Positions 1-54,884 of a stretch of 54,884 nucleotides of DNA are shown one piece after another. The notes beneath the pieces were generated by a model. It saw only the letters and a list, made by a program, of their open reading frames with translations. It was not told the origin of the DNA and did no database searches. Origin of the DNA: an uncultured Roseateles sp. (GTDB taxonomy: Bacteria > Pseudomonadota > Gammaproteobacteria > Burkholderiales > Burkholderiaceae_C); NCBI RefSeq assembly GCF_945956965.1, contig NZ_CAMFJS010000033.1:1-54884 (forward strand), written 5' to 3'. A program made the position numbers and the translations under genes. Numbering within the stretch: the stretch's first letter is position 1; each line of letters opens with the position of its first letter.

Positions 1-2
1 TC

Positions 3-296
3 GTGGCCGGCAATCTGAGCTTGAACGGCACGCTCAAGCTGACGTCTTGGAACGGCTTTGTGGCGCAAAAGGGCCAGAGCTTCGACCTGCTGGACTGGGG
101 CACGCTGACAGGCACCTTCGCCGACATCGATGCCAGCGGTTTCAAGCTCGCCGCGGGGACGGCCTTGGACTACAGCCAGCTCTACACAAGCGGCGAGATC
201 AAGGTGGTGGCCGCTGCGGTGCCCGAGCCTGAGAGCTATGCCTTGATGCTCGCGGGGCTGGCGATGCTGGCTTGGCGCCGGCGCAAGCTGAGCTGA
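3..296 (+). CDS. PEP-CTERM sorting-domain protein, C-terminal part
   Basis: The reading frame is open at the left edge, so only the last 97 residues are visible. The end carries the PEP-CTERM signal: a VPEPESYALM motif, a hydrophobic helix rich in Leu, Ala and Gly, then the basic tail WRRRKLS before a TGA stop. In known systems this signal sends a secreted protein to an exosortase (EpsH-type) for cleavage and surface attachment or release. The preceding residues look like a beta-rich exported domain of unknown function. The N-terminus and signal peptide lie outside the window, and no exosortase gene is present here. Confidence 0.85.
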   Translation: MAGNLSLNGTLKLTSWNGFVAQKGQSFDLLDWGTLTGTFADIDASGFKLAAGTALDYSQLYTSGEIKVVAAAVPEPESYALMLAGLAMLAWRRRKLS

Positions 297-333
297 TCGG
301 ACCTGAGCGGGGCTGAAGCTCAGCTGAAGTCCA

Positions 334-350
334 GGGCCGGCCGCCGGCCC
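334..350. terminator. GC-rich hairpin after PEP-CTERM gene
   Basis: The sequence GGGCCGG, a three-base loop and CCGGCCC form a 7-bp perfect stem 38 bases after the PEP-CTERM stop codon. No run of T follows, so intrinsic termination is uncertain; it may only be a chance GC-rich palindrome. Confidence 0.3.
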
Positions 351-387
351 ATCCATCCCAGACAACCCTTGCCAGCCAGGAGCTGCC

Positions 388-1212
388 ATGCTTTCACTTT
401 CAACAAGCCCTGCCGCGCGCAGGCTGAGCGCGCCCTTGCTGGTGGTACTTTGCCTGGCGCTGCCGGGCGGCGCGGCCGTCGCGCAGACCGGCGCGCCAGC
501 CAAGTCAGCCCCTTCAACTCAGGCCATCGAGCAAGTCGTCATCAAGCTGCTCAAGAGCCGGCCCGAGCTGGTGCGCGAAGCGCTGGACGAGTTGCAGCGC
601 CGCGAGCTGGCGGGCCATGCCCAGCAGGAAAGCAAGGCCCTCGCCGCGTCTGCCAAAGCGATGGATGACGCCTCCGACGCGACGGTCTTGGGCAACCCGG
701 CCGGCGATGTGACGCTGGTGGAGTTCATCGACTACCACTGCGGCTTCTGCAAGAAGCTCGCCCCCAGCATCGAGGCCTTGATCCAGCGCGACAGTCAGCT
801 GCGGGTGCTGGTCAAGCACCTGCCCATCCTCGGGCCTGAGTCGATTGCGGCGGCGCAGCTGGCCTTGTCGGCAGGCCAGGGCAGCACGGCGCAGCAGGTG
901 CACAAGGCCTTGCTGAGCGCCGATGCCATTGACGCCGCTAGCCTGCAGGCCATCAGCCGCCAGTTCGGCCTCAAACCGGTGGACGTGGTGGCCGTGAACC
1001 GCCAACTCGGTGAGGTGCGCGTGCTGTCTGAACGGCTGGGCATCCAGGGCACGCCGGCCATCGTCGTCGGCGATGTGATGTTCCGTGGGGCCGTCGGCAC
1101 CGAACAACTCGCCGCAGCGATTGACGCGGCGCGGCGGGCCCAGTCGGTGAAGGCCGCCAAGGCGGGGAACAAGCCGGTGGCTGATAGCCGCCGCGTGGCG
1201 CGACCCACTTGA
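388..1212 (+). CDS. DsbA-family thioredoxin-like disulfide oxidoreductase, exported
   Basis: The 274-residue product begins with a basic stretch and a hydrophobic signal peptide ending near AVAQ, so it should act in the periplasm. A helical N-terminal segment (about residues 45-95) precedes a thioredoxin-like DsbA domain with the redox motif C118-G-F-C121 in the context YHCGFCKK. A cis-proline region follows (GIQGTPAIVVGD). This arrangement matches DsbA-like proteins of the ScsC/BdbD/Com1 type, which form or shuffle disulfide bonds in exported proteins. The next gene encodes a very cysteine-rich exported protein 34 bases downstream, so it is a plausible client. That partnership is inference. 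Confidence 0.85.
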   Translation: MLSLSTSPAARRLSAPLLVVLCLALPGGAAVAQTGAPAKSAPSTQAIEQVVIKLLKSRPELVREALDELQRRELAGHAQQESKALAASAKAMDDASDATVLGNPAGDVTLVEFIDYHCGFCKKLAPSIEALIQRDSQLRVLVKHLPILGPESIAAAQLALSAGQGSTAQQVHKALLSADAIDAASLQAISRQFGLKPVDVVAVNRQLGEVRVLSERLGIQGTPAIVVGDVMFRGAVGTEQLAAAIDAARRAQSVKAAKAGNKPVADSRRVARPT

Positions 1213-1246
1213 CCGTCACCCTCTTGCACTCACCGGAGTCATCACC

Positions 1247-3163
1247 ATGAATTGGCTTTCTCGCTTCTTGATCACGCTGTTGGCGACCGGCGCCTTCGCG
1301 TCGGCGCAAGCCGCTGACACCTCCTACAACCTCGTCGCCAGCAACGGCCAATGCCTGGACAGCAGCGGCGTTCTCAGCCCATGCGGCAAGGCCGAGCAGC
1401 GCTTCGTCTTCGGCGCCGACGGCACGGTCTATCTGCCCGGCAGCGACGGCAAGCGCTTTTTGCAGGGCAATCTGTTTGCGAGCAAGTCGGTCAGCTTCAG
1501 CACCGCGCTGTCCACCGGCAACGCCAGCACCTACTGGAGCCGCCCCGGCGGCAATCAACTGCAACTCAGCCAATCCCGGGCGATGTCGGCCATGTGCTTG
1601 TCATGGCAGTTGCTGAACACCGTCAAGCCAGGCCTCAGCGGCGGCAGCACGAGCGTGCTGAGCGCCGAACTCGCGCTGTGCTCGGCCACGGCAGCCAACC
1701 AGAAGTGGAGCTTGGCCAACCCCTTGCCCGTCGACTTGGCCGACGCCAGCAAGACCCAGGTTCGGAGCAGCACACGCAACTGCTTGCAGCAGGTGGACTT
1801 CACCTCGCCGCTGTCGACCAGCAAGTTGAGCGTGTCGGCATGTACGGGGACGGCAAAGACCGAGTACTTTCGCTTCACCAACCAGGGTGCCATCGTGTTG
1901 AACGGCTATTGCCTGACGGCATCGGGCGAGGCGGGCTCGGCCGTCGGCCTGGGCAGCTGTGGCGAGACCGGTGTGCCGCCCGCAGCCAATCAGAAGTGGA
2001 AGCGTGGCAGCAACTCCAGCATTGTGTCGCCCAGCGGCCTGTGCCTGAGTCAAAAAGGAACCGGCGTCGTCCTTGAGGCCTGCGATGCCGGCAATGTGCG
2101 CCAGTACTGGAGCACGAGCAGCATCGTGGCCAACAACTGGCCGCAGGGCCTGGCCGACAAGCCCACCACCTATGTCAAGGACCAAACCTTGAGCGCTGGG
2201 CAGGTCACGACGATCGTCAACTGGATCCAGGGAGAAACCTCGATCAGCAGCACCCCGTTCTGCTACAAGACCGCGGCCTATGACCGTGGTGTGGGCATCT
2301 TGCCCGGCTGCGCTGACGGCCAGTATCAGGACGGCGCTCTGTGCTATTCCAACTGCCGCAGCGGCTACCACCCCGTCGGCTCGGTGTGCTGGAGCGACCG
2401 CAAGCTCTCTTACCAGCCGGGCAACCACTGCACGGCGCGAGACGCACTGGGCACCTGCTGGGCCTGGGCGATGAACAGCTGCGACGAGGGCTATACCGGT
2501 GACCGGATTGCCACTTGCTGGCTCAACAAGCCCTCGTATCAAAACGGCGCCGGCACCTTGCTGAAGTCCTGCAAGTCCAATCGCGAGTTGCAAGCCGGCC
2601 TGTGCTATCTCAAGCCCCGCGATGGCTATCAGTGCAACGTCACCAACTGCAACCAGCGTTGCGCCACCGGCCTCGCCGATTGCGGCGCTGCGGCTTGCGC
2701 CAGCAATGCCAACCAATGCGTCAACACCATCAGCAATATGGTGGTCAGCACGGCCATGATGATTGGCAGCTTTGCCACGGCGGGCGCAATGGGCGAGGCC
2801 AAGGTGGGTGCGATGACCGCCAAAGAGGCCTACAAAATCGCCGACACCGCTGAAAAGCTGGCGAGTGCCACGGCCACACTGTCCAGCAACATCAACAATT
2901 TCATGAACCTGGCAGAGAAGAATTTGGCGTCGATTTCGAGCACCGATATCGAGGCCAAGGTTGCCGCCAGGTACCCGCGAGATTCGGCCGACTATAGGCA
3001 CATCGCGCGTGAGTGGGCGGCGCGGCAGATGATGTTCTACATCTCCGACCTGATCAAGGATCTCGACACCATCATCATCACCTCGGTGGACCCGAGCGGC
3101 ATCACCGGTGTCGTCGACGCCTTTGCCAAGCCGCCCTGCAAGGACCATACGCCCATGCCCTGA
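1247..3163 (+). CDS. Secreted ricin-lectin-like, cysteine-rich protein of unknown function
   Basis: A clear signal peptide (MNWLSRFLITLLATGAFASA) starts this 638-residue protein. Residues about 25-300 resemble a beta-trefoil lectin region, with repeated Q-x-W signatures (NQKW twice, RQYW) and regularly spaced Cys residues. Residues about 335-495 are dense in Cys with Gly-Tyr patterns such as CRSGYHPVGSVC and CDEGYTGD, an EGF-like spacing. A hydrophobic Met/Ala/Gly-rich stretch follows near residue 500, then a helical region and a C-terminal segment ending KPPCKDHTPMP. I do not recognise a catalytic domain. Carbohydrate binding plus a membrane-active helix could mean a secreted adhesin or toxin, but this is inference. 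It directly follows the DsbA-like gene. Confidence 0.7.
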   Translation: MNWLSRFLITLLATGAFASAQAADTSYNLVASNGQCLDSSGVLSPCGKAEQRFVFGADGTVYLPGSDGKRFLQGNLFASKSVSFSTALSTGNASTYWSRPGGNQLQLSQSRAMSAMCLSWQLLNTVKPGLSGGSTSVLSAELALCSATAANQKWSLANPLPVDLADASKTQVRSSTRNCLQQVDFTSPLSTSKLSVSACTGTAKTEYFRFTNQGAIVLNGYCLTASGEAGSAVGLGSCGETGVPPAANQKWKRGSNSSIVSPSGLCLSQKGTGVVLEACDAGNVRQYWSTSSIVANNWPQGLADKPTTYVKDQTLSAGQVTTIVNWIQGETSISSTPFCYKTAAYDRGVGILPGCADGQYQDGALCYSNCRSGYHPVGSVCWSDRKLSYQPGNHCTARDALGTCWAWAMNSCDEGYTGDRIATCWLNKPSYQNGAGTLLKSCKSNRELQAGLCYLKPRDGYQCNVTNCNQRCATGLADCGAAACASNANQCVNTISNMVVSTAMMIGSFATAGAMGEAKVGAMTAKEAYKIADTAEKLASATATLSSNINNFMNLAEKNLASISSTDIEAKVAARYPRDSADYRHIAREWAARQMMFYISDLIKDLDTIIITSVDPSGITGVVDAFAKPPCKDHTPMP

Positions 3164-3171
3164 GCATGAGC

Positions 3172-3200
3172 GCCATGCACCCGACTTCAGGGTGCATGGC
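3172..3200 (+). terminator. Strong hairpin after the lectin-like gene
   Basis: GCCATGCACCC and GGGTGCATGGC form an 11-bp perfect stem around a seven-base loop, starting 9 bases after the stop codon. A T-run is missing, so it may stop transcription with Rho or protect the mRNA end. Confidence 0.5.
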
Positions 3201-3262
3201 CATGGCACAGGGGTGCAGGTCTGAGACCTAAGCGCGGCATTCAGTGCCAACAGAGGGTAGCC

Positions 3263-4108
3263 ATGGACCTCGTGCCCGAAGCCTTGCCCTGGTTGCTGGC
3301 CCTGGCCGGCCTGGTCTTGTTTTGCGCCAGCCTGGAGGGCCTGCTGCGCAGCTATGTGCTGCACCTGCCCTTCGACTGGCGGGCTTTTACCGCCTCCTTC
3401 GCAGATTTTGCGGGCCGTCGCTTGATTGATGGACTCGGCCTGACCTTGGCTGCGCCGCTGCTGAACTGGGCCTATGTGAACCGGCTGCAGACGCTTGAAC
3501 TGGACGGCCCGCCGGCCTACCTGCTGCTCTTTATCGGACAGGAGTTCTGCTACTACGGCTACCACCGCGCAGCCCACCGCGTGCGCTGGTTCTGGGCCAC
3601 GCATGCGGTGCATCATTCATCGAACGAGCTCAACCTCTGCGCCGCGGTACGCCTGGGCTGGACCGGCAAGCTCAGCGGCACGGCGGTATTCTTTGCGCCC
3701 TTGATCTGGCTGGGCTTTGCACCGATGGCCGTGGCGGCTGCAGTGGCGGCCAATCTGCTCTATCAGTTCTGGCTGCATGCCAGCTGGATACCCAAGCTGG
3801 GGCCGCTTGAGTGGGTCTTCAATACGCCCTCCCACCACCGCGTGCATCACGGTAGCAATACCGAATACCTAGACGCCAATTTCGGCGGCGTGCTGATCGT
3901 GTTTGACCGCTTGTTCGGCAGCTTTGTGGAAGAGCGGGCCGATATCGACATCCGCTATGGGCTGAACCCGCCGCTGCTCAGCCACAACCCCGTCCACATC
4001 GCCACCCACGCCTGGGTGGCATTGGCACGCGACCTATGGCACGCCGGCAGTTGCCGGCAGGCCGTGAAGATGCTTCTGGGGCCGCCAGGAGGCCGGCCCA
4101 AGCCTTGA
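3263..4108 (+). CDS. Sterol desaturase / fatty-acid hydroxylase family membrane protein
   Basis: This 281-residue integral membrane protein has hydrophobic segments near residues 7-30, 55-75 and 135-165. The histidine clusters of the family are present in order: HRAAH (about 102), HAVHH (about 114) and HRVHH (about 192). These bind a di-iron centre that activates oxygen for hydroxylation or desaturation of lipid-like substrates. The substrate cannot be told from sequence; bacterial members act on fatty acids, carotenoids, sterols or ether lipids. An AGAGGGTAG stretch upstream could serve as ribosome binding site. The gene converges with livF, leaving only six bases between the stops. Confidence 0.85.
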   Translation: MDLVPEALPWLLALAGLVLFCASLEGLLRSYVLHLPFDWRAFTASFADFAGRRLIDGLGLTLAAPLLNWAYVNRLQTLELDGPPAYLLLFIGQEFCYYGYHRAAHRVRWFWATHAVHHSSNELNLCAAVRLGWTGKLSGTAVFFAPLIWLGFAPMAVAAAVAANLLYQFWLHASWIPKLGPLEWVFNTPSHHRVHHGSNTEYLDANFGGVLIVFDRLFGSFVEERADIDIRYGLNPPLLSHNPVHIATHAWVALARDLWHAGSCRQAVKMLLGPPGGRPKP

Positions 4109-4114
4109 ATTCCT

Positions 4115-4837
4115 TCAGTGCCCGCCGCCCAAATACGCCGCCTTCACCGCCGGGTCATCACGCAGCTTTTCGGCCGGGCCGTGCAGGGAGATGCGGCCGT
4201 TTTCCAGCACATAGCCGTAGTCGGCCACGCCTAACGCGGCAGCGGCGAATTGTTCGACCAGCAGCATGGTCACGCCCTGCTCCTTGAGCCGTTCGATGAT
4301 GCGGAAGACTTCCGCCACCAGAATCGGCGCCAAGCCCATCGAAGGCTCGTCCAGCAGCATCACATCGGGGTTGAGCATGGTGGCGCGGGCCATGGCCAGC
4401 ATTTGCTGCTCGCCACCTGAGAGCGTGCCGGCGAGTTGCTCGCGGCGCTCTTTCAAGCGCGGGAAGAGTTCCATGGCGCGTTCCAGATCGGCCGCCACAT
4501 CGCCCTTGGGCCGGCTGCCGGTGTAGCGCGGGAAGGCGCCCAGGCGCAGGTTGTCGGTCACCGTCATGGTGGCAAACACGCGCCGGCCTTCGGGTGAATG
4601 AGCCAGGCCGCGACGGGCAATGTCGTAGGACTCCATGCCGTCGATGCGCTTGCCGTTCAGGCTGATCTCGCCCGCCGTGGGCGCGATCATGCCGCTGACG
4701 GCGCGCATGGTGGTGGTCTTGCCGGCGCCGTTGGAGCCGATCAGCGTCACGACCTTGCCCTTGGGCACGTGCATGGAAATGCCGTGCAGCACTTGCACCT
4801 TGCCGTAGCCGGCGCTGAGGTTCTTGATTTCTAGCAT
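4115..4837 (-). CDS. livF: Branched-chain amino-acid-type ABC transporter ATPase LivF
   Basis: The 240-residue ATPase has Walker A GSNGAGKTT near residue 34, the signature LSGGEQQ near 140 and Walker B VMLLDEPSMGLAP after it, with the short LivF-type C-terminus. It would power uptake together with the fused LivM-LivG protein, LivH and the binding protein upstream. It is the last gene of the minus-strand operon, 17 bases after the livM-livG stop. The family imports hydrophobic amino acids, but related HAAT systems carry urea, amides or aromatic acids, so the substrate stays open. Confidence 0.93.
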   Translation of the reverse strand: MLEIKNLSAGYGKVQVLHGISMHVPKGKVVTLIGSNGAGKTTTMRAVSGMIAPTAGEISLNGKRIDGMESYDIARRGLAHSPEGRRVFATMTVTDNLRLGAFPRYTGSRPKGDVAADLERAMELFPRLKERREQLAGTLSGGEQQMLAMARATMLNPDVMLLDEPSMGLAPILVAEVFRIIERLKEQGVTMLLVEQFAAAALGVADYGYVLENGRISLHGPAEKLRDDPAVKAAYLGGGH

Positions 4838-4854
4838 GTCAGAAGTCCTTCAAC

Positions 4855-6786
4855 TCAAGAGGCTTGGCCACCAAGGTAAGCCTCGATGACTTTCTCGTCC
4901 GCTTGCACCGCAGCGGGCAGGCCCTCGGCAATCTTCTGGCCGAAGTCCAGCACCGAGACGGTGTCGCACATGCTCATCACCACATCCATATGGTGCTCGA
5001 TCAAGATCACGGTCACGCCATGCTCGCGGATCTTGCGGATGATGGCGATCAGCTCCTTGATGTCCGGCGCGGTCAGGCCGGCTGCTGGCTCGTCCAGCAG
5101 CAGCAACTGCGGGTCCAGCGCCAGCGCGCGGGCAATTTCCAGCAGGCGCTGTTTGCCGTAAGGCAGGTTGCGGGCTTCTTCGCCGGCCAGGTCGGCCAGG
5201 CCCACAAAGCGCAGCAGGCCCAGCGCACGCGCGGTGTTCTCGCGGTTCTCACGCAGGTAGCGCGGCAAGTGCAAGGCCACATCGAGCAGATTGCTCTTGA
5301 AGCTGTGATGCAGGCCGACCAGCACATTCTGCAAAGCCGTCATCTCGCCAAACAACTGCACGTTCTGGAAGGTGCGGGCAATGCCGGAGAGCGCGATGTC
5401 TGACGAGGTGCGCCCGCCCAGGCTGCGGCCACCAAAGCTCACGGTGCCGGCGGTGGGCACATAGATGCCCGTCAGCACATTCATCATCGTGCTCTTGCCC
5501 GAGCCGTTCGGGCCGATCAGGCCGTGGATGGTGCCGCGCTTGATCGACAGATCCACATTGTTCAGCGCCTTCAGGCCGCCAAACTGCATCAGGATTTGCT
5601 TGGCCTGCAGCAGCTCGTCACCGGCGGTGCCGCCGGGGTGGCTCAGTGCATCGCCCTTGCTGGGCAGATTGACCGCGTCATCGGCATCGCTGGCGGCATG
5701 GCCGCGCAGGTTCAGCGCGTTGCGCACAAAGCCGACGATGCCGTCTTGCAAGTAGTACACAACGAACAAGGTAATCAGGCCAAACACCGACAAGCGCCAG
5801 TCCGTCATGGTCTGCAGCTTGAAGGACAACGCCGCCAGCGCCACGCTGCCCAGCACCGGAATGGCGGCCGCCTTCAGCGTGGACTTGCCACGCTTGAGTG
5901 CCACGCCCGAAGCCACCATCACGATCACCGCCAGCACCACCGAGACGATGCGGAACAACTCCAGGTCATCCAGCAGCTTGGGCAGCATCACGATGATGGC
6001 TGCACCTAAGAGCGCACCTGTGCGGGTCTTGCGTCCGCCCATGATGATGGCCAGCAGGAAGAGCACCGTCTGCTCAAAGTTATAGGTATTAGGCGAGATG
6101 TACTGCTCGGAATAGGCATACAGCGCGCCCGCCAAACCGGCCAGGCCCGCGCTGATCACAAAGGCAAACACCTTGTACAGGTACACCGACACGCCCATGC
6201 AGTCCGACGCCACCGGGCTGCCGCGCAAGGCCTCAAAGGCCCGGCCCAGGTGCGAGCGCAGCACCCGGTGCACAAACACCAGCGAAGCCAGCAGCATCAC
6301 CGCCACCACCCAGTAGTACTCAGTCTCATCGAGCTGATGGCCGAAGAGGCTGGGCTTGGTCAGCGTGATACCCATCGGACCTTCGGTCAGGAAGGTCATC
6401 TCATTGATGAGGATCTGAATGATGGTGCCGAAGGCCAGCGTGACCATGGCCAGATACGGCCCCATCACCCGCAGCGCCGGCAAGGCCAGCAAGGCGCCGA
6501 AGCCCGCCGTCACCAGAATCGCCGCCGGCAGCGTCACCCACAGCGGCGCCGCCAACTTGAACACCAGCACACCCGCTGTGTAAGCGCCAATGCCGAACAG
6601 GCCCGCATGACCCAGCGACACCTGCCCCGTGTAGCCCACCACAATGTCCAGGCCGAACAGCACGATCGCGTAGATCATGATGGTCTCGACCAAGTGGATG
6701 TAGTACGGGTTGCCGGAGATCAGCGGGAAGGCAGCCAGGGCCGCGATGGCCACGGCACCTGCAACAAATTTCTTAGCATTCAACAT
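4855..6786 (-). CDS. Fused LivM permease - LivG ATPase
   Basis: One continuous 643-residue frame joins two proteins that are separate in the classic Liv system. Residues 1 to about 330 form the LivM-type permease, with the conserved GYTGQVSLGHAGLFGIGAY motif and many membrane segments. Two additional hydrophobic segments lie near residues 310-360. After a linker of about 30 residues, the LivG ATPase begins near residue 390: Walker A GPNGSGKST, a Q-loop FQNVQLF, Walker B LLLLDEPAAGL and switch His in IEHHMD. The degenerate signature is LPYGKQR, normal for LivG. livH lies 4 bases upstream. The fusion guarantees equal amounts of permease and ATPase. No stop codon or frameshift is visible at the junction. 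Confidence 0.93.
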   Translation of the reverse strand: MLNAKKFVAGAVAIAALAAFPLISGNPYYIHLVETIMIYAIVLFGLDIVVGYTGQVSLGHAGLFGIGAYTAGVLVFKLAAPLWVTLPAAILVTAGFGALLALPALRVMGPYLAMVTLAFGTIIQILINEMTFLTEGPMGITLTKPSLFGHQLDETEYYWVVAVMLLASLVFVHRVLRSHLGRAFEALRGSPVASDCMGVSVYLYKVFAFVISAGLAGLAGALYAYSEQYISPNTYNFEQTVLFLLAIIMGGRKTRTGALLGAAIIVMLPKLLDDLELFRIVSVVLAVIVMVASGVALKRGKSTLKAAAIPVLGSVALAALSFKLQTMTDWRLSVFGLITLFVVYYLQDGIVGFVRNALNLRGHAASDADDAVNLPSKGDALSHPGGTAGDELLQAKQILMQFGGLKALNNVDLSIKRGTIHGLIGPNGSGKSTMMNVLTGIYVPTAGTVSFGGRSLGGRTSSDIALSGIARTFQNVQLFGEMTALQNVLVGLHHSFKSNLLDVALHLPRYLRENRENTARALGLLRFVGLADLAGEEARNLPYGKQRLLEIARALALDPQLLLLDEPAAGLTAPDIKELIAIIRKIREHGVTVILIEHHMDVVMSMCDTVSVLDFGQKIAEGLPAAVQADEKVIEAYLGGQAS

Positions 6787-6790
6787 CGCG

Positions 6791-7666
6791 TCAGACCTTT
6801 TTGATCGCTGTCTTGCCGAACAGACCCGCCGGCTTCACCGCCAGCACGATCAAGAGCAGCACCAGGCCGGGCACATCCTTGTAGCCGGTGGACAGATAAA
6901 AGCCCGTGGTGGTCTCCACCACGCCCAGAATCACGCCGCCCACGATGATGCCCATGCCGCTGGTCAGGCCGCCGATGATGGCCACCGCAAAAGCCTTCAG
7001 GCCCAGCACCGCGCCCATGGTGGCGCCGGTCAGCGTCAGCGGTGCAATCAGCACGCCGGCGAAGGCCGCCGTCATCGACGACAAGGCGTAGGAAAAAGTG
7101 ATCACCAGGCCGGTGTTGATGCCCATCAGCTTGGCCGCATCGCGGTCATTGAAGGTGGCCACCACGGCCTTGCCGTAGATGCTGCGGCGGTTGAACAACT
7201 CCACCGCCAACATCATCAAAAGCGCGCCCACCACCACCAAGATTTCCATCGGCAGCACATTGGCGCCCAGCAGGTGCAGGGGCGATTCAGGCAGCGGCGA
7301 AGGGAACTTCAGGTCGTCGCGGCCCCAGACGTTTTCGGCCACGTTCTTGAAGATGATGCCCAGCGCGATGGTGGACATGATCCAGCCGAACTCTGACTTC
7401 ATCTTGATGGCGGGCCGCACACCGATGCGCTCCACCACCGCACCTTGCAAGGCGCCGAACAGGCACACCAGCGGAATCATCATCCAGTAATTCACGCCCC
7501 AGCCCACCAGCGACAAGCCCACCAGCGCGCCCAGCATCAGGGCGTCGCCCTGGCCGAAGTTGAGGGTGTCAGAGGTCGCGAATGTGAGCTGATAGCCGAA
7601 GGCGATGACGGCGTAAATCATGCCCAGGGCAATGCCGCTGAACACGAGTTGGGTCAAGATTTGCAT
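6791..7666 (-). CDS. livH: Branched-chain amino-acid-type ABC transporter permease LivH
   Basis: The 291-residue membrane protein starts MQILTQLVFSGIALGMIYAVIAFG and contains the family motif TLNFGQGDALMLGA, followed by about eight hydrophobic segments. It would pair with the LivM half of the downstream fusion to form the transmembrane channel of the importer. Only four bases separate its stop from the start of the fused gene, so the two should be co-translated. A 211-base leader with a large imperfect hairpin separates it from the binding-protein gene upstream. Confidence 0.93.
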   Translation of the reverse strand: MQILTQLVFSGIALGMIYAVIAFGYQLTFATSDTLNFGQGDALMLGALVGLSLVGWGVNYWMMIPLVCLFGALQGAVVERIGVRPAIKMKSEFGWIMSTIALGIIFKNVAENVWGRDDLKFPSPLPESPLHLLGANVLPMEILVVVGALLMMLAVELFNRRSIYGKAVVATFNDRDAAKLMGINTGLVITFSYALSSMTAAFAGVLIAPLTLTGATMGAVLGLKAFAVAIIGGLTSGMGIIVGGVILGVVETTTGFYLSTGYKDVPGLVLLLIVLAVKPAGLFGKTAIKKV

Positions 7667-7708
7667 GGCGTGGCCTTGCGTTCAAAAGGGAAACTGAAAT
7701 TCAAAGGC

Positions 7709-7850
7709 AAGCAAGCGAACAGACAAGCAGACAGATACGGCAGACAACTTGGCCGACGGTGGCAGCAATGGGCTTGCACCCACGCTGCTCACCACCCAGC
7801 CGTCAGCGGCTTGACTGCCTACCTGCTTGCCCGCTCACTTGCTCAGCACC
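7709..7850 (-). promoter_or_regulatory. Imperfect hairpin between binding-protein and permease genes
   Basis: The 211 bases between the binding-protein stop and livH hold no gene. A GCAAGCAAGCGAACAGAC-type arm (about 7709-7745) can pair imperfectly with TGCCTACCTGCTTGCCCGC and following bases (about 7818-7850). In binding-protein operons such intergenic stem-loops often stabilise the upstream message, giving more binding protein than permease. This role is inference; pairing was judged by eye. Confidence 0.4.
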
Positions 7851-7877
7851 GCGCTTGCGTCAGCGCGAGCGTGTTCA

Positions 7878-9113
7878 TCACTTCTTCTGGCTCAAAGCGC
7901 CCTTGGCGTTGACGTCTTTGACGCGCACTTCGGAGGCCTTCTTGAAGTCAGCCTCGTAGGCGTAAACCACGCGCTGGCCCTTGACCTCGCCGAACACCGG
8001 GATGTTGGCAGTGATGGCTTCGTGGTCCGTCTTGGTGAAGGGCTTGTTGTAGGTGGTCACCACACCTTCCACCGGTGCCTTCAAATCCTCCAGCGCGGCC
8101 TTGACCTTGGGGCCTTCGGTGCCACCGGCCTGCTTGATGGCCGCGGCCAGCAGGTAGATGGAGTCATAACCCTGCGCGGCCGAGACCGGCGAGTCGATGC
8201 GCGCGTTCTTGGGGTTGAAGGTCTTCAGGTAGTTGATGATGAAGCTCTGGCGCTTGGGCGTCGTGGGCTCCTGAATGAAGGTTTGCGGCATGCGCGCACC
8301 TTCGCCGCCAGGGCCGGCGTTGTCGATGAAGTTGGCCATCGACAGCGTCCAGCTGCCGATCATCGGCACCTTCCAGCCCAGCTTGGTCATGCCGTTGGCA
8401 ATCTGCGCCAGCTCAGGGCCGATGGCGTAGGTCAGGATGGCTTCAGCACCCGCTTCCTTGGCCTTGAGCAGCTGGGCGGTCATGTCCACATCCTTGATGT
8501 TGAACTTCTCCACCGCCACGGCCTTCACGCCCTTCAGCTCCATCGCCTTTTCCAGGTCGGCGCGGCCGAGCTGGCCGTAGTTGGTGGAGTCCGCCAGGAT
8601 GGCCACCTTCTTGTAGCCGCGGCGGCCAATCGCCTCTTCCACAATCATCGGCGCCTGAATGCTGTCATGCGCGGCATTGCGGAAGATGTAGTTGTCCGGC
8701 TGGTTGGCGAACTGCTGGGTGATCAAGGAGCCGGTGGCCACATTGTTCATCACCGGGATCTTGGCTTCTTGGTAGAAGCGCTGCGAGGCCAAGGCCACGC
8801 CGGTGTTGATGTAACCCACCGTGGCGGCGACCTTCTCTTTGTTGATCAGCTCTTGCGCGATCTGCACGCCGCGCTCGTTCTTGGCCTCGTCGTCGCGCTC
8901 CACCAGCAGCAGCTGGCGGCCCAGCACACCGCCGGCCTTGTTGATTTCATCGGTGGCCAGGCGCACGCCGTCGCGCATGCTCACGCCCATGGACGAAGAG
9001 CCGCCCGTGAAGGGGCCGGACACACCGATCTTGATCGGCTCCGCAGCCAGGGTTGAGAAACTGAGGGCCGCCAAGGCCACAGCGGTCAATGTCTGAGTGA
9101 TGTGTTTGCTCAT
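7878..9113 (-). CDS. Periplasmic substrate-binding protein of HAAT (Liv-type) transporter
   Basis: The 411-residue product has a signal peptide (MSKHITQTLTAVALAALSFSTLAA) followed by a periplasmic binding protein type 6 fold: IKIGVSGPFTGGSSSMG at the start and AATVGYINTGVALASQRFYQ further on. It binds the substrate in the periplasm and hands it to LivH/LivM. It is the first gene of the operon, with a 179-base region separating it from the divergent RIO kinase gene. The long linker near YLKTFNPKNARIDSPVSAAQGYDSIYLLAAA is typical of the family. Substrate is unknown. Confidence 0.92.
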   Translation of the reverse strand: MSKHITQTLTAVALAALSFSTLAAEPIKIGVSGPFTGGSSSMGVSMRDGVRLATDEINKAGGVLGRQLLLVERDDEAKNERGVQIAQELINKEKVAATVGYINTGVALASQRFYQEAKIPVMNNVATGSLITQQFANQPDNYIFRNAAHDSIQAPMIVEEAIGRRGYKKVAILADSTNYGQLGRADLEKAMELKGVKAVAVEKFNIKDVDMTAQLLKAKEAGAEAILTYAIGPELAQIANGMTKLGWKVPMIGSWTLSMANFIDNAGPGGEGARMPQTFIQEPTTPKRQSFIINYLKTFNPKNARIDSPVSAAQGYDSIYLLAAAIKQAGGTEGPKVKAALEDLKAPVEGVVTTYNKPFTKTDHEAITANIPVFGEVKGQRVVYAYEADFKKASEVRVKDVNAKGALSQKK

Positions 9114-9292
9114 GGTGCTTGTCTCTTCCGTGTTGATCTATAGCGCTTCGCAAACGGCCCGCAACAACCGGGGCGGCGGATGCTAGGCAAAGTATGAGCC
9201 CGCGGCTTTCAGCTAGCTGACACTGGGCTTGCTGCTTCGGTACAAACCATGCCCAGACAAACCCTGATGGAGCCTGCAGGGACAATGCGCCA

Positions 9293-10141
9293 ATGAAGAC
9301 ACCCAAAAGACTGCAGTCCCTCCTGGAAGAGGGTTTGATTGACAGCGTGCAACGCCAGCTGATGAGCGGCAAGGAAGCGCAGGTGTTCGTGGTGCGCTGC
9401 GGCGATGAAACCCGCTGCGCCAAGGTTTACAAGGAAGCCACCCATCGCAGCTTCCGCCAAGCGGTGGACTACACCGAGAACCGCAAGGTCAAAAACAGCC
9501 GCGAAGCCCGCGCCATGGCCAAGGGCAGCAAGTTCGGCCGCGAAAAGCAGGAAGAAGCCTGGCAGAACGCCGAAGTCGATGCGCTCTACCGCCTGGCCGC
9601 CGCCGGCGTGCGCGTGCCCAAGCCGCACCTCTTCTTTGAAGGCGTGCTGCTGATGGAACTGGTGTGCGACGCCGACGGCGCCGCCGCCCCGCGCTTGAAC
9701 GACAGCCAGTTCACGCCTGAGCAAGCGCGCCAACACCACGCCAGCCTGATCCGCGAAGTGGTGCGCATGCTGTGCGCGGGCGTGGTGCACGGCGACTTGT
9801 CTGAATTCAACATCCTGCTGGCGGCCGACGGCCCCGTCATCATCGACCTGCCCCAAGCCGTGGACGCCGCCGGCAACAACCACGCCCAGCGCATGCTGCT
9901 GCGCGACGTAGAAAACCTGCGCAACTTCTTCGGCCAGTTCGCCCCCGACCTGCTGCAAAGCGACTACGGCAACGAGATCTGGGCGCTGTACCAGCGCGGC
10001 GCATTGACGGTCGAATCCCCCTTGACCGGCCGCTTTGAACGCAAAGCCAAGCCCGTGGATTTGCGCGGCGTGATGCGCGAGATTGACGATGCGCGGGATG
10101 AGGATGCGGCGAGGCGGTTGAGGATGCAGACGAGGGAGTGA
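9293..10141 (+). CDS. RIO-family (RIO1-like) atypical serine protein kinase
   Basis: This 282-residue protein shows the RIO kinase layout: a glycine-loop-like GKEAQVFVVRCGDE, the ATP-binding lysine in CAKVYKEATHRSF, a hinge region with LLMELVCD, the catalytic loop HGDLSEFNILL and the metal-binding IIDLPQAVD in place of DFG. RIO1 proteins phosphorylate themselves and act in ribosome maturation in archaea and eukaryotes; the role of bacterial copies is poorly known. The C-terminal tail from about 240 is basic and variable. It is transcribed away from the Liv operon and stands just left of the AT-rich accessory island. Confidence 0.88.
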   Translation: MKTPKRLQSLLEEGLIDSVQRQLMSGKEAQVFVVRCGDETRCAKVYKEATHRSFRQAVDYTENRKVKNSREARAMAKGSKFGREKQEEAWQNAEVDALYRLAAAGVRVPKPHLFFEGVLLMELVCDADGAAAPRLNDSQFTPEQARQHHASLIREVVRMLCAGVVHGDLSEFNILLAADGPVIIDLPQAVDAAGNNHAQRMLLRDVENLRNFFGQFAPDLLQSDYGNEIWALYQRGALTVESPLTGRFERKAKPVDLRGVMREIDDARDEDAARRLRMQTRE

Positions 10142-10597
10142 TTGGGGCTGGTGGGCGCGGGTGGCTGATGCGGGATGACAGTTTCCGGGCCGGCGCGGGT
10201 CAGCGTAGCTCGCCAGCATGCACTTGCGAGCTGAAGTCCTAAGTGCCGGCACATGCCGGCTCAAAGATAACCCGTCACCAGCCTTTGGTCGCCCGCCGCA
10301 CCACGGGAAACTACCGAGTTAAAAATCCAAACCACCTAACGCTTTATTGCGCTGGCACTGGCAACATGGCGCCTGTTCCGGCTCGTCTGCATTTCTTTGT
10401 AAGCACACGCCGCTATTGCCGGGAATTTAATGCCTATTGAATGGCGCCAAAAAATGCCTTTTCCTCTTTTCCAGAAATCACTTACCTGTACTGCCAAGCA
10501 CTGGTTTATACGGCAGCATTCCAGTTTAATTGGCAATGGCTATCGCCACAGAACACGTTAGACCCTATAACTTCCTCCTCTACTCTGTCACGTAACT
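10142..10597. other. Gene-free stretch entering an AT-richer island
   Basis: No convincing gene is visible. Base composition falls from typical host GC to roughly half AT after about 10300. ACCTAAC at 10334-10340 and GTTAGAC at 10557-10563 fit the two core-site consensuses of integron attC sites, but the distance (230 bases) is large. Between them GCTATTGCC plus AATTTAA (10412-10430) can pair with TTTAATT plus GGCAATGGC (10525-10540). A degenerate recombination site is possible, not shown. Confidence 0.4.
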
Positions 10598-11063
10598 ATG
10601 GACTTCTGGATTCTCCTCGGGGCAGTTGGATCGTTTGCCTCGGTTATTGGCCTGCTTCTTCCCCTTCAGACCAAGCATCAGCGTCTGATGCACGTTGCGT
10701 ATAGCTGCGCATTGGCACTCATATCCGCCGTTGCCGTCTGGTATTGGGGTCAGGCATACAGAGTCAAGAGCGTTGAAAGGCAGGCAACTGCGCTGGTAGC
10801 TGGCTTTTCCTCAGATTACACGGCAGAGGGATTTATTCTCGCAACACTGGCATTTCTAGAAAAGAATCGCGATCTCTATCCGGACGCCTACTCAAGGGCT
10901 CACAACATGTGCCTGAATGAAGCGTGCATCAAAAACAGGAGTGAAGTCACTAATCTCTCGTTTGCTTTCAAAGGACTAATCACGGGAATTGGAGCACTCG
11001 AACGCGGGGACTAACTCGCTATTCAACCGGACCCACCTTCGGCAATCCGGTTAAATATCAATG
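10558..11063 (+). mobile_element. Putative integron gene cassette
   Basis: If exchange takes place after the G of the two GTTRRRY cores (GTTAGAC at 10557 and GTTAGGC at 11063), the segment is a 506-base cassette. It has the usual compact form: the start codon lies 35 bases after the left core, one gene fills the cassette, and its stop codon falls inside the left half of the terminal attC. Base composition differs from the flanking host genes. The right attC is well formed; the left boundary rests on the core motif alone. No integrase gene is in the window. Confidence 0.55.
10598..11014 (+). CDS. Small membrane protein of unknown function, cassette-borne
   Basis: The 138-residue product begins MDFWILLGAVGSFASVIGLL and has a second hydrophobic segment around residues 33-50 (AYSCALALISAVAVWYWG), then a soluble region of about 85 residues with two Cys close together (NMCLNEACIKN). 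This suggests a membrane-anchored protein with a cytoplasmic or periplasmic helical domain. I recognise no family. Its codon use is poorer in GC than its neighbours. The TAA stop lies within the R'' part of the attC site that follows, a common feature of integron cassette genes. Confidence 0.65.
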   Translation: MDFWILLGAVGSFASVIGLLLPLQTKHQRLMHVAYSCALALISAVAVWYWGQAYRVKSVERQATALVAGFSSDYTAEGFILATLAFLEKNRDLYPDAYSRAHNMCLNEACIKNRSEVTNLSFAFKGLITGIGALERGD

Positions 11064-11069
11064 TTAGGC
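11009..11069 (+). repeat. attC recombination site (61 bp)
   Basis: The parts of an attC are present in order: R'' GACTAAC (11009-11015), L'' TATTCAACCGGA (11020-11031), a 14-base loop, L' TCCGGTTAAATA (11046-11057) and R' GTTAGGC (11063-11069). L'' and L' pair at 11 of 12 positions and R'' and R' at 6 of 7. R' fits the GTTRRRY consensus exactly. Length and spacing fit short attC sites, which the integrase recognises as a folded single strand. Confidence 0.75.
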
Positions 11070-11114
11070 CGACACGGCCAGTGTTCATCCTTGTACAACC
11101 TGGAGCAATTGAAA

Positions 11115-11693
11115 GTGACTTTATTAGTGCCACAGCACAACTCAAATGGACAATCGCAATTTCTTTTGGAGCGCCAGATTCAGGCGTACTTGGCAGAAAA
11201 CCTCCATCTATTAGGTGTCAATGGATTGGTGCTGGTCGCCACTGAATTTCAAACGACAGTCGGGCGAATTGACATCCTTGCGAAGACAAAATCGAGTGAT
11301 CTATTTGCGATTGAGCTCAAACGGGACGTGGCCTCAAGGGAAGACGTTGGTCAACTTCAGTCATATATGGGCGCTCTATCGATGGCGAATGTTGGGGCGT
11401 CTGTATTCGGAATACTGGTTGCGGCTGGCCTTACCGATGGGGCGCGTGCTGCATTGCATGTAGCCCAGGGCGTTAGCTTTTTCAAATACAAGACTACGTT
11501 TCTATTTGATTCAGTAGTGCGCGACCATAAGGACTATCCGGGCTTCTTTGTTCCGGCGCCGCCGCGAACTAGCAATCCCAACGAGATCGTCGGATCTGAG
11601 CGTAGGTATTGCATGTACTGCAAAGATTACCGTCGAGCAAATGTCCTAGGGAATGCTGTTCTGGAATGCTCCAGTTGCAAGAACGTGCTATGA
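11115..11693 (+). CDS. NucS-like (DUF91) endonuclease with C-terminal zinc ribbon
   Basis: The product of about 192 residues carries a PD-(D/E)xK-type nuclease core: GRIDILAKTKSSDLFAIELKRD holds the catalytic Asp and the ExK triad, followed by QLQSYMGAL, as in NucS/DUF91 proteins that cut mismatched or branched DNA. An N-terminal helical part (LLERQIQAYLAENL) and a C-terminal zinc-ribbon-like CxxC pair (CMYC, CSSC) flank it. The frame is open from ATG 11061, but that codon lies over the attC core; GTG 11115 has GGAG nine bases upstream and is preferred. The gene directly follows the attC, so it is probably a second cassette. Defence or repair roles are inference. Confidence 0.75.
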   Translation: MTLLVPQHNSNGQSQFLLERQIQAYLAENLHLLGVNGLVLVATEFQTTVGRIDILAKTKSSDLFAIELKRDVASREDVGQLQSYMGALSMANVGASVFGILVAAGLTDGARAALHVAQGVSFFKYKTTFLFDSVVRDHKDYPGFFVPAPPRTSNPNEIVGSERRYCMYCKDYRRANVLGNAVLECSSCKNVL

Positions 11694-11700
11694 AGTCCGA

Positions 11701-11794
11701 AACACGGGGACAAGCCTTAAATTTGAAGTCTTCGAAAGACATAACTAACTCGGCACATCGTTGCGAGCAATACATTTAGCCCTGCCCCCGTGTT
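11701..11794. repeat. Imperfect inverted repeat after the nuclease gene
   Basis: AACACGGGG at 11701-11709 pairs perfectly with CCCCGTGTT at 11786-11794, and pairing continues imperfectly to AAAT/ATTT, giving about 22-base arms. Two small hairpins (GTCTTCGAAAGAC; TTGC-GAG-CAA) lie inside. Size and place, 8 bases after the stop, suit a terminal cassette site, but GTTCCAC does not fit GTTRRRY. It may be a decayed attC or another structured element. Confidence 0.45.
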
Positions 11795-11867
11795 CCACCA
11801 TCCGCGCCGATGCACGGCAAGCGCGTCCCGTCGCGAGCTTCGCACCAACTCCTTACAGCCATTCTTC

Positions 11868-12095
11868 ATGTCGAACTTAGAACAAAAGTGGTGGTTCTTT
11901 GCCCCAGTCACCGGCATCAGCGCCTGGCTGACCGTGCAACTCCTGTCCGTGGCCGGCATGTCAATGGGCGCGCCGTCCAACAGCCAGTGGCTGGTGTTCG
12001 CCCTGTGCTTCTTTGGCATCCAACGCGGCCTGTCGTTCACGGCCTGGCTCATCGTCTTGGCGGTCGCGCCCAAGTTGGTGAAGCAAGAGGCCTAA
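11868..12095 (+). CDS. Small hydrophobic protein of unknown function
   Basis: A 75-residue frame starting MSNLEQKWWFFAPVTG contains two hydrophobic helices (about residues 10-30 and 38-68) and ends KLVKQEA. An upstream in-frame ATG at 11790 would add 26 residues that look like unselected GC-rich sequence, so 11868 is preferred, although no clear ribosome binding site is present. GC content is back at the host level here. No family is recognised; a two-helix inner-membrane protein is the simplest reading. Confidence 0.55.
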   Translation: MSNLEQKWWFFAPVTGISAWLTVQLLSVAGMSMGAPSNSQWLVFALCFFGIQRGLSFTAWLIVLAVAPKLVKQEA

Positions 12096-12267
12096 GCGGT
12101 GCGTGAGCGCGTAAGCCTGCGCCGGCACCTGCGAATCCGCACACCTTGGGGCATGGCATCCATCGCGCAGATTTCCTCCTGCGCTCGCCCTGCCCCACCA
12201 ACGCAGCCGCTCGGCATCAAGATCAGAGCGCACGGCTGCTGAGCCGAGATTCGATCCATCCAGCCAT

Positions 12268-12627
12268 ATGCCTGCACTCCTGCTCATCGCCGCCCTCGTC
12301 GCCTTTCTGATTTTCATTGTCTGGGAACGCCGCCGGGCCGAGAGCGGCTCGGTCACGCCCTTGCCACGCGAGGCACTCAAGAATGGTTGGCGCGCGAGGC
12401 CCTTGCGAAGGTGGAAGGTCAATGCCGCCCTCGGGCTCTTGCTTGGTGTCATGGCAGTTGTTCAGTGGGTCCGGCCGACACAACCGCCGTTCACCGGGCG
12501 CTTGTCGCCAGTCATGTCCTTCTTCCATGCGCAGTTCGGCATCCATGGGGTGTCGTACTTTTGGGCTGCATTTGCGGCGGCCGTGCTGCTCATCGCCGTT
12601 TCTCAGTTCAGGTCTGACGGTGACTAA
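12268..12627 (+). CDS. Small membrane protein of unknown function
   Basis: The 119-residue product opens with a membrane segment (MPALLLIAALVAFLIFIVWERRR), has a second near residues 50-66 (AALGLLLGVMAVVQWV) and a third at the C-terminus (FWAAFAAAVLLIAVSQF). The basic stretch after the first segment suggests that loop lies in the cytoplasm. I do not recognise a family. A strong intrinsic terminator lies 47 bases after the stop, supporting a real transcription unit. Confidence 0.6.
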   Translation: MPALLLIAALVAFLIFIVWERRRAESGSVTPLPREALKNGWRARPLRRWKVNAALGLLLGVMAVVQWVRPTQPPFTGRLSPVMSFFHAQFGIHGVSYFWAAFAAAVLLIAVSQFRSDGD

Positions 12628-12673
12628 CTGAATGAATGAGTGAACGCTCAGTGGTCGAGCCGCTGCTGCAATC

Positions 12674-12716
12674 CGGGCGCCATCGACTGCTAATCTGGCG
12701 CCCGTTTACTTTTTTG
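12674..12716 (+). terminator. Intrinsic terminator
   Basis: CGGGCGCCA and TGGCGCCCG form a 9-bp perfect stem around a 13-base loop, followed by TTTACTTTTTT. It ends the unit of the small membrane protein gene and lies just before the DUF2314 gene. Confidence 0.85.
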
Positions 12717-12724
12717 AATGATGA

Positions 12725-13222
12725 ATGGCGTCGATGCGTTCCGGTCCTTTACTTCTTCTTCTGCTGCTGGCACGCCTATCCGGATCGGTTTTTGCCAACG
12801 ACAACATCGCCGCGGTTCGCGACGCTGATGTGCCCATGAACCAAGCGATCCAGAAGGCGCGGGACTCCCTGGGCGCCTTCATACAAATCAAGGCGAACCC
12901 CAAGTCAGGCGCCGAGCACTTTGAGCTGAAGGTCTCGTTTGCGCGCGAGCTGATGTGGGTGTCGCCCTTTCGTGTGAGTGGGAGCGATGGCCATGGCAAA
13001 GGCGATAGCTATGAAGGCATTCTGAAAAGCGTGCCTCAGTACAACCCGACGCTGGCGTGGGGAAAGCAAGTGAGCTTTTCGCGGGACCAGATCGTCGATT
13101 GGGGCTACACCAAGGACGGCAGGCGGCATGGGCACTTCACCACTTGTGTGCTGCTGGCGCGGATGAAGCCCGACGAGGCCACCAAGATTCGCAAGGACAT
13201 GAGGCTCGAATGCGTGCCCTAA
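12725..13222 (+). CDS. Exported DUF2314 (YegJ-like) protein
   Basis: The 165-residue product has a signal peptide with a seven-leucine core ending SGSVFA. The mature part matches DUF2314: MNQAIQKARDSLGAFIQI at its start and the hallmark DWGYTKDGRRHGHFT toward the end, followed by LLARMKPDEATKI. E. coli YegJ belongs to this family; its function is not established. The start codon is only nine bases after the terminator T-run, so transcription must begin inside or just before the terminator sequence, or the message is nearly leaderless; ATG 12734 is an alternative start. A location in the periplasm follows from the signal peptide. Confidence 0.78.
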   Translation: MASMRSGPLLLLLLLARLSGSVFANDNIAAVRDADVPMNQAIQKARDSLGAFIQIKANPKSGAEHFELKVSFARELMWVSPFRVSGSDGHGKGDSYEGILKSVPQYNPTLAWGKQVSFSRDQIVDWGYTKDGRRHGHFTTCVLLARMKPDEATKIRKDMRLECVP

Positions 13223-13348
13223 GCTGGCGTGCCTGATGGGCATTCGCTTGGGTTCAAACCATGGGTATCGCTCGATCAAAGCCGCTTCAAAGCCGCTGAG
13301 CGGATGTCGCCGCGGACTTAGCCCCCACATCTCTACTTAGGCCTCCAC

Positions 13349-13882
13349 ATGCCCCGTCACCCCATTCCTCTGGCGCCGCTCCAAAAGCGGCTGGGGGCTT
13401 TCGTCATTGACCTCGTTCTGGTCGGTGCGGCGCTGGGCGCCTCGTACTGCATGCCGGGGTTTCCGCTTTACGGCACGCTGGCCTTTGGCCTCGTGTTCTG
13501 GGGGCTGTACGCGGCCTATCAGGTGTTTGGCGTTGTCCACCCAGATGCGGGCATTGGCAAAGTGCTGCTGCGCATTTCGGTGGTGTCGGCAGCCAGCGGG
13601 CAAGTGCCTTCGGCGCGGCAAGGGCTGCTGCGTTCTCTGGCGCGCTGCACCTGGGCGCTGTGCGGCGTTTCCATTGCCAGCGCCGCCGACAGCAGCTATC
13701 TGATGGGGCTTCCCGTTATGGCCGAGCTGGCCCTGGTGAGCCTGCACCCTTTGCGCCAAACGCTGGCTGATTTGCTGGCCGGTACGGTGGTGATTGCCAC
13801 GCCGCCGGTGCAGCCCCACCGCGCGCCGGCTGCGCCGATGTACAGCAAGCACGATGCAGAATTCGGCCCGCCCAAAGAGTGA
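13349..13882 (+). CDS. RDD-family membrane protein
   Basis: The 177-residue product begins PLQKRLGAFVIDLVLVGAALGAS, the Arg-Asp signature of the RDD family, with hydrophobic segments near residues 15-32, 45-65 and around 110-130. GKVLLRISVVSAASGQVPSARQGLLRSLAR matches the conserved cytoplasmic segment of RDD proteins. Members are small multi-spanning proteins; some act in ion exchange, most are unassigned. The stop codon overlaps a GTG start of the next gene (GTGA), suggesting joint translation. Confidence 0.82.
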   Translation: MPRHPIPLAPLQKRLGAFVIDLVLVGAALGASYCMPGFPLYGTLAFGLVFWGLYAAYQVFGVVHPDAGIGKVLLRISVVSAASGQVPSARQGLLRSLARCTWALCGVSIASAADSSYLMGLPVMAELALVSLHPLRQTLADLLAGTVVIATPPVQPHRAPAAPMYSKHDAEFGPPKE

Positions 13883-14448
13883 GGATAGGTGCTGACCCAT
13901 CCTCCCCACATCCCAAGCCCCATTCCCCGATGCCCTCAATGCCAAGCTGCGATGCCGATGCCCCACCCTACTGCATCGACCCCGACCAGTTCCTTGACCT
14001 GAGCGGCGCTGTGCCGGTGGGGCGAGAGGATGTGATCGCGGCCTGGGATCGCGCGTATGCGCTCGCGGAGCAGCGGCTGCTTGAGCTGGGGCCTGAGGCG
14101 CATTTCTATTTGGTGTTTGGCCTGCAAGGGGCTGGCAAGTCCACCTGGGTGGCTGCGCAGCGCCAGCGGGGGCCGCGCCAAGCGGTGTATCTCTCAGGCC
14201 CACTGCCCTCGCGCAGGCACCGCGAGCGGGCCTTGCTGATGGCCGCGCGCGTGGGTTGCCGCAAGCGCATTGGCGTGTGGATCCATGCGCCCTTTGACCT
14301 CGCCATGGCGCGGAATGCGCAGCGCAGCGGCCTGGCCCGAATCAAGGAAGAAACCATGCGCCATGTCTTCGAAAGCCTGGAACCGCCGACGCTGGAAGAA
14401 GGCTTTGATGAAGTCATGGTGATCAGTTCATCGCCTAGCCCGGCCTAG
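13879..14448 (+). CDS. P-loop nucleotide kinase-like ATPase
   Basis: The 189-residue frame contains a Walker A motif GLQGAGKST (about residue 82) after HFYLVF, and later the segments PSRRHRERALLMAARVGCRKRIGVWIHAPFDLAMARN and FDEVMVI. This is the layout of small AAA/zeta-toxin or polynucleotide-kinase-like P-loop phosphotransferases; substrate is unknown. The chosen GTG start makes a four-base overlap with the RDD gene, but the first 17 residues are Pro-rich and ATG 13930 (MPSMPSCD) is equally possible. No partner antitoxin is visible next to it. Confidence 0.7.
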   Translation: MRIGADPSSPHPKPHSPMPSMPSCDADAPPYCIDPDQFLDLSGAVPVGREDVIAAWDRAYALAEQRLLELGPEAHFYLVFGLQGAGKSTWVAAQRQRGPRQAVYLSGPLPSRRHRERALLMAARVGCRKRIGVWIHAPFDLAMARNAQRSGLARIKEETMRHVFESLEPPTLEEGFDEVMVISSSPSPA

Positions 14449-14564
14449 GCCAAGGGCGGGCAGCCCCGGTGCGCTACATTCACCCGGGCTGGCGCCGAGC
14501 GCCTGCTGTGCTGCCAGCCGAGTGGATGGATAGATCGATGAACTGTTAGGAATCAAAGCTCAAG

Positions 14565-15206
14565 ATGCGAGTGCTGTTTGTGGACGGGATTGGCGGCGCG
14601 AAGATTTATCGCGGCGAGCTGCTGCGGCGCATGGCCCAGAGCGGGCATCAGATTGAGCATTTTTCTTACCTCACGGCGCGGCACGGCTTCAGTGCCTTGC
14701 AGGCCCAGGTTGCGGAGCGCATTCGCGCCATGGCCGCTGGCGCGGACTACGCCCTCATCGGCTATTCCTTCGGCGGCGTGCTCTTGCGTGCGGCCTTGCA
14801 GCAGGCCGGGCCGGCCATCCGGCCGCCCAAGCACTTGTTCTTGTTGGGCTCGCCCTTGCGGGCATCGAAGCTCAGCAAGTCTTTCAGCCGCTGCATCGCC
14901 TACCGGCTGCTGACGGGTGATTGCGGCCAGGTGGCCGCTTCGCCGCAGCGGATGCAAGCAATCAGCCGTCCCGATGTGCCGAGCACCTGCATCGTGGGCA
15001 CCAAGTCCATTGCCGGCCTGGCTCGGCTGGCCGGCCACCGCTCACGCAACGACGGCATGTTGTCGGAGTCGGAAACCTGCCCGCATGTTTTTGCGGACGC
15101 GCACTATCTGAACGAGAGCCATCCGATGCTGCCCAGCCACGGCGAAGCGATCACCATCATCTTGGATCGTCTGGCGCGCATTGAAGGCCGGCCGATCGGG
15201 GGCTGA
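14565..15206 (+). CDS. Alpha/beta hydrolase
   Basis: The 213-residue protein has an oxyanion-type start MRVLFVDGIGGAKIY, the nucleophile elbow GYSFGG (Ser about residue 68), and a late His in NESHPMLPSHGEAI, consistent with a Ser-Asp-His hydrolase. It lacks a signal peptide, so it is cytoplasmic. The closest general type is a small lipase/esterase or PGAP1-like hydrolase; the substrate cannot be told. It stands alone, with 116 bases before it and a 130-base gap to the next gene. Confidence 0.75.
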   Translation: MRVLFVDGIGGAKIYRGELLRRMAQSGHQIEHFSYLTARHGFSALQAQVAERIRAMAAGADYALIGYSFGGVLLRAALQQAGPAIRPPKHLFLLGSPLRASKLSKSFSRCIAYRLLTGDCGQVAASPQRMQAISRPDVPSTCIVGTKSIAGLARLAGHRSRNDGMLSESETCPHVFADAHYLNESHPMLPSHGEAITIILDRLARIEGRPIGG

Positions 15207-15338
15207 AGGCGCAGCCGGCGTGCTGCGGCAAGCGCCAATGGGCTGATCTCCCTAAGCGTGCCGTTCTGGTGCCCGGGAAGCGCGCGCCTGCGGCACCGCA
15301 GCGTAGGATGAAATCCTCATCGCGACACGGTCCAACCC

Positions 15339-15794
15339 ATGCCACGCTCAGCGAAACACCCCGCGCCCGTCAGCGCCAAGCGCGTACCGAAGCAGGCCGC
15401 CGAGCCGAAGGCCGCGCCAAAGTCCAAACCCAAGTCCGAAACAAAAGCGCAAGCCAGGCCGGACTCAAAACCCTTCTTGCGCTTCCACCATTCGCAAGCG
15501 CTGCGGGTGAAGACGCTCAAGGTGCTGCTGGCAGTGGAGGCCGCCGAACAGGCGACGGAACACGCCGATGCGCTGACGGACTTGGTGCTGGAGCTGACCG
15601 ATCAGGGCCTGGACCAGTACTTCTTGCAAACGCTCAAGGCCACCCAGGCGAACTTTCTGGTGCAGCAGTCGGCCGCGCTGGGCATGGTGGGCGTTAACAA
15701 GCTGATGGGCTCGGTGATCCGCAACATCATGGGCCGCATGGACGATAAGCAGTTGCTGGTGGTGTGCGGCTCGATTCGGCAGTTCATGGCCTGA
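15339..15794 (+). CDS. Conserved hypothetical protein with Lys/Ala/Pro-rich N-terminus
   Basis: The first 45 of 151 residues are rich in Lys, Ala and Pro (KPKSETKAQARPDSK), likely disordered and nucleic-acid-like in charge. The rest is helical and well ordered: LRVKTLKVLLAVEAAE, then TDLVLELTDQGLDQYFLQTLKATQANFLVQQSA. No enzyme motif is seen. I cannot name a family. It converges with the HD-GYP gene across a short region of repeated CAGGCCT units that can form a hairpin. Confidence 0.65.
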   Translation: MPRSAKHPAPVSAKRVPKQAAEPKAAPKSKPKSETKAQARPDSKPFLRFHHSQALRVKTLKVLLAVEAAEQATEHADALTDLVLELTDQGLDQYFLQTLKATQANFLVQQSAALGMVGVNKLMGSVIRNIMGRMDDKQLLVVCGSIRQFMA

Positions 15795-15822
15795 GGGCTC
15801 AGGCCTCAGGCCTCAGGCCAGC
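15784..15822. terminator. Possible bidirectional terminator of CAGGCCT repeats
   Basis: GGCCTGA, a four-base loop and TCAGGCC form a 7-bp stem that includes the stop codon of the upstream gene, followed by two more CAGGCCT copies. The position between converging genes suggests termination in both directions; there is no T-run. Confidence 0.4.
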
Positions 15823-15837
15823 CTGGCAGCGATCAAC

Positions 15838-17235
15838 TCACTGGCCCAGGCCTTGCAAGGCCAGTGCGGCTTTTAGGGCTTCAAAGCAGCGCGCGTCAAT
15901 GGCGGTGCCTACCGTCTCGCCCATGATCTCCAGCGTCTTGGGGATGGGCACGGCGCCGCGATAAGGCCGCTCGGCGGAGATGGCGTCAAAGATGTCGGCC
16001 GTGGTGATGATGCGGGTTTCCAGGCTGATGTCGGCACCCATCAAACCCTTGGGATAGCCTGCACCGTCCAGTCGCTCATGGTGGGCGGCGGACACACGGG
16101 CCAGCTCCGCGAAGGGCTTGATGCGACCCAGAATCGCCTCGGTGTACTGGGCGTGCAGCTTGACCTGACCCCACTCCTCTTCATCGAGCTTGCCGGGCTT
16201 GTCCAGAATCGCATTGCTCACGCCCAGCTTGCCCACGTCATGCAACAAGGCGCCGCGCTTGAGCCAGCGCCGGCGGCCCGCATCCAGGCCTAGGCTCGCG
16301 GCGATGGCGTCCACATACTGCGCCACGCGCATGCTGTGGCCGCTGGTGAAGGGGCTTTTCGAGTCAACCACCTGGCCGAAGGCGGCGGCAATATCGTCCA
16401 GATAGTCGTCATCCAGCGGCAGGCGCTGATTGCTGGGCTCCAGGGCCAGCACCATGGCTTCAATGTCGGGCGACTCCATGCAGGACCAGAAGGCCTCGTC
16501 ACGGGCCAGGGACTGGAAGGCGACGCACAGCTCTGGGTCGAACCAGGTGCCGGTGCGGGCCGACACTTCCTGCAGCGCAGCGGCTGGGCCATCGGCGGTG
16601 CGGAAAACGTCGATCACCTGGGACAGCAATGCAATGCGGGAGTAGAGCGGGATCTGCGGGCCCTTGAGGCCGCTGGGTTTGCCCAGGCCGTTCCAGTGCT
16701 CGTCGAGGCCGTGAATGCCATCGGCCACGGGCTCGGGGAAGCGCAGCTGGCGGGCGATGTCAGCGCCGCGCTGGCAGCGGGTTTGAATCAGCTCATGCGC
16801 GAGTTCCGGGCCGTTGCGCATGATGTTCATGATGGCGCGAAAGCGATCCGCCATGCCGGCATTCAAGCCCGTGTGGCTGAACACAAAGCGCAGCACTTGC
16901 GGCAGGCTGTCGCCCACGGTTTTGAAGTCGCGCTTGAACTGCAGATCGTCGGTCAGATACAGCTCGCAGATGCGCGCGGCATTGCTGCTGCAGCCCAGGT
17001 CTTTCAAAAGCAAGGTGTAGTACAGCTCCCAAAGCGCTTGCTCTTGCAGGCCGATGGCCTTGCCGATGTGCATGCCGATCCAGCAGCAGCGCACGCAATG
17101 GCCTTTGGGCTGGCCTTCGGTGATGTCCAGCGCGTGGCTGAGTGAGCCGATGAGCTCGGACAGAGTCAGGCCCATGTCGGCGTCATGCGCCTGCCCAGCT
17201 TGCCCAGGCTGCCCGCCGTGCGTGAGTCGTTCCAT
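15838..17235 (-). CDS. HD-GYP domain cyclic-di-GMP phosphodiesterase
   Basis: The 465-residue protein starts at ATG 17235, with GAGGAAGG about ten bases upstream. The frame stays open upstream to 18132 but there it only mirrors the OmpA-like gene. The C-terminal half holds the HD-GYP set: HSMRVAQYVDAIA, HDVGK (about 331), HHERLDGAGYPKGL (about 385) and ITTADIFDAI. These ligands bind metals for hydrolysis of c-di-GMP. The first 270 residues contain a second, HD-like helical region (KGHCVRCCWIGMHIGKAIGL ... LKDLGCSSNAARI) that seems to have lost the HD pair. Likely lowers c-di-GMP and favours motility over biofilm. Confidence 0.88.
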   Translation of the reverse strand: MERLTHGGQPGQAGQAHDADMGLTLSELIGSLSHALDITEGQPKGHCVRCCWIGMHIGKAIGLQEQALWELYYTLLLKDLGCSSNAARICELYLTDDLQFKRDFKTVGDSLPQVLRFVFSHTGLNAGMADRFRAIMNIMRNGPELAHELIQTRCQRGADIARQLRFPEPVADGIHGLDEHWNGLGKPSGLKGPQIPLYSRIALLSQVIDVFRTADGPAAALQEVSARTGTWFDPELCVAFQSLARDEAFWSCMESPDIEAMVLALEPSNQRLPLDDDYLDDIAAAFGQVVDSKSPFTSGHSMRVAQYVDAIAASLGLDAGRRRWLKRGALLHDVGKLGVSNAILDKPGKLDEEEWGQVKLHAQYTEAILGRIKPFAELARVSAAHHERLDGAGYPKGLMGADISLETRIITTADIFDAISAERPYRGAVPIPKTLEIMGETVGTAIDARCFEALKAALALQGLGQ

Positions 17236-17544
17236 CCCAGTCCTTCCTCGCTGCGTCACTCTTGCATTGATTCTCAGTGAGAACACGCCCTGGCTGGCCT
17301 TTTGGCCGCGCATGGCCTCGCGGACTGTGTGACTTGCAGCCGCGAATGCCGGGAATGCCACTGCCGCGCCAGCCACAGGGCCGCGTCCCCTGCCCTGGCG
17401 ACGCCGGATGCCCGCCGATTTGCGGGGCATCAACGCAAAGCGCTGAGATTGGTTTAGGCTCACAGCACCCGTACCAAACTGCGGAACATTGCGAGGCCAA
17501 AGCAGTCTTTCGGCCACTTCAACGTCCACTTTCAAGGGAAGCCC
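17236..17544. promoter_or_regulatory. Divergent intergenic region with 13-base palindrome
   Basis: This gene-free stretch separates the HD-GYP gene from the OmpA-like gene. TTCTCAGTGAGAA (17271-17283) is a perfect palindrome around a central G, 36 bases upstream of the HD-GYP start, and could be an operator. No clear -35/-10 pair was found for either gene. Confidence 0.4.
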
Positions 17545-18222
17545 ATGAATACAGATGCACGATCCTTCAAACGCTTGGTCCTGCCCACCACTTTGGCGTG
17601 CAGCCTGCTGCTCAGCGCCTGCGCCAATATGAGTGAAGAGCAAAAAGGCACAGCCACCGGCGCCGGCATCGGCGTGGCCGCTGGCGCCGTCTTGGGCGGG
17701 CTGATTGGCGGGCGCGATGGCGCCACCACCGGCGCCTTGCTGGGCGGCGCGGCGGGTGCTGTTGGCGGCAATATCTGGTCCAAGAAGATGGAAGCCAAGC
17801 GCCAGGCGATGGAGCAAGCCACCCAAGGCACCGGCGTGGAAGTGGCGCGCACGGCTGACAACCAGCTCAAGCTGCAAGTGCCCAGCGACATCTCCTTTGA
17901 CACCGGCCGCGCCGACCTCAAGCCCGAGCTGCGCACGGTGCTGGAACAGTTCGGCAACGGTCTGAGCAACGACCCCAGCTTGCGCGTGCGCGTGGTGGGC
18001 CACACCGACAGCACGGGCAACGACACTATCAACGACAAGCTCTCGGTGGAACGCGCCAACGCTGTCCGCAACTTCCTGGTGGACCGGGGCATCAGCCCGG
18101 GCCGGATTGAGGCCGCCGGCCGCGGCTCCCACGAGCCCATTGCCGACAACGCCAGCGCCGAGAACCGCGCCAAGAATCGCCGGGTGGAAATCTTCCTGCG
18201 GGAGCAGGACAAGCCGGCCTAA
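17545..18222 (+). CDS. OmpA-family outer-membrane lipoprotein (YiaD-like)
   Basis: The 225-residue product has a lipoprotein signal (TLACSLLLSAC, lipidated Cys26). Residues about 35-75 form a glycine-zipper segment (GAGIGVAAGAVLGGLIGG). The C-terminal OmpA domain starts near residue 110 with ISFDTGRADLKPE and includes VVGHTDSTGND, SVERANAVRNFL and ENRAKNRRVEIFL, whose Asp and Arg bind peptidoglycan. It would link outer membrane and cell wall. AAGGGA lies ahead of the ATG. The gene ends in a long hairpin. Confidence 0.92.
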   Translation: MNTDARSFKRLVLPTTLACSLLLSACANMSEEQKGTATGAGIGVAAGAVLGGLIGGRDGATTGALLGGAAGAVGGNIWSKKMEAKRQAMEQATQGTGVEVARTADNQLKLQVPSDISFDTGRADLKPELRTVLEQFGNGLSNDPSLRVRVVGHTDSTGNDTINDKLSVERANAVRNFLVDRGISPGRIEAAGRGSHEPIADNASAENRAKNRRVEIFLREQDKPA

Positions 18223-18225
18223 AGC

Positions 18226-18270
18226 AGCGGGAACCTCAGGGCGCGAAGCGATGCTTGCGCCCTGCCCGCT
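18226..18270. terminator. Bidirectional hairpin between converging genes
   Basis: CAGGGCGC (18237-18244) pairs with GCGCCCTG (18257-18264), extended inward by AAGC/GCTT and outward by GCGGG/CCCGC. It lies between the ends of the OmpA-like and MFS genes. Confidence 0.6.
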
Positions 18271-18307
18271 TGCCTACCAAGCCCGCCGCAGCCGGCCTTC
18301 GCTTCCG

Positions 18308-19513
18308 CTATTCCTGCGGCAGCTTGCGAATCACGCTGGCGGGCCATTGCGCCAGCACCAGCATGCCGGCCATCAGCCACATCGGCGCCGCAGCCAGCGT
18401 GACGCCCGCCAGCAGGCCGAAGCCCACCGGCATCGCAACGGTGGCGCTGTTGACCACCATCATGCGCAGACCCAGGGCCTGACCTTGGCGGTCCGCCGGC
18501 GTGACCTGATGCAGCAGCGATAAAGCCATGGGCTGCACCGAGCCCAGCGCCAGGCCCAGCACGGCCGAGCCCATCATCATGCCTGCCGCGCCCGGCAGCC
18601 AGGCATAGCCCAGCAGCATCACGGTGGCCAGCAGCATGGCGGCGCGCACCGCCTTCAATTCATCGAGCGATTCCGCGAAGCGCACGATGGCCAGGCGCAC
18701 ACAGGTGGCCGCCACCGCAAACGAGCCCAGCACCAGGCCGATCTGCGAGGCGCTCAAGCCCTTGGCATGGCCCACCACCGGCACCACAAAGCTGTGCGCA
18801 TCCCAGCTGGCCGACAGCACCACATTGACCAGCAGCAGATTGCGCAGCGCCGGCTCGCGCAGCAGGTCCCAGGCGGGCCGTGCCTTGCTGGCATGGCTGA
18901 CCGGCTTGGGCGGGTGGCGCGGCACTTTTTGCGCCAGCGCCCAGGCCAGCAGCGGCAAAACCAGCGCCAGCACAAAAGCGGCGCGAAAAGAGATGTGGTC
19001 AATCAAGAGCCCCGCCGCCACCGGCGCCAGTGCATTCGACAAAGCCGGCCCCAAAGCCACCCAGCTGAAAATGCGCTTGAGCTCGGAGGGCTCATCCGCC
19101 ATCAGCCCGGCCTCGCGCTGCAAGGCCACCGCAGCCACCGAAATGGCGCCGCCGCTGAGCAAGCAGCTGAAGGCAATGCTCCACAGCGACTGCCCCAGCA
19201 GGGCCACCACCGCGCCGGTGAAGGCCATCAAGACACCGATGCCCACTGGGCGGTGGAAACCGTGTTTATCGGCCTGCCGCCCGGCCCACAGCGAGAGCAC
19301 GATGGGCGCCATGGCAAAGAGGCTCAGCAAGACCCCCACCGTCCATTCGCCATAGCCTTGATTGAGCGTCCACAAGCTGGCCGCCACGCGGGTGACGGCC
19401 ATGCAGGCATGAACGGCCACCAGGGTGGCAATCAGCCAGGGGAAGGCACGGCGCAGGTAATGTGGCGGGGGGACGGCCCCGGCGCCGGGTTCAGCGGGAT
19501 CAGCTTGACTCAA
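18308..19513 (-). CDS. Major facilitator superfamily transporter
   Basis: The 401-residue protein has about twelve hydrophobic segments in two halves. The loop between helices 2 and 3 reads AGRQADKHGFHRPVGIG, the MFS motif A pattern, and a matching motif occurs in the second half. It is probably a drug or metabolite exporter; substrate is unknown. The start is TTG at 19513, whose last bases overlap the TGA stop of rmuC (TTGA), so translation is probably coupled. Pairing with rmuC has no obvious functional meaning. Confidence 0.85.
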   Translation of the reverse strand: MSQADPAEPGAGAVPPPHYLRRAFPWLIATLVAVHACMAVTRVAASLWTLNQGYGEWTVGVLLSLFAMAPIVLSLWAGRQADKHGFHRPVGIGVLMAFTGAVVALLGQSLWSIAFSCLLSGGAISVAAVALQREAGLMADEPSELKRIFSWVALGPALSNALAPVAAGLLIDHISFRAAFVLALVLPLLAWALAQKVPRHPPKPVSHASKARPAWDLLREPALRNLLLVNVVLSASWDAHSFVVPVVGHAKGLSASQIGLVLGSFAVAATCVRLAIVRFAESLDELKAVRAAMLLATVMLLGYAWLPGAAGMMMGSAVLGLALGSVQPMALSLLHQVTPADRQGQALGLRMMVVNSATVAMPVGFGLLAGVTLAAAPMWLMAGMLVLAQWPASVIRKLPQE

Positions 19514-21033
19514 ATGTCCGCCTCGTCTGCGCCGTCCAGCGCGTCAGCAGGCAAACCGAGCTTGAGCAGCTTGCTGGCCGCCTCATCGGGCAGCGACTCC
19601 ACGCTGCGCAGCTGGCGCGTCATCGCGCGGGTGCGGGTTTCGGCCTGGTCGATGGTGTTGCTGGCTTCTTGCAGCTTCTTCTTGGTCTTGGCCAGCACAT
19701 CGCCGAACTTTCCGAACTCGGTCTTCACCGCGCCCAGCACCTCCCAGACCTCGGCCGAGCGCTTCTCCAGCGCCAGGGTGCGGAAGCCCATTTGCAAGCT
19801 GGTCAGCGTGGCCAGCAAGGTGGTGGGGCCCACCAGCATCACCTTGTGCTCGCGCTGCAGGCTTTCCACCAAGCCGGGGCGGCGCAGGGCTTCGGCGTAC
19901 AGGCCTTCGGTGGGCACGAAGAGCATGCCGAAATCGGTAGTGTGCGGCGGGGCGATGTACTTCTCGCGAATGGTCTTGGCCTCGGCACGCAAGCGCAGTT
20001 CGATGGCTTTGGAGGATGCCTCGACGCCGGCCACATCGGCGCGGTCTTGCGCTTCAAGCAGGCGCTCGTAGTCTTCACGCGGGAACTTGGCGTCGATGGG
20101 CAGCCACAGGGGCGCGCCGTCTTCGCGCTGGCCCGGCAGGGCAATCGCGAACTCAACCCGCTCGCTGCTGCCGGGGATGGTGGCCACATTGCTGGCGTAC
20201 TGCTCGGGCGTGAACACCTGCTCCAGCAAGCCGGCCAGCTGCACCTCGCCGAAGATGCCGCGCGTTTTCACATTCGTCAGCACGCGGTTGAGCGAGCCCA
20301 CATCGCGAGCCAGGTTCTGCATCTCGCCCAGGCCTTTGTGCACCTGCTCCAGGCGGTCGGCCACTTGCTTGAAACTTTCGCCCAGGCGCTGTTCCAGCGT
20401 GGCGTGCAGCTTCTCGTCCACAGTGGCGCGCATCTGCTCGAGCTTTTTCTCGTTGTCTTGCTGGATCAGGCTCAGGCGTTGATCAACCGCCGTCTGCACC
20501 TGACTCAGGCGCTGCTCATTGCTGGCGGCCATGGCCTTGAGCTGCTCGTTGATGCTGACACCCAAACGCTGCAAGGCCTCGGTCTGCGCCTGGGTGCCGC
20601 GCAGGGCGGAGGCATCTTGCGCCTCGCGCGCCGCCAAGGCTTGGGCGGCAAAAGCCTGGGTGCTTTGCTGCAAGCCCTGGCTGAGGCCTTGCTGCAGGCT
20701 GGCCAGTTGCAGGCGGAAACTGTCGATCTGCTCGTTCTGGGTGCGGGCCACATCGCCGCCTTGGTTCAGCAAGGCTTGCTGGAACTGGCTGAGCGTTTGC
20801 AAAAGTTCCTGGCGCACGCTGGCATTGCTGCGGGTCAGCTCGTCACGCAACTCACGCTCTAGGCGTTCACTGGACGCCTGGACCACCGGGCTGAGTTGCT
20901 GGCTGAGCGTCTTGCCAGCCTCCTCCGCCGCAGCCCCGCTGCGTAGCTGCAATCGCAGACTCCAAACAAGGAGCAAGACCAAGGCCAGAACCAGAAGAAG
21001 AATCAGCAATTCAAAAATACTCATGTTTGCCAT
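19510..21033 (-). CDS. rmuC: DNA recombination protein RmuC
   Basis: The 507-residue protein begins with a membrane anchor (MSIFELLILLLVLALVLLLVWSL), continues as a long coiled coil rich in Gln, Glu and Leu (about residues 40-250) and then the RmuC nuclease-like domain with TRGIFGEVQLAGLLEQV, LWLPIDAKFPREDYERLLEA and TLLATLTSLQMGFRTLALEKRSAEV. RmuC limits inversions at short inverted repeats in E. coli. Start ATG 21033 (MANMSIF) fits better than an upstream in-frame codon; ATG 21024 is also possible. Confidence 0.93.
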   Translation of the reverse strand: MANMSIFELLILLLVLALVLLLVWSLRLQLRSGAAAEEAGKTLSQQLSPVVQASSERLERELRDELTRSNASVRQELLQTLSQFQQALLNQGGDVARTQNEQIDSFRLQLASLQQGLSQGLQQSTQAFAAQALAAREAQDASALRGTQAQTEALQRLGVSINEQLKAMAASNEQRLSQVQTAVDQRLSLIQQDNEKKLEQMRATVDEKLHATLEQRLGESFKQVADRLEQVHKGLGEMQNLARDVGSLNRVLTNVKTRGIFGEVQLAGLLEQVFTPEQYASNVATIPGSSERVEFAIALPGQREDGAPLWLPIDAKFPREDYERLLEAQDRADVAGVEASSKAIELRLRAEAKTIREKYIAPPHTTDFGMLFVPTEGLYAEALRRPGLVESLQREHKVMLVGPTTLLATLTSLQMGFRTLALEKRSAEVWEVLGAVKTEFGKFGDVLAKTKKKLQEASNTIDQAETRTRAMTRQLRSVESLPDEAASKLLKLGLPADALDGADEADI

Positions 21034-21283
21034 TGTCTCAGCCTGCCAGCCAAGCCGCCCGAATAAGGGCGATACAAGCGCACGGCGATCGGCGTCATGG
21101 CTGCCCGGTATGTTTGCAGCCGTGCGGGTGCACGTGCGTGCGGCCAAACAAAAATGACAAGATCTGCAAACTTTGCATTCAGAAACATGGCTTCTGTCCT
21201 CGCATCAGCCGCGAGCGCGTTGTCCTTCATAGCGATAGTCGCTAACCTCCGCGTTCCACTGTCATCCGGCCAGCTTGCCCGCC

Positions 21284-22828
21284 ATGCGTTTGCCCCTCAC
21301 TGCTGCCTTGTTCGCTTCCGTGCTCACCACTGGCTGCTTGGTGATGAGCGGCTGCGCCAATCCCGGCCCTACGGCCGTTCAGGCCTCTGTGCCCCTGGAC
21401 TATCCCTTGATCAACCGGCTGAGCTGGGGCGCCACCAGCAGCGCCGTGGAACGCGCTGCAGCGCAAGGCCTGCCCGGCTATTTACAAGCCCAACTTCACC
21501 CCAAAGGCGCCGCACTGTCCGGCGAGGCCCAGGCGCAGGTTGAGGCCATGAGCATCAGCAAAAAGTCTTTGCTGGATCTGGTGCAAGAGATGGAGCAAGG
21601 CCGCAAGAACGCGGACAGCATCAAAGACGACGAACAAAAGAAGGCGGCCCAGCAGGCCTATCAGCAAGACATGAACCGCCTGGCCCGCGAGGCGGCCAGC
21701 CGCCATCTCTTGCGGGCGCTGTATTCACCCCATCAGGTTCAGGAGCAAATGAGCTGGTTCTGGCTGAACCATTTCAGCGTCTTCCAGGGCAAGAGCAATC
21801 TGCGCGCCATGGTGGGGGACTATGAGGACAGCGCAATCCGCAGCCATGCCCTGGGCAAGTTCCGCGACTTGCTGGGTGCCGTGGCCACCCATCCGGCCAT
21901 GCTGCGCTATCTGGACAATGAGCAAAACGCGGTCGGCCGCATCAACGAAAACTTTGCCCGCGAGTTGATGGAGTTGCACACCCTGGGTGTGGACGGCGGC
22001 TACAGCCAGCGCGATGTGCAGGAGCTGGCGCGGGTCTTGACCGGCGTGGGCATCAATCTAAGCCCGGCCACGCCCGGCATGAAGAAGGACTTGCAAGGCT
22101 TTTATGTGCGCAAGGGCTTGTTCGAGTTCAACCCCGCCCGGCATGACTTCGGCGCCAAGACCTTGCTGGGCCAGCCCATCAAGGCGCAAGGCCTGGGCGA
22201 ACTCAACGAGGCGCTGGACCGCCTGGCCAGCCATCCGGCCACGGCCCGCTTCATCTGCCGCAAGCTGGCCCTGTTCTGGCTGAGCGATGAGCCGCCGCCG
22301 GCCTTGGTCAATCGCATGGCTCAAGCCTTCGGGGCTAACGGCGGGGATATTGCGGCCACGCTGGAGTTGCTATTCAGTTCCGCTGAGTTCACTCACCAGC
22401 CCGGTCCGCGCAAGTTCAAGGACCCGATGCGCTATGTAGTGTCCGCCGTGCGCCTGGCCTATGACCAAAAGCCGGTGCTCAATGTCGGCCCCATGCTCAA
22501 CTGGCTGAACCGCATGGGCGAGCCGCTCTACGGCCGACTGACGCCCGACGGCTACCCCTTGACCGGTAATGCCTGGAGCAGCCCCGGCCAAATGAGCACT
22601 CGCTTCGAAATTGCCAAGGCCATTGGCACGGGCAGCGCCGGATTGTTCAAGAGCGATGGGCCTCAGCCGCAAGAGAAAGCCGCCTTCCCGCAACTCGCCA
22701 ATGCGCTGTTTTACAAGTCCATCGCCCAAACCCTCAGCCCGGCCACCAAGCAGGCGCTTGAACAAGCCAATTCGCCGCAGGAGTGGAATGCCTTTCTGCT
22801 CTCATCGCCCGAATTCATGAGCCGCTGA
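21284..22828 (+). CDS. DUF1800 family exported lipoprotein
   Basis: The 514-residue protein starts at ATG 21284. The N-terminal signal contains two possible lipobox cysteines (LTTGC and VMSGC). The DUF1800 body shows INRLSWGATSSAVERAAAQGLPGYLQAQL, WFWLNHFSVFQGKSN, NENFARELMELHTLGVDGGYSQRDVQELARVLTGVG and RFICRKLALFWLSDEPP, all family hallmarks. Function is not established; family members are usually encoded beside DUF1501 proteins, as here with a 25-base gap, and the pair is thought to work outside the cytoplasm. The final segment EWNAFLLSSPEFMSR is also typical. Confidence 0.88.
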   Translation: MRLPLTAALFASVLTTGCLVMSGCANPGPTAVQASVPLDYPLINRLSWGATSSAVERAAAQGLPGYLQAQLHPKGAALSGEAQAQVEAMSISKKSLLDLVQEMEQGRKNADSIKDDEQKKAAQQAYQQDMNRLAREAASRHLLRALYSPHQVQEQMSWFWLNHFSVFQGKSNLRAMVGDYEDSAIRSHALGKFRDLLGAVATHPAMLRYLDNEQNAVGRINENFARELMELHTLGVDGGYSQRDVQELARVLTGVGINLSPATPGMKKDLQGFYVRKGLFEFNPARHDFGAKTLLGQPIKAQGLGELNEALDRLASHPATARFICRKLALFWLSDEPPPALVNRMAQAFGANGGDIAATLELLFSSAEFTHQPGPRKFKDPMRYVVSAVRLAYDQKPVLNVGPMLNWLNRMGEPLYGRLTPDGYPLTGNAWSSPGQMSTRFEIAKAIGTGSAGLFKSDGPQPQEKAAFPQLANALFYKSIAQTLSPATKQALEQANSPQEWNAFLLSSPEFMSR

Positions 22829-22853
22829 TCAGCTCAGCACGAAAAGGATCACC

Positions 22854-24038
22854 ATGCGCCGCCGCACGCTTTTAGCCGCCACCTTGGGCACGAGCTTGGG
22901 CGCCAGCCATCTGCTGGCGGCCGGGGCCAGCGCCTCGGCGCCCAAATTTTTGCTGGTCTTTCTACGCGGCGGCTATGACGCCGCCAGCCTGCTGGTGCCC
23001 AGCACCAGCAGCTTCTACTACGAGGTGCGCAAAGACATTGCCATTGCCCCGCCGTCCAACGAGCTCAGCGCTGCCCTGCCTCTCAACCAGGACTGGAGCT
23101 TGCACCCCGCCCTGCGAGAGAGTCTCTACCCGCTATTCAAGCGCGGCGAGTTGGTTTTTGTTCCCTTTGCCGGCACGGACGATTTGTCGCGCAGCCATTT
23201 TGAAACGCAGGACAGCATGGAGCTGGGTCAGCCCAGCAACGGCCGTAAGGACTATGGCTCTGGCTTTCTGAACCGTCTGGCTGGGGTGCTCAGCGGCAGC
23301 GCACCCATGGCCTTCACCGATCAGCTTCCCGTCATCTTTCAGGGCAGCGAGAAGGTCCCGAATACCGCGCTCAAAGCGCTGGCCAAACCCTCGGTGGACG
23401 CACGGCAAAGCGAGATCATTGCCGCCATGTACCGCGGCACGCCTTTAGCCGCGACGGTGCAAGAAGGCTTTACGCTGCGCCAGGAAGTGATGCGCGACCT
23501 GGCCGGCGAGATGCAGGCCGCCAGCCGCCAAGCCATCTCGGCCAAGGGCTTCGAGCTGGAGGCCCGGCGCATCGCCAAGCTGATGCGCGAAAACTTCAAT
23601 CTCGGCTTTGTCGATGTGGGTGGCTGGGACACTCATGTGGGCCAGGGTGCGGCCACCGGCTATCTGGCCAATCGTTTTGATGAGTTAGGCCAGGGCTTGG
23701 CCGGATTCGCCCAAGAGATGGGCAGCGCTTGGAAGAACACCACGGTCGTGGTGCTCAGCGAGTTCGGGCGCACCTTCAGGCAAAACGGCAACCGCGGCAC
23801 CGACCACGGCCATGGCACGGTGATGTGGGTGCTAGGCGGCGGCCTGCGCGGCCAAGGCATCGTGGGCGAGCAAGTGGCGGTGGAGCGCGCCAGCCTGTTT
23901 CAGGACCGCGACTTCCCCGTGCTCAACGATTACCGCGCGGTGCTGGGCGGCCTGTTTCAGCGACAGTACGGGCTGAGCGCGGCGCAACTGGCCCGGGTCT
24001 TTCCGGCTGCGAAAGCCAGGGATCTGGGTTTACTTTGA
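22854..24038 (+). CDS. DUF1501 family protein with Tat-like signal
   Basis: The 394-residue protein starts MRRRTLLAATLGTSLGASHL, a twin-arginine-type leader suggesting export of a folded protein. The body resembles the sulfatase/alkaline-phosphatase-like DUF1501 fold: FLLVFLRGGYDAASLLVP near the start, DDLSRSHFETQDSMELGQP in the middle, NLGFVDVGGWDTHVGQG and VVVLSEFGRTFRQNGNRGTDHGHGTVMWVLGGG toward the end, with Asp and His residues able to bind metal. AAAGGA precedes the start. It forms an operon with the DUF1800 gene. The reaction is unknown. Confidence 0.88.
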   Translation: MRRRTLLAATLGTSLGASHLLAAGASASAPKFLLVFLRGGYDAASLLVPSTSSFYYEVRKDIAIAPPSNELSAALPLNQDWSLHPALRESLYPLFKRGELVFVPFAGTDDLSRSHFETQDSMELGQPSNGRKDYGSGFLNRLAGVLSGSAPMAFTDQLPVIFQGSEKVPNTALKALAKPSVDARQSEIIAAMYRGTPLAATVQEGFTLRQEVMRDLAGEMQAASRQAISAKGFELEARRIAKLMRENFNLGFVDVGGWDTHVGQGAATGYLANRFDELGQGLAGFAQEMGSAWKNTTVVVLSEFGRTFRQNGNRGTDHGHGTVMWVLGGGLRGQGIVGEQVAVERASLFQDRDFPVLNDYRAVLGGLFQRQYGLSAAQLARVFPAAKARDLGLL

Positions 24039-24155
24039 TCAGCCCGCCGAGTTCGTGCCTTGCGGGCTCGCCTGCCAGACGGTCTCCTGCCTCAAGACCT
24101 GTAGGCCAGCCTCAGGTGCGCCGCAACGAGAAGGCGCGCCAAGCAAGCAATTCGC

Positions 24156-25124
24156 TCAAGGCGCATTCAACACCGTTGGCATCACGCCGCCGGTCAACGC
24201 GGCAATCAAGTTGTCGGCCGCCAGATTGCACATGGCGCGCCGCGTGGGCACCGAGGCGCTGGCGATATGGGGCGTCAAGACCACATTGTTGAGCGCCAGC
24301 AGGCGCGGATTCACCGTCGGCTCGCCCTCAAACACATCAAGGCCGGCCGCAGCCAAGCGGCCTTCACCCAAGGCCTGCGCCAAAGCGTTCTCGTCCACAA
24401 CGCCGCCCCGGGCGATATTGGTCAGCGTGGCTGTGCGCTTCATCAGCGCCAGTTCTGGGGCAGCAATCAGGTGGTGGGATTCAGGGGTGTAAGGCACAAC
24501 CAGAACCAAATGATCGGCCTGCGCTAAGAGCTCATCTTTGCTGACCCAGCGCGCGCCCAGCGGTGCTTCTTGTTCAGGGCTCAAGCGGCTGCGGTTGTGA
24601 TAGATCACCTTCATGCCAAAGCCCAGCGCGCCGCGCCGGGCAATGGCCTGGCCGATGCGGCCCATGCCCAGAATGCCAAGCGTGCTGCCGTGGATGTCTG
24701 CGCCGGCGAAGAGATCCACCCGCCATTGGGTCCAGTCGCCTCGGCGCAGGAAATGCTCGCTCTCGCTGATGCGGCGAGCGGCGGCCATCATCAAGGCAAA
24801 GCCGAAATCGGCCGTGGTTTCGGTCAGCACATCGGGCGCGTTAGACACTTTGACACCGCGCGCCGTGCAGGCCGCCACATCCACATTGTTGAAGCCCACG
24901 GTCATCAGGCACACCGCCTTCAGCTCCGGGCACGCGTCCAGCAACTCGGCGGTGATCTGCTCGGTGCCCGAGGCGAACAGGCCTTGCTTGTCGGCCAGGC
25001 GGCGCCGCAATTGGGCGGGTGTGAGCGGTTCGTTTTCGTCGTACCACTCCACCTCGAAATGCTCGCGCAGGCGCGCCACCACGTCGGGGAAAATGCGCCG
25101 TGCGATCAGGACTTTGGGCTTCAT
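24156..25124 (-). CDS. D-2-hydroxyacid dehydrogenase (glyoxylate/hydroxypyruvate reductase type)
   Basis: The 322-residue protein has the NAD(P)-binding Rossmann motif GILGMGRIGQAIA near residue 153 and the catalytic set Arg (NIARGGVVDE), Glu (GLDVFEGEP) and His (LTPHIASAS). KVIYHNRSRLSPEQEAPLGARWV after beta-2 carries Arg residues that usually favour NADPH. GhrB-type enzymes reduce glyoxylate and hydroxypyruvate. The ATG at 25124 is taken rather than the GTG three codons earlier. It is the last gene of the minus-strand run, 13 bases after the nitroreductase stop. Confidence 0.87.
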   Translation of the reverse strand: MKPKVLIARRIFPDVVARLREHFEVEWYDENEPLTPAQLRRRLADKQGLFASGTEQITAELLDACPELKAVCLMTVGFNNVDVAACTARGVKVSNAPDVLTETTADFGFALMMAAARRISESEHFLRRGDWTQWRVDLFAGADIHGSTLGILGMGRIGQAIARRGALGFGMKVIYHNRSRLSPEQEAPLGARWVSKDELLAQADHLVLVVPYTPESHHLIAAPELALMKRTATLTNIARGGVVDENALAQALGEGRLAAAGLDVFEGEPTVNPRLLALNNVVLTPHIASASVPTRRAMCNLAADNLIAALTGGVMPTVLNAP

Positions 25125-25137
25125 GCGTGGCACCCGT

Positions 25138-25869
25138 TCAAGCCAAAAAGCGGGTGAACTCGGCCACCGCAGCGCGCTCGGTCACCAGGCTGTTTTCCAC
25201 CGCGGCGGGGTCGGCAAAGCCCAGGGCCATGCCGCACACCAACATCTGCGTGGGGGCGAGCTGAAGCTCATCCGCAATCAAGGCATGGAACTGGGTGAAG
25301 GCGGCTTGCGGGCAGGTGTGCAGGCCGCGGGCACGAGCCGCGATCATGATGTTCTGCAAGAACATGCCGTAATCCAGCCAGCTGCCTTGCTGCATCACGC
25401 GGTCGATGGTGAAGATCAGGCCGACGGGCGCATCGAAGAACTGGTAGTTGCGGCCATGCTGATGCTGCATGCGCGCCTTGTCGGTCTTGGCAATGTCCAG
25501 CAAACCGTAAAGATCCCAGCCCACTTTGCGGCGGCGGTCGATGTAAGGCGAGGTCCATTGCTGCGGGTAGTAGGCATATTCCTCCTGGTGCGCAGCGTTC
25601 TGGGCCGGGTCCAGATAGGCGGCCAGGATGCGGTCGCTCAGGCGCTGCTTGGCGGCACCCGTCAGCACATGCACCTGCCAGGGCTGGGTGTTGGTGCCGG
25701 AGGGCGCGCGGGAGGCGACGCGCAAGATGTCTTCCAGCGTTTCACGCGGCACAGCCTCGGGCGTGAAGGCGCGCATGGAGTGGCGGGTTTCAATCGCGGC
25801 GTCCACGGCGGCCGTTTCGGCGGGCGTGGGCATGGCAAAACGTTGGGCTTCAGGCGTAGGCGTTGTCAC
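25138..25869 (-). CDS. Nitroreductase family flavoenzyme
   Basis: The protein of about 243 residues starts at GTG 25869, which overlaps the TGA of the thioesterase gene (GTGA). Nitroreductase features are RHSMRAFTPEAVPRETL, ASRAPSGTNTQPWQVHVLTG for FMN binding, and the late GLHTCPQAAFTQFHALIADEL and MLVCGMALGFADP. It should bind FMN and reduce nitro groups, quinones or enones with NAD(P)H. The physiological substrate is unknown. The frame is open further upstream to 25977, but that part overlaps the thioesterase gene. Confidence 0.87.
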   Translation of the reverse strand: MTTPTPEAQRFAMPTPAETAAVDAAIETRHSMRAFTPEAVPRETLEDILRVASRAPSGTNTQPWQVHVLTGAAKQRLSDRILAAYLDPAQNAAHQEEYAYYPQQWTSPYIDRRRKVGWDLYGLLDIAKTDKARMQHQHGRNYQFFDAPVGLIFTIDRVMQQGSWLDYGMFLQNIMIAARARGLHTCPQAAFTQFHALIADELQLAPTQMLVCGMALGFADPAAVENSLVTERAAVAEFTRFLA

Positions 25870-26339
25870 AGGGTCAGTCCTTTCAAAGCACTCAGATAAG
25901 CATCTGGCAATTGGGTCACCGGCCGCCGGTTCTGGCGGTCCACATAAACATGAACGAAGTGGCCGCGCGCGGCGCACAGGGCGGCGCCTTCGGCGAACAA
26001 GCCGATCTCATAGCGCACGCTGGAGCGGCCCTGGCTGTGCACCCGCAGGCCGGCCTCGATGCGCTGCGGATAGGCCAGGGAGTCGAAGTAATTGCAGTGC
26101 GTTTCCACCACCAGGCCGATGACCTCGCCCTGGTGCAGATCCAGCGCGCCGGCTTCGATCAGGTATTGATTGACCGCCGTGTCGAACAAGCTGAGGTAGA
26201 CCACATTGTTGAGGTGGCCGTAGGCGTCGTTGTCCATCCAGCGGGTGCTCAGGGGCACAAAGCGGGCGTAGCTGTCGCGGCCGTCGGCCACGGGGCGAGG
26301 ATTGTTGTTGATAGTGGTGCTGGGTGCGCTGGCAGTCAT
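25866..26339 (-). CDS. Acyl-CoA thioesterase, 4HBT/YbgC type
   Basis: The 157-residue hotdog-fold protein carries the 4HBT signature TRWMDNDAYGHLNNVVYLSLFDTAVNQYL with the catalytic Asp and the GHxNN motif. It hydrolyses thioesters of CoA in the cytoplasm. The ATG at 26339 overlaps the TGA stop of the histone-deacetylase-like gene (ATGA), and its own stop overlaps the nitroreductase GTG, so three genes are translated in series. An upstream in-frame ATG at 26348 is less likely. Confidence 0.87.
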   Translation of the reverse strand: MTASAPSTTINNNPRPVADGRDSYARFVPLSTRWMDNDAYGHLNNVVYLSLFDTAVNQYLIEAGALDLHQGEVIGLVVETHCNYFDSLAYPQRIEAGLRVHSQGRSSVRYEIGLFAEGAALCAARGHFVHVYVDRQNRRPVTQLPDAYLSALKGLTL

Positions 26340-27415
26340 GGCTTGCATTCTTGCATTGGGTTCGGATTGGCAGCTTCGGCCGGCGTGGCGGGCAAGGCAT
26401 CGCCGGGATTCGACGCAGCATCAGGCTGCCACCACTGCTGCCAAAGTTGCCAGCTGCGCGCCGCCGCCTCCAGCGTCGCGACCTGGCAGGCCACGGTGGT
26501 GCTGAGTTCGCGGCCGTAGCCGCCGGCCATGCTCAGGGCCACGGGGATGCGGCGCTGACGCAAAAAGTCCAGCACCTGCTGGTCACGCGCCAGCATGCCG
26601 GCGCTGGTCAGTTTGAGGCGGCCCAGACGGTCGCCCTCATGCGGATCGGCCCCGGCCAGGTAGAACGCCAGCTGGAACGGCCCGGCCGCATCGATCTGGC
26701 GCAGGGCTGCCGTCAGCGCGGCCAAATAGTCGCCGTCGCCGCAGCCATCGGCCAGCTCCACATCAAGGTCGCTGGGCTGCTTGCGAAAGGGGAAGTTCTT
26801 GGCCCCGTGCATGGAAAAAGTGAACACACTCGGGTCATCGCGAAAAATGGCCGCCGTGCCATTGCCTTGGTGCACGTCCAGATCAATCACCAGCACGCGC
26901 AGCAGCCGGGCGTTAGCGCCCTGCTTCGCATCACGGTGCCACTCCGCCTGCATCAGGCGCGCGGCCACCGCCACATCGTTGAAGACGCAATAGCCCGAGC
27001 CTTTGTCTGCCTGCGCATGATGGGTGCCGCCGGCCATATTGGCTGCCACACCTTCGCCCTCAAACAGGGCGGCACGCGCCGCCATGATGGTGGCGCCCAC
27101 CGAGCGGCGCGAGCGCTCCGCCATCTGCGCCGACCAGGGAAAGCCGATCTCACGCTGCTGCGCGGCACTCAAATGGCCCAGCAAGACAGCGTCCACATAG
27201 TCCTGGGTGTGCGCCAGCGCCAACTCGCCCTCACTGGCCGGCTCAGCCGGTTGCATGCGCAACAAACCTGGGCTGGCCTCGAAATGCTCTCGCAGCAGGC
27301 GGTATTTGGACTGCGGAAAGGGATGCCCGGGCGGCAAGGCCAAACTGAAGGCATCGGAATGAAAGGCGCGCATGGAGGTAGACGATAGCCGCAACTGCGC
27401 TTGAGGGTCTGTCAT
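26336..27415 (-). CDS. Histone deacetylase-like amidohydrolase
   Basis: The 359-residue protein has the HDAC/arginase-like fold: HHAQADKGSGYCVFNDVAVAA with the active-site His pair in GTHHAQ, the zinc ligands in LVIDLDVHQGNG, the third Asp in GADPHEGD, and SMAGGYGR near the end. Bacterial members remove acyl groups from small molecules such as acetylpolyamines or act on acylated lysines; the target here is unknown. An ATG at 27373 (MRAFHSDAF) could be the true start, since family members usually begin near that point. Confidence 0.86.
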   Translation of the reverse strand: MTDPQAQLRLSSTSMRAFHSDAFSLALPPGHPFPQSKYRLLREHFEASPGLLRMQPAEPASEGELALAHTQDYVDAVLLGHLSAAQQREIGFPWSAQMAERSRRSVGATIMAARAALFEGEGVAANMAGGTHHAQADKGSGYCVFNDVAVAARLMQAEWHRDAKQGANARLLRVLVIDLDVHQGNGTAAIFRDDPSVFTFSMHGAKNFPFRKQPSDLDVELADGCGDGDYLAALTAALRQIDAAGPFQLAFYLAGADPHEGDRLGRLKLTSAGMLARDQQVLDFLRQRRIPVALSMAGGYGRELSTTVACQVATLEAAARSWQLWQQWWQPDAASNPGDALPATPAEAANPNPMQECKP

Positions 27416-27476
27416 GCCGGCGTCAGCGGCCGTGTTGCTGCTTTCTGTCTGCCGGAATTGGCCAGGCAGCAGGCCA

Positions 27477-28274
27477 TCAAGCCTGCGTCATCAGCCCCGC
27501 GCCAAGCAAGCCCACGCCGAACAGCAGCCAGTCGTTCACGATATGGGCGCCGGTCGACACCCAGATGTTCTTGGTCAAGATCCAGGGCAAGGTGAGCACC
27601 AAGCGCGCTGAGCCGATCACGGCGATGCACTGGACCAGATTCCAGTCATAGGTCGGCAGATGAATCAGGCCAAACAGCAAGGCAGAGATCAGCCAGGCAC
27701 CGATGATGGCGCCCTTGCGCCCAACGCTGAAACGGACTGAAAGCAGTTGCATCAAGGCCAGAAAGGGCAGCAGCGTGATCAGCTCTTCGCCAAACAGTTG
27801 CGGCACGGTTTTGGCGAAGAAGGCCAGCCGCCCCGCCGCGTCCATGGACCCCAAGAGCTGCGCCGCAGCATTGGGCGTGACAGCCGTCAACGCGCTCACG
27901 ATGACGCCGACGCTCATGCTGACCACGATATTGAGCAAGGCAAAACCGAACATCAAGCGCAGCTCCCGCCCGCCCACCTTGCCGAAGATCACGGTCCAAT
28001 GCTTGGGGGCAACCTTCGCCAGCGCGGCCACCGGAAACGCCGGAAACAAGATGGCCGGAATCAAAGCCCCGAGCGCCCCACCGGGCCAAGGGATGGGCAA
28101 GACCAACACGAGAAAACCGGCCGCGAGCGCCCCCAGGACAAACAGCCACTGCAACCAGGAGATCGCCGTGGGCTCCCCGTTGTAGAAGGGGAAATCGCCG
28201 CCGGGGTCTTCCAGGCGGCGCAGCCGTTGGGCGGGCGGGAGCGGGCTTGAGCTGTCCAAAGTCACGAGGGTCAT
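27477..28274 (-). CDS. CPBP family intramembrane metalloprotease (Rce1-like)
   Basis: The 265-residue membrane protein has about seven hydrophobic segments. The three CPBP motifs are visible: FGEELITLLPF (motif 1 with EE but without the usual Arg), FGLIHLPTYDW (FxxxH) and GAHIVNDWLLF (HxxxN). These ligands form the glutamate/histidine active site of type II CAAX prenyl endopeptidases; in bacteria many members act in bacteriocin self-immunity or have no known role. It heads the minus-strand run, 61 bases before the histone-deacetylase-like gene. Confidence 0.8.
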   Translation of the reverse strand: MTLVTLDSSSPLPPAQRLRRLEDPGGDFPFYNGEPTAISWLQWLFVLGALAAGFLVLVLPIPWPGGALGALIPAILFPAFPVAALAKVAPKHWTVIFGKVGGRELRLMFGFALLNIVVSMSVGVIVSALTAVTPNAAAQLLGSMDAAGRLAFFAKTVPQLFGEELITLLPFLALMQLLSVRFSVGRKGAIIGAWLISALLFGLIHLPTYDWNLVQCIAVIGSARLVLTLPWILTKNIWVSTGAHIVNDWLLFGVGLLGAGLMTQA

Positions 28275-28605
28275 CCTTTTACGTTGAACGGGTTGCTGAC
28301 TTGAGTGGCGCTTGAGGGAGCACTAAGTCGGGTCTCCAAAACTGCAGCAAGCAAGCTGCCCGCTTCCACGCCAGCCCACTCAGCACGTGCACGCCCGCGA
28401 CATCGGTCGACACCCGGCGCGCTCGAGTCTGCCCAGATTTGGCGGACCTGAGGCATGCAATATAGGCCTCTTCGCCACAAAGCCAGCTGCTGCGACAAGC
28501 ACAAAGTCATGGCCGCGTCATGCGGGCGTCACGCCCTGCACGCATGCTGACTTGGCAAGAACTTGCTGGGCAAAAACCGCTGGCCGCGCCCTTATGAGAT
28601 TTTTT
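28275..28605. other. Gene-free stretch upstream of the phasin promoter
   Basis: No gene with acceptable coding character is seen between the CPBP start and the phasin control region. The in-frame open stretch from 28387 into the phasin is not counted because it has no fitting start and crosses the promoter. Confidence 0.5.
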
Positions 28606-28620
28606 TGCTGCATTGCAACA
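28606..28620. promoter_or_regulatory. PhaR-type operator candidate 1
   Basis: TGCTGCATTGCAACA lies 9 bases upstream of the -35 element of the phasin promoter. It repeats the second site with two differences and has the TGC/GCA half-sites associated with the polyhydroxyalkanoate regulator PhaR. Confidence 0.6.
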
Positions 28621-28629
28621 AAAAAGTGC

Positions 28630-28657
28630 TTGCAAAAGAAATGCCCCTCCCTATACT
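28630..28657 (+). promoter_or_regulatory. Sigma-70-type promoter of the phasin gene
   Basis: TTGCAA (28630-28635) and TATACT (28652-28657) are separated by 16 bases. The start of transcription would fall near 28664-28668, inside the second operator-like palindrome. Confidence 0.65.
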
Positions 28658-28663
28658 TCGGTT

Positions 28664-28678
28664 TGTTGCAGTGCAACA
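28664..28678. promoter_or_regulatory. PhaR-type operator candidate 2
   Basis: TGTTGCAGTGCAACA is a perfect palindrome around the central G. It covers the likely transcription start, so a bound repressor would block RNA polymerase. Confidence 0.65.
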
Positions 28679-28746
28679 TTTCACTGTCGAAGTTTGACTT
28701 TGCAAATAAACACGGGGGTAGCCCCCAATTCAAGGAGTGCTCCATC

Positions 28747-29316
28747 ATGCTGACCGCAGAACAAATCATCGCCGCCCACAAAGCCAATATCGAAACCCTG
28801 TTCGGCCTGACGAACAAGGCGTTTGAAGGCGTCGAGAAGCTCGTCGAACTGAACCTGCAAGTGGCCAAGACGGCCCTGGGTGAAGTGGCAGAGTCCACAC
28901 ACGCTGCCCTGTCGGTGAAGGACGCCCAAGAGCTGCTGGCCCTGCAATCCTCGCTGCTGCAACCCAGCGCCGAGAAGGCCGCTTCCTACAGCCGTCATCT
29001 GTACGACATCGCTTCCAGCACCAATGCCGAAGTGGCCAAGGTGGCCGAAGCCCAGCTGGCCGACATCCAAGCCAAGTTCTCCGCCGTGGTTGAGAGCGCT
29101 GCCAAGAACGCCCCCGCCGGCACCGAGAACGCGGTTGCCTTGGTGAAGTCGGCTGTTGCCGCCGCCAACAACGCTTTCGAGTCCGTGCAAAAGGCCGCCA
29201 AGCAAGCCGCTGACGTCGCCGAAGCCAACTTCGAAGCCGCCACCAACTCAGCCGTCAAGGCCAGCCAGACTGCCACTCAGACCGCCACCCGCGCCACCAA
29301 GCGCGCCGCAGCCTGA
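28747..29316 (+). CDS. phaP: Phasin, polyhydroxyalkanoate granule protein
   Basis: The 189-residue product starts [38 protein letters not shown], the phasin_2 (PhaP) family signature, and continues as amphipathic helices rich in Ala, Lys and Glu, ending in an Ala/Thr/Lys-rich tail. It coats storage polyester granules in the cytoplasm and limits their size. AAGGAG at 28732-28737 is a strong ribosome binding site. A GGGGG-TAG-CCCCC hairpin (28714-28726) stands just before it in the leader. The promoter is flanked by two PhaR-like palindromes, so expression is probably induced when granules titrate PhaR. Confidence 0.93.
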
Positions 29317-29427
29317 TCATTCAGTCGGCAAGCAGATTCGCAAACCGCTGCAAAAGGCCCGATGAGGGTCTCAGGGCAGCGGGCTTGCAGCCGGTGCACT
29401 CGCAGTGAACCGGTCATGTTTGTCTCC

Positions 29428-29477
29428 TCGGTGCTTGCCAGCACCGATTCAGCCCAGCGCTTGCGCTGGGTTTTTTT
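29428..29477 (+). terminator. Tandem hairpins and intrinsic terminator after phaP
   Basis: TCGGTGC pairs with GCACCGA (29428-29447). CCCAGCG pairs with CGCTGGG (29453-29470) and is followed at once by seven T. The second is a textbook intrinsic terminator. Confidence 0.9.
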
Positions 29478-29619
29478 ATGGCCGAAGCCTTTTCCGCCCA
29501 CACGCGGCAAGACCTGCCCCCCCGCTGGGCCGGCTGGGCATGCGGCAAGTCAGCGAGCCCATAAGATGCGGGCATTGATCCATCGCCCCCACCACCGCGT
29601 CACTTCATTTGCGCCGCCC

Positions 29620-30588
29620 ATGTCCGACCCAAGCTCGCTTGCCCCCGCCCCAGCACCGCTGGCGCCACGCCCACCCCGGCTCTGGTCGCGCTGGCTGGCG
29701 GTGCCGCCGGCGCAAGCCGACAAATGCCCCAACTGCGCCAGCCCGTTCCCGGACCCCAAGCCCAAGTACTGCGGTGAATGCGGCCAGGAAACCTTGCTGC
29801 GCGCGCCCAAGCTGGGCGAGTTCATGCAGCAATTCGGCGGCAGCTACCTGGCGATGGAAGGGGCTTTGTGGCGCACCCTGGCCAAGCTCATGGTGCCGGG
29901 CCAGCTGACGCTGGAATACTTTGCCGGGCGGCGCCGCCGCTATGTGCTGCCGCTGCGCATCTATCTGACCATCAGCCTGCTGGCCTTGGTGCTTTTGCGG
30001 GTGGTGACCGCCAACGAGATGGCGGCTGACCCCGATCACTTGGTCACGATCGACTCAGCGGACAAACGCGACTTCGAGATCTTGAGCGTTGGCGGCTTCG
30101 GCGCCGGGGTCAAGGACGGGGTGTTTTTCTGCAAAAAGCTGCCCACCTCAACTTGCGAGCGGCTCAAGCGCCGCTTCAATTTCGACCCCGCCACCATGGC
30201 CAACGAACTGCAAGAAGGCCAGGCGCGCTTCTTCAGCCATCTGGGCACCACGATGTTCTTGCTGCTGCCCAGTTACGCGCTTTGGCTCAAGCTGGTCTAT
30301 CTGGACAAACGGCGCCGCTACACCGAACACCTGATCTACGCGCTGCACCTGCACGCTTTCTGGTTCGCCCTGATTGCCCTGGTGATGGTGGGCAAGCTGA
30401 TGGGGCTGTCGGGCGCGCCCCAGCTGGCCGCTCTGGCCTCGGTGCTTTACCCACTGGTGGCGATGAGCCGGGTCTACCGCTCACGCTGGTGGAGCACCGG
30501 CCTGCGGGCCTTCGCCGTGCTCTTGCTCTACCTCATCACCATCAGCCTGGCCCTGGCCGGCTTGATGGTGTGGACGCTGCTGAGCTGA
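29620..30588 (+). CDS. DUF3667 membrane protein with N-terminal zinc ribbon
   Basis: The 322-residue protein has a Pro-rich N-terminus, a zinc-ribbon pair CPNC...CGEC near residues 38-58, then RRRYVLPLRIYLTISLLALVLL and four hydrophobic segments at about 110-130, 210-225, 245-262 and 295-315. This matches DUF3667 membrane proteins of unknown role. A Cys pair (FFCKKLPTSTC) lies in the loop after the first membrane segment. ATG 29620 is chosen; the frame is open upstream through the phaP terminator, which cannot be coding. Confidence 0.8.
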   Translation: MSDPSSLAPAPAPLAPRPPRLWSRWLAVPPAQADKCPNCASPFPDPKPKYCGECGQETLLRAPKLGEFMQQFGGSYLAMEGALWRTLAKLMVPGQLTLEYFAGRRRRYVLPLRIYLTISLLALVLLRVVTANEMAADPDHLVTIDSADKRDFEILSVGGFGAGVKDGVFFCKKLPTSTCERLKRRFNFDPATMANELQEGQARFFSHLGTTMFLLLPSYALWLKLVYLDKRRRYTEHLIYALHLHAFWFALIALVMVGKLMGLSGAPQLAALASVLYPLVAMSRVYRSRWWSTGLRAFAVLLLYLITISLALAGLMVWTLLS

Positions 30589-30626
30589 AGCCGGGGCGCC
30601 GAGGGCGCTGCACCGCCTGACAACGT

Positions 30627-31277
30627 TTAGCCCTGCGGCGGCAGGCCCAAACGGTCCAGCTGATCGGCCACCAGTTCGAGTCGCAGCAGTGGGTTGTCCA
30701 GTTGCATCAGGCGCTGCCGCTCGGCATCGGCCAGGGGCAGCATCTCGCTCCAGCGGTTGGAGAGCCAGCCGCTGTCCGTCCAGTGATAGGGCGGCTGAAA
30801 AGGCAGATCGACCGCCGCCGCGCCCTGCTCCAGGTTGTGCAGCAAGGTTTGCAGCAAAACGGCGGCCGGGGCCAAATCGGCGGGCACAGCCACCGCCACA
30901 TCGTCGTCCAGCAGTTCAATCTCACCCATCCACAAACCATGCGGCAGGCATTCGCTGCGAAGCAGGCGAAAGCGCTGGCCGCCATGGCAGCGGATTTGCA
31001 GCAGGCCGGGGCCTTGCGGCTCCAGCCAATCGATATGGGCCAGGGTGCCGATGTCGTGAAAGCGCTCGCGCACAAAACCTGCGCCGTCGGCCGAGGCTTC
31101 GTCGCGGCGGCGCAGCTCGCCGCCTTCAATCAGGCTGACCACGCCAAAGGCCTGAGCGGCCTTGTGCTGGCGCGCAATCATGTCCAGATAGCGTGGCTCA
31201 AAAATCCGCAGCGGCAGATAGCCGCCGGGGAATAGCACCGACTGCAAGGGGAAGAGCGGAATCGTTGCGGTGCTCAT
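30627..31277 (-). CDS. LON peptidase substrate-binding domain protein
   Basis: The 216-residue protein starts IPLFPLQSVLFPGGYLPLRIFEPRYLDMI, the N-terminal substrate-binding domain of Lon, and contains DIGTLAHIDWLE and a helical C-terminal half ending LRLELVADQLDRLGLPPQG. No ATPase or protease domain follows, so it is one of the stand-alone LON-domain proteins, whose role is unclear. It lies 60 bases downstream of the patatin gene on the same strand, probably in one unit. Confidence 0.88.
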   Translation of the reverse strand: MSTATIPLFPLQSVLFPGGYLPLRIFEPRYLDMIARQHKAAQAFGVVSLIEGGELRRRDEASADGAGFVRERFHDIGTLAHIDWLEPQGPGLLQIRCHGGQRFRLLRSECLPHGLWMGEIELLDDDVAVAVPADLAPAAVLLQTLLHNLEQGAAAVDLPFQPPYHWTDSGWLSNRWSEMLPLADAERQRLMQLDNPLLRLELVADQLDRLGLPPQG

Positions 31278-31337
31278 GGGTCGGTGCCTCGCGGGATGAG
31301 CCCGGCCGGGTCAAGCGGCCAGGGAGAAGAACATGAA

Positions 31338-32306
31338 CTAGCGCGTCTTGGCCTCAATGCGCGCCCGCAGCTGCGGCAGCATCAGGATAGCCGCTTCGCG
31401 CCCGGCCTGGATGGAGCGGCGCCGCGCGGCGAAGTCTGCACTGCCCACGCCGTCAAGTTTGGGACGAATCACCACATCGGCCTCACTGAGCTCGAAGTTA
31501 TTGATGCTGCGGCCCATGATGGAAAAAGTCTGCATCAGCATGCGCATCGCATCACCCGGCGGGTTCTTGTCCGGCGGCGAAGAGATGTCCACCGCCAGCA
31601 CCAAATCGGCCCCCATCTGCTTGGCAAAGCGCACCGGCACAGGCGCCACCAAGCCACCGTCCACATACTCTCGGTTGCCAATCTTGACCGGCTGGAACAC
31701 CGCCGGCACCGAGCTTGAGGCTCGCACCGCCACGCCCGTGTCGCCGCGACGGAACAGCGCGCCCGAGCCGTCCGACAAATCAGTGGCAACAATGCCCAGC
31801 GGCAGCTTCATCTGCTCAATCAGCTTGCCGCCGGTCTTCTCGCGCACATAGCGCGCCAGCGCCTCGCCGCGGATCAGGCCGCGAGTCGGGAAAGCCCAAT
31901 CGGTGATGGCGCCCTCATCCATGCCGTCGGCCAGCGTGGCCAGTTCACGGCCTGTCATGCCATAGGCATACAAGGCCGCCACCAGGCTGCCGGCCGAGGT
32001 ACCAGCCACCAGGTCCACCTTGATGCCCTGCTCTTCCAACACCTGAATCACGCCGATGTGCGCAAAACCACGTGCCGCACCGCCGCCCAGCGCCAAGCCC
32101 AGCTTGGGTAAGACCGGCGGGAGTTTGGGTGCCGGCGCAGGGCTGGCGACAACCGGGCTGGGTGCCGGGGCCACCTCGGGCGCTTTGGTATGGGAAGTGC
32201 TGGAGCACCCGGCGAAAGCCAGGGCCGCCAACAACAAGCCACGGCGGCTGAATGAGGTGATGAAGGTGCGAGGGGAATCGGAAACAGGAGCGGAGAAAGA
32301 ATGCAT
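31338..32306 (-). CDS. Patatin-like phospholipase, lipoprotein
   Basis: The 322-residue protein has a lipoprotein signal (RGLLLAALAFAGCSS) after a basic leader with SRR. The patatin domain shows the oxyanion loop GLALGGGAARGFAHIG, the nucleophile elbow GTSAGS and the catalytic Asp in YVDGGLVAP. These form a Ser-Asp dyad that cleaves acyl esters of lipids. RssA-type bacterial members are similar. A Pro-rich linker of about 30 residues separates the lipid anchor from the enzyme. It is the first gene of a two-gene unit with the LON-domain gene. Confidence 0.88.
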   Translation of the reverse strand: MHSFSAPVSDSPRTFITSFSRRGLLLAALAFAGCSSTSHTKAPEVAPAPSPVVASPAPAPKLPPVLPKLGLALGGGAARGFAHIGVIQVLEEQGIKVDLVAGTSAGSLVAALYAYGMTGRELATLADGMDEGAITDWAFPTRGLIRGEALARYVREKTGGKLIEQMKLPLGIVATDLSDGSGALFRRGDTGVAVRASSSVPAVFQPVKIGNREYVDGGLVAPVPVRFAKQMGADLVLAVDISSPPDKNPPGDAMRMLMQTFSIMGRSINNFELSEADVVIRPKLDGVGSADFAARRRSIQAGREAAILMLPQLRARIEAKTR

Positions 32307-32687
32307 TCCGCGATTCTAGGGACCTTGCGCTCCTCCCCCCTAGATGTGAAATTGCGCGGCGCCAGGGCACTCCATAGACTCAGCACCATTCAAGGCAAGG
32401 CTTGCGCAGCGCAAGCTATTTGCGGACGGGCGAAGAGGCGAGCGACACGCTCGTCCTTGACGGGCCCAGTCTTACTTAGGCGCCAGCGAAGTGCCATGCG
32501 AGCAGCAAACCTCGCCATCTCGAGCTTTCATCTGGAAAAAATTCTTTGATTTGATTCACCGCGGCAGCCAGCGGTTGAAGCTGCTGCATGGCTGCTTGGC
32601 CGCCCTCGGCGCCGTCCGACTTCAGCGCCAGCCATCACACCGTTGATTTGCTTGTTCATTTTTTAGTTCAGTCAGTCAGGAGTTCTC
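32307..32687. other. Gene-free stretch before the cohesin-like operon
   Basis: No gene is seen. GCTTGCGC-A-GCGCAAGC (32400-32416) is a perfect palindrome with a one-base centre and might be an operator. A TTGATT/TTGTTC-rich AT patch lies close to the next start. No firm promoter was found. Confidence 0.45.
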
Positions 32688-33734
32688 ATGAAGCTAGGTT
32701 TTCCCCACTCCATCCAGAGCCTGCTCCGCACGGGCACGCTACGCGCGTTGCTGACGCTTGTCCTGGCCAGCACGGGCTGGGCCGGCATGGCACAAGCCAC
32801 GCCGCTCATCAGTGTCAGCGCCTCGAAGTCCAGCGTGCATGTGGGCGAAGTCTTCACCATTTACTTCGACATCAGCGGCTTCAGCCCGGCGGCCGGCAAT
32901 TCGCTCAGCGGTTTCGACATCAATGTCTTGAACAATGCCGCCCTCGCGGGCTTGGGCACCGTCAGCTTCATCGACCCGGCCAGTGCCATCAATCAGCTCG
33001 ACATTGACGAACTGGGGTCGCTGGGCTTCTTCGGCGATGCCACCCAAGGCGCGGGCATGGTTGATGCCGTTGGCTTGTCTGGCAATAGCACCGCGGTGCT
33101 GGACGCGGAACAAGCCGACAGCTTCCGCTTCCTGAGTCTGAGCTTCACTGCCTTGGCGGCGAGCAGCGGCGCCGAGTTTGCGATCGATTTGAGCGACCCC
33201 GGCATGCTGTTCTTGGACAGCCGCGGCCGGCTGATGGAAGTGGACTACCAGTCAGCCCGCGCGGTGGTGGCCATCACCGAGGGCGGCGGCGGGCAAGTAC
33301 CCGAGCCAGCCAGCTTGGCGCTGGTGGCCTTGGCCTTGGCCGGCCTGGGCCTGAGCCGCCGCAAGGGCAAGCAAGTCGACAGCGCAGGCAAGACCCGACC
33401 CTCCGTGAGGGCCATCCGGCTACTCGGCCTGGCCAGCGCTGCCTTCGCGGTGGGCCAGGCCTCGGCGCAGACCAGCAATCCACCACCGCTTGCAATCGCG
33501 GCATCGGCACCGGCCGCCACGGCGGTTGCCAAAGGCACGCCGATTGAGGTCGTGCTGCTGCAAATCGCAGGCTCGCGCGCCAAGGTGCGGGCGGTGGAAG
33601 ACGGGCGTGAGTACTGGATCACCACAGCCCAGCCGCTGCCGGCCGACAAGCTCGGCGGCCGCCTGCAGGGCCAAGCCCATGCGCGCGGCGACACCATCTT
33701 TGTCGCCGCCCCTGTTTTCCTCAGCAAACCCTGA
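32688..33734 (+). CDS. Cohesin-like PEP-CTERM protein with an extra C-terminal exported domain
   Basis: This 348-residue frame has three parts. A signal peptide ends near MAQA. Residues about 38-200 resemble a cohesin-type beta-sandwich: SVHVGEVFTIYFDISGFS, LSGFDINV, FRFLSLSFTALAA. Residues 204-228 are a full PEP-CTERM signal (VPEPAS, hydrophobic helix, SRRKGK). Instead of a stop, 120 more residues follow, beginning with a second signal-peptide-like stretch (IRLLGLASAAFAVGQASAQ) and a small beta-rich domain. A GTG at 33405 could start that part separately, but it has no ribosome binding site. AGGAG precedes the ATG. It leads a tight operon with a lipase-like and a dockerin protein. Confidence 0.78.
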   Translation: MKLGFPHSIQSLLRTGTLRALLTLVLASTGWAGMAQATPLISVSASKSSVHVGEVFTIYFDISGFSPAAGNSLSGFDINVLNNAALAGLGTVSFIDPASAINQLDIDELGSLGFFGDATQGAGMVDAVGLSGNSTAVLDAEQADSFRFLSLSFTALAASSGAEFAIDLSDPGMLFLDSRGRLMEVDYQSARAVVAITEGGGGQVPEPASLALVALALAGLGLSRRKGKQVDSAGKTRPSVRAIRLLGLASAAFAVGQASAQTSNPPPLAIAASAPAATAVAKGTPIEVVLLQIAGSRAKVRAVEDGREYWITTAQPLPADKLGGRLQGQAHARGDTIFVAAPVFLSKP

Positions 33735-33760
33735 GCCCCCTCGACTCAAAGGACGCCATC

Positions 33761-35287
33761 ATGATGAAGACCTTTGTGCAGGCAGGCGCCAGCCTGACCC
33801 TGCTAGCCACCGGCGCCTGCGCGCTGGCGCAGACCACCTCGCCCTTTGCCCCGCCCGAGCAGGACATGGGCAAATACGTCATCAACTCCGGTGCGGGCCT
33901 GGACACCGGCTGCACCTACCGCGGCGGTGGTCCACTCGTGGTGCGCTTCAAGGTGCCGGCCCCCGTCAATGAGACCCAGCTCGATGGCCAGGGCAAACTG
34001 AAAGATCCGGGCAAACTCGTCGCCGACAAGGTGGTGGGCGCGCGCGCCAAGATTTCCTTCCCGGTCTACGACATTGACGACAAGGCCGTCACCGACGGCA
34101 CCTACGCCCCCGAGATCGATAACCTTTCCTGGAACGGCACCTTCATCAAAACCCTGTCCGGTTTCAACAACCAATGGGTGAATGATTCCTTCGAGGTCGA
34201 CATCGGCGAGGTCAAATTCGCCAGCCCGAGCAATCCGGGCGTGGTGAACGAATTTCAGGTCGACATCGACACAGCCAATGTCGGCAACGGTGAATACTGG
34301 TGCATGGCCATCGACTGGGTCGGCATTGAATTCGATGCCGCCTACCCCTTTGCCCTGATTCACGGCATCGCTGCCAAAGACAGCACCTGGGACGCCGCCG
34401 AGGCACCCGGCGTGCTCGACACCATGGACAAGAGCGGTGCGCTTTACAAGCGCTTCTTCACCGCCAACCGCAATGGTGCGGTGATGACGAATGCGGCGGA
34501 CCTGAAGGGCCAGATTGCGAGCTATCTGGATCAGGTCAAGGCCAAGAAGGTCAATCTGATCGTGCACAGCAAGGGCGGGCTGGACTCCCAAGCCATGGCC
34601 GTGCTGAGCCCGCCGGAATTTGAAGTGCTGTCGCTGGGCACCTTGTCCACCCCGCACCGCGGTTCGGTGGTGGCTGACCTGACCCTCTTGCAACGCGCGC
34701 TGGCCAGCATCTACGAAGGCAATGGCCAAGACCCCAATGGCTATGCCCGCCGCTTTGTGGACAGCACCACGGCCGGCATTGCCAGCGGTTTTGGCGCCGG
34801 GCCCCAACCTCCGGGTCTGAACGACCTGACCACACAGTCGGCCAATCAGGCGATCTCAGCCGGCTTGCGCGGCAATGTGGGCAATACCTTCACCATCGGC
34901 GCGGACGCCGGACCCAACTGCAGCCGCGAGCCCAGCAATGGCGAAATCGATCCGATGAACCCCATCTCCGGAGTACCCATCTTCGGCAACTACACCTACA
35001 ACGCGCTGCGTCTGGCCTATATGACCATTTGCAACTTCAGCTCGGCCGTGCAGCTGAGCTTCGAGGTGCTGCCCAACTTTGACCCATCGGCCCCGCCCAT
35101 CACGGTGCTGACCTACCAGACGGTGCTGAACGCCAGCGCCAGCGCCAACGATGTGGTGGTGGCCTTGCCCAGCGCCAACCCGGGCTGGGGCACGCCACTG
35201 GGCAACCAGAACAGCATCAACCACTCGACGGTCAAGAACGGCGGCAATGTGCGCAAGATTCTTGATGAAACCATCAAACTGCGCTGA
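33761..35287 (+). CDS. Exported alpha/beta hydrolase, lipase-like
   Basis: The 508-residue product has a signal peptide ending near ALAQ. About 190 residues of beta-rich sequence precede the hydrolase domain, which shows the oxyanion segment FALIHGIAAKDSTWD, the nucleophile elbow VNLIVHSKGGLDSQ (Ser about residue 269) and THR in STPHRGS. A late His in SINHSTVKNGG may complete the triad. This is the pattern of triacylglycerol lipases and related esterases acting outside the cell. Cysteines in GCTYRGG and NCSREPS may form disulfides. It lies 26 bases after the cohesin-like gene and 13 bases before the dockerin gene. Confidence 0.82.
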   Translation: MMKTFVQAGASLTLLATGACALAQTTSPFAPPEQDMGKYVINSGAGLDTGCTYRGGGPLVVRFKVPAPVNETQLDGQGKLKDPGKLVADKVVGARAKISFPVYDIDDKAVTDGTYAPEIDNLSWNGTFIKTLSGFNNQWVNDSFEVDIGEVKFASPSNPGVVNEFQVDIDTANVGNGEYWCMAIDWVGIEFDAAYPFALIHGIAAKDSTWDAAEAPGVLDTMDKSGALYKRFFTANRNGAVMTNAADLKGQIASYLDQVKAKKVNLIVHSKGGLDSQAMAVLSPPEFEVLSLGTLSTPHRGSVVADLTLLQRALASIYEGNGQDPNGYARRFVDSTTAGIASGFGAGPQPPGLNDLTTQSANQAISAGLRGNVGNTFTIGADAGPNCSREPSNGEIDPMNPISGVPIFGNYTYNALRLAYMTICNFSSAVQLSFEVLPNFDPSAPPITVLTYQTVLNASASANDVVVALPSANPGWGTPLGNQNSINHSTVKNGGNVRKILDETIKLR

Positions 35288-35300
35288 GCCAGGAGCCATC

Positions 35301-37037
35301 ATGAGCTTGATTCGTCGCCACCCATTTCCTTCACTTCCGTCGCTGCGGCTCTCCACCCTTTGCCTGGCGCAAGCCCTGGCACTGGGCATGAGCCTGCTGG
35401 CGCCCGCTGCCCAAGCGCAGAACACCGGCCTGGTCAACGCCATGGCCACCAACACCCATGCCGGGCCCATCACGGCCGGCGCTACCCAGCTGCGCCTGCC
35501 GATTGCAGTCTCGGCCTTCAACAGCCTGAAGCTGCAACTGATCCTGCCAGTGAGCGGGGCAAAAATCAGCCTGATCGACCCACAAGGCACGGTGGTGATC
35601 GCGGCCGATGACCCACGCATCAGCTTTCTGGACGGCGCCAGCCTGACACCGCCGCTACCAGGCGGCCTGTTCATCACGCCCGAGATCGCCAACCCGGTGG
35701 ACGGCAATTGGACCTTGCTAGCCACCTTCCCGCCCGCGCCCGTGCCCACCGTTGCACTGCTGAACCTCTACGCGCAGTCGCCCTTCCAGGTCGGCATGGT
35801 GCTGAGCGGACAAAGCTACCGGGTTGGCCAACCGGTGCCGCTGGGCGTGCTGGCCTTGAACCAGGGTCAGCCCATCCTGGGTCTGGCGCCCAACCTCACG
35901 CTCAAGAAAGACGGCAATCCGATTGCCAACGTCAGCGCGGTGGACAGCGGCCAAGCCGCTGACTTCGACGGCCTGGCCAACGACGGCATCTACAGCCGCG
36001 GCTACACCTTTAACCAGACCGGGCGCTACCAGGTCGACGCTCAGGTGGACATCCCCACTGCCGGCGGCGGCAATGTGCGACGCGCGGCCACCGGCTTTGT
36101 GGACATCGTGCCGGCCAACTTCACCTTTGGCTCAGTCAGCAGCTCGGTCACTCGCGGTGCCAACAACTGCATCAGCAAGCTCAATATCACGCTGACCGGC
36201 ACGGTCGCCCTGCCCGGCACCTACAGCACGGCGGCCACCCTGCTCGGCCCCAATGGTGCCGCCAGCGGCAGCCTGCTCAAGCGCGCCAACACCACGCTGG
36301 CGGCGGCCGGGGCTTTGTCGTCCACCGTGTCATTCAGCTCGACCGAGATCCGCCAGCATTTCAGCGAAGGCGGCAGCTTTGTCGTCGAGCCGCTGGACCT
36401 GCTGGCCTTCGCGGGCGCCTCGCCACAGCTGGAAATGCGCCGCAACAATGCGCTGAGCTTCAGCGGCATGCCGCTGGAACAGTTCTGCGCCGCCGCCATC
36501 GAAGTGGCCAATGGCGCCACCGTCAGCCCGGTGCTGCGAGGCAGCCATATCGGCCAGCTGGACTTCAGCCTGCCACTGCGCGTGATCAACGCCGGCAACT
36601 ATCAAATCTCCTTCAAGGTGATTGACGCGCAAGGCGCAGAGGTGGGCCAGTTCGGCCTCAGCCGCGCACTGGCCGCCAACAGCACGAACGCCATCACCGC
36701 CACGGTGCTGGCCGACAAGCTGCAGCGCAGTGACGGGCCTTACCGCATCGAGTCGGTGCTGGTGGTGGGCGGCGGCAGCACGGCGCAAGCCTCGCGGGTG
36801 CCGGTGGCCGCCAGCAGCATCTCACGCTGGCAGTATTACCCCACCATCACCGGCGACCTCAACGGCGATGGCAGCGTGAACCCCGCCGACCGCGACCTCT
36901 TGATGCAGTACCGCGGCCAAAGCCCGCTGATCCCGGGCGACCGCCGCGACCTCAACGGTGACGGCAAGATCGATCTGCAAGATGCCCGGCTTTTGATCCA
37001 GCGCGCTTGTACGGCGCCCAACTGCCCGCGCAACTGA
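35301..37037 (+). CDS. Exported beta-sandwich protein with C-terminal type I dockerin
   Basis: The 578-residue protein starts at ATG 35301 after AGGAG. A signal peptide ends at APAAQAQ. Two or more Ig-like domains follow; ISLIDPQGTVV and the DGLANDGIYS turn are typical of secreted beta-sandwich domains. The last 60 residues hold two dockerin repeats, DLNGDGSVNPADRDLLMQY and DLNGDGKIDLQDARLLIQR, each with the twelve-residue calcium loop (Asp at 1, 5 and 12, Asn at 3). Dockerins bind cohesins; a cohesin-like protein is encoded two genes upstream. It is paralogous to the protein on the opposite strand downstream. Confidence 0.85.
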   Translation: MSLIRRHPFPSLPSLRLSTLCLAQALALGMSLLAPAAQAQNTGLVNAMATNTHAGPITAGATQLRLPIAVSAFNSLKLQLILPVSGAKISLIDPQGTVVIAADDPRISFLDGASLTPPLPGGLFITPEIANPVDGNWTLLATFPPAPVPTVALLNLYAQSPFQVGMVLSGQSYRVGQPVPLGVLALNQGQPILGLAPNLTLKKDGNPIANVSAVDSGQAADFDGLANDGIYSRGYTFNQTGRYQVDAQVDIPTAGGGNVRRAATGFVDIVPANFTFGSVSSSVTRGANNCISKLNITLTGTVALPGTYSTAATLLGPNGAASGSLLKRANTTLAAAGALSSTVSFSSTEIRQHFSEGGSFVVEPLDLLAFAGASPQLEMRRNNALSFSGMPLEQFCAAAIEVANGATVSPVLRGSHIGQLDFSLPLRVINAGNYQISFKVIDAQGAEVGQFGLSRALAANSTNAITATVLADKLQRSDGPYRIESVLVVGGGSTAQASRVPVAASSISRWQYYPTITGDLNGDGSVNPADRDLLMQYRGQSPLIPGDRRDLNGDGKIDLQDARLLIQRACTAPNCPRN

Positions 37038-37117
37038 GATCAAAGAGGCGTGGAGTGAAAGCAGCGCCCACTGGTCTGGCGGGCGAGTGAGTGAGTAAGT
37101 GATAGCAAGTGAAAGCG

Positions 37118-37158
37118 AACTCAGGGCCTACATACAGCCATGTAGACGGCCCTGAGTT
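37118..37158. terminator. Hairpin between converging exported-protein genes
   Basis: AACTCAGGGCC (37118-37128) pairs with GGCCCTGAGTT (37148-37158), and TACAT/ATGTA pairs inside. It includes the stop codon of the minus-strand gene. No T-run follows. Confidence 0.55.
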
Positions 37159-38365
37159 CAGCTGCCTGCTCAGCGCTCAAGACCACGTCTTGCAACTCGG
37201 CCACCAGGCCGGCGTCGCTGGGCCCGAAACGGATCAGGCCCACCCGGGCCAGCGCCGTCAAGGGCCCGCCTAGAGCGGCCAACTTGTCAGCTGCCACCCG
37301 CACCGAGATGCGCCCCGGTCCTGCCGCCAAGGTGCTGGAGGCGCTGACCATGCGGGAGCCCGCCGGCCCGAGCAGGCTGATATTGCAGGCATAGCTGCCG
37401 GCAGCGGCCACATTCACCGCGAAGTCAAACAGCACCGCGCGGGCACAAGGCCCTGGCGTTCCCGCTTGTTGCTCCAGCCGCAGCCCACTCAAGGCCAGTG
37501 CGGCCTTGGGCGCAGTGGCATGCAGCAGCAACTCGACCTGCAAGGGCTTGGCAGAAGCGCGAAATTGGTGCAGGGCCGTGAGCCGGTACGCCCCCGCGGC
37601 AGGCAGACTGAGGCGGGCAATCAGGGCACCGGGCTCATCGCTGATCAAGAGGCCGGTCGCGGTGCGCGCGCCGGCCTCGGCCTTGGGGCTGGCGACGAGT
37701 TCACCCCGGCTATCGCGCAGGCTCAGCTGCGGCGCTGTTGCCGTCCAGTTGGTCATCGGTACGCCGTAATCCTGACCTCGCAGCACCAGCAGCAAGGGTT
37801 CACCGGCGGCAATCGCCGTGCCCGAACTGCCGCCGGCACTCAGCACGCTCAGGCTCAGTTCAAAACGAGGCAAAACCCGGTAGCTGAGCAAGACCTGACC
37901 CTTGGCGCCCGCCGCGGGCTCAAGCTGCAAGCGCCAGCGCCCAGGCGCCGCATCGCGCACGGCTGGCAAGACGATGGCATCGCCCAAGTCGGGCCGCCCG
38001 GCATCGGCTTGCGGCGTTAACCCCAACTCGGCCGGCGTCTTGCGCCAAACCAGGGAACCCAGCGGATCGAAAAGGCTGATGGCCGCGAGCTTGGCCGTGC
38101 TGCGCAGGGATGCAAACACGAGCCGATTTTCGGCCTCGCCCTGAACCTCAACGCTCAGGTTCAGCGGCCCGCCACCAGCCGGCAGCGCAGCGCTGAGCTG
38201 TAGCGACTTGATGGCTGCCGCGCTGCTGCTGGCCAGTTGCTGCTGCGCGGGGGCCGGGGCTTGTGCAAATGCATCCATACGGGGCCAAAGCGTCATGGCC
38301 AAGCCGCCCGCCCAGGGGCCGAACTGCCGGCGAGATACATGCTTGGCGAAAAACATGAGGTACAT
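37121..38365 (-). CDS. Tat-type exported paralogue of the dockerin protein, without dockerin
   Basis: The 414-residue protein from ATG 38365 has a twin-arginine-like leader (HVSRRQFGPWAGGLAM) ending near AFAQA. Its domains align in order with the dockerin protein on the facing strand: ISLFDPLGSLVW against ISLIDPQGTVV, then PGRWRLQLEP against DGNWTLLATF, then LSLRDSRGELVA before a GAYRLTA/GRYQVDA pair, and later GSYACNISLLGP against GTYSTAATLLGP. It ends without dockerin repeats in an Ala/Glu helix. Function is unknown. ATG 38389 and 38356 are other possible starts. It diverges from the acylase gene with 75 bases between. Confidence 0.75.
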   Translation of the reverse strand: MYLMFFAKHVSRRQFGPWAGGLAMTLWPRMDAFAQAPAPAQQQLASSSAAAIKSLQLSAALPAGGGPLNLSVEVQGEAENRLVFASLRSTAKLAAISLFDPLGSLVWRKTPAELGLTPQADAGRPDLGDAIVLPAVRDAAPGRWRLQLEPAAGAKGQVLLSYRVLPRFELSLSVLSAGGSSGTAIAAGEPLLLVLRGQDYGVPMTNWTATAPQLSLRDSRGELVASPKAEAGARTATGLLISDEPGALIARLSLPAAGAYRLTALHQFRASAKPLQVELLLHATAPKAALALSGLRLEQQAGTPGPCARAVLFDFAVNVAAAGSYACNISLLGPAGSRMVSASSTLAAGPGRISVRVAADKLAALGGPLTALARVGLIRFGPSDAGLVAELQDVVLSAEQAAELRAVYMAVCRP

Positions 38366-38440
38366 GGTCGCATACCTGAGTCTCAACATGGGGCAAGACC
38401 GGGGGGCCGGGTGCTCCGCGCCCACCTAGACTGCCTGACC

Positions 38441-40852
38441 ATGACGAACACGCCCTCCCCCAAAAACTCCCGCCTGCGCCTGCTGCGCCGCAGTTTGGCC
38501 GCCCTGCTGCTGATCCTGCTCCTGCTCATTGCCGTGGCCTGGGCGCTGTTGCGCGCCAGCCTGCCTCAACTCAACGGCAAGATCACGCTGCCGGGCCTGC
38601 AAGCGCCCCTGAGCATAGGCCGCGATGCCCTGGGCACGGCCGTGCTGCAGGGCGAGCACCGGCTCGACCTGGCGCGCGGCCTGGGATTCGTGCATGCGCA
38701 AGAACGCTTTTTTGAGATGGACCTGACGCGCCGCTCGGCCGCGGGTGAGCTCTCCGCCCTGTTCGGCGCCAAAGCGCTGGAGCGCGACAAACAGCGCCGC
38801 ATGCACCGCATGCGTGTGCGCCTGACGGAGCGCTTTCAGCAGCTCAGCGCCGCGGACCAAGCCCTGCTGACCGCCTATGCCAGCGGCGTCAATGCGGGCC
38901 TGGCAGCGCAAACGCTGCGACCCTGGCAATACCTCTTGCTGCAGGCCAAGCCGCAGCCCTGGACCGAAGTGGACTCGCTGCTGGTGGTGGCCGAGATGTT
39001 CTGGATGCTGCAAGGCAGTGGCATCGATGCCGGTTTTGAGCGTGCCCGTCTGCGCGAGCTCAGCGGCGACGCCTTGTTCGACTGGCTCAACCCGCGCGGC
39101 GGTCACTGGGACGCAGCGCTTGACGGCAGTCGCTTAGCCCCGCACGGCGCCATGCCCACGCCCGAGGTCTTTGACCTGCGCAAGCAGGCGGCGGCGGCCA
39201 AGCAGGCCTTGAGCTTTCAACAAGAAAACGGGAGTGGCTTTGAGCTTGGGCTGGTGGCCAGCATGGCTGGTGGTGAGGCGCCCGTCATCGGCAGCAATAA
39301 CTGGGCCGTGTCCGGCCAGCGCAGCGCCCACGGTGGCGCCCTGCTGGCGGACGATATGCATCTGGGCTTGTCGGTGCCCAGCATCTGGTACCGGGCCCAG
39401 TTGCAGCTGGGCCAAGGTGGCAGCAGCCTGCGCGGTGCCGGGCTGACGCTGCCGGGCATGCCCAGCCTGGTGGTGGGCAGCAATGGCCGGCTGGCCTGGG
39501 GCTTCACCAATGCCTATGGCCAGTGGTTTGACTGGATCAAGCTGCCCGCCAATCTACCCACCGAGCAGATTCAGCGTTATCAGGAAACCATCGCCATCAA
39601 GGGCGAAGCGGCGCAGACGCTGGAAGTGCGGGAATTCAAAGGCGCGCCCATCGTGCGCGAAGACAAGGCCAGCGGCCAGGCCTACGCCCTGCGCTGGATC
39701 GCCCAGCGCGGCGAGGCCTTCAATCTGGAGCTGGACCGCATGCTGCAAGCCGGCTCGGTGGAGGAAGGCCTGCGCATTGCCCAGGCCAGCGGCCTGCCGC
39801 ACCAGAACATCTTGCTGGCCGACAGCCGCGGCGCCATCGCCTGGACCATTGCCGGCCGCCTCTGGCGCCAAGCCGGCGTGGCACAGAGTTATGCCCGCTT
39901 TCAGTCACCCGACAGCTCAGCCCCCGACTGGCTGCCCAGCGCGGACTATCCCGTCGTCAAGAACCCCAGCCAGGGCCAGTTGTGGACCGCCAATAATCGC
40001 CAGATCGGCGGCGAAAGCCTGGGCGATGGCGGCTTTGACCTCGGCGCGCGCGCGCGCCAGATCCGCGACCGCCTGAGCGAACGTGCCCAGCACGACGAGC
40101 AAAGCCTGGCGGCAATCCAGCTCGATAACGAGGCCCGCTTCATGCAAAGCTGGGCTCAGCGCCTGGCCAAGGTGCTGGCGCGCAGCCAGCGCCACGACGA
40201 AGTGGCCGCCATGCTGCAAGCCTGGAATGGCCGCGCCGACGCAGACCAAGTGGCCTACCGCCTGGTGCGTGCGGTTCGCCTGAAAACGCTGGACCGCCTC
40301 TGGGCCGCCTGGACACAGCCCTTCCTGGGCGAGCAGCAGCTCGACGACAAGCGCCGCACGCCCTGGCGCGCCCAGTTCGAATACAGCGCCAGCGCCGCGC
40401 TGGATCAGGCCCCAGCCCATCTGTTGCCGCCCGCCTACGCCAGCTGGGACGCCCTGTTGCTGAGTCAGCTGGACATTGCCATCAACGAACTCACCCTGGG
40501 CGCCACCGAGCCGTTGGGCCAAGCCACCTGGGGCCGGCACAATGCCAGCAAGATCCAGCATGTGCTGTCCAAGGCCATCCCCGCGCTGTCGATCTTTCTG
40601 GACATGCCCAGCCAGCCACAAGGCGGCGACAGCAATCTGCCCCATGTGGCCCAGCCGGCCTTCGGCCAGTCACAGCGCCTGGTGGTGGCGCCGGGCCGCG
40701 AGGCGCAGGGTTTGTTGAGCATGCCGGGCGGTCAAAGCGGCCATCCGCTCTCGCCCTACTACGGCGCCGGCCACGCGGCCTGGGCCGCAGAAGAGCCCAC
40801 GCCTTTGCTGGCCGGCAAGCTGACTCAGTGGCTGGAGGCCAGGCCGCAATAA
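38441..40852 (+). CDS. Penicillin acylase family protein (N-terminal nucleophile amidase)
   Basis: The 803-residue protein starts at ATG 38441 with a basic, membrane-spanning leader (RRSLAALLLILLLLIAVAWALL). The S45 peptidase layout is clear: DLARGLGFVHAQERFFEMDLTRRSAAGEL in the alpha part, a linker, then the processing site GSNNWAVSG whose Ser (about residue 285) becomes the nucleophile after self-cleavage, and later GMPSLVVGSNGRLAWGFTNAYG. Family members hydrolyse penicillins or acyl-homoserine lactones in the periplasm; quorum quenching is possible. The frame is open upstream to 38237, but that part overlaps the divergent gene. Confidence 0.9.
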   Translation: MTNTPSPKNSRLRLLRRSLAALLLILLLLIAVAWALLRASLPQLNGKITLPGLQAPLSIGRDALGTAVLQGEHRLDLARGLGFVHAQERFFEMDLTRRSAAGELSALFGAKALERDKQRRMHRMRVRLTERFQQLSAADQALLTAYASGVNAGLAAQTLRPWQYLLLQAKPQPWTEVDSLLVVAEMFWMLQGSGIDAGFERARLRELSGDALFDWLNPRGGHWDAALDGSRLAPHGAMPTPEVFDLRKQAAAAKQALSFQQENGSGFELGLVASMAGGEAPVIGSNNWAVSGQRSAHGGALLADDMHLGLSVPSIWYRAQLQLGQGGSSLRGAGLTLPGMPSLVVGSNGRLAWGFTNAYGQWFDWIKLPANLPTEQIQRYQETIAIKGEAAQTLEVREFKGAPIVREDKASGQAYALRWIAQRGEAFNLELDRMLQAGSVEEGLRIAQASGLPHQNILLADSRGAIAWTIAGRLWRQAGVAQSYARFQSPDSSAPDWLPSADYPVVKNPSQGQLWTANNRQIGGESLGDGGFDLGARARQIRDRLSERAQHDEQSLAAIQLDNEARFMQSWAQRLAKVLARSQRHDEVAAMLQAWNGRADADQVAYRLVRAVRLKTLDRLWAAWTQPFLGEQQLDDKRRTPWRAQFEYSASAALDQAPAHLLPPAYASWDALLLSQLDIAINELTLGATEPLGQATWGRHNASKIQHVLSKAIPALSIFLDMPSQPQGGDSNLPHVAQPAFGQSQRLVVAPGREAQGLLSMPGGQSGHPLSPYYGAGHAAWAAEEPTPLLAGKLTQWLEARPQ

Positions 40853-40911
40853 GCAAGGATGGCCGGGGCCAGCCGTCCACGCAGCAGGGATCGGCGGTTC
40901 AGATCTTGCGC

Positions 40912-43665
40912 CTACAAAGCCAGCACTGCCTCAGCCAAGTCCGTCAGGGCCGCCACTGTGGCCTGCAGCTGAATGGGGAGGGCGGCCAGCCAGGCAAGAT
41001 CAGGTGCCTGGCCTTGCTCCAGCTGAGTTTCTCCCCTGTCCAGGAACTGAGCCAGGCGCTCGGCCCCCAGAATGGCGGCCATGCCACGGCAGGCGTGTAC
41101 CTGGAGCTCGCCCGCCGCCCAATCCCCCGCCTGCAAGGCCGCGTCAACTTGCGCCGGCAACTCGCTGGCTGAAGCAGCAAAGCCCCGCACCGTGCGCTGA
41201 TACATCTCCGCCTGGCCCATGAATCGGTTCATGGCCTGCTGGATCTGTATGCCCTCAGTGTGCGCCCGCGCCAGCAGCGGCTCCGGCAGCTCCAAGGTGG
41301 CGAACTTGGGCGCAGCCAGGTCCATCGATGCCCCAGAAGTGGCCGAAGCCGGGCGGCATAATTGCCGAATCAGCTGCACCAGCCGCTCCAGATCAAAGGG
41401 CTTGCCCACATGCTCGTCCATGCCTGCGGCCAGGCAGTCGGCGCGGTCCGAGGCCATGGCATTGGCCGTCATCGCCACAATGGGCAGGCGCACTCCCAGT
41501 TCTTCGCGCAGGATGCGGGTGGCGGTGTAACCATCCATCACCGGCATCTGCACATCCATCAGCAAAAGGTCAAACGCCCCCGCCTCGGAACGCATCACAT
41601 CCACCGCCTCCTGCCCATTCGAGGCCACGCGCACCGTGGCGCCTGCGTCTTCCAGCAACTCCTGCGCGACTTGCTGGTTATTGAGGTTGTCTTCCACCAC
41701 CAGCAAACGGATGCCCGCCAGTGGGGCAGTGTCCTGGCTTGCGGGCGCTGCAGCTTGCTGACTGCTATGGGCGGCAGCGTCCTTGGCGGGGCTCAGGGCT
41801 TCACGCAAGGCAGCCGCCATCAAGGGCTTGACCAGGAAGGCGCTCAGCTGCGTTTGCTCGGCCTGGGTCAAGGCTTCAAGCTGCAGTGCCGTGCCGCTCA
41901 TGACGATGGGCAGCGCGGCCAGGCCGGGCTGCTTGCGCAGCTGGGCCACACAGGCCCATACATCTTCATCCGGCAGCAGCGCATCGATCAATGCCAAATT
42001 CAAAGCCAGACCATCGGGGGCGGCCGCCGCCATCAAGGCCTGGGCTTCGGCCACGCTGGCCGCAGCCACCACTTGCCAGCCCTCGGCCGTCAACATGCGG
42101 CGCAGCACATCCCGGGCGCGCGGGTTGTCGTCAATCAGCAAGGCCAGGCCTGGCCGTGGCGCGGCTGCATGCGGGGTGCCGAGGCCAAGCTCAGGCGCGG
42201 CCTGCACCAGCGGCAAGTCGAGCTGAAAACTGAAGCGGCTGCCCTGGCCCAGCGCGCTTTGCAGCGTGATCTGGCCTCCCATCAACTCCAGCAGGCGCAT
42301 GCTGATCGCCAGGCCTAGTCCGGTGCCACCGAACTGGCGTGTGGTGGAGGTTTCAGCCTGGCTGAAGCCGGAGAAGATCTTGGCATGGTGCTCCGGTGCG
42401 ATACCGATGCCGGTGTCCGTCACCGTGAACTCCAGGCGCACCGCCTCGTCCTCGCGCTGCAAGAGCTTGACGCCCACCACCACCTCCCCGCGGGCGGTGA
42501 ACTTGAGCGCATTGCCAGCCAGATTGATCAGCACCTGCAGCAAGCGCAAGGCATCCACTTGCAACAAGGGCGGCAGTTGCGGGTCCAGATCAAACAGCAG
42601 GTCCACCGGCTTGGCGCCCACATTGGCGGCCAGGATCACCGACAAATCGCGGAAGACCTGCGTCAGCGCATGCGGCTGCGGGTCCAAGGCCAGCTTGCCG
42701 GCCTCGACCTTGGAGAAGTCGAGAATGTCGTTGAGCAAGCCCAACAGCGAGCGCGCCGCGCCCTCGGTCTTGCTGGCGTAGTCGCGCTGGCGCGTACTCA
42801 GCTCGGTACGCTGCAGCAGTTTGAGCAAGCCCAGGATTGCATTCATGGGCGTGCGGATCTCGTGGCTCATATTGGCCAGGAAGCGGCTCTTGGAGCGCGA
42901 AGCCTCCTCGGCCTCTTGGCGAGCGCGCACAAAGTCGCTGATGTCTTGGAAGCTGTAGACCACGCCGATCACCTCGCCGCGATCCAACTGCGGGCGGGCG
43001 CGGCGCTCAAACAAACGGCCATTCTTGAGCTTGGTGAGCTCGCAAACCTCATGACCCGCCTGCTGGCTGAAGGCGGTGAAGTCGTCTTGCAGCGCCCACG
43101 GCGTGCTCAGCTTGTCCATCAAACAGGCGATGATGGCTTCGCTGTCTTGCAGCAGCACGGCCTCGGGAATTTCCCACATGGCGCTGAAGCGGCGATTCAT
43201 ATTGACGATCTGGCCGGCCGAATCAAGCACCAAGATGCCTTCCCAGATCGACTCCAAGGTCGCCTGCAACTGGCCCGACAGCGCCGCCAGCTTGGCCTCG
43301 CCGCGCTTCAAGCTGGCGCCGTCACGCACCCGCAGCACCAGGACGTCTTCGAAGTCACCGCGCAAACGGCGAATCGATTTGATCACCGGCAGCGCCACGC
43401 CGTCACCGCAGATATACATGGATTCGGCGTTGTCGATATCGCTGCCGCCTCCCATGCGCACATCTTCCCAGTAGAAGATATCGGCCAGGCTGCTTTCCAC
43501 CTCGGTAATGGAGCGCCCAACCAGCGGCGTGGCCTCATAGCCCAGGGTGACTTCAGCCTGCCGATTGGCCGAGATGATGTTGAGCGACTTGGGGTCCACC
43601 ACCAAGAGCATCTCGGAGCTCTGGTCGCACATGACGCGATCCAGGGTGGCAGCATCCCAGCTCAT
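40912..43665 (-). CDS. Hybrid sensor histidine kinase with two receivers and HPt
   Basis: The 917-residue protein contains two PAS-like sensor domains (about 5-115 and 130-250), the HisKA box FLANMSHEIRTPMNAIL (His268), an ATPase domain (NALKFTARGEVVVG, DTGIGI, GGTGLGLAIS), a first receiver with LIDALLPDED, a second receiver with LLLMDVQMPVMDGY and Lys in GKPF, and a C-terminal HPt with HACRGMAAILGA. There is no membrane segment, so sensing is cytoplasmic. It would pass phosphate by relay to an outside regulator. Its ATG overlaps the stop of the HD-GYP gene (ATGA), linking it to c-di-GMP turnover. Confidence 0.92.
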   Translation of the reverse strand: MSWDAATLDRVMCDQSSEMLLVVDPKSLNIISANRQAEVTLGYEATPLVGRSITEVESSLADIFYWEDVRMGGGSDIDNAESMYICGDGVALPVIKSIRRLRGDFEDVLVLRVRDGASLKRGEAKLAALSGQLQATLESIWEGILVLDSAGQIVNMNRRFSAMWEIPEAVLLQDSEAIIACLMDKLSTPWALQDDFTAFSQQAGHEVCELTKLKNGRLFERRARPQLDRGEVIGVVYSFQDISDFVRARQEAEEASRSKSRFLANMSHEIRTPMNAILGLLKLLQRTELSTRQRDYASKTEGAARSLLGLLNDILDFSKVEAGKLALDPQPHALTQVFRDLSVILAANVGAKPVDLLFDLDPQLPPLLQVDALRLLQVLINLAGNALKFTARGEVVVGVKLLQREDEAVRLEFTVTDTGIGIAPEHHAKIFSGFSQAETSTTRQFGGTGLGLAISMRLLELMGGQITLQSALGQGSRFSFQLDLPLVQAAPELGLGTPHAAAPRPGLALLIDDNPRARDVLRRMLTAEGWQVVAAASVAEAQALMAAAAPDGLALNLALIDALLPDEDVWACVAQLRKQPGLAALPIVMSGTALQLEALTQAEQTQLSAFLVKPLMAAALREALSPAKDAAAHSSQQAAAPASQDTAPLAGIRLLVVEDNLNNQQVAQELLEDAGATVRVASNGQEAVDVMRSEAGAFDLLLMDVQMPVMDGYTATRILREELGVRLPIVAMTANAMASDRADCLAAGMDEHVGKPFDLERLVQLIRQLCRPASATSGASMDLAAPKFATLELPEPLLARAHTEGIQIQQAMNRFMGQAEMYQRTVRGFAASASELPAQVDAALQAGDWAAGELQVHACRGMAAILGAERLAQFLDRGETQLEQGQAPDLAWLAALPIQLQATVAALTDLAEAVLAL

Positions 43666-44936
43666 GAGGGCTTGCCTCCGTCAAAGAAGTAGTTGACCCG
43701 CTTGCGCGGCGCCAGGTACTCATACACCGCGGCCGGCAGCTGGCTGGGGCGGTAGGCCTTGCTGATGTGGACATCGCCCTCTTCGTTGAGGTCCAGCATC
43801 ATGGCTTCGCTCTTCGGAATGCCAGCGTCGTAAGTGATGACGGTGGGCTTGAGCGGCCGGGCGGCATTGACGCGAATCACCAGGCCGATCACATCATTGG
43901 ACAGGCCGACGATGGTGCCCGGCGGATACACGCCCATGAACTTGATGAAGGCCTGCAGAAAACGCGGATCAAAGCGGCTGCGCTGCTGGGCGAACATCTG
44001 CGACAAGGCCTCATGCGGTGTCAGCGAGTTGGCGATATTGGGCGCGTTGCAGAGGTTGTCGTAGGTGTTGATCACTGCGACCAGGCGGGCCAAGGGATCG
44101 ATCGCCTCGCCCGACAGCTTTTTCGGGTAGCCGCTGCCGTCAAAGGCCTCGTGGTGCTGATAGATGATGTTGCACAGCACATTGGACAGGCCGATCTTCT
44201 TCGCCAGGTCCAGGCCGTATTGGCAGTGCAGTTCGCGCGCCTCACGCTCGAACTTACTCAAGGGCCCGGCCTTGCGCATGATGTTCTCGGGAATGTCATT
44301 GAGCCCGATGTCGTGGAACACCGCCGCCATGCCCACCATCTTGACCAGCTCGGCCGGCATACTCATCTCCTTGCCCAGCACCATGGCCAGCACAGAGACG
44401 TTGAGTGAGTGGAGATAGACATCCTCGTTGCCAGGCTTGTCGCCCATCACCTGAATGGCCAGATCCGGCGCCGCCAGCATTTCGTCGACGATGCCGCCGA
44501 TCAGCTCGGTGGTGTCATTCAGCGCCTGCTGGGGCTGCGAGTAAATGGTTTTGTTGATGCCCTTGATGACGCCGGCGGCGTTGGCGAAGGCACGCTCCAC
44601 TTTCTCGATCTTCTCGCGGTGCTCGGCCAGCTGCTGAATGCGCTGCTGCTTGGCGGCCATCAGGGCGACCAGCTCGGCCTGGCGGGCCAACTCCTCCGCG
44701 GTGGGCGGCGCCGGCGGCTGCTCGCTCTTGGCCAAAGGCTTCACATCGCTCAGGGACGGCGCCCAGCGCACACTCGCCAGGCCCAGGCTGCGAATGGTCT
44801 GCAGTTGCTCCTCGGTCTTGATCTTGAAGTTATTGAAGTTGAAGGGGTGATCCATCCAACCCACGTCCAAGTAGACGTAAACGCCCACGCGCAACTGATC
44901 AACGGTGATGCGATGTTCGTTTTCTGCAGCAGACAT
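43662..44936 (-). CDS. HD-GYP phosphodiesterase with N-terminal DUF3391
   Basis: The 424-residue protein begins with a DUF3391 domain (ITVDQLRVGVYVYLDVGWMDHPFNFN), a helical Gln/Glu-rich linker and an HD-GYP domain: HSLNVSVLAMVLG, FHDIGLNDIPENI, QHHEAFDGSGYPKKL and INTYDNLCN. These bind metals and cleave c-di-GMP to GMP. It is followed by the hybrid kinase through a four-base overlap, so the two are translated together and may form a two-component/c-di-GMP switch. It is the second HD-GYP gene of the window. Confidence 0.92.
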   Translation of the reverse strand: MSAAENEHRITVDQLRVGVYVYLDVGWMDHPFNFNNFKIKTEEQLQTIRSLGLASVRWAPSLSDVKPLAKSEQPPAPPTAEELARQAELVALMAAKQQRIQQLAEHREKIEKVERAFANAAGVIKGINKTIYSQPQQALNDTTELIGGIVDEMLAAPDLAIQVMGDKPGNEDVYLHSLNVSVLAMVLGKEMSMPAELVKMVGMAAVFHDIGLNDIPENIMRKAGPLSKFEREARELHCQYGLDLAKKIGLSNVLCNIIYQHHEAFDGSGYPKKLSGEAIDPLARLVAVINTYDNLCNAPNIANSLTPHEALSQMFAQQRSRFDPRFLQAFIKFMGVYPPGTIVGLSNDVIGLVIRVNAARPLKPTVITYDAGIPKSEAMMLDLNEEGDVHISKAYRPSQLPAAVYEYLAPRKRVNYFFDGGKPS

Positions 44937-44999
44937 GGCGGCAATTATTTGAGCATGTTTCCAAGCGCTTGGGGTAGCCGAATCAGTGCTTGCAGCGCG

Positions 45000-45030
45000 C
45001 TGGCTGGGCCGGCACGCCGGGCCAGCCCAG
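45000..45030 (-). terminator. GC-rich hairpin after pncB
   Basis: CTGG-CTGGGCCGGC can fold with the complementary GCCGGGCCAG-CCCAG. It lies 13 bases downstream of the pncB stop on the minus strand. There is no T-run, so the strength is uncertain. Confidence 0.45.
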
Positions 45031-45042
45031 CGGCTTTAGCCT

Positions 45043-46269
45043 TCATACAGCGGCAATTCCGAACACCTGGCGCAGATAGGCCAGAAAGGTTTGGTCCTCG
45101 CACATGGTCTTGCCCGGGCTATCGCTCAGCTTGGCCACCGCCTGGCCATTGCAGTGGGTCAGCTTCATGACGATGTTCAAGGGCGTCAGCCCCATATCGT
45201 TGGAGAAGTTGGTGCCGATGCCAAAGCCCAGCTGGGTGCGATCGGCGAAATGGCGGTACAGGGCCAGGGCGGCGGGCACATCCAGGCCATCGGAAAACAC
45301 CAGGCGCTTGGTGTGCGCGTCGATGCGCAGCTTGGCGTAATGGGCCAAGGCTTTTTCACCCCAGACATAGGGGTCGCCGGAGTCGTGCCGCAAGCCATCG
45401 AACAGCTTGGCGAAATAGAGGTCGAAGTCGGCCAGAAAGGCGTCCATGCCGACCACATCGGTCAGCGCCACGCCGAGGTCGCCGCGGTACTCCTGCACCC
45501 AGTCTTCCAGGGCGGCTTTTTGATGGTCGCGCAGGCGCACGCCGGTGGCCTGGTAGCTTTGCAAATACTCATGCGCCATGGTGCCGATGGGCACCAGATC
45601 CAGGTCACGGGCCAGCAAGACATTGGAGGTGCCTTTGAAGAACTGCGGTACCTCCGCCTTCAGCGTTGCCACCATCTCGCGCTGCCAGGCGCCAGAGAAA
45701 CGCCGCCGCACGCCGAAGTCAAACACCTCGAAGGGATGGGCGCGCCGCGGTTCGCGCTCGAAAGCGCGCAGCTCGGCGATTTTGCTGGCCAGCCGTGCGC
45801 GGCCCAGGCGCAGGGCACTGGCTTGGTCAAAGCGGCGGAAGTAAAGCTCGTTGACGATGGCCAGCACATAGATCTCAAAGCCCATCACATGGACTTGTGG
45901 CCCACGCGCCACCAGGGTCAGGTCTTGCCGACCATCGACCTCCGCCACGCCCAGCTCGATGAAGTCGCGCTGAAAGCGAAAGATGCGCAGGAAGTCGATG
46001 AAGTCAGACTTCATGAAGCGCAGGCCGCCCAGGTAGCGCAGCTCCTCGGGCTTGAAGCTGAGCGCGCACAGGGCATCTAGCTCGCGCGCGATGTCGGGCA
46101 GCAGCTCGGCCAGCGGGTAGTCGGGCTGGGAGCGGCAGGCGAATCGGTACTCGGCCTGCGCCTGCGGGTGGCGGTGCAGCATGGCCTGCCACATGGTGAA
46201 TTTGTAGAGATCGGTCTCCAGCAAGCTGCCGATGACAGGGGCGGCGGATGAACCTAGCGCCGCACTCAA
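45043..46269 (-). CDS. pncB: Nicotinate phosphoribosyltransferase
   Basis: The protein joins nicotinate and PRPP (with ATP) to nicotinate mononucleotide in NAD salvage. Features are [17 protein letters not shown] at the start, [40 protein letters not shown] (with the phosphorylated-type His), [13 protein letters not shown] and [19 protein letters not shown] at 46269 overlaps the TGA of the nicotinamidase gene (TTGA) and gives [14 protein letters not shown], about 408 residues; ATG 46305, twelve codons earlier, would overlap that gene by 40 bases. The two enzymes act in sequence. Confidence 0.92.
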
Positions 46270-47135
46270 AGCGCGGCCTCCGCCAGCCACTGCCCAGTGC
46301 TGCACACGCGCAGGCCGCGCGCCTGCATCTCCGCCAAAATGGCCTGGCTCTGGGACTCAAAGCCAGCCACCGGGCTCATGCAATCGCTCAGCAGCACGAT
46401 GCGGCCCAGTTGATCGGCTGGCCAATGGGCCACCAAATGCTCCAGCGTGGCCTTGACGCAATGGCTGCTGGCCTCACCCGCCACCAGCAAGGTGCCGGCG
46501 GTCGCCAGGCTTTGCTGCAAGCCCTGGTTGAATTGGCTGGCGGGGTCGGCGGCATCGGGCACTTCGGCCTGCAGGGCGCTGTAATGCTCGGTCCAGGGGT
46601 TGCTGCCCTTGAGCACCTTGCGCACCGGCAGCAAACGCGCCTCTTCCCAGGCGCTGCAAGCGGCTTGCACATCGGCATGCACGGCATGGCCCCAGCTGCC
46701 GATCTCGCAGTGCACCGGCCAGACCATCAGCTGATAGCGGCCGCCCGCCTCCAGCGCATCCAAATAGGCCTGGCAGCGCGGCGCCTGCGCCGGGTCACGC
46801 GGGCGGAACTGGCCAGCACGCAGGGCCTCGGCGCTGATGGTGGTGAACGGTGGCACGGGCAGGCCGCTGGCATCCTGCCACCAAGCAGGATGGGCAATGT
46901 CCAGGCGATGGTGCGAATCCAGGGTCAGCGTGATGGCATCCAGCTGCGCAGCAATCGTCCGCATGAATCGGGCCAGGCGCTGCATATCGGCGTGGGCGCC
47001 GGGCACTGGTAAGGCCGGCGCCAGCCGACCACCCGTGGCAGGATCGGGTGCCCGATAGGCCTCGGGCAGATCGCAAAAATCGTTCTGCGGATCGATGATC
47101 AGCAAATGCAGGGGATGGTGGAGTTGGCTAGGCAC
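46266..47135 (-). CDS. pncA: Nicotinamidase / isochorismatase-family hydrolase
   Basis: The product converts nicotinamide to nicotinate, the substrate of the next enzyme. The catalytic triad is visible as Asp in [10 protein letters not shown], Lys in VLKGSNPW and Cys in [15 protein letters not shown]; metal ligands lie in [16 protein letters not shown]. With about 289 residues it is longer than most nicotinamidases. GTG 47135 is chosen because it places the DPQNDF motif at the usual distance from the N-terminus and leaves a 111-base promoter region to the divergent gene; the frame is open to an ATG at 47225. Confidence 0.85.
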
Positions 47136-47246
47136 GATGAGAATTGAATCTTCGAGGCCTTCAATGTACAAGGGACGCCAGGAGTCTGCGCGGCGGCATT
47201 TGCTGATGCGACACTGCGGCAACACCCCAAATCACTTGCGAGAAGA

Positions 47247-48404
47247 ATGACAGAAGTCCCGCGCATGCCCTTGAGCGAAGAACGCTTCCGCGTTCTGCCT
47301 GAGCCGCAGGCGGCCTCGGTGCGCTGGGTGTTCGCGGGCTCATGGCGCTTGAGCGACCGTTTACCCCAAGCCGCCGAGCTGATTGCTTTTGCCGCCGAGA
47401 GCCAAGCCGAAGGCAGCACCATCAGCCTGGACGGCCAACAGCTCAGCGCCTGGGACAGTGGCTTTGCCGTTTTGATACGCGGCCTGATCCAGCAGCTGCA
47501 GGCCCAGGGCGTGCAGCTGGAGCTCAGCGCCCTGCCCGAGGGCCTGCGGCGCTTGCTGCATCTGGCCGCGCAAGGCGAGCCTCCGGACGCGCCACACGCC
47601 GAAGCCAATACCGGCTTCCTCCATCGCCTGGGCCTGCTCATGCTGGAAATGGGCGCCGATATGCGGGCCTTCTCCCGCTTCATCGGTGAGCTGCTGCAAG
47701 CCACCATTGAGGCGCTGCGCGGCAAGGGCGCGTTTCGCGCCCGCGACTTCTGGAGCATCGTCGAGCAATGCGGGCCGCAGGCCTTTGGCATCGTTTCCTT
47801 GATCAGCTTTTTGGTCGGTTTGATCCTGGCCTATATGGGCGCGGCGCAACTGGCCCGGTTTGGCGCCCAGGTGTACATCGCCGATCTGGTGGGCATTGGC
47901 ATGGTGCGGGAAATCGGCGCGCTGATGACCGGCATCGTGGTCGCCGGCCGTTCGGGCGCGGCCTTCGCGGCCCAGCTGGGCACCATGCAGGTCAACGAAG
48001 AGATTGATGCCTACCGCACCGCCGGCATGGCGCCGATGCGTTATCTGGTGCTGCCGCGCATGTTGGCCTTGATTTTGATGATGCCCTTGCTAACCATCTA
48101 CGCCAGCGTGATGGGCATTCTGGCCGGCCTGAGCGTGGCGGTGCTGGTGTTCGGCCTGGACGCCACGGCCTATTTCAGCCAGACCGTGGAGACGCTGAGC
48201 CTGACCGACTTTGGCGTCGGCCTGGCCAAGTCTTGCGTCTACGGGGCGATGGTGGCGCTGGCGGGTTGTTTGCGCGGCATGCAGTGCGGGCGCAGCGCGC
48301 AGTCGGTGGGTGAAGCGGCCACCTCGGCGGTGGTGACCGGCATTTTGCTGATTGTGGTGACGGCCTCGATGCTGACCATCGTCTTCTACAAACTGGGCAT
48401 CTGA
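47247..48404 (+). CDS. mlaE: MlaE-type lipid ABC transporter permease with N-terminal STAS domain
   Basis: The 385-residue protein combines a STAS domain (about residues 20-110, ISLDGQQLSAWDSGFAVLIRGL) with an MlaE permease (about 130-385): GPQAFGIVSLISFLVGLILAYMG, VGIGMVREIGALMTGIVVAGRSGAAFAAQLGTM and YFSQTVETLSLTDFGVG. In E. coli the STAS protein MlaB is separate. The transporter moves phospholipids between inner and outer membranes. It leads a four-gene operon with ATPase, MCE protein and lipoprotein. Confidence 0.92.
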   Translation: MTEVPRMPLSEERFRVLPEPQAASVRWVFAGSWRLSDRLPQAAELIAFAAESQAEGSTISLDGQQLSAWDSGFAVLIRGLIQQLQAQGVQLELSALPEGLRRLLHLAAQGEPPDAPHAEANTGFLHRLGLLMLEMGADMRAFSRFIGELLQATIEALRGKGAFRARDFWSIVEQCGPQAFGIVSLISFLVGLILAYMGAAQLARFGAQVYIADLVGIGMVREIGALMTGIVVAGRSGAAFAAQLGTMQVNEEIDAYRTAGMAPMRYLVLPRMLALILMMPLLTIYASVMGILAGLSVAVLVFGLDATAYFSQTVETLSLTDFGVGLAKSCVYGAMVALAGCLRGMQCGRSAQSVGEAATSAVVTGILLIVVTASMLTIVFYKLGI

Positions 48405-48408
48405 GCCG

Positions 48409-49209
48409 GTGGAAACCACAGCGACGACACCTCAAGCCATGAGCGACAGCGCCCCCATCGTCATTGACGCACTCACCATGGCTTATGGCGAGCGGGTGAT
48501 ACAGCGCGAGCTCAACTTCGCGGTGCAGCGCGGTGAGATCTTCGTCATCATGGGCGGCAGCGGCTGCGGCAAGAGCACGCTGCTGCGCCACATGATTGGC
48601 CTGCAAAGCCCGGCCGAAGGCCGTGTGATGATCAAGGGCCAGGACTTCTGGGCCAGCAGCGACGCCGAGCGCGCCCAGCTGCAGCGCCAATGCGGCGTGA
48701 TGTTTCAAAGCGGCGCGCTCTGGAGTTCCCTGACGCTGAACGAAAACGTGGCCCTGCTGATCGAACAACATCTGGACCTGAGCCCCGCCGAGACCAGCGC
48801 CCTGGCCAGCTTCAAGCTCGATCTGGTGGGCTTGCGGGGCTTTGATGATTACTACCCCAGCGAGATCAGCGGCGGCATGCGCAAACGCGCGGCCCTGGCG
48901 CGCGCCCTGGCCATCGACCCGGAAATCCTTTTCATCGACGAGCCTTCGGCCGGTCTGGACCCGATCAGCTCCAAAAACCTGGACGATTTGATCCTTGAGT
49001 TGCGCGACAGCCTGGGCGCCACGGTGGTGATGGTCACCCACGAATTGCCCAGCATACTGGGCATTGCCGACCGCTGCGTGTTTCTGGACGCCAAGACCCG
49101 TACCATGATTGCCTTGGGCAGCCCGCAAGCGCTTCTGAAAAATGGCCCGCCCCAAGTGAGCAACTTCATGAGGCGCGGCAATCCGGCCGCAATGAGTGAG
49201 CCCCAATGA
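48409..49209 (+). CDS. mlaF: MlaF-type lipid ABC transporter ATPase
   Basis: The 266-residue ATPase has Walker A GGSGCGKST (about residue 50), signature EISGGMRKR, Walker B ILFIDEPSAGLDP and switch His in VTHELP. It drives lipid movement with the MlaE and MCE proteins beside it. The start is GTG 48409, four bases after the permease stop; ATG 48439 (MSDSAPIVIDAL) is an alternative. Its stop overlaps the next start (ATGA). Confidence 0.92.
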   Translation: METTATTPQAMSDSAPIVIDALTMAYGERVIQRELNFAVQRGEIFVIMGGSGCGKSTLLRHMIGLQSPAEGRVMIKGQDFWASSDAERAQLQRQCGVMFQSGALWSSLTLNENVALLIEQHLDLSPAETSALASFKLDLVGLRGFDDYYPSEISGGMRKRAALARALAIDPEILFIDEPSAGLDPISSKNLDDLILELRDSLGATVVMVTHELPSILGIADRCVFLDAKTRTMIALGSPQALLKNGPPQVSNFMRRGNPAAMSEPQ

Positions 49210-50213
49210 CTAGAAAAGCCAACCCGACCTTGATCGGCAGTTTCGTGATCGCGGCCTGCCTGATCGCTTTTGTGGGCGTCTTGCTGCTGGCCCGTGGCAC
49301 CTTGTTCAGCCGGCCGGAACGCGCCGTGATGTATTTCGAGGGCTCGGTCTACGGCCTGCAGGTGGGCGCGCCGGTGGTGTTTCTGGGCGTCAAGGTGGGC
49401 CAGGTCAGTAAGCTGGGCATCACCATGGCGCCCAACAGCAAAAAGTTCCTGATTCCGGTGGTGGTGGAGTTCTCACCCGAGGCCGAACGGCGCCTGCGCG
49501 TCACCGGCTTGAGCGATCTGGAAAGCATGCGCCACCTGGGCCTGCGCGCCCAGCTGCAAAGCCAGAGTCTGCTGACCGGCTTGCTGCTGGTCGATCTGAG
49601 CCTGCAGCCCAATACGCCAGAAAAGCTCTATGCCTTGAGCAACGAGATGGGCGAAATCCCCACCCTGCCCTCACGCTTCGACCAGATGACGGCGCGTTTG
49701 GAGCAGTTGCCGGTCGAGGAAATGGTGGCCGATCTGGGCAGCACCATGCGGGCCATCAAGGTGCTGGTGAATTCGCCCGAACTGAAGCATGTGATCGGCA
49801 ATGCTGGTGGCACGCTGGAAAGCCTTAAACGCACGCTCAAAGCGATCGAGCGCCTGGAGCTCCACATCGAGCAGCAGCGCGTGCTGCCGCAGGCCACGGA
49901 ATCGCTGGCGGCCATGCAGCAGGCGGCCGGCAAGACCGGCGCGGCCATGGAAAACTTGAGCCAGCTGACGGCCGAAAACTCCGCCACCCTGACCAGCTTG
50001 CGCAAGGGCCTGGACGAGGTGGCCGCCGCAGCACGCAGCTTGCGCGAGATGACCGGGCGCGACTCCACCGCCGTGTGGCAGCTGGAACAATCCGTGCGCG
50101 AGCTGGAAAACACCGCGCAGAGCCTGCGCCAGCTCAGCGACGCCGTTGAGGCCAAGCCCGATGCGCTGATCTGGGGCCGCAAGCCCCAGCCCGAGAACAG
50201 GAAGCAACCGTGA
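49206..50213 (+). CDS. mlaD: MCE-domain (MlaD-like) lipid-binding protein
   Basis: The 335-residue protein has one N-terminal membrane helix (LIGSFVIAACLIAFVGVLLLA), a single MCE domain (VMYFEGSVYGLQVGAPVVFLGVKVGQV ... LRAQLQSQSLLTGLLLVDLSL) and a long helical tail (about 150-320) of heptad-like repeats. MCE hexamers form a tunnel for lipids in the periplasm. The tail is much longer than in E. coli MlaD and may reach toward the outer membrane, as in other MCE families. It is coupled to the genes on both sides by four-base overlaps. Confidence 0.9.
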   Translation: MTRKANPTLIGSFVIAACLIAFVGVLLLARGTLFSRPERAVMYFEGSVYGLQVGAPVVFLGVKVGQVSKLGITMAPNSKKFLIPVVVEFSPEAERRLRVTGLSDLESMRHLGLRAQLQSQSLLTGLLLVDLSLQPNTPEKLYALSNEMGEIPTLPSRFDQMTARLEQLPVEEMVADLGSTMRAIKVLVNSPELKHVIGNAGGTLESLKRTLKAIERLELHIEQQRVLPQATESLAAMQQAAGKTGAAMENLSQLTAENSATLTSLRKGLDEVAAAARSLREMTGRDSTAVWQLEQSVRELENTAQSLRQLSDAVEAKPDALIWGRKPQPENRKQP

Positions 50214-50821
50214 TGCCAAGCCCGCACTCCTTTGCCGCCAGCGCGGCCGCCCTTGTTGCTGCGCTGCTGCTCAGCGCCTGCGCCAGCGATGTTCCGCCGC
50301 CGCGCAGCGTGGCTTTGCAAGCCATGCCCCCAGCCGCGCCAGTTGCCAGCAATAGCGCAAGCAAGGCCAGCATCGTGGTGGACCGGGTGATCCTGCCCGA
50401 CCTGATCAAACGCAATCCCTTGCTGGAGCGGATTGCCGCGGGCGAGGTGCATTACCGCGACGCGGCGCGCTGGGCCGAGCCTCTGAGCGAAGCCGTGCCA
50501 CGCGTGCTGGCGGACGATTTGTCGGCCCTGCTCGGCCGCAGCGTGACGCTGAGCAAGCTGCGCCCGCAGCCCAGCCAAAGTGACCCGGCCTGGCTGCTGT
50601 GGCTGGATGTGCGCAGCCTGGAGGCCGACAGCCAGGGCCGCGTCACGCTGGAGGCGCACTGGAGCTGGCTGCGCGAAGGCAAGCCGGAAGTGCGCTGGCA
50701 GCAGGGCCGCTTCGAAGCCAGCGCCAGCAGCCGCGACCCCGAGCGCATTGCCTATGCCCACAGCCAGGTGCTTCAGCAGCTGGCCCAGGCTGTGGCCGCG
50801 GAGCTAGCCCGGCATCCTTAG
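50210..50821 (+). CDS. PqiC-like ABC-type transport auxiliary lipoprotein
   Basis: The 203-residue product has a lipoprotein signal (ALVAALLLSACAS). The mature part resembles the ABC-type transport auxiliary lipoprotein family (DUF330/PqiC): SIVVDRVILPDLIKRNPLL, RWAEPLSEAVPRVLADDLSALLG and WLLWLDVRSLEADSQGRVTLEAHW. PqiC sits in the outer membrane and serves MCE transporters, matching its place as the last gene of the Mla-type operon. The GTG at 50210 overlaps the previous stop; ATG 50213 is an alternative. Confidence 0.85.
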   Translation: MMPSPHSFAASAAALVAALLLSACASDVPPPRSVALQAMPPAAPVASNSASKASIVVDRVILPDLIKRNPLLERIAAGEVHYRDAARWAEPLSEAVPRVLADDLSALLGRSVTLSKLRPQPSQSDPAWLLWLDVRSLEADSQGRVTLEAHWSWLREGKPEVRWQQGRFEASASSRDPERIAYAHSQVLQQLAQAVAAELARHP

Positions 50822-50863
50822 CCCAGCAGCTCGCCTGCCCGCTAGCTCGGCTGAGGCAGAAAT

Positions 50864-51289
50864 CTACGAGGCCTTGTAGCTCTGCAAGTGAATACTGGTC
50901 TCGGTGGCGCCAATGCCCTTGATCAGGCGCACCCGCTCCAGCACCTCGGCCAGCTCACCCAAGGTGGCGGCACGCAATTCGGCGAGCAGGTCCCAGCGGC
51001 CATTGGTGTCAAACAGGCCCGCCACGCCCGGCTCACCCAGCAAGATGCTGATGACCTCGCGGGTCTTATTGCCTTCCACCGCAATGCTCATCCAGGCGGT
51101 GATCTCGTTGGGCGTTTCGTCCGGCCGTAAGCGCACGGTGTAGCCCACGATCACGCCCGCATCTTCGAGCTTGGCGATGCGATTGGTGACGGTGCCGCGT
51201 GAGACCTTGAGCTTGTGCGCCAGGGTCGCGACCGAGCTGCGCGCGTCCGCCCGCAGCAGGGCCAGCAGTTGTTGGTCCAAGGTGTCCAT
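50864..51289 (-). CDS. Lrp/AsnC family transcriptional regulator
   Basis: The 141-residue protein starts MDTLDQQLLALLRADARSSVATLAHKLKVSRGTVTNRIAKLEDAG, the Lrp/AsnC helix-turn-helix, followed by a RAM/AsnC ligand domain (GVAGLFDTNGRWDLLAELRAATLGEL). It would bind an amino acid and control nearby genes. It is divergent from ornithine cyclodeaminase, so ornithine or arginine is a likely signal. There is no ribosome binding site, and a palindrome lies only 12 bases upstream of the start, suggesting autoregulation. Confidence 0.92.
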   Translation of the reverse strand: MDTLDQQLLALLRADARSSVATLAHKLKVSRGTVTNRIAKLEDAGVIVGYTVRLRPDETPNEITAWMSIAVEGNKTREVISILLGEPGVAGLFDTNGRWDLLAELRAATLGELAEVLERVRLIKGIGATETSIHLQSYKAS

Positions 51290-51300
51290 ATTGGCATTTT

Positions 51301-51312
51301 GACAAATTTGTC
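51301..51312. promoter_or_regulatory. Palindromic operator between regulator and ocd
   Basis: GACAAATTTGTC is a perfect 12-base palindrome and overlaps a TTGACA (51299-51304) reading toward ocd. A related GGCAAATTTC half follows at 51322-51331, 21 bases on. The spacing suggests binding of Lrp/AsnC dimers on one face of the DNA. Confidence 0.7.
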
Positions 51313-51456
51313 TGCCGATATGGCAAATTTCTAGCGAATCTCAGGCATTTCAGCGGCTTCTCTTTCACTCTGCGGGCGAGAAGAATGGCGTCACCGAAGC
51401 ATTGACCTGCCCGGCACCGTACCGGACGAAGGCAAAAACCCTTTTGGAGACAGCCC

Positions 51457-52512
51457 ATGACCACCCTGCTCAACACCCAAGACATCGCCCGAATGGCCCA
51501 GGCCCTGGGCGTGCCTGCTCTGCTGCAGCGCATGTGCAGTTATATCGAGGCCGACTATCTACGCTGGCAAGAGTTTGACAAATGCGCCCGCGTGGCCAGC
51601 CATTCCGCCGATGGCGTGATCGAGCTGATGCCGATTGCCGACGCCCAGCTCTACACCTTCAAATACGTCAACGGCCACCCCAAGAACACCCAGGCGGGCC
51701 TGCCCACCGTGATGGCCTTGGGCGTGCTAGCCGATGTGGCCACCGGCCGGCCCGAATTGCTGAGCGAGCTGACCCTGACCACCGCCTTGCGCACCGCCGC
51801 CACTTCGGCCATGGCCGCCAAGCAATTGGCCCGCCGCAATGCCAAGACCATGGCCCTGATCGGCAACGGCGCGCAAAGCGAGTTCCAGGCCCTGGCCTTC
51901 CACCATCTGCTGGGCATTGAGGAGATTCGCCTCTTCGACCTCGACCCCGCTGCAAGCGCCAAGCTGATGCGCAATCTGCAAGGCCAGACCGGCCTGCGCC
52001 TCACCCTGTGCAAGAGCATTGCCGAGGCGGTGCGTGGTGCCGACATCGTCACCACCGTCACAGCGGACAAGAGCAATGCCACCATCCTCACGCCCGAGAT
52101 GATCGAGCCCGGCATGCACATCAACGGCGTCGGTGGTGACTGCCCTGGCAAGACCGAGCTGCACCCCGCTGTGCTGGAGATGGCCAAGGTGTTTGTGGAG
52201 TTCGAGCCGCAGTCGCGCATCGAGGGCGATGTGCAGCAGATGCCGGCCAACTTCCCGGTCACCGAATTCTGGCGCGTGCTCAAGGGCCAAACCCAGGGCC
52301 GCGACAACGACGCGCAAGTGACCGTGTTTGATTCGGTGGGCTTTGCGCTGGAAGACTACTCCGCCCTGCGCCTGCTGCGTGACCTGGCTCGCGAGTTGGG
52401 CCTGGGCCAAGACGTCAGCCTGGTGCCCAACATGGCCGACCCGAAAGACCTGTTCGGCCAACTGCAGCAGCGCCCGGCGCCCATGTTGGCGGCGACCTTG
52501 GCCGCGGCCTGA
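51457..52512 (+). CDS. Ornithine cyclodeaminase
   Basis: The 351-residue protein converts L-ornithine to L-proline and ammonia with NAD. It shows the family features KYVNGHPKNTQAGLPTVMALGVL with the substrate-binding Lys and Arg partner, the dinucleotide motif ALIGNGAQSEFQALAF, HINGVGGDCPGKTELH, and the catalytic Asp in VFDSVGFALEDYSALR. This long type fits true ornithine cyclodeaminases rather than short mu-crystallin relatives. TTGGAGA precedes the ATG. Control by the divergent Lrp-type regulator is likely. Confidence 0.9.
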   Translation: MTTLLNTQDIARMAQALGVPALLQRMCSYIEADYLRWQEFDKCARVASHSADGVIELMPIADAQLYTFKYVNGHPKNTQAGLPTVMALGVLADVATGRPELLSELTLTTALRTAATSAMAAKQLARRNAKTMALIGNGAQSEFQALAFHHLLGIEEIRLFDLDPAASAKLMRNLQGQTGLRLTLCKSIAEAVRGADIVTTVTADKSNATILTPEMIEPGMHINGVGGDCPGKTELHPAVLEMAKVFVEFEPQSRIEGDVQQMPANFPVTEFWRVLKGQTQGRDNDAQVTVFDSVGFALEDYSALRLLRDLARELGLGQDVSLVPNMADPKDLFGQLQQRPAPMLAATLAAA

Positions 52513-52524
52513 AGCGGCATCAGC

Positions 52525-52565
52525 GCCTGATCAAGCCCGCTTGATCAGGCTGGCTTGATCAGGCC
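52525..52565. terminator. Bidirectional hairpin with a third repeat copy
   Basis: GCCTGATCAAG and CTTGATCAGGC form an 11-bp perfect stem around a CCCG loop. A third copy, CTTGATCAGGCC (52554-52565), holds the stop of the HIT gene. Two alternative stems are possible between converging genes. Confidence 0.6.
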
Positions 52566-53002
52566 TGTGCGGCCAACGCAGCCACCACGCGCTGGTCCAG
52601 CTCGGCCAAGGGCAGCGCCAGCCGGGCCGCCGCGCCACCCGCCACCTCACGCTTGGCCTGGCCCCAGATCGGGTTGGGGAAATGGCTGTCCCAGTCGAAG
52701 CGGGCGATGAGATGCCAGTGCAGATGCGGCACCATATTGCCCAGGCTCGCCAAATTGATTTTGGTGGGCGCCAGGGCCTCAATCAAAGCGCGCTCCACCG
52801 CCGCCACCGCAGCCATGCAGTCCACGCGCTCGGCTGGCGTGAGATCACTGAACTCGGCCACATGGCTGGCCCAGATCAGGCGGTAAAAGGCGGGGAAGTT
52901 GCTGTCGTCCAGCACGCGCACCAGGCGCCACTGCGCGCTTTGCGCCACCAGCAAGCCGCCACTCTCTTGGCACAAAGGACATTGGGGCTGAATATTATTC
53001 AT
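52559..53002 (-). CDS. HIT family hydrolase
   Basis: The 147-residue protein has a Cys pair near the start (CPLCQESGG) and the histidine triad HLHWHLIARF, whose middle His attacks nucleotide phosphates. HIT proteins cleave dinucleoside polyphosphates or nucleoside phosphoramidates in the cytoplasm. The substrate is unknown. It converges with the ornithine cyclodeaminase gene across a strong hairpin and diverges from the Bug-type gene with 57 bases between. Confidence 0.9.
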   Translation of the reverse strand: MNNIQPQCPLCQESGGLLVAQSAQWRLVRVLDDSNFPAFYRLIWASHVAEFSDLTPAERVDCMAAVAAVERALIEALAPTKINLASLGNMVPHLHWHLIARFDWDSHFPNPIWGQAKREVAGGAAARLALPLAELDQRVVAALAAQA

Positions 53003-53059
53003 TTGTGCTCACGGGCTGACTAAGATGCCCAGACTTTAGCAAGCACAAGCGATAGGCCC

Positions 53060-54091
53060 ATGACCCACAAGCCAGCAGCCCAAGTCACGACCAAGGTCCA
53101 CACACGCCGCCAGGCCATCCTCAAGCTAACGGCCAGCCTAGGCGCCACGCTGATGGCTTCAAGCCCAAGCTCGGCATCCGCTGAAGGCAACGGCAACTGG
53201 CCCAATAAGCCGATCAAATGGGTCGTGGCCTATCCGGCCGGCGGCGGCTCTGACTTTCTGGCCCGCCAGCTGGCACCCGCCCTGGGCAAGCAGCTGGGCC
53301 AGACCCTGATCATCGACAACCGGCCCGGCGCCGGCGGCAGCATTGGCACCGACGCGGCCGCCAAATCACCCGCCGATGGCTACACCCTGCTCAGCGGGGA
53401 CAACGGCGCGATGATCTTCAACAGCGCCATGTACAAAAAGCTGCCCTACGCGGCCAGCGACTTCACGCCGGTGGGCATGATGGCGCGCTTCCCGCTGATT
53501 CTGGCCGTTAACCCCAGCTCGGGCTTCAGCAGCGCCGCCCAGTGGCTGGCCGAGATCAAGAAGAACCCCGGCAAGTACAGCTATGCCTCGCCAGGCATCG
53601 GCAGCCCGCATCATCTGGCCATGGAGCTGATCAAGCAGCGCAGCGAGAGCTTTGTGGTGCATGTGCCCTACCGCGGCACGGCCTTCGCAATTCAGGACGT
53701 GATGTCGGGCATCGTGCCAATGGCAATTCTGGACAGCGCCGCCGGCCTGCCGCAAATCCGCGCCGGCAAGCTCAAACCCCTGGCGGTGCTGAGCAAGACC
53801 CGCATCCAGCAACTGCCCGATGTGCCCACCTTCGAGGAATTGGGACTCAAGGGCGTGGAGGTGTCGGCCTGGCAGGGTCTGTTCGTACCCAAGGGCACGC
53901 CCGAGCCCATCGTGCAGCGCCTGACGCTGGAGATGAACAAGGCCATCGCCCTGCCCGAGGTGAAGGCCAGGCTGGAAGAGTTCGGCCTGCAAGTCATCCC
54001 CGGCGATGGCCCCAGCCTGGCGCGCTATCTGCAGCAGGAAACGCAGATCTGGCACACGCTGATCAAGGAGCGCAAGCTGTCGGCGGAGTGA
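53060..54091 (+). CDS. Bug/TctC family periplasmic solute-binding protein
   Basis: The 343-residue protein has a Tat-like leader (HTRRQAILKLTASLGATL) and the TctC/Bug fold: NKPIKWVVAYPAGGGSDFLARQLAPAL, VIDNRPGAGGS-type segment IIDNRPGAGGSIGTDAAAKSPADGYTLL, then PYRGTAFAIQDVMSGIVPM and DVPTFEELGLKGVEVSAWQGLFVP. These bind carboxylates for tripartite tricarboxylate transporters, but betaproteobacteria hold many orphan copies and no TctAB permease lies here. The ligand is unknown. Confidence 0.9.
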   Translation: MTHKPAAQVTTKVHTRRQAILKLTASLGATLMASSPSSASAEGNGNWPNKPIKWVVAYPAGGGSDFLARQLAPALGKQLGQTLIIDNRPGAGGSIGTDAAAKSPADGYTLLSGDNGAMIFNSAMYKKLPYAASDFTPVGMMARFPLILAVNPSSGFSSAAQWLAEIKKNPGKYSYASPGIGSPHHLAMELIKQRSESFVVHVPYRGTAFAIQDVMSGIVPMAILDSAAGLPQIRAGKLKPLAVLSKTRIQQLPDVPTFEELGLKGVEVSAWQGLFVPKGTPEPIVQRLTLEMNKAIALPEVKARLEEFGLQVIPGDGPSLARYLQQETQIWHTLIKERKLSAE

Positions 54092-54222
54092 GCGCCGGGC
54101 CGCCAAGCGGGCTCGGCGGGGTCAGGTCTTGCCTGCACCAACATCGCTGGCTTACAGCCCTAGTGAAGACTCTTCCCAAAACCTGCCGGGCCTAAGCCAA
54201 GCAGGTTCTCGCCAGCGTCCCC

Positions 54223-54884
54223 TTACACCAGCACCCGCTCAATGCCGCCGTTATTGGCCTTGGCCACATACTGCGGCAGCCAGTCCTCGCCGAGGATTTG
54301 GCGTGCCATCTCGACCACGATGTAGTCGGCCTCCAGCAAGCCGTTCTGCAAGTCGCCGCCGTAACGGCTCAGTCCTTGCAGGCAGCTGGGGCAGCTGGTC
54401 AGGATCTTGAGGTTGTCGGCCGCTGCGACCTTGCCGCTTTCGCGCAGCTGGGTCTCGGTGGCGCGCAACTCTTCTTCCTTGCGGAAGCGGATCTGCGTGG
54501 AGATATCCGGCCGGGTCACACCCAAGGTGCCGCTTTCGCCGCAGCAGCGCTTGCTTTCCACCACGCTGTCACCCACCAACGCCTTGACCGTTTTCATCGG
54601 CTCTTGCAGCTTCATCGGCGTGTGGCAGGGGTCGTGGTAGAGATAGCTCTTGTCCGAACCCAGGGTGATGCCCTTTTCCAGCAGGTACTCGTGAATGTCG
54701 ATGATGCGGCAGCCGGGGAAGATGTCCTCGAACTTATAGCCTTGCAACTGGTCATAGCAGGTGCCGCAGCTGACCACCACGGTTTTGATGTCCAGGTAGT
54801 TGAGCGTGTTGGCGACCCGGTGGAACAAGACCCGGTTGTCGGTGATCATCTTCTCGGCCTTGTCGAACTGGCCCGAGCCGCGCT
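54223..54884 (-). CDS. Cysteine-rich Fe-S oxidoreductase subunit, C-terminal part
   Basis: The frame runs off the right edge, leaving the last 220 residues. Two CCG-type cysteine-rich domains are visible: VVSCGTCYDQL with YHDPCHTPMKL and KRCCGESGTLG, then LTSCPSCLQGLSRYG. Such domains bind Fe-S clusters or quinone-linked centres in heterodisulfide-reductase, GlpC and D-lactate-dehydrogenase-like proteins. Many Burkholderiales carry a long FAD-linked oxidase ending this way; whether the missing part has that domain cannot be seen. Confidence 0.82.
   Translation of the reverse strand, partial: RGSGQFDKAEKMITDNRVLFHRVANTLNYLDIKTVVVSCGTCYDQLQGYKFEDIFPGCRIIDIHEYLLEKGITLGSDKSYLYHDPCHTPMKLQEPMKTVKALVGDSVVESKRCCGESGTLGVTRPDISTQIRFRKEEELRATETQLRESGKVAAADNLKILTSCPSCLQGLSRYGGDLQNGLLEADYIVVEMARQILGEDWLPQYVAKANNGGIERVLV

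Follow-up and report, generated by a model that had tools for sequence, protein, structure and literature searches.

A PEP-CTERM-tailed cohesin and its neighbouring dockerin protein in an uncultured Roseateles sp. suggest a two-piece surface anchor

The window, i.e., the whole stretch of 54,884 nucleotides of an uncultured Roseateles sp. that was analysed here, contains three consecutive genes encoding a cohesin with a PEP-CTERM tail, a lipase-like hydrolase and a dockerin protein. This trio is one among many such cohesin-dockerin pairs, which are found within the host family and also in further families of its class. The location of tailed cohesins beside dockerin genes suggests that exported proteins are fixed to the Gram-negative surface by a system of two pieces. 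We consider it likely that the products of genes 1 and 3 of the window are a cohesin and a dockerin dedicated to each other, which together serve as a split surface anchor, a reading based on the gene order, the domains, the predicted fold, the genome-wide pairing, the co-occurrence with exosortases and the co-variation of cohesin and dockerin types. In addition, gene 1 presents a new feature, since its PEP-CTERM cohesin runs on, within one protein, into a second signal-like segment and a small domain.

Gene 1 (32688..33734, + strand; 348 aa) encodes a protein with a signal peptide recognized by inspection, a cohesin, a PEP-CTERM tail, the second signal-like segment and a small C-terminal beta domain. 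Gene 2 (33761..35287, + strand; 508 aa) encodes an exported lipase-like alpha/beta hydrolase, and gene 3 (35301..37037, + strand; 578 aa) an exported protein with several beta domains and a C-terminal dockerin. The three open reading frames are intact and are separated by 26 bases (genes 1 and 2) and 13 bases (genes 2 and 3), confirming the spacing given in the preliminary description of this DNA. The search for the same gene order in relatives proposed there was positive: the order cohesin, lipase, dockerin is kept in 8 of 15 related lipase loci and is interrupted by a contig end in a ninth (L081). The intergenic gaps range from -4 to 104 bases in the eight order-keeping loci and the window.

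The type I dockerin of gene 3 (36852..37004, + strand) was recognized by the Pfam profile Dockerin_1 (PF00404) at residues 518-568, with 36.2 bits (cut-off, 22.9). The two complete calcium loops previously noticed in this protein are indeed whole, both of them fitting D-x-N-x-D-G-x-(V/I)-(N/D)-x-x-D in full, and they are followed by a C-x4-C tail (CTAPNC). The dockerin portion is poorly predicted in the structure model of gene 3. The beta domains of this protein are Ig-like by eye, with a choice-of-anchor X match, and no enzyme domain was found in it with Pfam.

The cohesin domain of gene 1 (32799..33287, + strand; residues 38-200) had been proposed with less certainty. Its assignment is sustained by structure prediction and fold search, which gave a beta sandwich with the cohesin fold for the predicted domain and had the cohesin structures of OlpA and OlpC among the matches listed, but not by the Pfam Cohesin profile (PF00963), which yielded no match in the gene 1 protein. 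The structure model is moderate (mean pLDDT 67.3, pTM 0.47), with cohesin-domain blocks from 44 to 91. The profile of the window-type cohesins alone retrieved no PDB chain at E<=10. The Pfam Cohesin cut-off is passed by 5 of the 19 PEP-tailed neighbours of dockerins that were scanned.

We have searched 250 sampled genomes of the host family with profiles for PEP-CTERM cohesins (A1) and dockerins (A6), the counts of both being lower bounds. PEP-cohesins were taken as full-length when they scored at least 74 bits and started by profile position 26, a cut that was set after the scores had been inspected; the rows under it match mainly the PEP-CTERM end. At least 43 full-length PEP-CTERM cohesins were found, and a dockerin lies within 6 kb of all 43, as it also does for every one of the 22 listed PEP-cohesins left out of profile building. 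The 28 genomes bearing the listed PEP-cohesins all encode an exosortase. These pairing counts were drawn from related genomes that are not independent, and thus, small P values overstate the evidence. Among the cohesins detected by Pfam, a dockerin is nearby in 17 of 18 cases with a PEP tail and in none of the 14 without it (4 further cohesins were left out). Outside the host family the pattern is repeated in 19 of 24 cohesin regions, with no dockerin in the other five. The trio is no isolated oddity and belongs to a recurrent arrangement, and its conserved order in the lipase loci, together with the adjacency observed for all 43 cohesins, indicates that the arrangement is more than chance. 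The paired dockerin is not always C-terminal, as observed in L057.

The types of cohesin and dockerin change together among loci whose cargo is unrelated. The tail types were assigned by a regular expression; by hand, L102 was placed in type b and L083 and L085 in 'other', as the rule had them. This co-variation bears on the idea that the cohesin-like sandwich and the calcium EF-hand dockerin do not bind each other, the operon being shared simply as a set of exported surface proteins. The divergence of the window cohesin would agree with that idea, and so would two other observations: for 21 of the 64 dockerin places no cohesin of the list is close by, and at least one Pfam cohesin that bears a PEP tail and is not among the 43 (G056:C1:4245885, locus L146) lacks any dockerin at up to 6 kb, the A6 profile search finding none in its genome (G056) either. 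However, the pairing is complete in both the 43 and the 22 listed PEP-cohesins and null in the 14 Pfam cohesins without a tail, and these counts and the co-variation make an absence of interaction hard to explain, so that we regard it as very improbable. The reading of the locus as a combination of cohesin, dockerin and exosortase tail is supported by the fold, the genome-wide pairing, the exosortase co-occurrence and the co-varying types.

According to the split-anchor reading, the gene 1 product would be exported and its PEP-CTERM tail would be handled by the exosortase of the genome. The released, surface-linked part of gene 1 would then display one cohesin. The gene 3 product, a string of beta domains, would be exported separately and its C-terminal dockerin, once loaded with calcium, would click into the gene 1 cohesin. 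Through this docking, gene 3 would be held at the cell surface.

The exosortase signal described at the outset is present in gene 1 (33294..33362, + strand; residues 203-225; Pfam PF07589, E 1.4e-6), with its PEP motif, hydrophobic helix and basic cluster, in a genome with 2 exosortase and 47 PEP-CTERM matches. Since it occupies residues 203-225 of 348, it is internal and not terminal, and 122 residues come after the motif. A basic loop is followed by the second hydrophobic, signal-peptide-like segment (33405..33467, + strand; about residues 240-260), where a helix is predicted with low confidence at residues 240-259, and then by the small C-terminal beta-strand domain (33537..33722, + strand; residues 284-345; pLDDT blocks 77-90). 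This domain matched no Pfam family, the best hint being SH3_16 at E 0.14, below the cut-off, and an HMM built from it in 10 operons matches only those 10 operons among the loci searched. The preliminary description was silent on the internal position of the tail and on the two elements that follow it. The fused form is found in all nine complete copies aligned, and a frameshift or assembly artefact was rejected because the reading frame continues without a stop through the junction in the nine copies.

The relevant passages of Haft et al. (PMC1569441) state that fewer than 10 residues follow the PEP-CTERM in 87% of cases, and that long-tailed PEP-CTERM proteins may be non-functional. The PEP-CTERM of gene 1 might, then, not be a working sorting signal, and form with the next hydrophobic segment a two-helix membrane hairpin; the inner membrane would carry the cohesin on its outer face, and the docking of gene 3 would take place in the periplasm. 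This alternative gathers the long C-terminal extension, the doubts expressed in those passages, the prediction of two adjacent helices and the degenerate motif (SEP) of L084. Against it, the cohesin of L081, from a Rhodocyclaceae MAG, ends normally after the PEP-CTERM, the remainder being encoded by a gene of its own that starts with a signal peptide, as judged by inspection, and the 17 A1 cohesin-profile members outside the window-type operons end shortly past the tail. We judge the hairpin unlikely.

Returning to the split anchor, exosortase-anchored single cohesins and their adjacent dockerin partners may constitute a general two-piece display of Gram-negative bacteria, with gene 1 as a natural polyprotein, a joint proposal that appears to us quite possible, if short of probable. 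The cargo of such a display would comprise a C25 peptidase, a GH10 glycosidase, a phosphoesterase, a metallo-beta-lactamase fold, propeller-like proteins and strings of beta domains. As a polyprotein, gene 1 would be cut by the exosortase at the internal PEP-CTERM and by signal peptidase before the small C-terminal domain, and the two cuts would yield the anchor and, in the same amount, a second exported protein.

With respect to gene 2, the lipase-like hydrolase previously described is recognized as such, since a profile of four orthologues matches the solved triacylglycerol lipases in the PDB at E 2.3e-9 (residues 192-306). Its putative catalytic residues are Ser270, Asp464 and His488, and the putative Ser, Asp and His are present, by motif, in the nine operon lipases. 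Judged by its sequence, gene 2 combines the lipase-like similarity and the Ser-Asp-His set of true lipases, its activity being putative; we take its family to be that of the true lipases of the Pseudomonas/Burkholderia kind. The lipase is co-produced with genes 1 and 3 and probably acts in the same place. The proposal of an assembly built around the lipase is unsupported, because gene 2 gave no Pfam match to a cohesin or a dockerin. Moreover, no cohesin and no credible dockerin was found in the stretches examined of six of these 15 loci (L086-L088, L090-L092), the matches in L087 and L088 being at chance level (E about 0.09) and inside the lipase itself. These same facts weigh against the lipase being the real cargo, held by the beta domains of gene 3 in a complex that the cohesin would fix on the surface; the order and short gaps conserved in the eight loci and the window speak for it, and we find this explanation somewhat doubtful. 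A cellulosome was also considered and rejected: gene 1 has one cohesin only, there is no scaffoldin, gene 3 lacks a Pfam enzyme domain, and in the host genome two dockerins (over E 1e-4) and two cohesins of the listed type were counted, a second pair lying at C3:107681-108582, with no PF00963 match.

Cellulosomes include anchoring scaffoldins with a single cohesin, such as OlpA and OlpC of C. thermocellum and ScaE of R. flavefaciens. Gene 1 resembles them in having one cohesin and a surface anchor that would receive a dockerin protein, but in place of SLH repeats or LPXTG it has a PEP-CTERM/exosortase tail as anchor, and the cell is Gram-negative. Unlike the cellulosomal scaffoldins, each listed PEP-cohesin has a dockerin gene near it, and the gene 3 partner is a string of beta domains and no known enzyme. 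Gene 1 shares the motif, hydrophobic helix and basic cluster of PEP-CTERM/exosortase (EpsH) sorting, from which it differs in that the tail is internal and continues into a second signal-like segment and a domain, and in that the tailed protein would offer another protein a place to dock. Non-cellulosomal cohesin and dockerin modules were reportedly treated by Peer et al. in 2009. In passages on ANME archaea (PMC9012536), the 'planctosome' of freshwater Planctomycetes (PMC6461901) and Saccharophagus (PMC2386152), cohesins and dockerins extend beyond cellulose degradation with an unknown or hypothetical function; these passages present models with several cohesins or with a lamin-tail anchor, or modules without a partner, and do not name an exosortase-anchored cohesin with an adjoining dockerin gene. 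Within the library searched, no paper was found that links PEP-CTERM with cohesin or dockerin.

If the split anchor is true, some non-cellulosomal cohesins and dockerins would have a concrete job, and some PEP-CTERM proteins of unknown function would be docking sites. It could also provide Gram-negative hosts with display parts that depend on calcium and are based on the exosortase. In dozens of genomes it predicts which gene is the partner of which, and thus, the proposal is testable at once.

Downstream of the trio, gene 4 (37121..38365, - strand; 414 aa) encodes a protein that is probably exported and distantly related to gene 3 but has no dockerin (hhalign Prob 96.0 against the gene 3 family), with homologues in 4 of the 9 other operon loci. 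Patatin and penicillin-amidase genes flank the window operon, and the flanks are different in L048 and L054.

Genes 1 to 3 of the window (32688-33734, 33761-35287 and 35301-37037, respectively) are all encoded on the plus strand and, as the preliminary description had pointed out, they are separated by only 26 and 13 bases. Gene 1 encodes a protein with an N-terminal signal peptide, recognized by inspection, followed by a beta-sandwich domain and by the PEP-CTERM exosortase signal already claimed for it (residues 203-225; Pfam E 1.4e-6), with more than 120 residues downstream of the motif. The lipase-like nature proposed for gene 2 is borne out by a profile of its orthologues (n=4), which matches triacylglycerol lipases of the PDB (E 2.3e-9, residues 192-306), and by the putative residues Ser270, Asp464 and His488, whose counterparts are present in 9/9 operon copies. 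Gene 3 matches the NCBIfam family 'choice-of-anchor X' (28.5 bits, cut-off 25); its structure model predicts a row of beta domains that look Ig-like by eye, and it ends in a C-terminal dockerin of type I (36.2 bits against a cut-off of 22.9) with both calcium loops complete, as described before. The product of gene 4 (37121-38365, minus strand) lacks a dockerin and is distantly related to that of gene 3 (hhalign Prob 96.0 against the gene 3 family; BLASTP by itself E 0.001); homologues of gene 4 occur at 4 of the 9 other operon loci. The operon is flanked by a patatin-like phospholipase gene (31338-32306, minus strand) and a penicillin-amidase family gene (38441-40852, plus strand), and the left edge of the window (3-296) contains the tail end of another PEP-CTERM protein.

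The pairing of cohesin and dockerin genes recurs across genomes of the family. A PF00404 search of 250 sampled family genomes gave matches in 31 genomes at 43 places, and the neighborhoods of 40 of these were examined. Of the 19 PEP-tailed dockerin neighbors scanned, 5 exceeded the Pfam Cohesin cut-off. A profile (A1) was built from 20 PEP-tailed genes located near dockerins, chosen by eye, plus gene 1, and was run against the same 250 genomes, retaining 43 full-length cohesins (at least 74 bits and starting by profile position 26, a cut chosen after the results were seen). All 43 have a dockerin, detected by a separate search, within 6 kb, and 40 are on the same strand as the dockerin. This also holds for the 22/22 cohesins outside the building set, six of which lay inside regions earlier fetched for their dockerin and 16 of which were located via the cohesin first; the 15 regions of the latter contain a dockerin in every case. 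An exosortase is present in 28/28 genomes carrying a full-length cohesin versus 106/222 of the others. Conversely, of the 64 dockerin places, 43 are paired with a cohesin; among the 21 unpaired ones are ordinary genes as well as very large ORFs and short contigs. At L070, L071, L072, L073 and L074, the dockerin-like matches lie within ORFs that exceed 11,000 residues, and some of these ORFs contain repeats resembling YD/RHS repeats.

The Pfam cohesin model PF00963 detected 36 places in 29 of the 250 family genomes. The 17 that belong to the list of 43 have a dockerin within 6 kb (17/17), versus none of the 19 off the list (0/19). The C-terminal tails of 15 of these 19 were inspected, and 14 lack a PEP-CTERM; thus, among the cohesins with a classified tail, a dockerin accompanies 17/18 PEP-tailed versus 0/14 untailed Pfam cohesins. 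The counter-example is L146 (G056:C1:4245885), a PEP-tailed Pfam cohesin of 218 residues with no dockerin near. Thirteen of the 14 untailed cohesins, at loci L132-L144 (e.g., G239:C38:16520 and G208:C4:556545), form another cohesin class within the family: each occupies the C-terminal end of an ORF of about 800-1030 residues and lacks a dockerin within 6 kb, and both of the members scanned are secretins with TPR and STN domains.

Sequence distances of cohesins and dockerins are correlated over 49 pairs (rho 0.56), also when restricted to different cargo clusters (rho 0.39), and neither value was reached in 2000 permutations (0/2000 each). Three dockerin tails were distinguished: C-x(3-4)-C (CTAPNC in the window), a cysteine within loop 1 plus a final cysteine, and PGPSA. 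The nearest cohesin with other cargo has the same tail type in 36/43 cases versus 17.9 in shuffles. Since the pairs share descent, this co-variation indicates that the domains travel and diverge together and is not proof of binding. The cargo is diverse, with C25 peptidase, GH10, metallophosphoesterase, metallo-beta-lactamase fold and propeller-like matches among 10 proteins scanned.

The preliminary description had also proposed looking for the same three-gene order in relatives, and 8 of 15 related lipase loci carry the complete operon: those of Roseateles oligotrophus, Paucibacter sp. KBW04, Pelomonas sp. Root405, Roseateles puraquae, a Roseateles MAG, Burkholderiales bacterium C2, Massilia sp. 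BJB1822 and Pseudoduganella violacea. The dockerins of the last two lack the C-terminal cysteine tail. Three of the eight genomes are also in the family sample (G013, G228 and G077), where the lipase is scarce (4/250 genomes). The Rhodocyclaceae MAG locus L081 encodes the last part of a cohesin that ends after its own PEP-CTERM (position 346), then the small C-terminal part as a separate gene (367-669) that, by inspection, has a signal peptide of its own, and then the lipase and the dockerin gene. Because the parts are separate genes there, gene 1 of the window is a fusion in which two exported proteins are joined and the sorting tail is retained as well as the second signal. The small C-terminal domain (33405-33722 in the window) gave no family match and was detected in lipase operons only, among the loci compared at that stage. 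Over the stretch searched, the six remaining lipase loci (three from Vibrio or Enterovibrio, plus L090-L092) gave no cohesin and no dockerin match that was credible; the former three (L086, L087 and L088) carry relatives of the lipase with 43-44% identity.

We propose that gene 1 would be exported and processed by the exosortase at the PEP-CTERM, that signal peptidase may cleave it at the second signal, and that the cohesin would finally reside on the outer surface, where gene 3 would dock via calcium; the lipase would be made together with both. Among known designs, the cellulosomal single-cohesin anchoring scaffoldin, as classified in a passage of PMC11557425, comes closest; this system differs from it in the exosortase anchoring, the Gram-negative cell and the dockerin gene adjoining each listed cohesin. 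The literature searched contained nothing linking PEP-CTERM with cohesin, dockerin or both, and the novelty holds within that literature. Sections of PMC5244752, on ANME archaea, cover exosortase and dockerin separately. PMC3415414 and PMC9012536 were looser matches to cohesin and dockerin, and passages of the latter deal with dockerin. Further examples outside cellulosomes are treated in portions of PMC2386152 and PMC6461901.

Outside the family, A1 gave matches in 22/369 genomes of other families of the class, the genome of the window counted in. A dockerin was found in 19 of the 24 cohesin regions inspected, and none in those of L117, L118, L119, L122 and L124. At L108, L109, L112, L126 and L127, one cohesin is flanked by two dockerin genes, and L113 has two consecutive cohesins; these six loci are small multi-member clusters.
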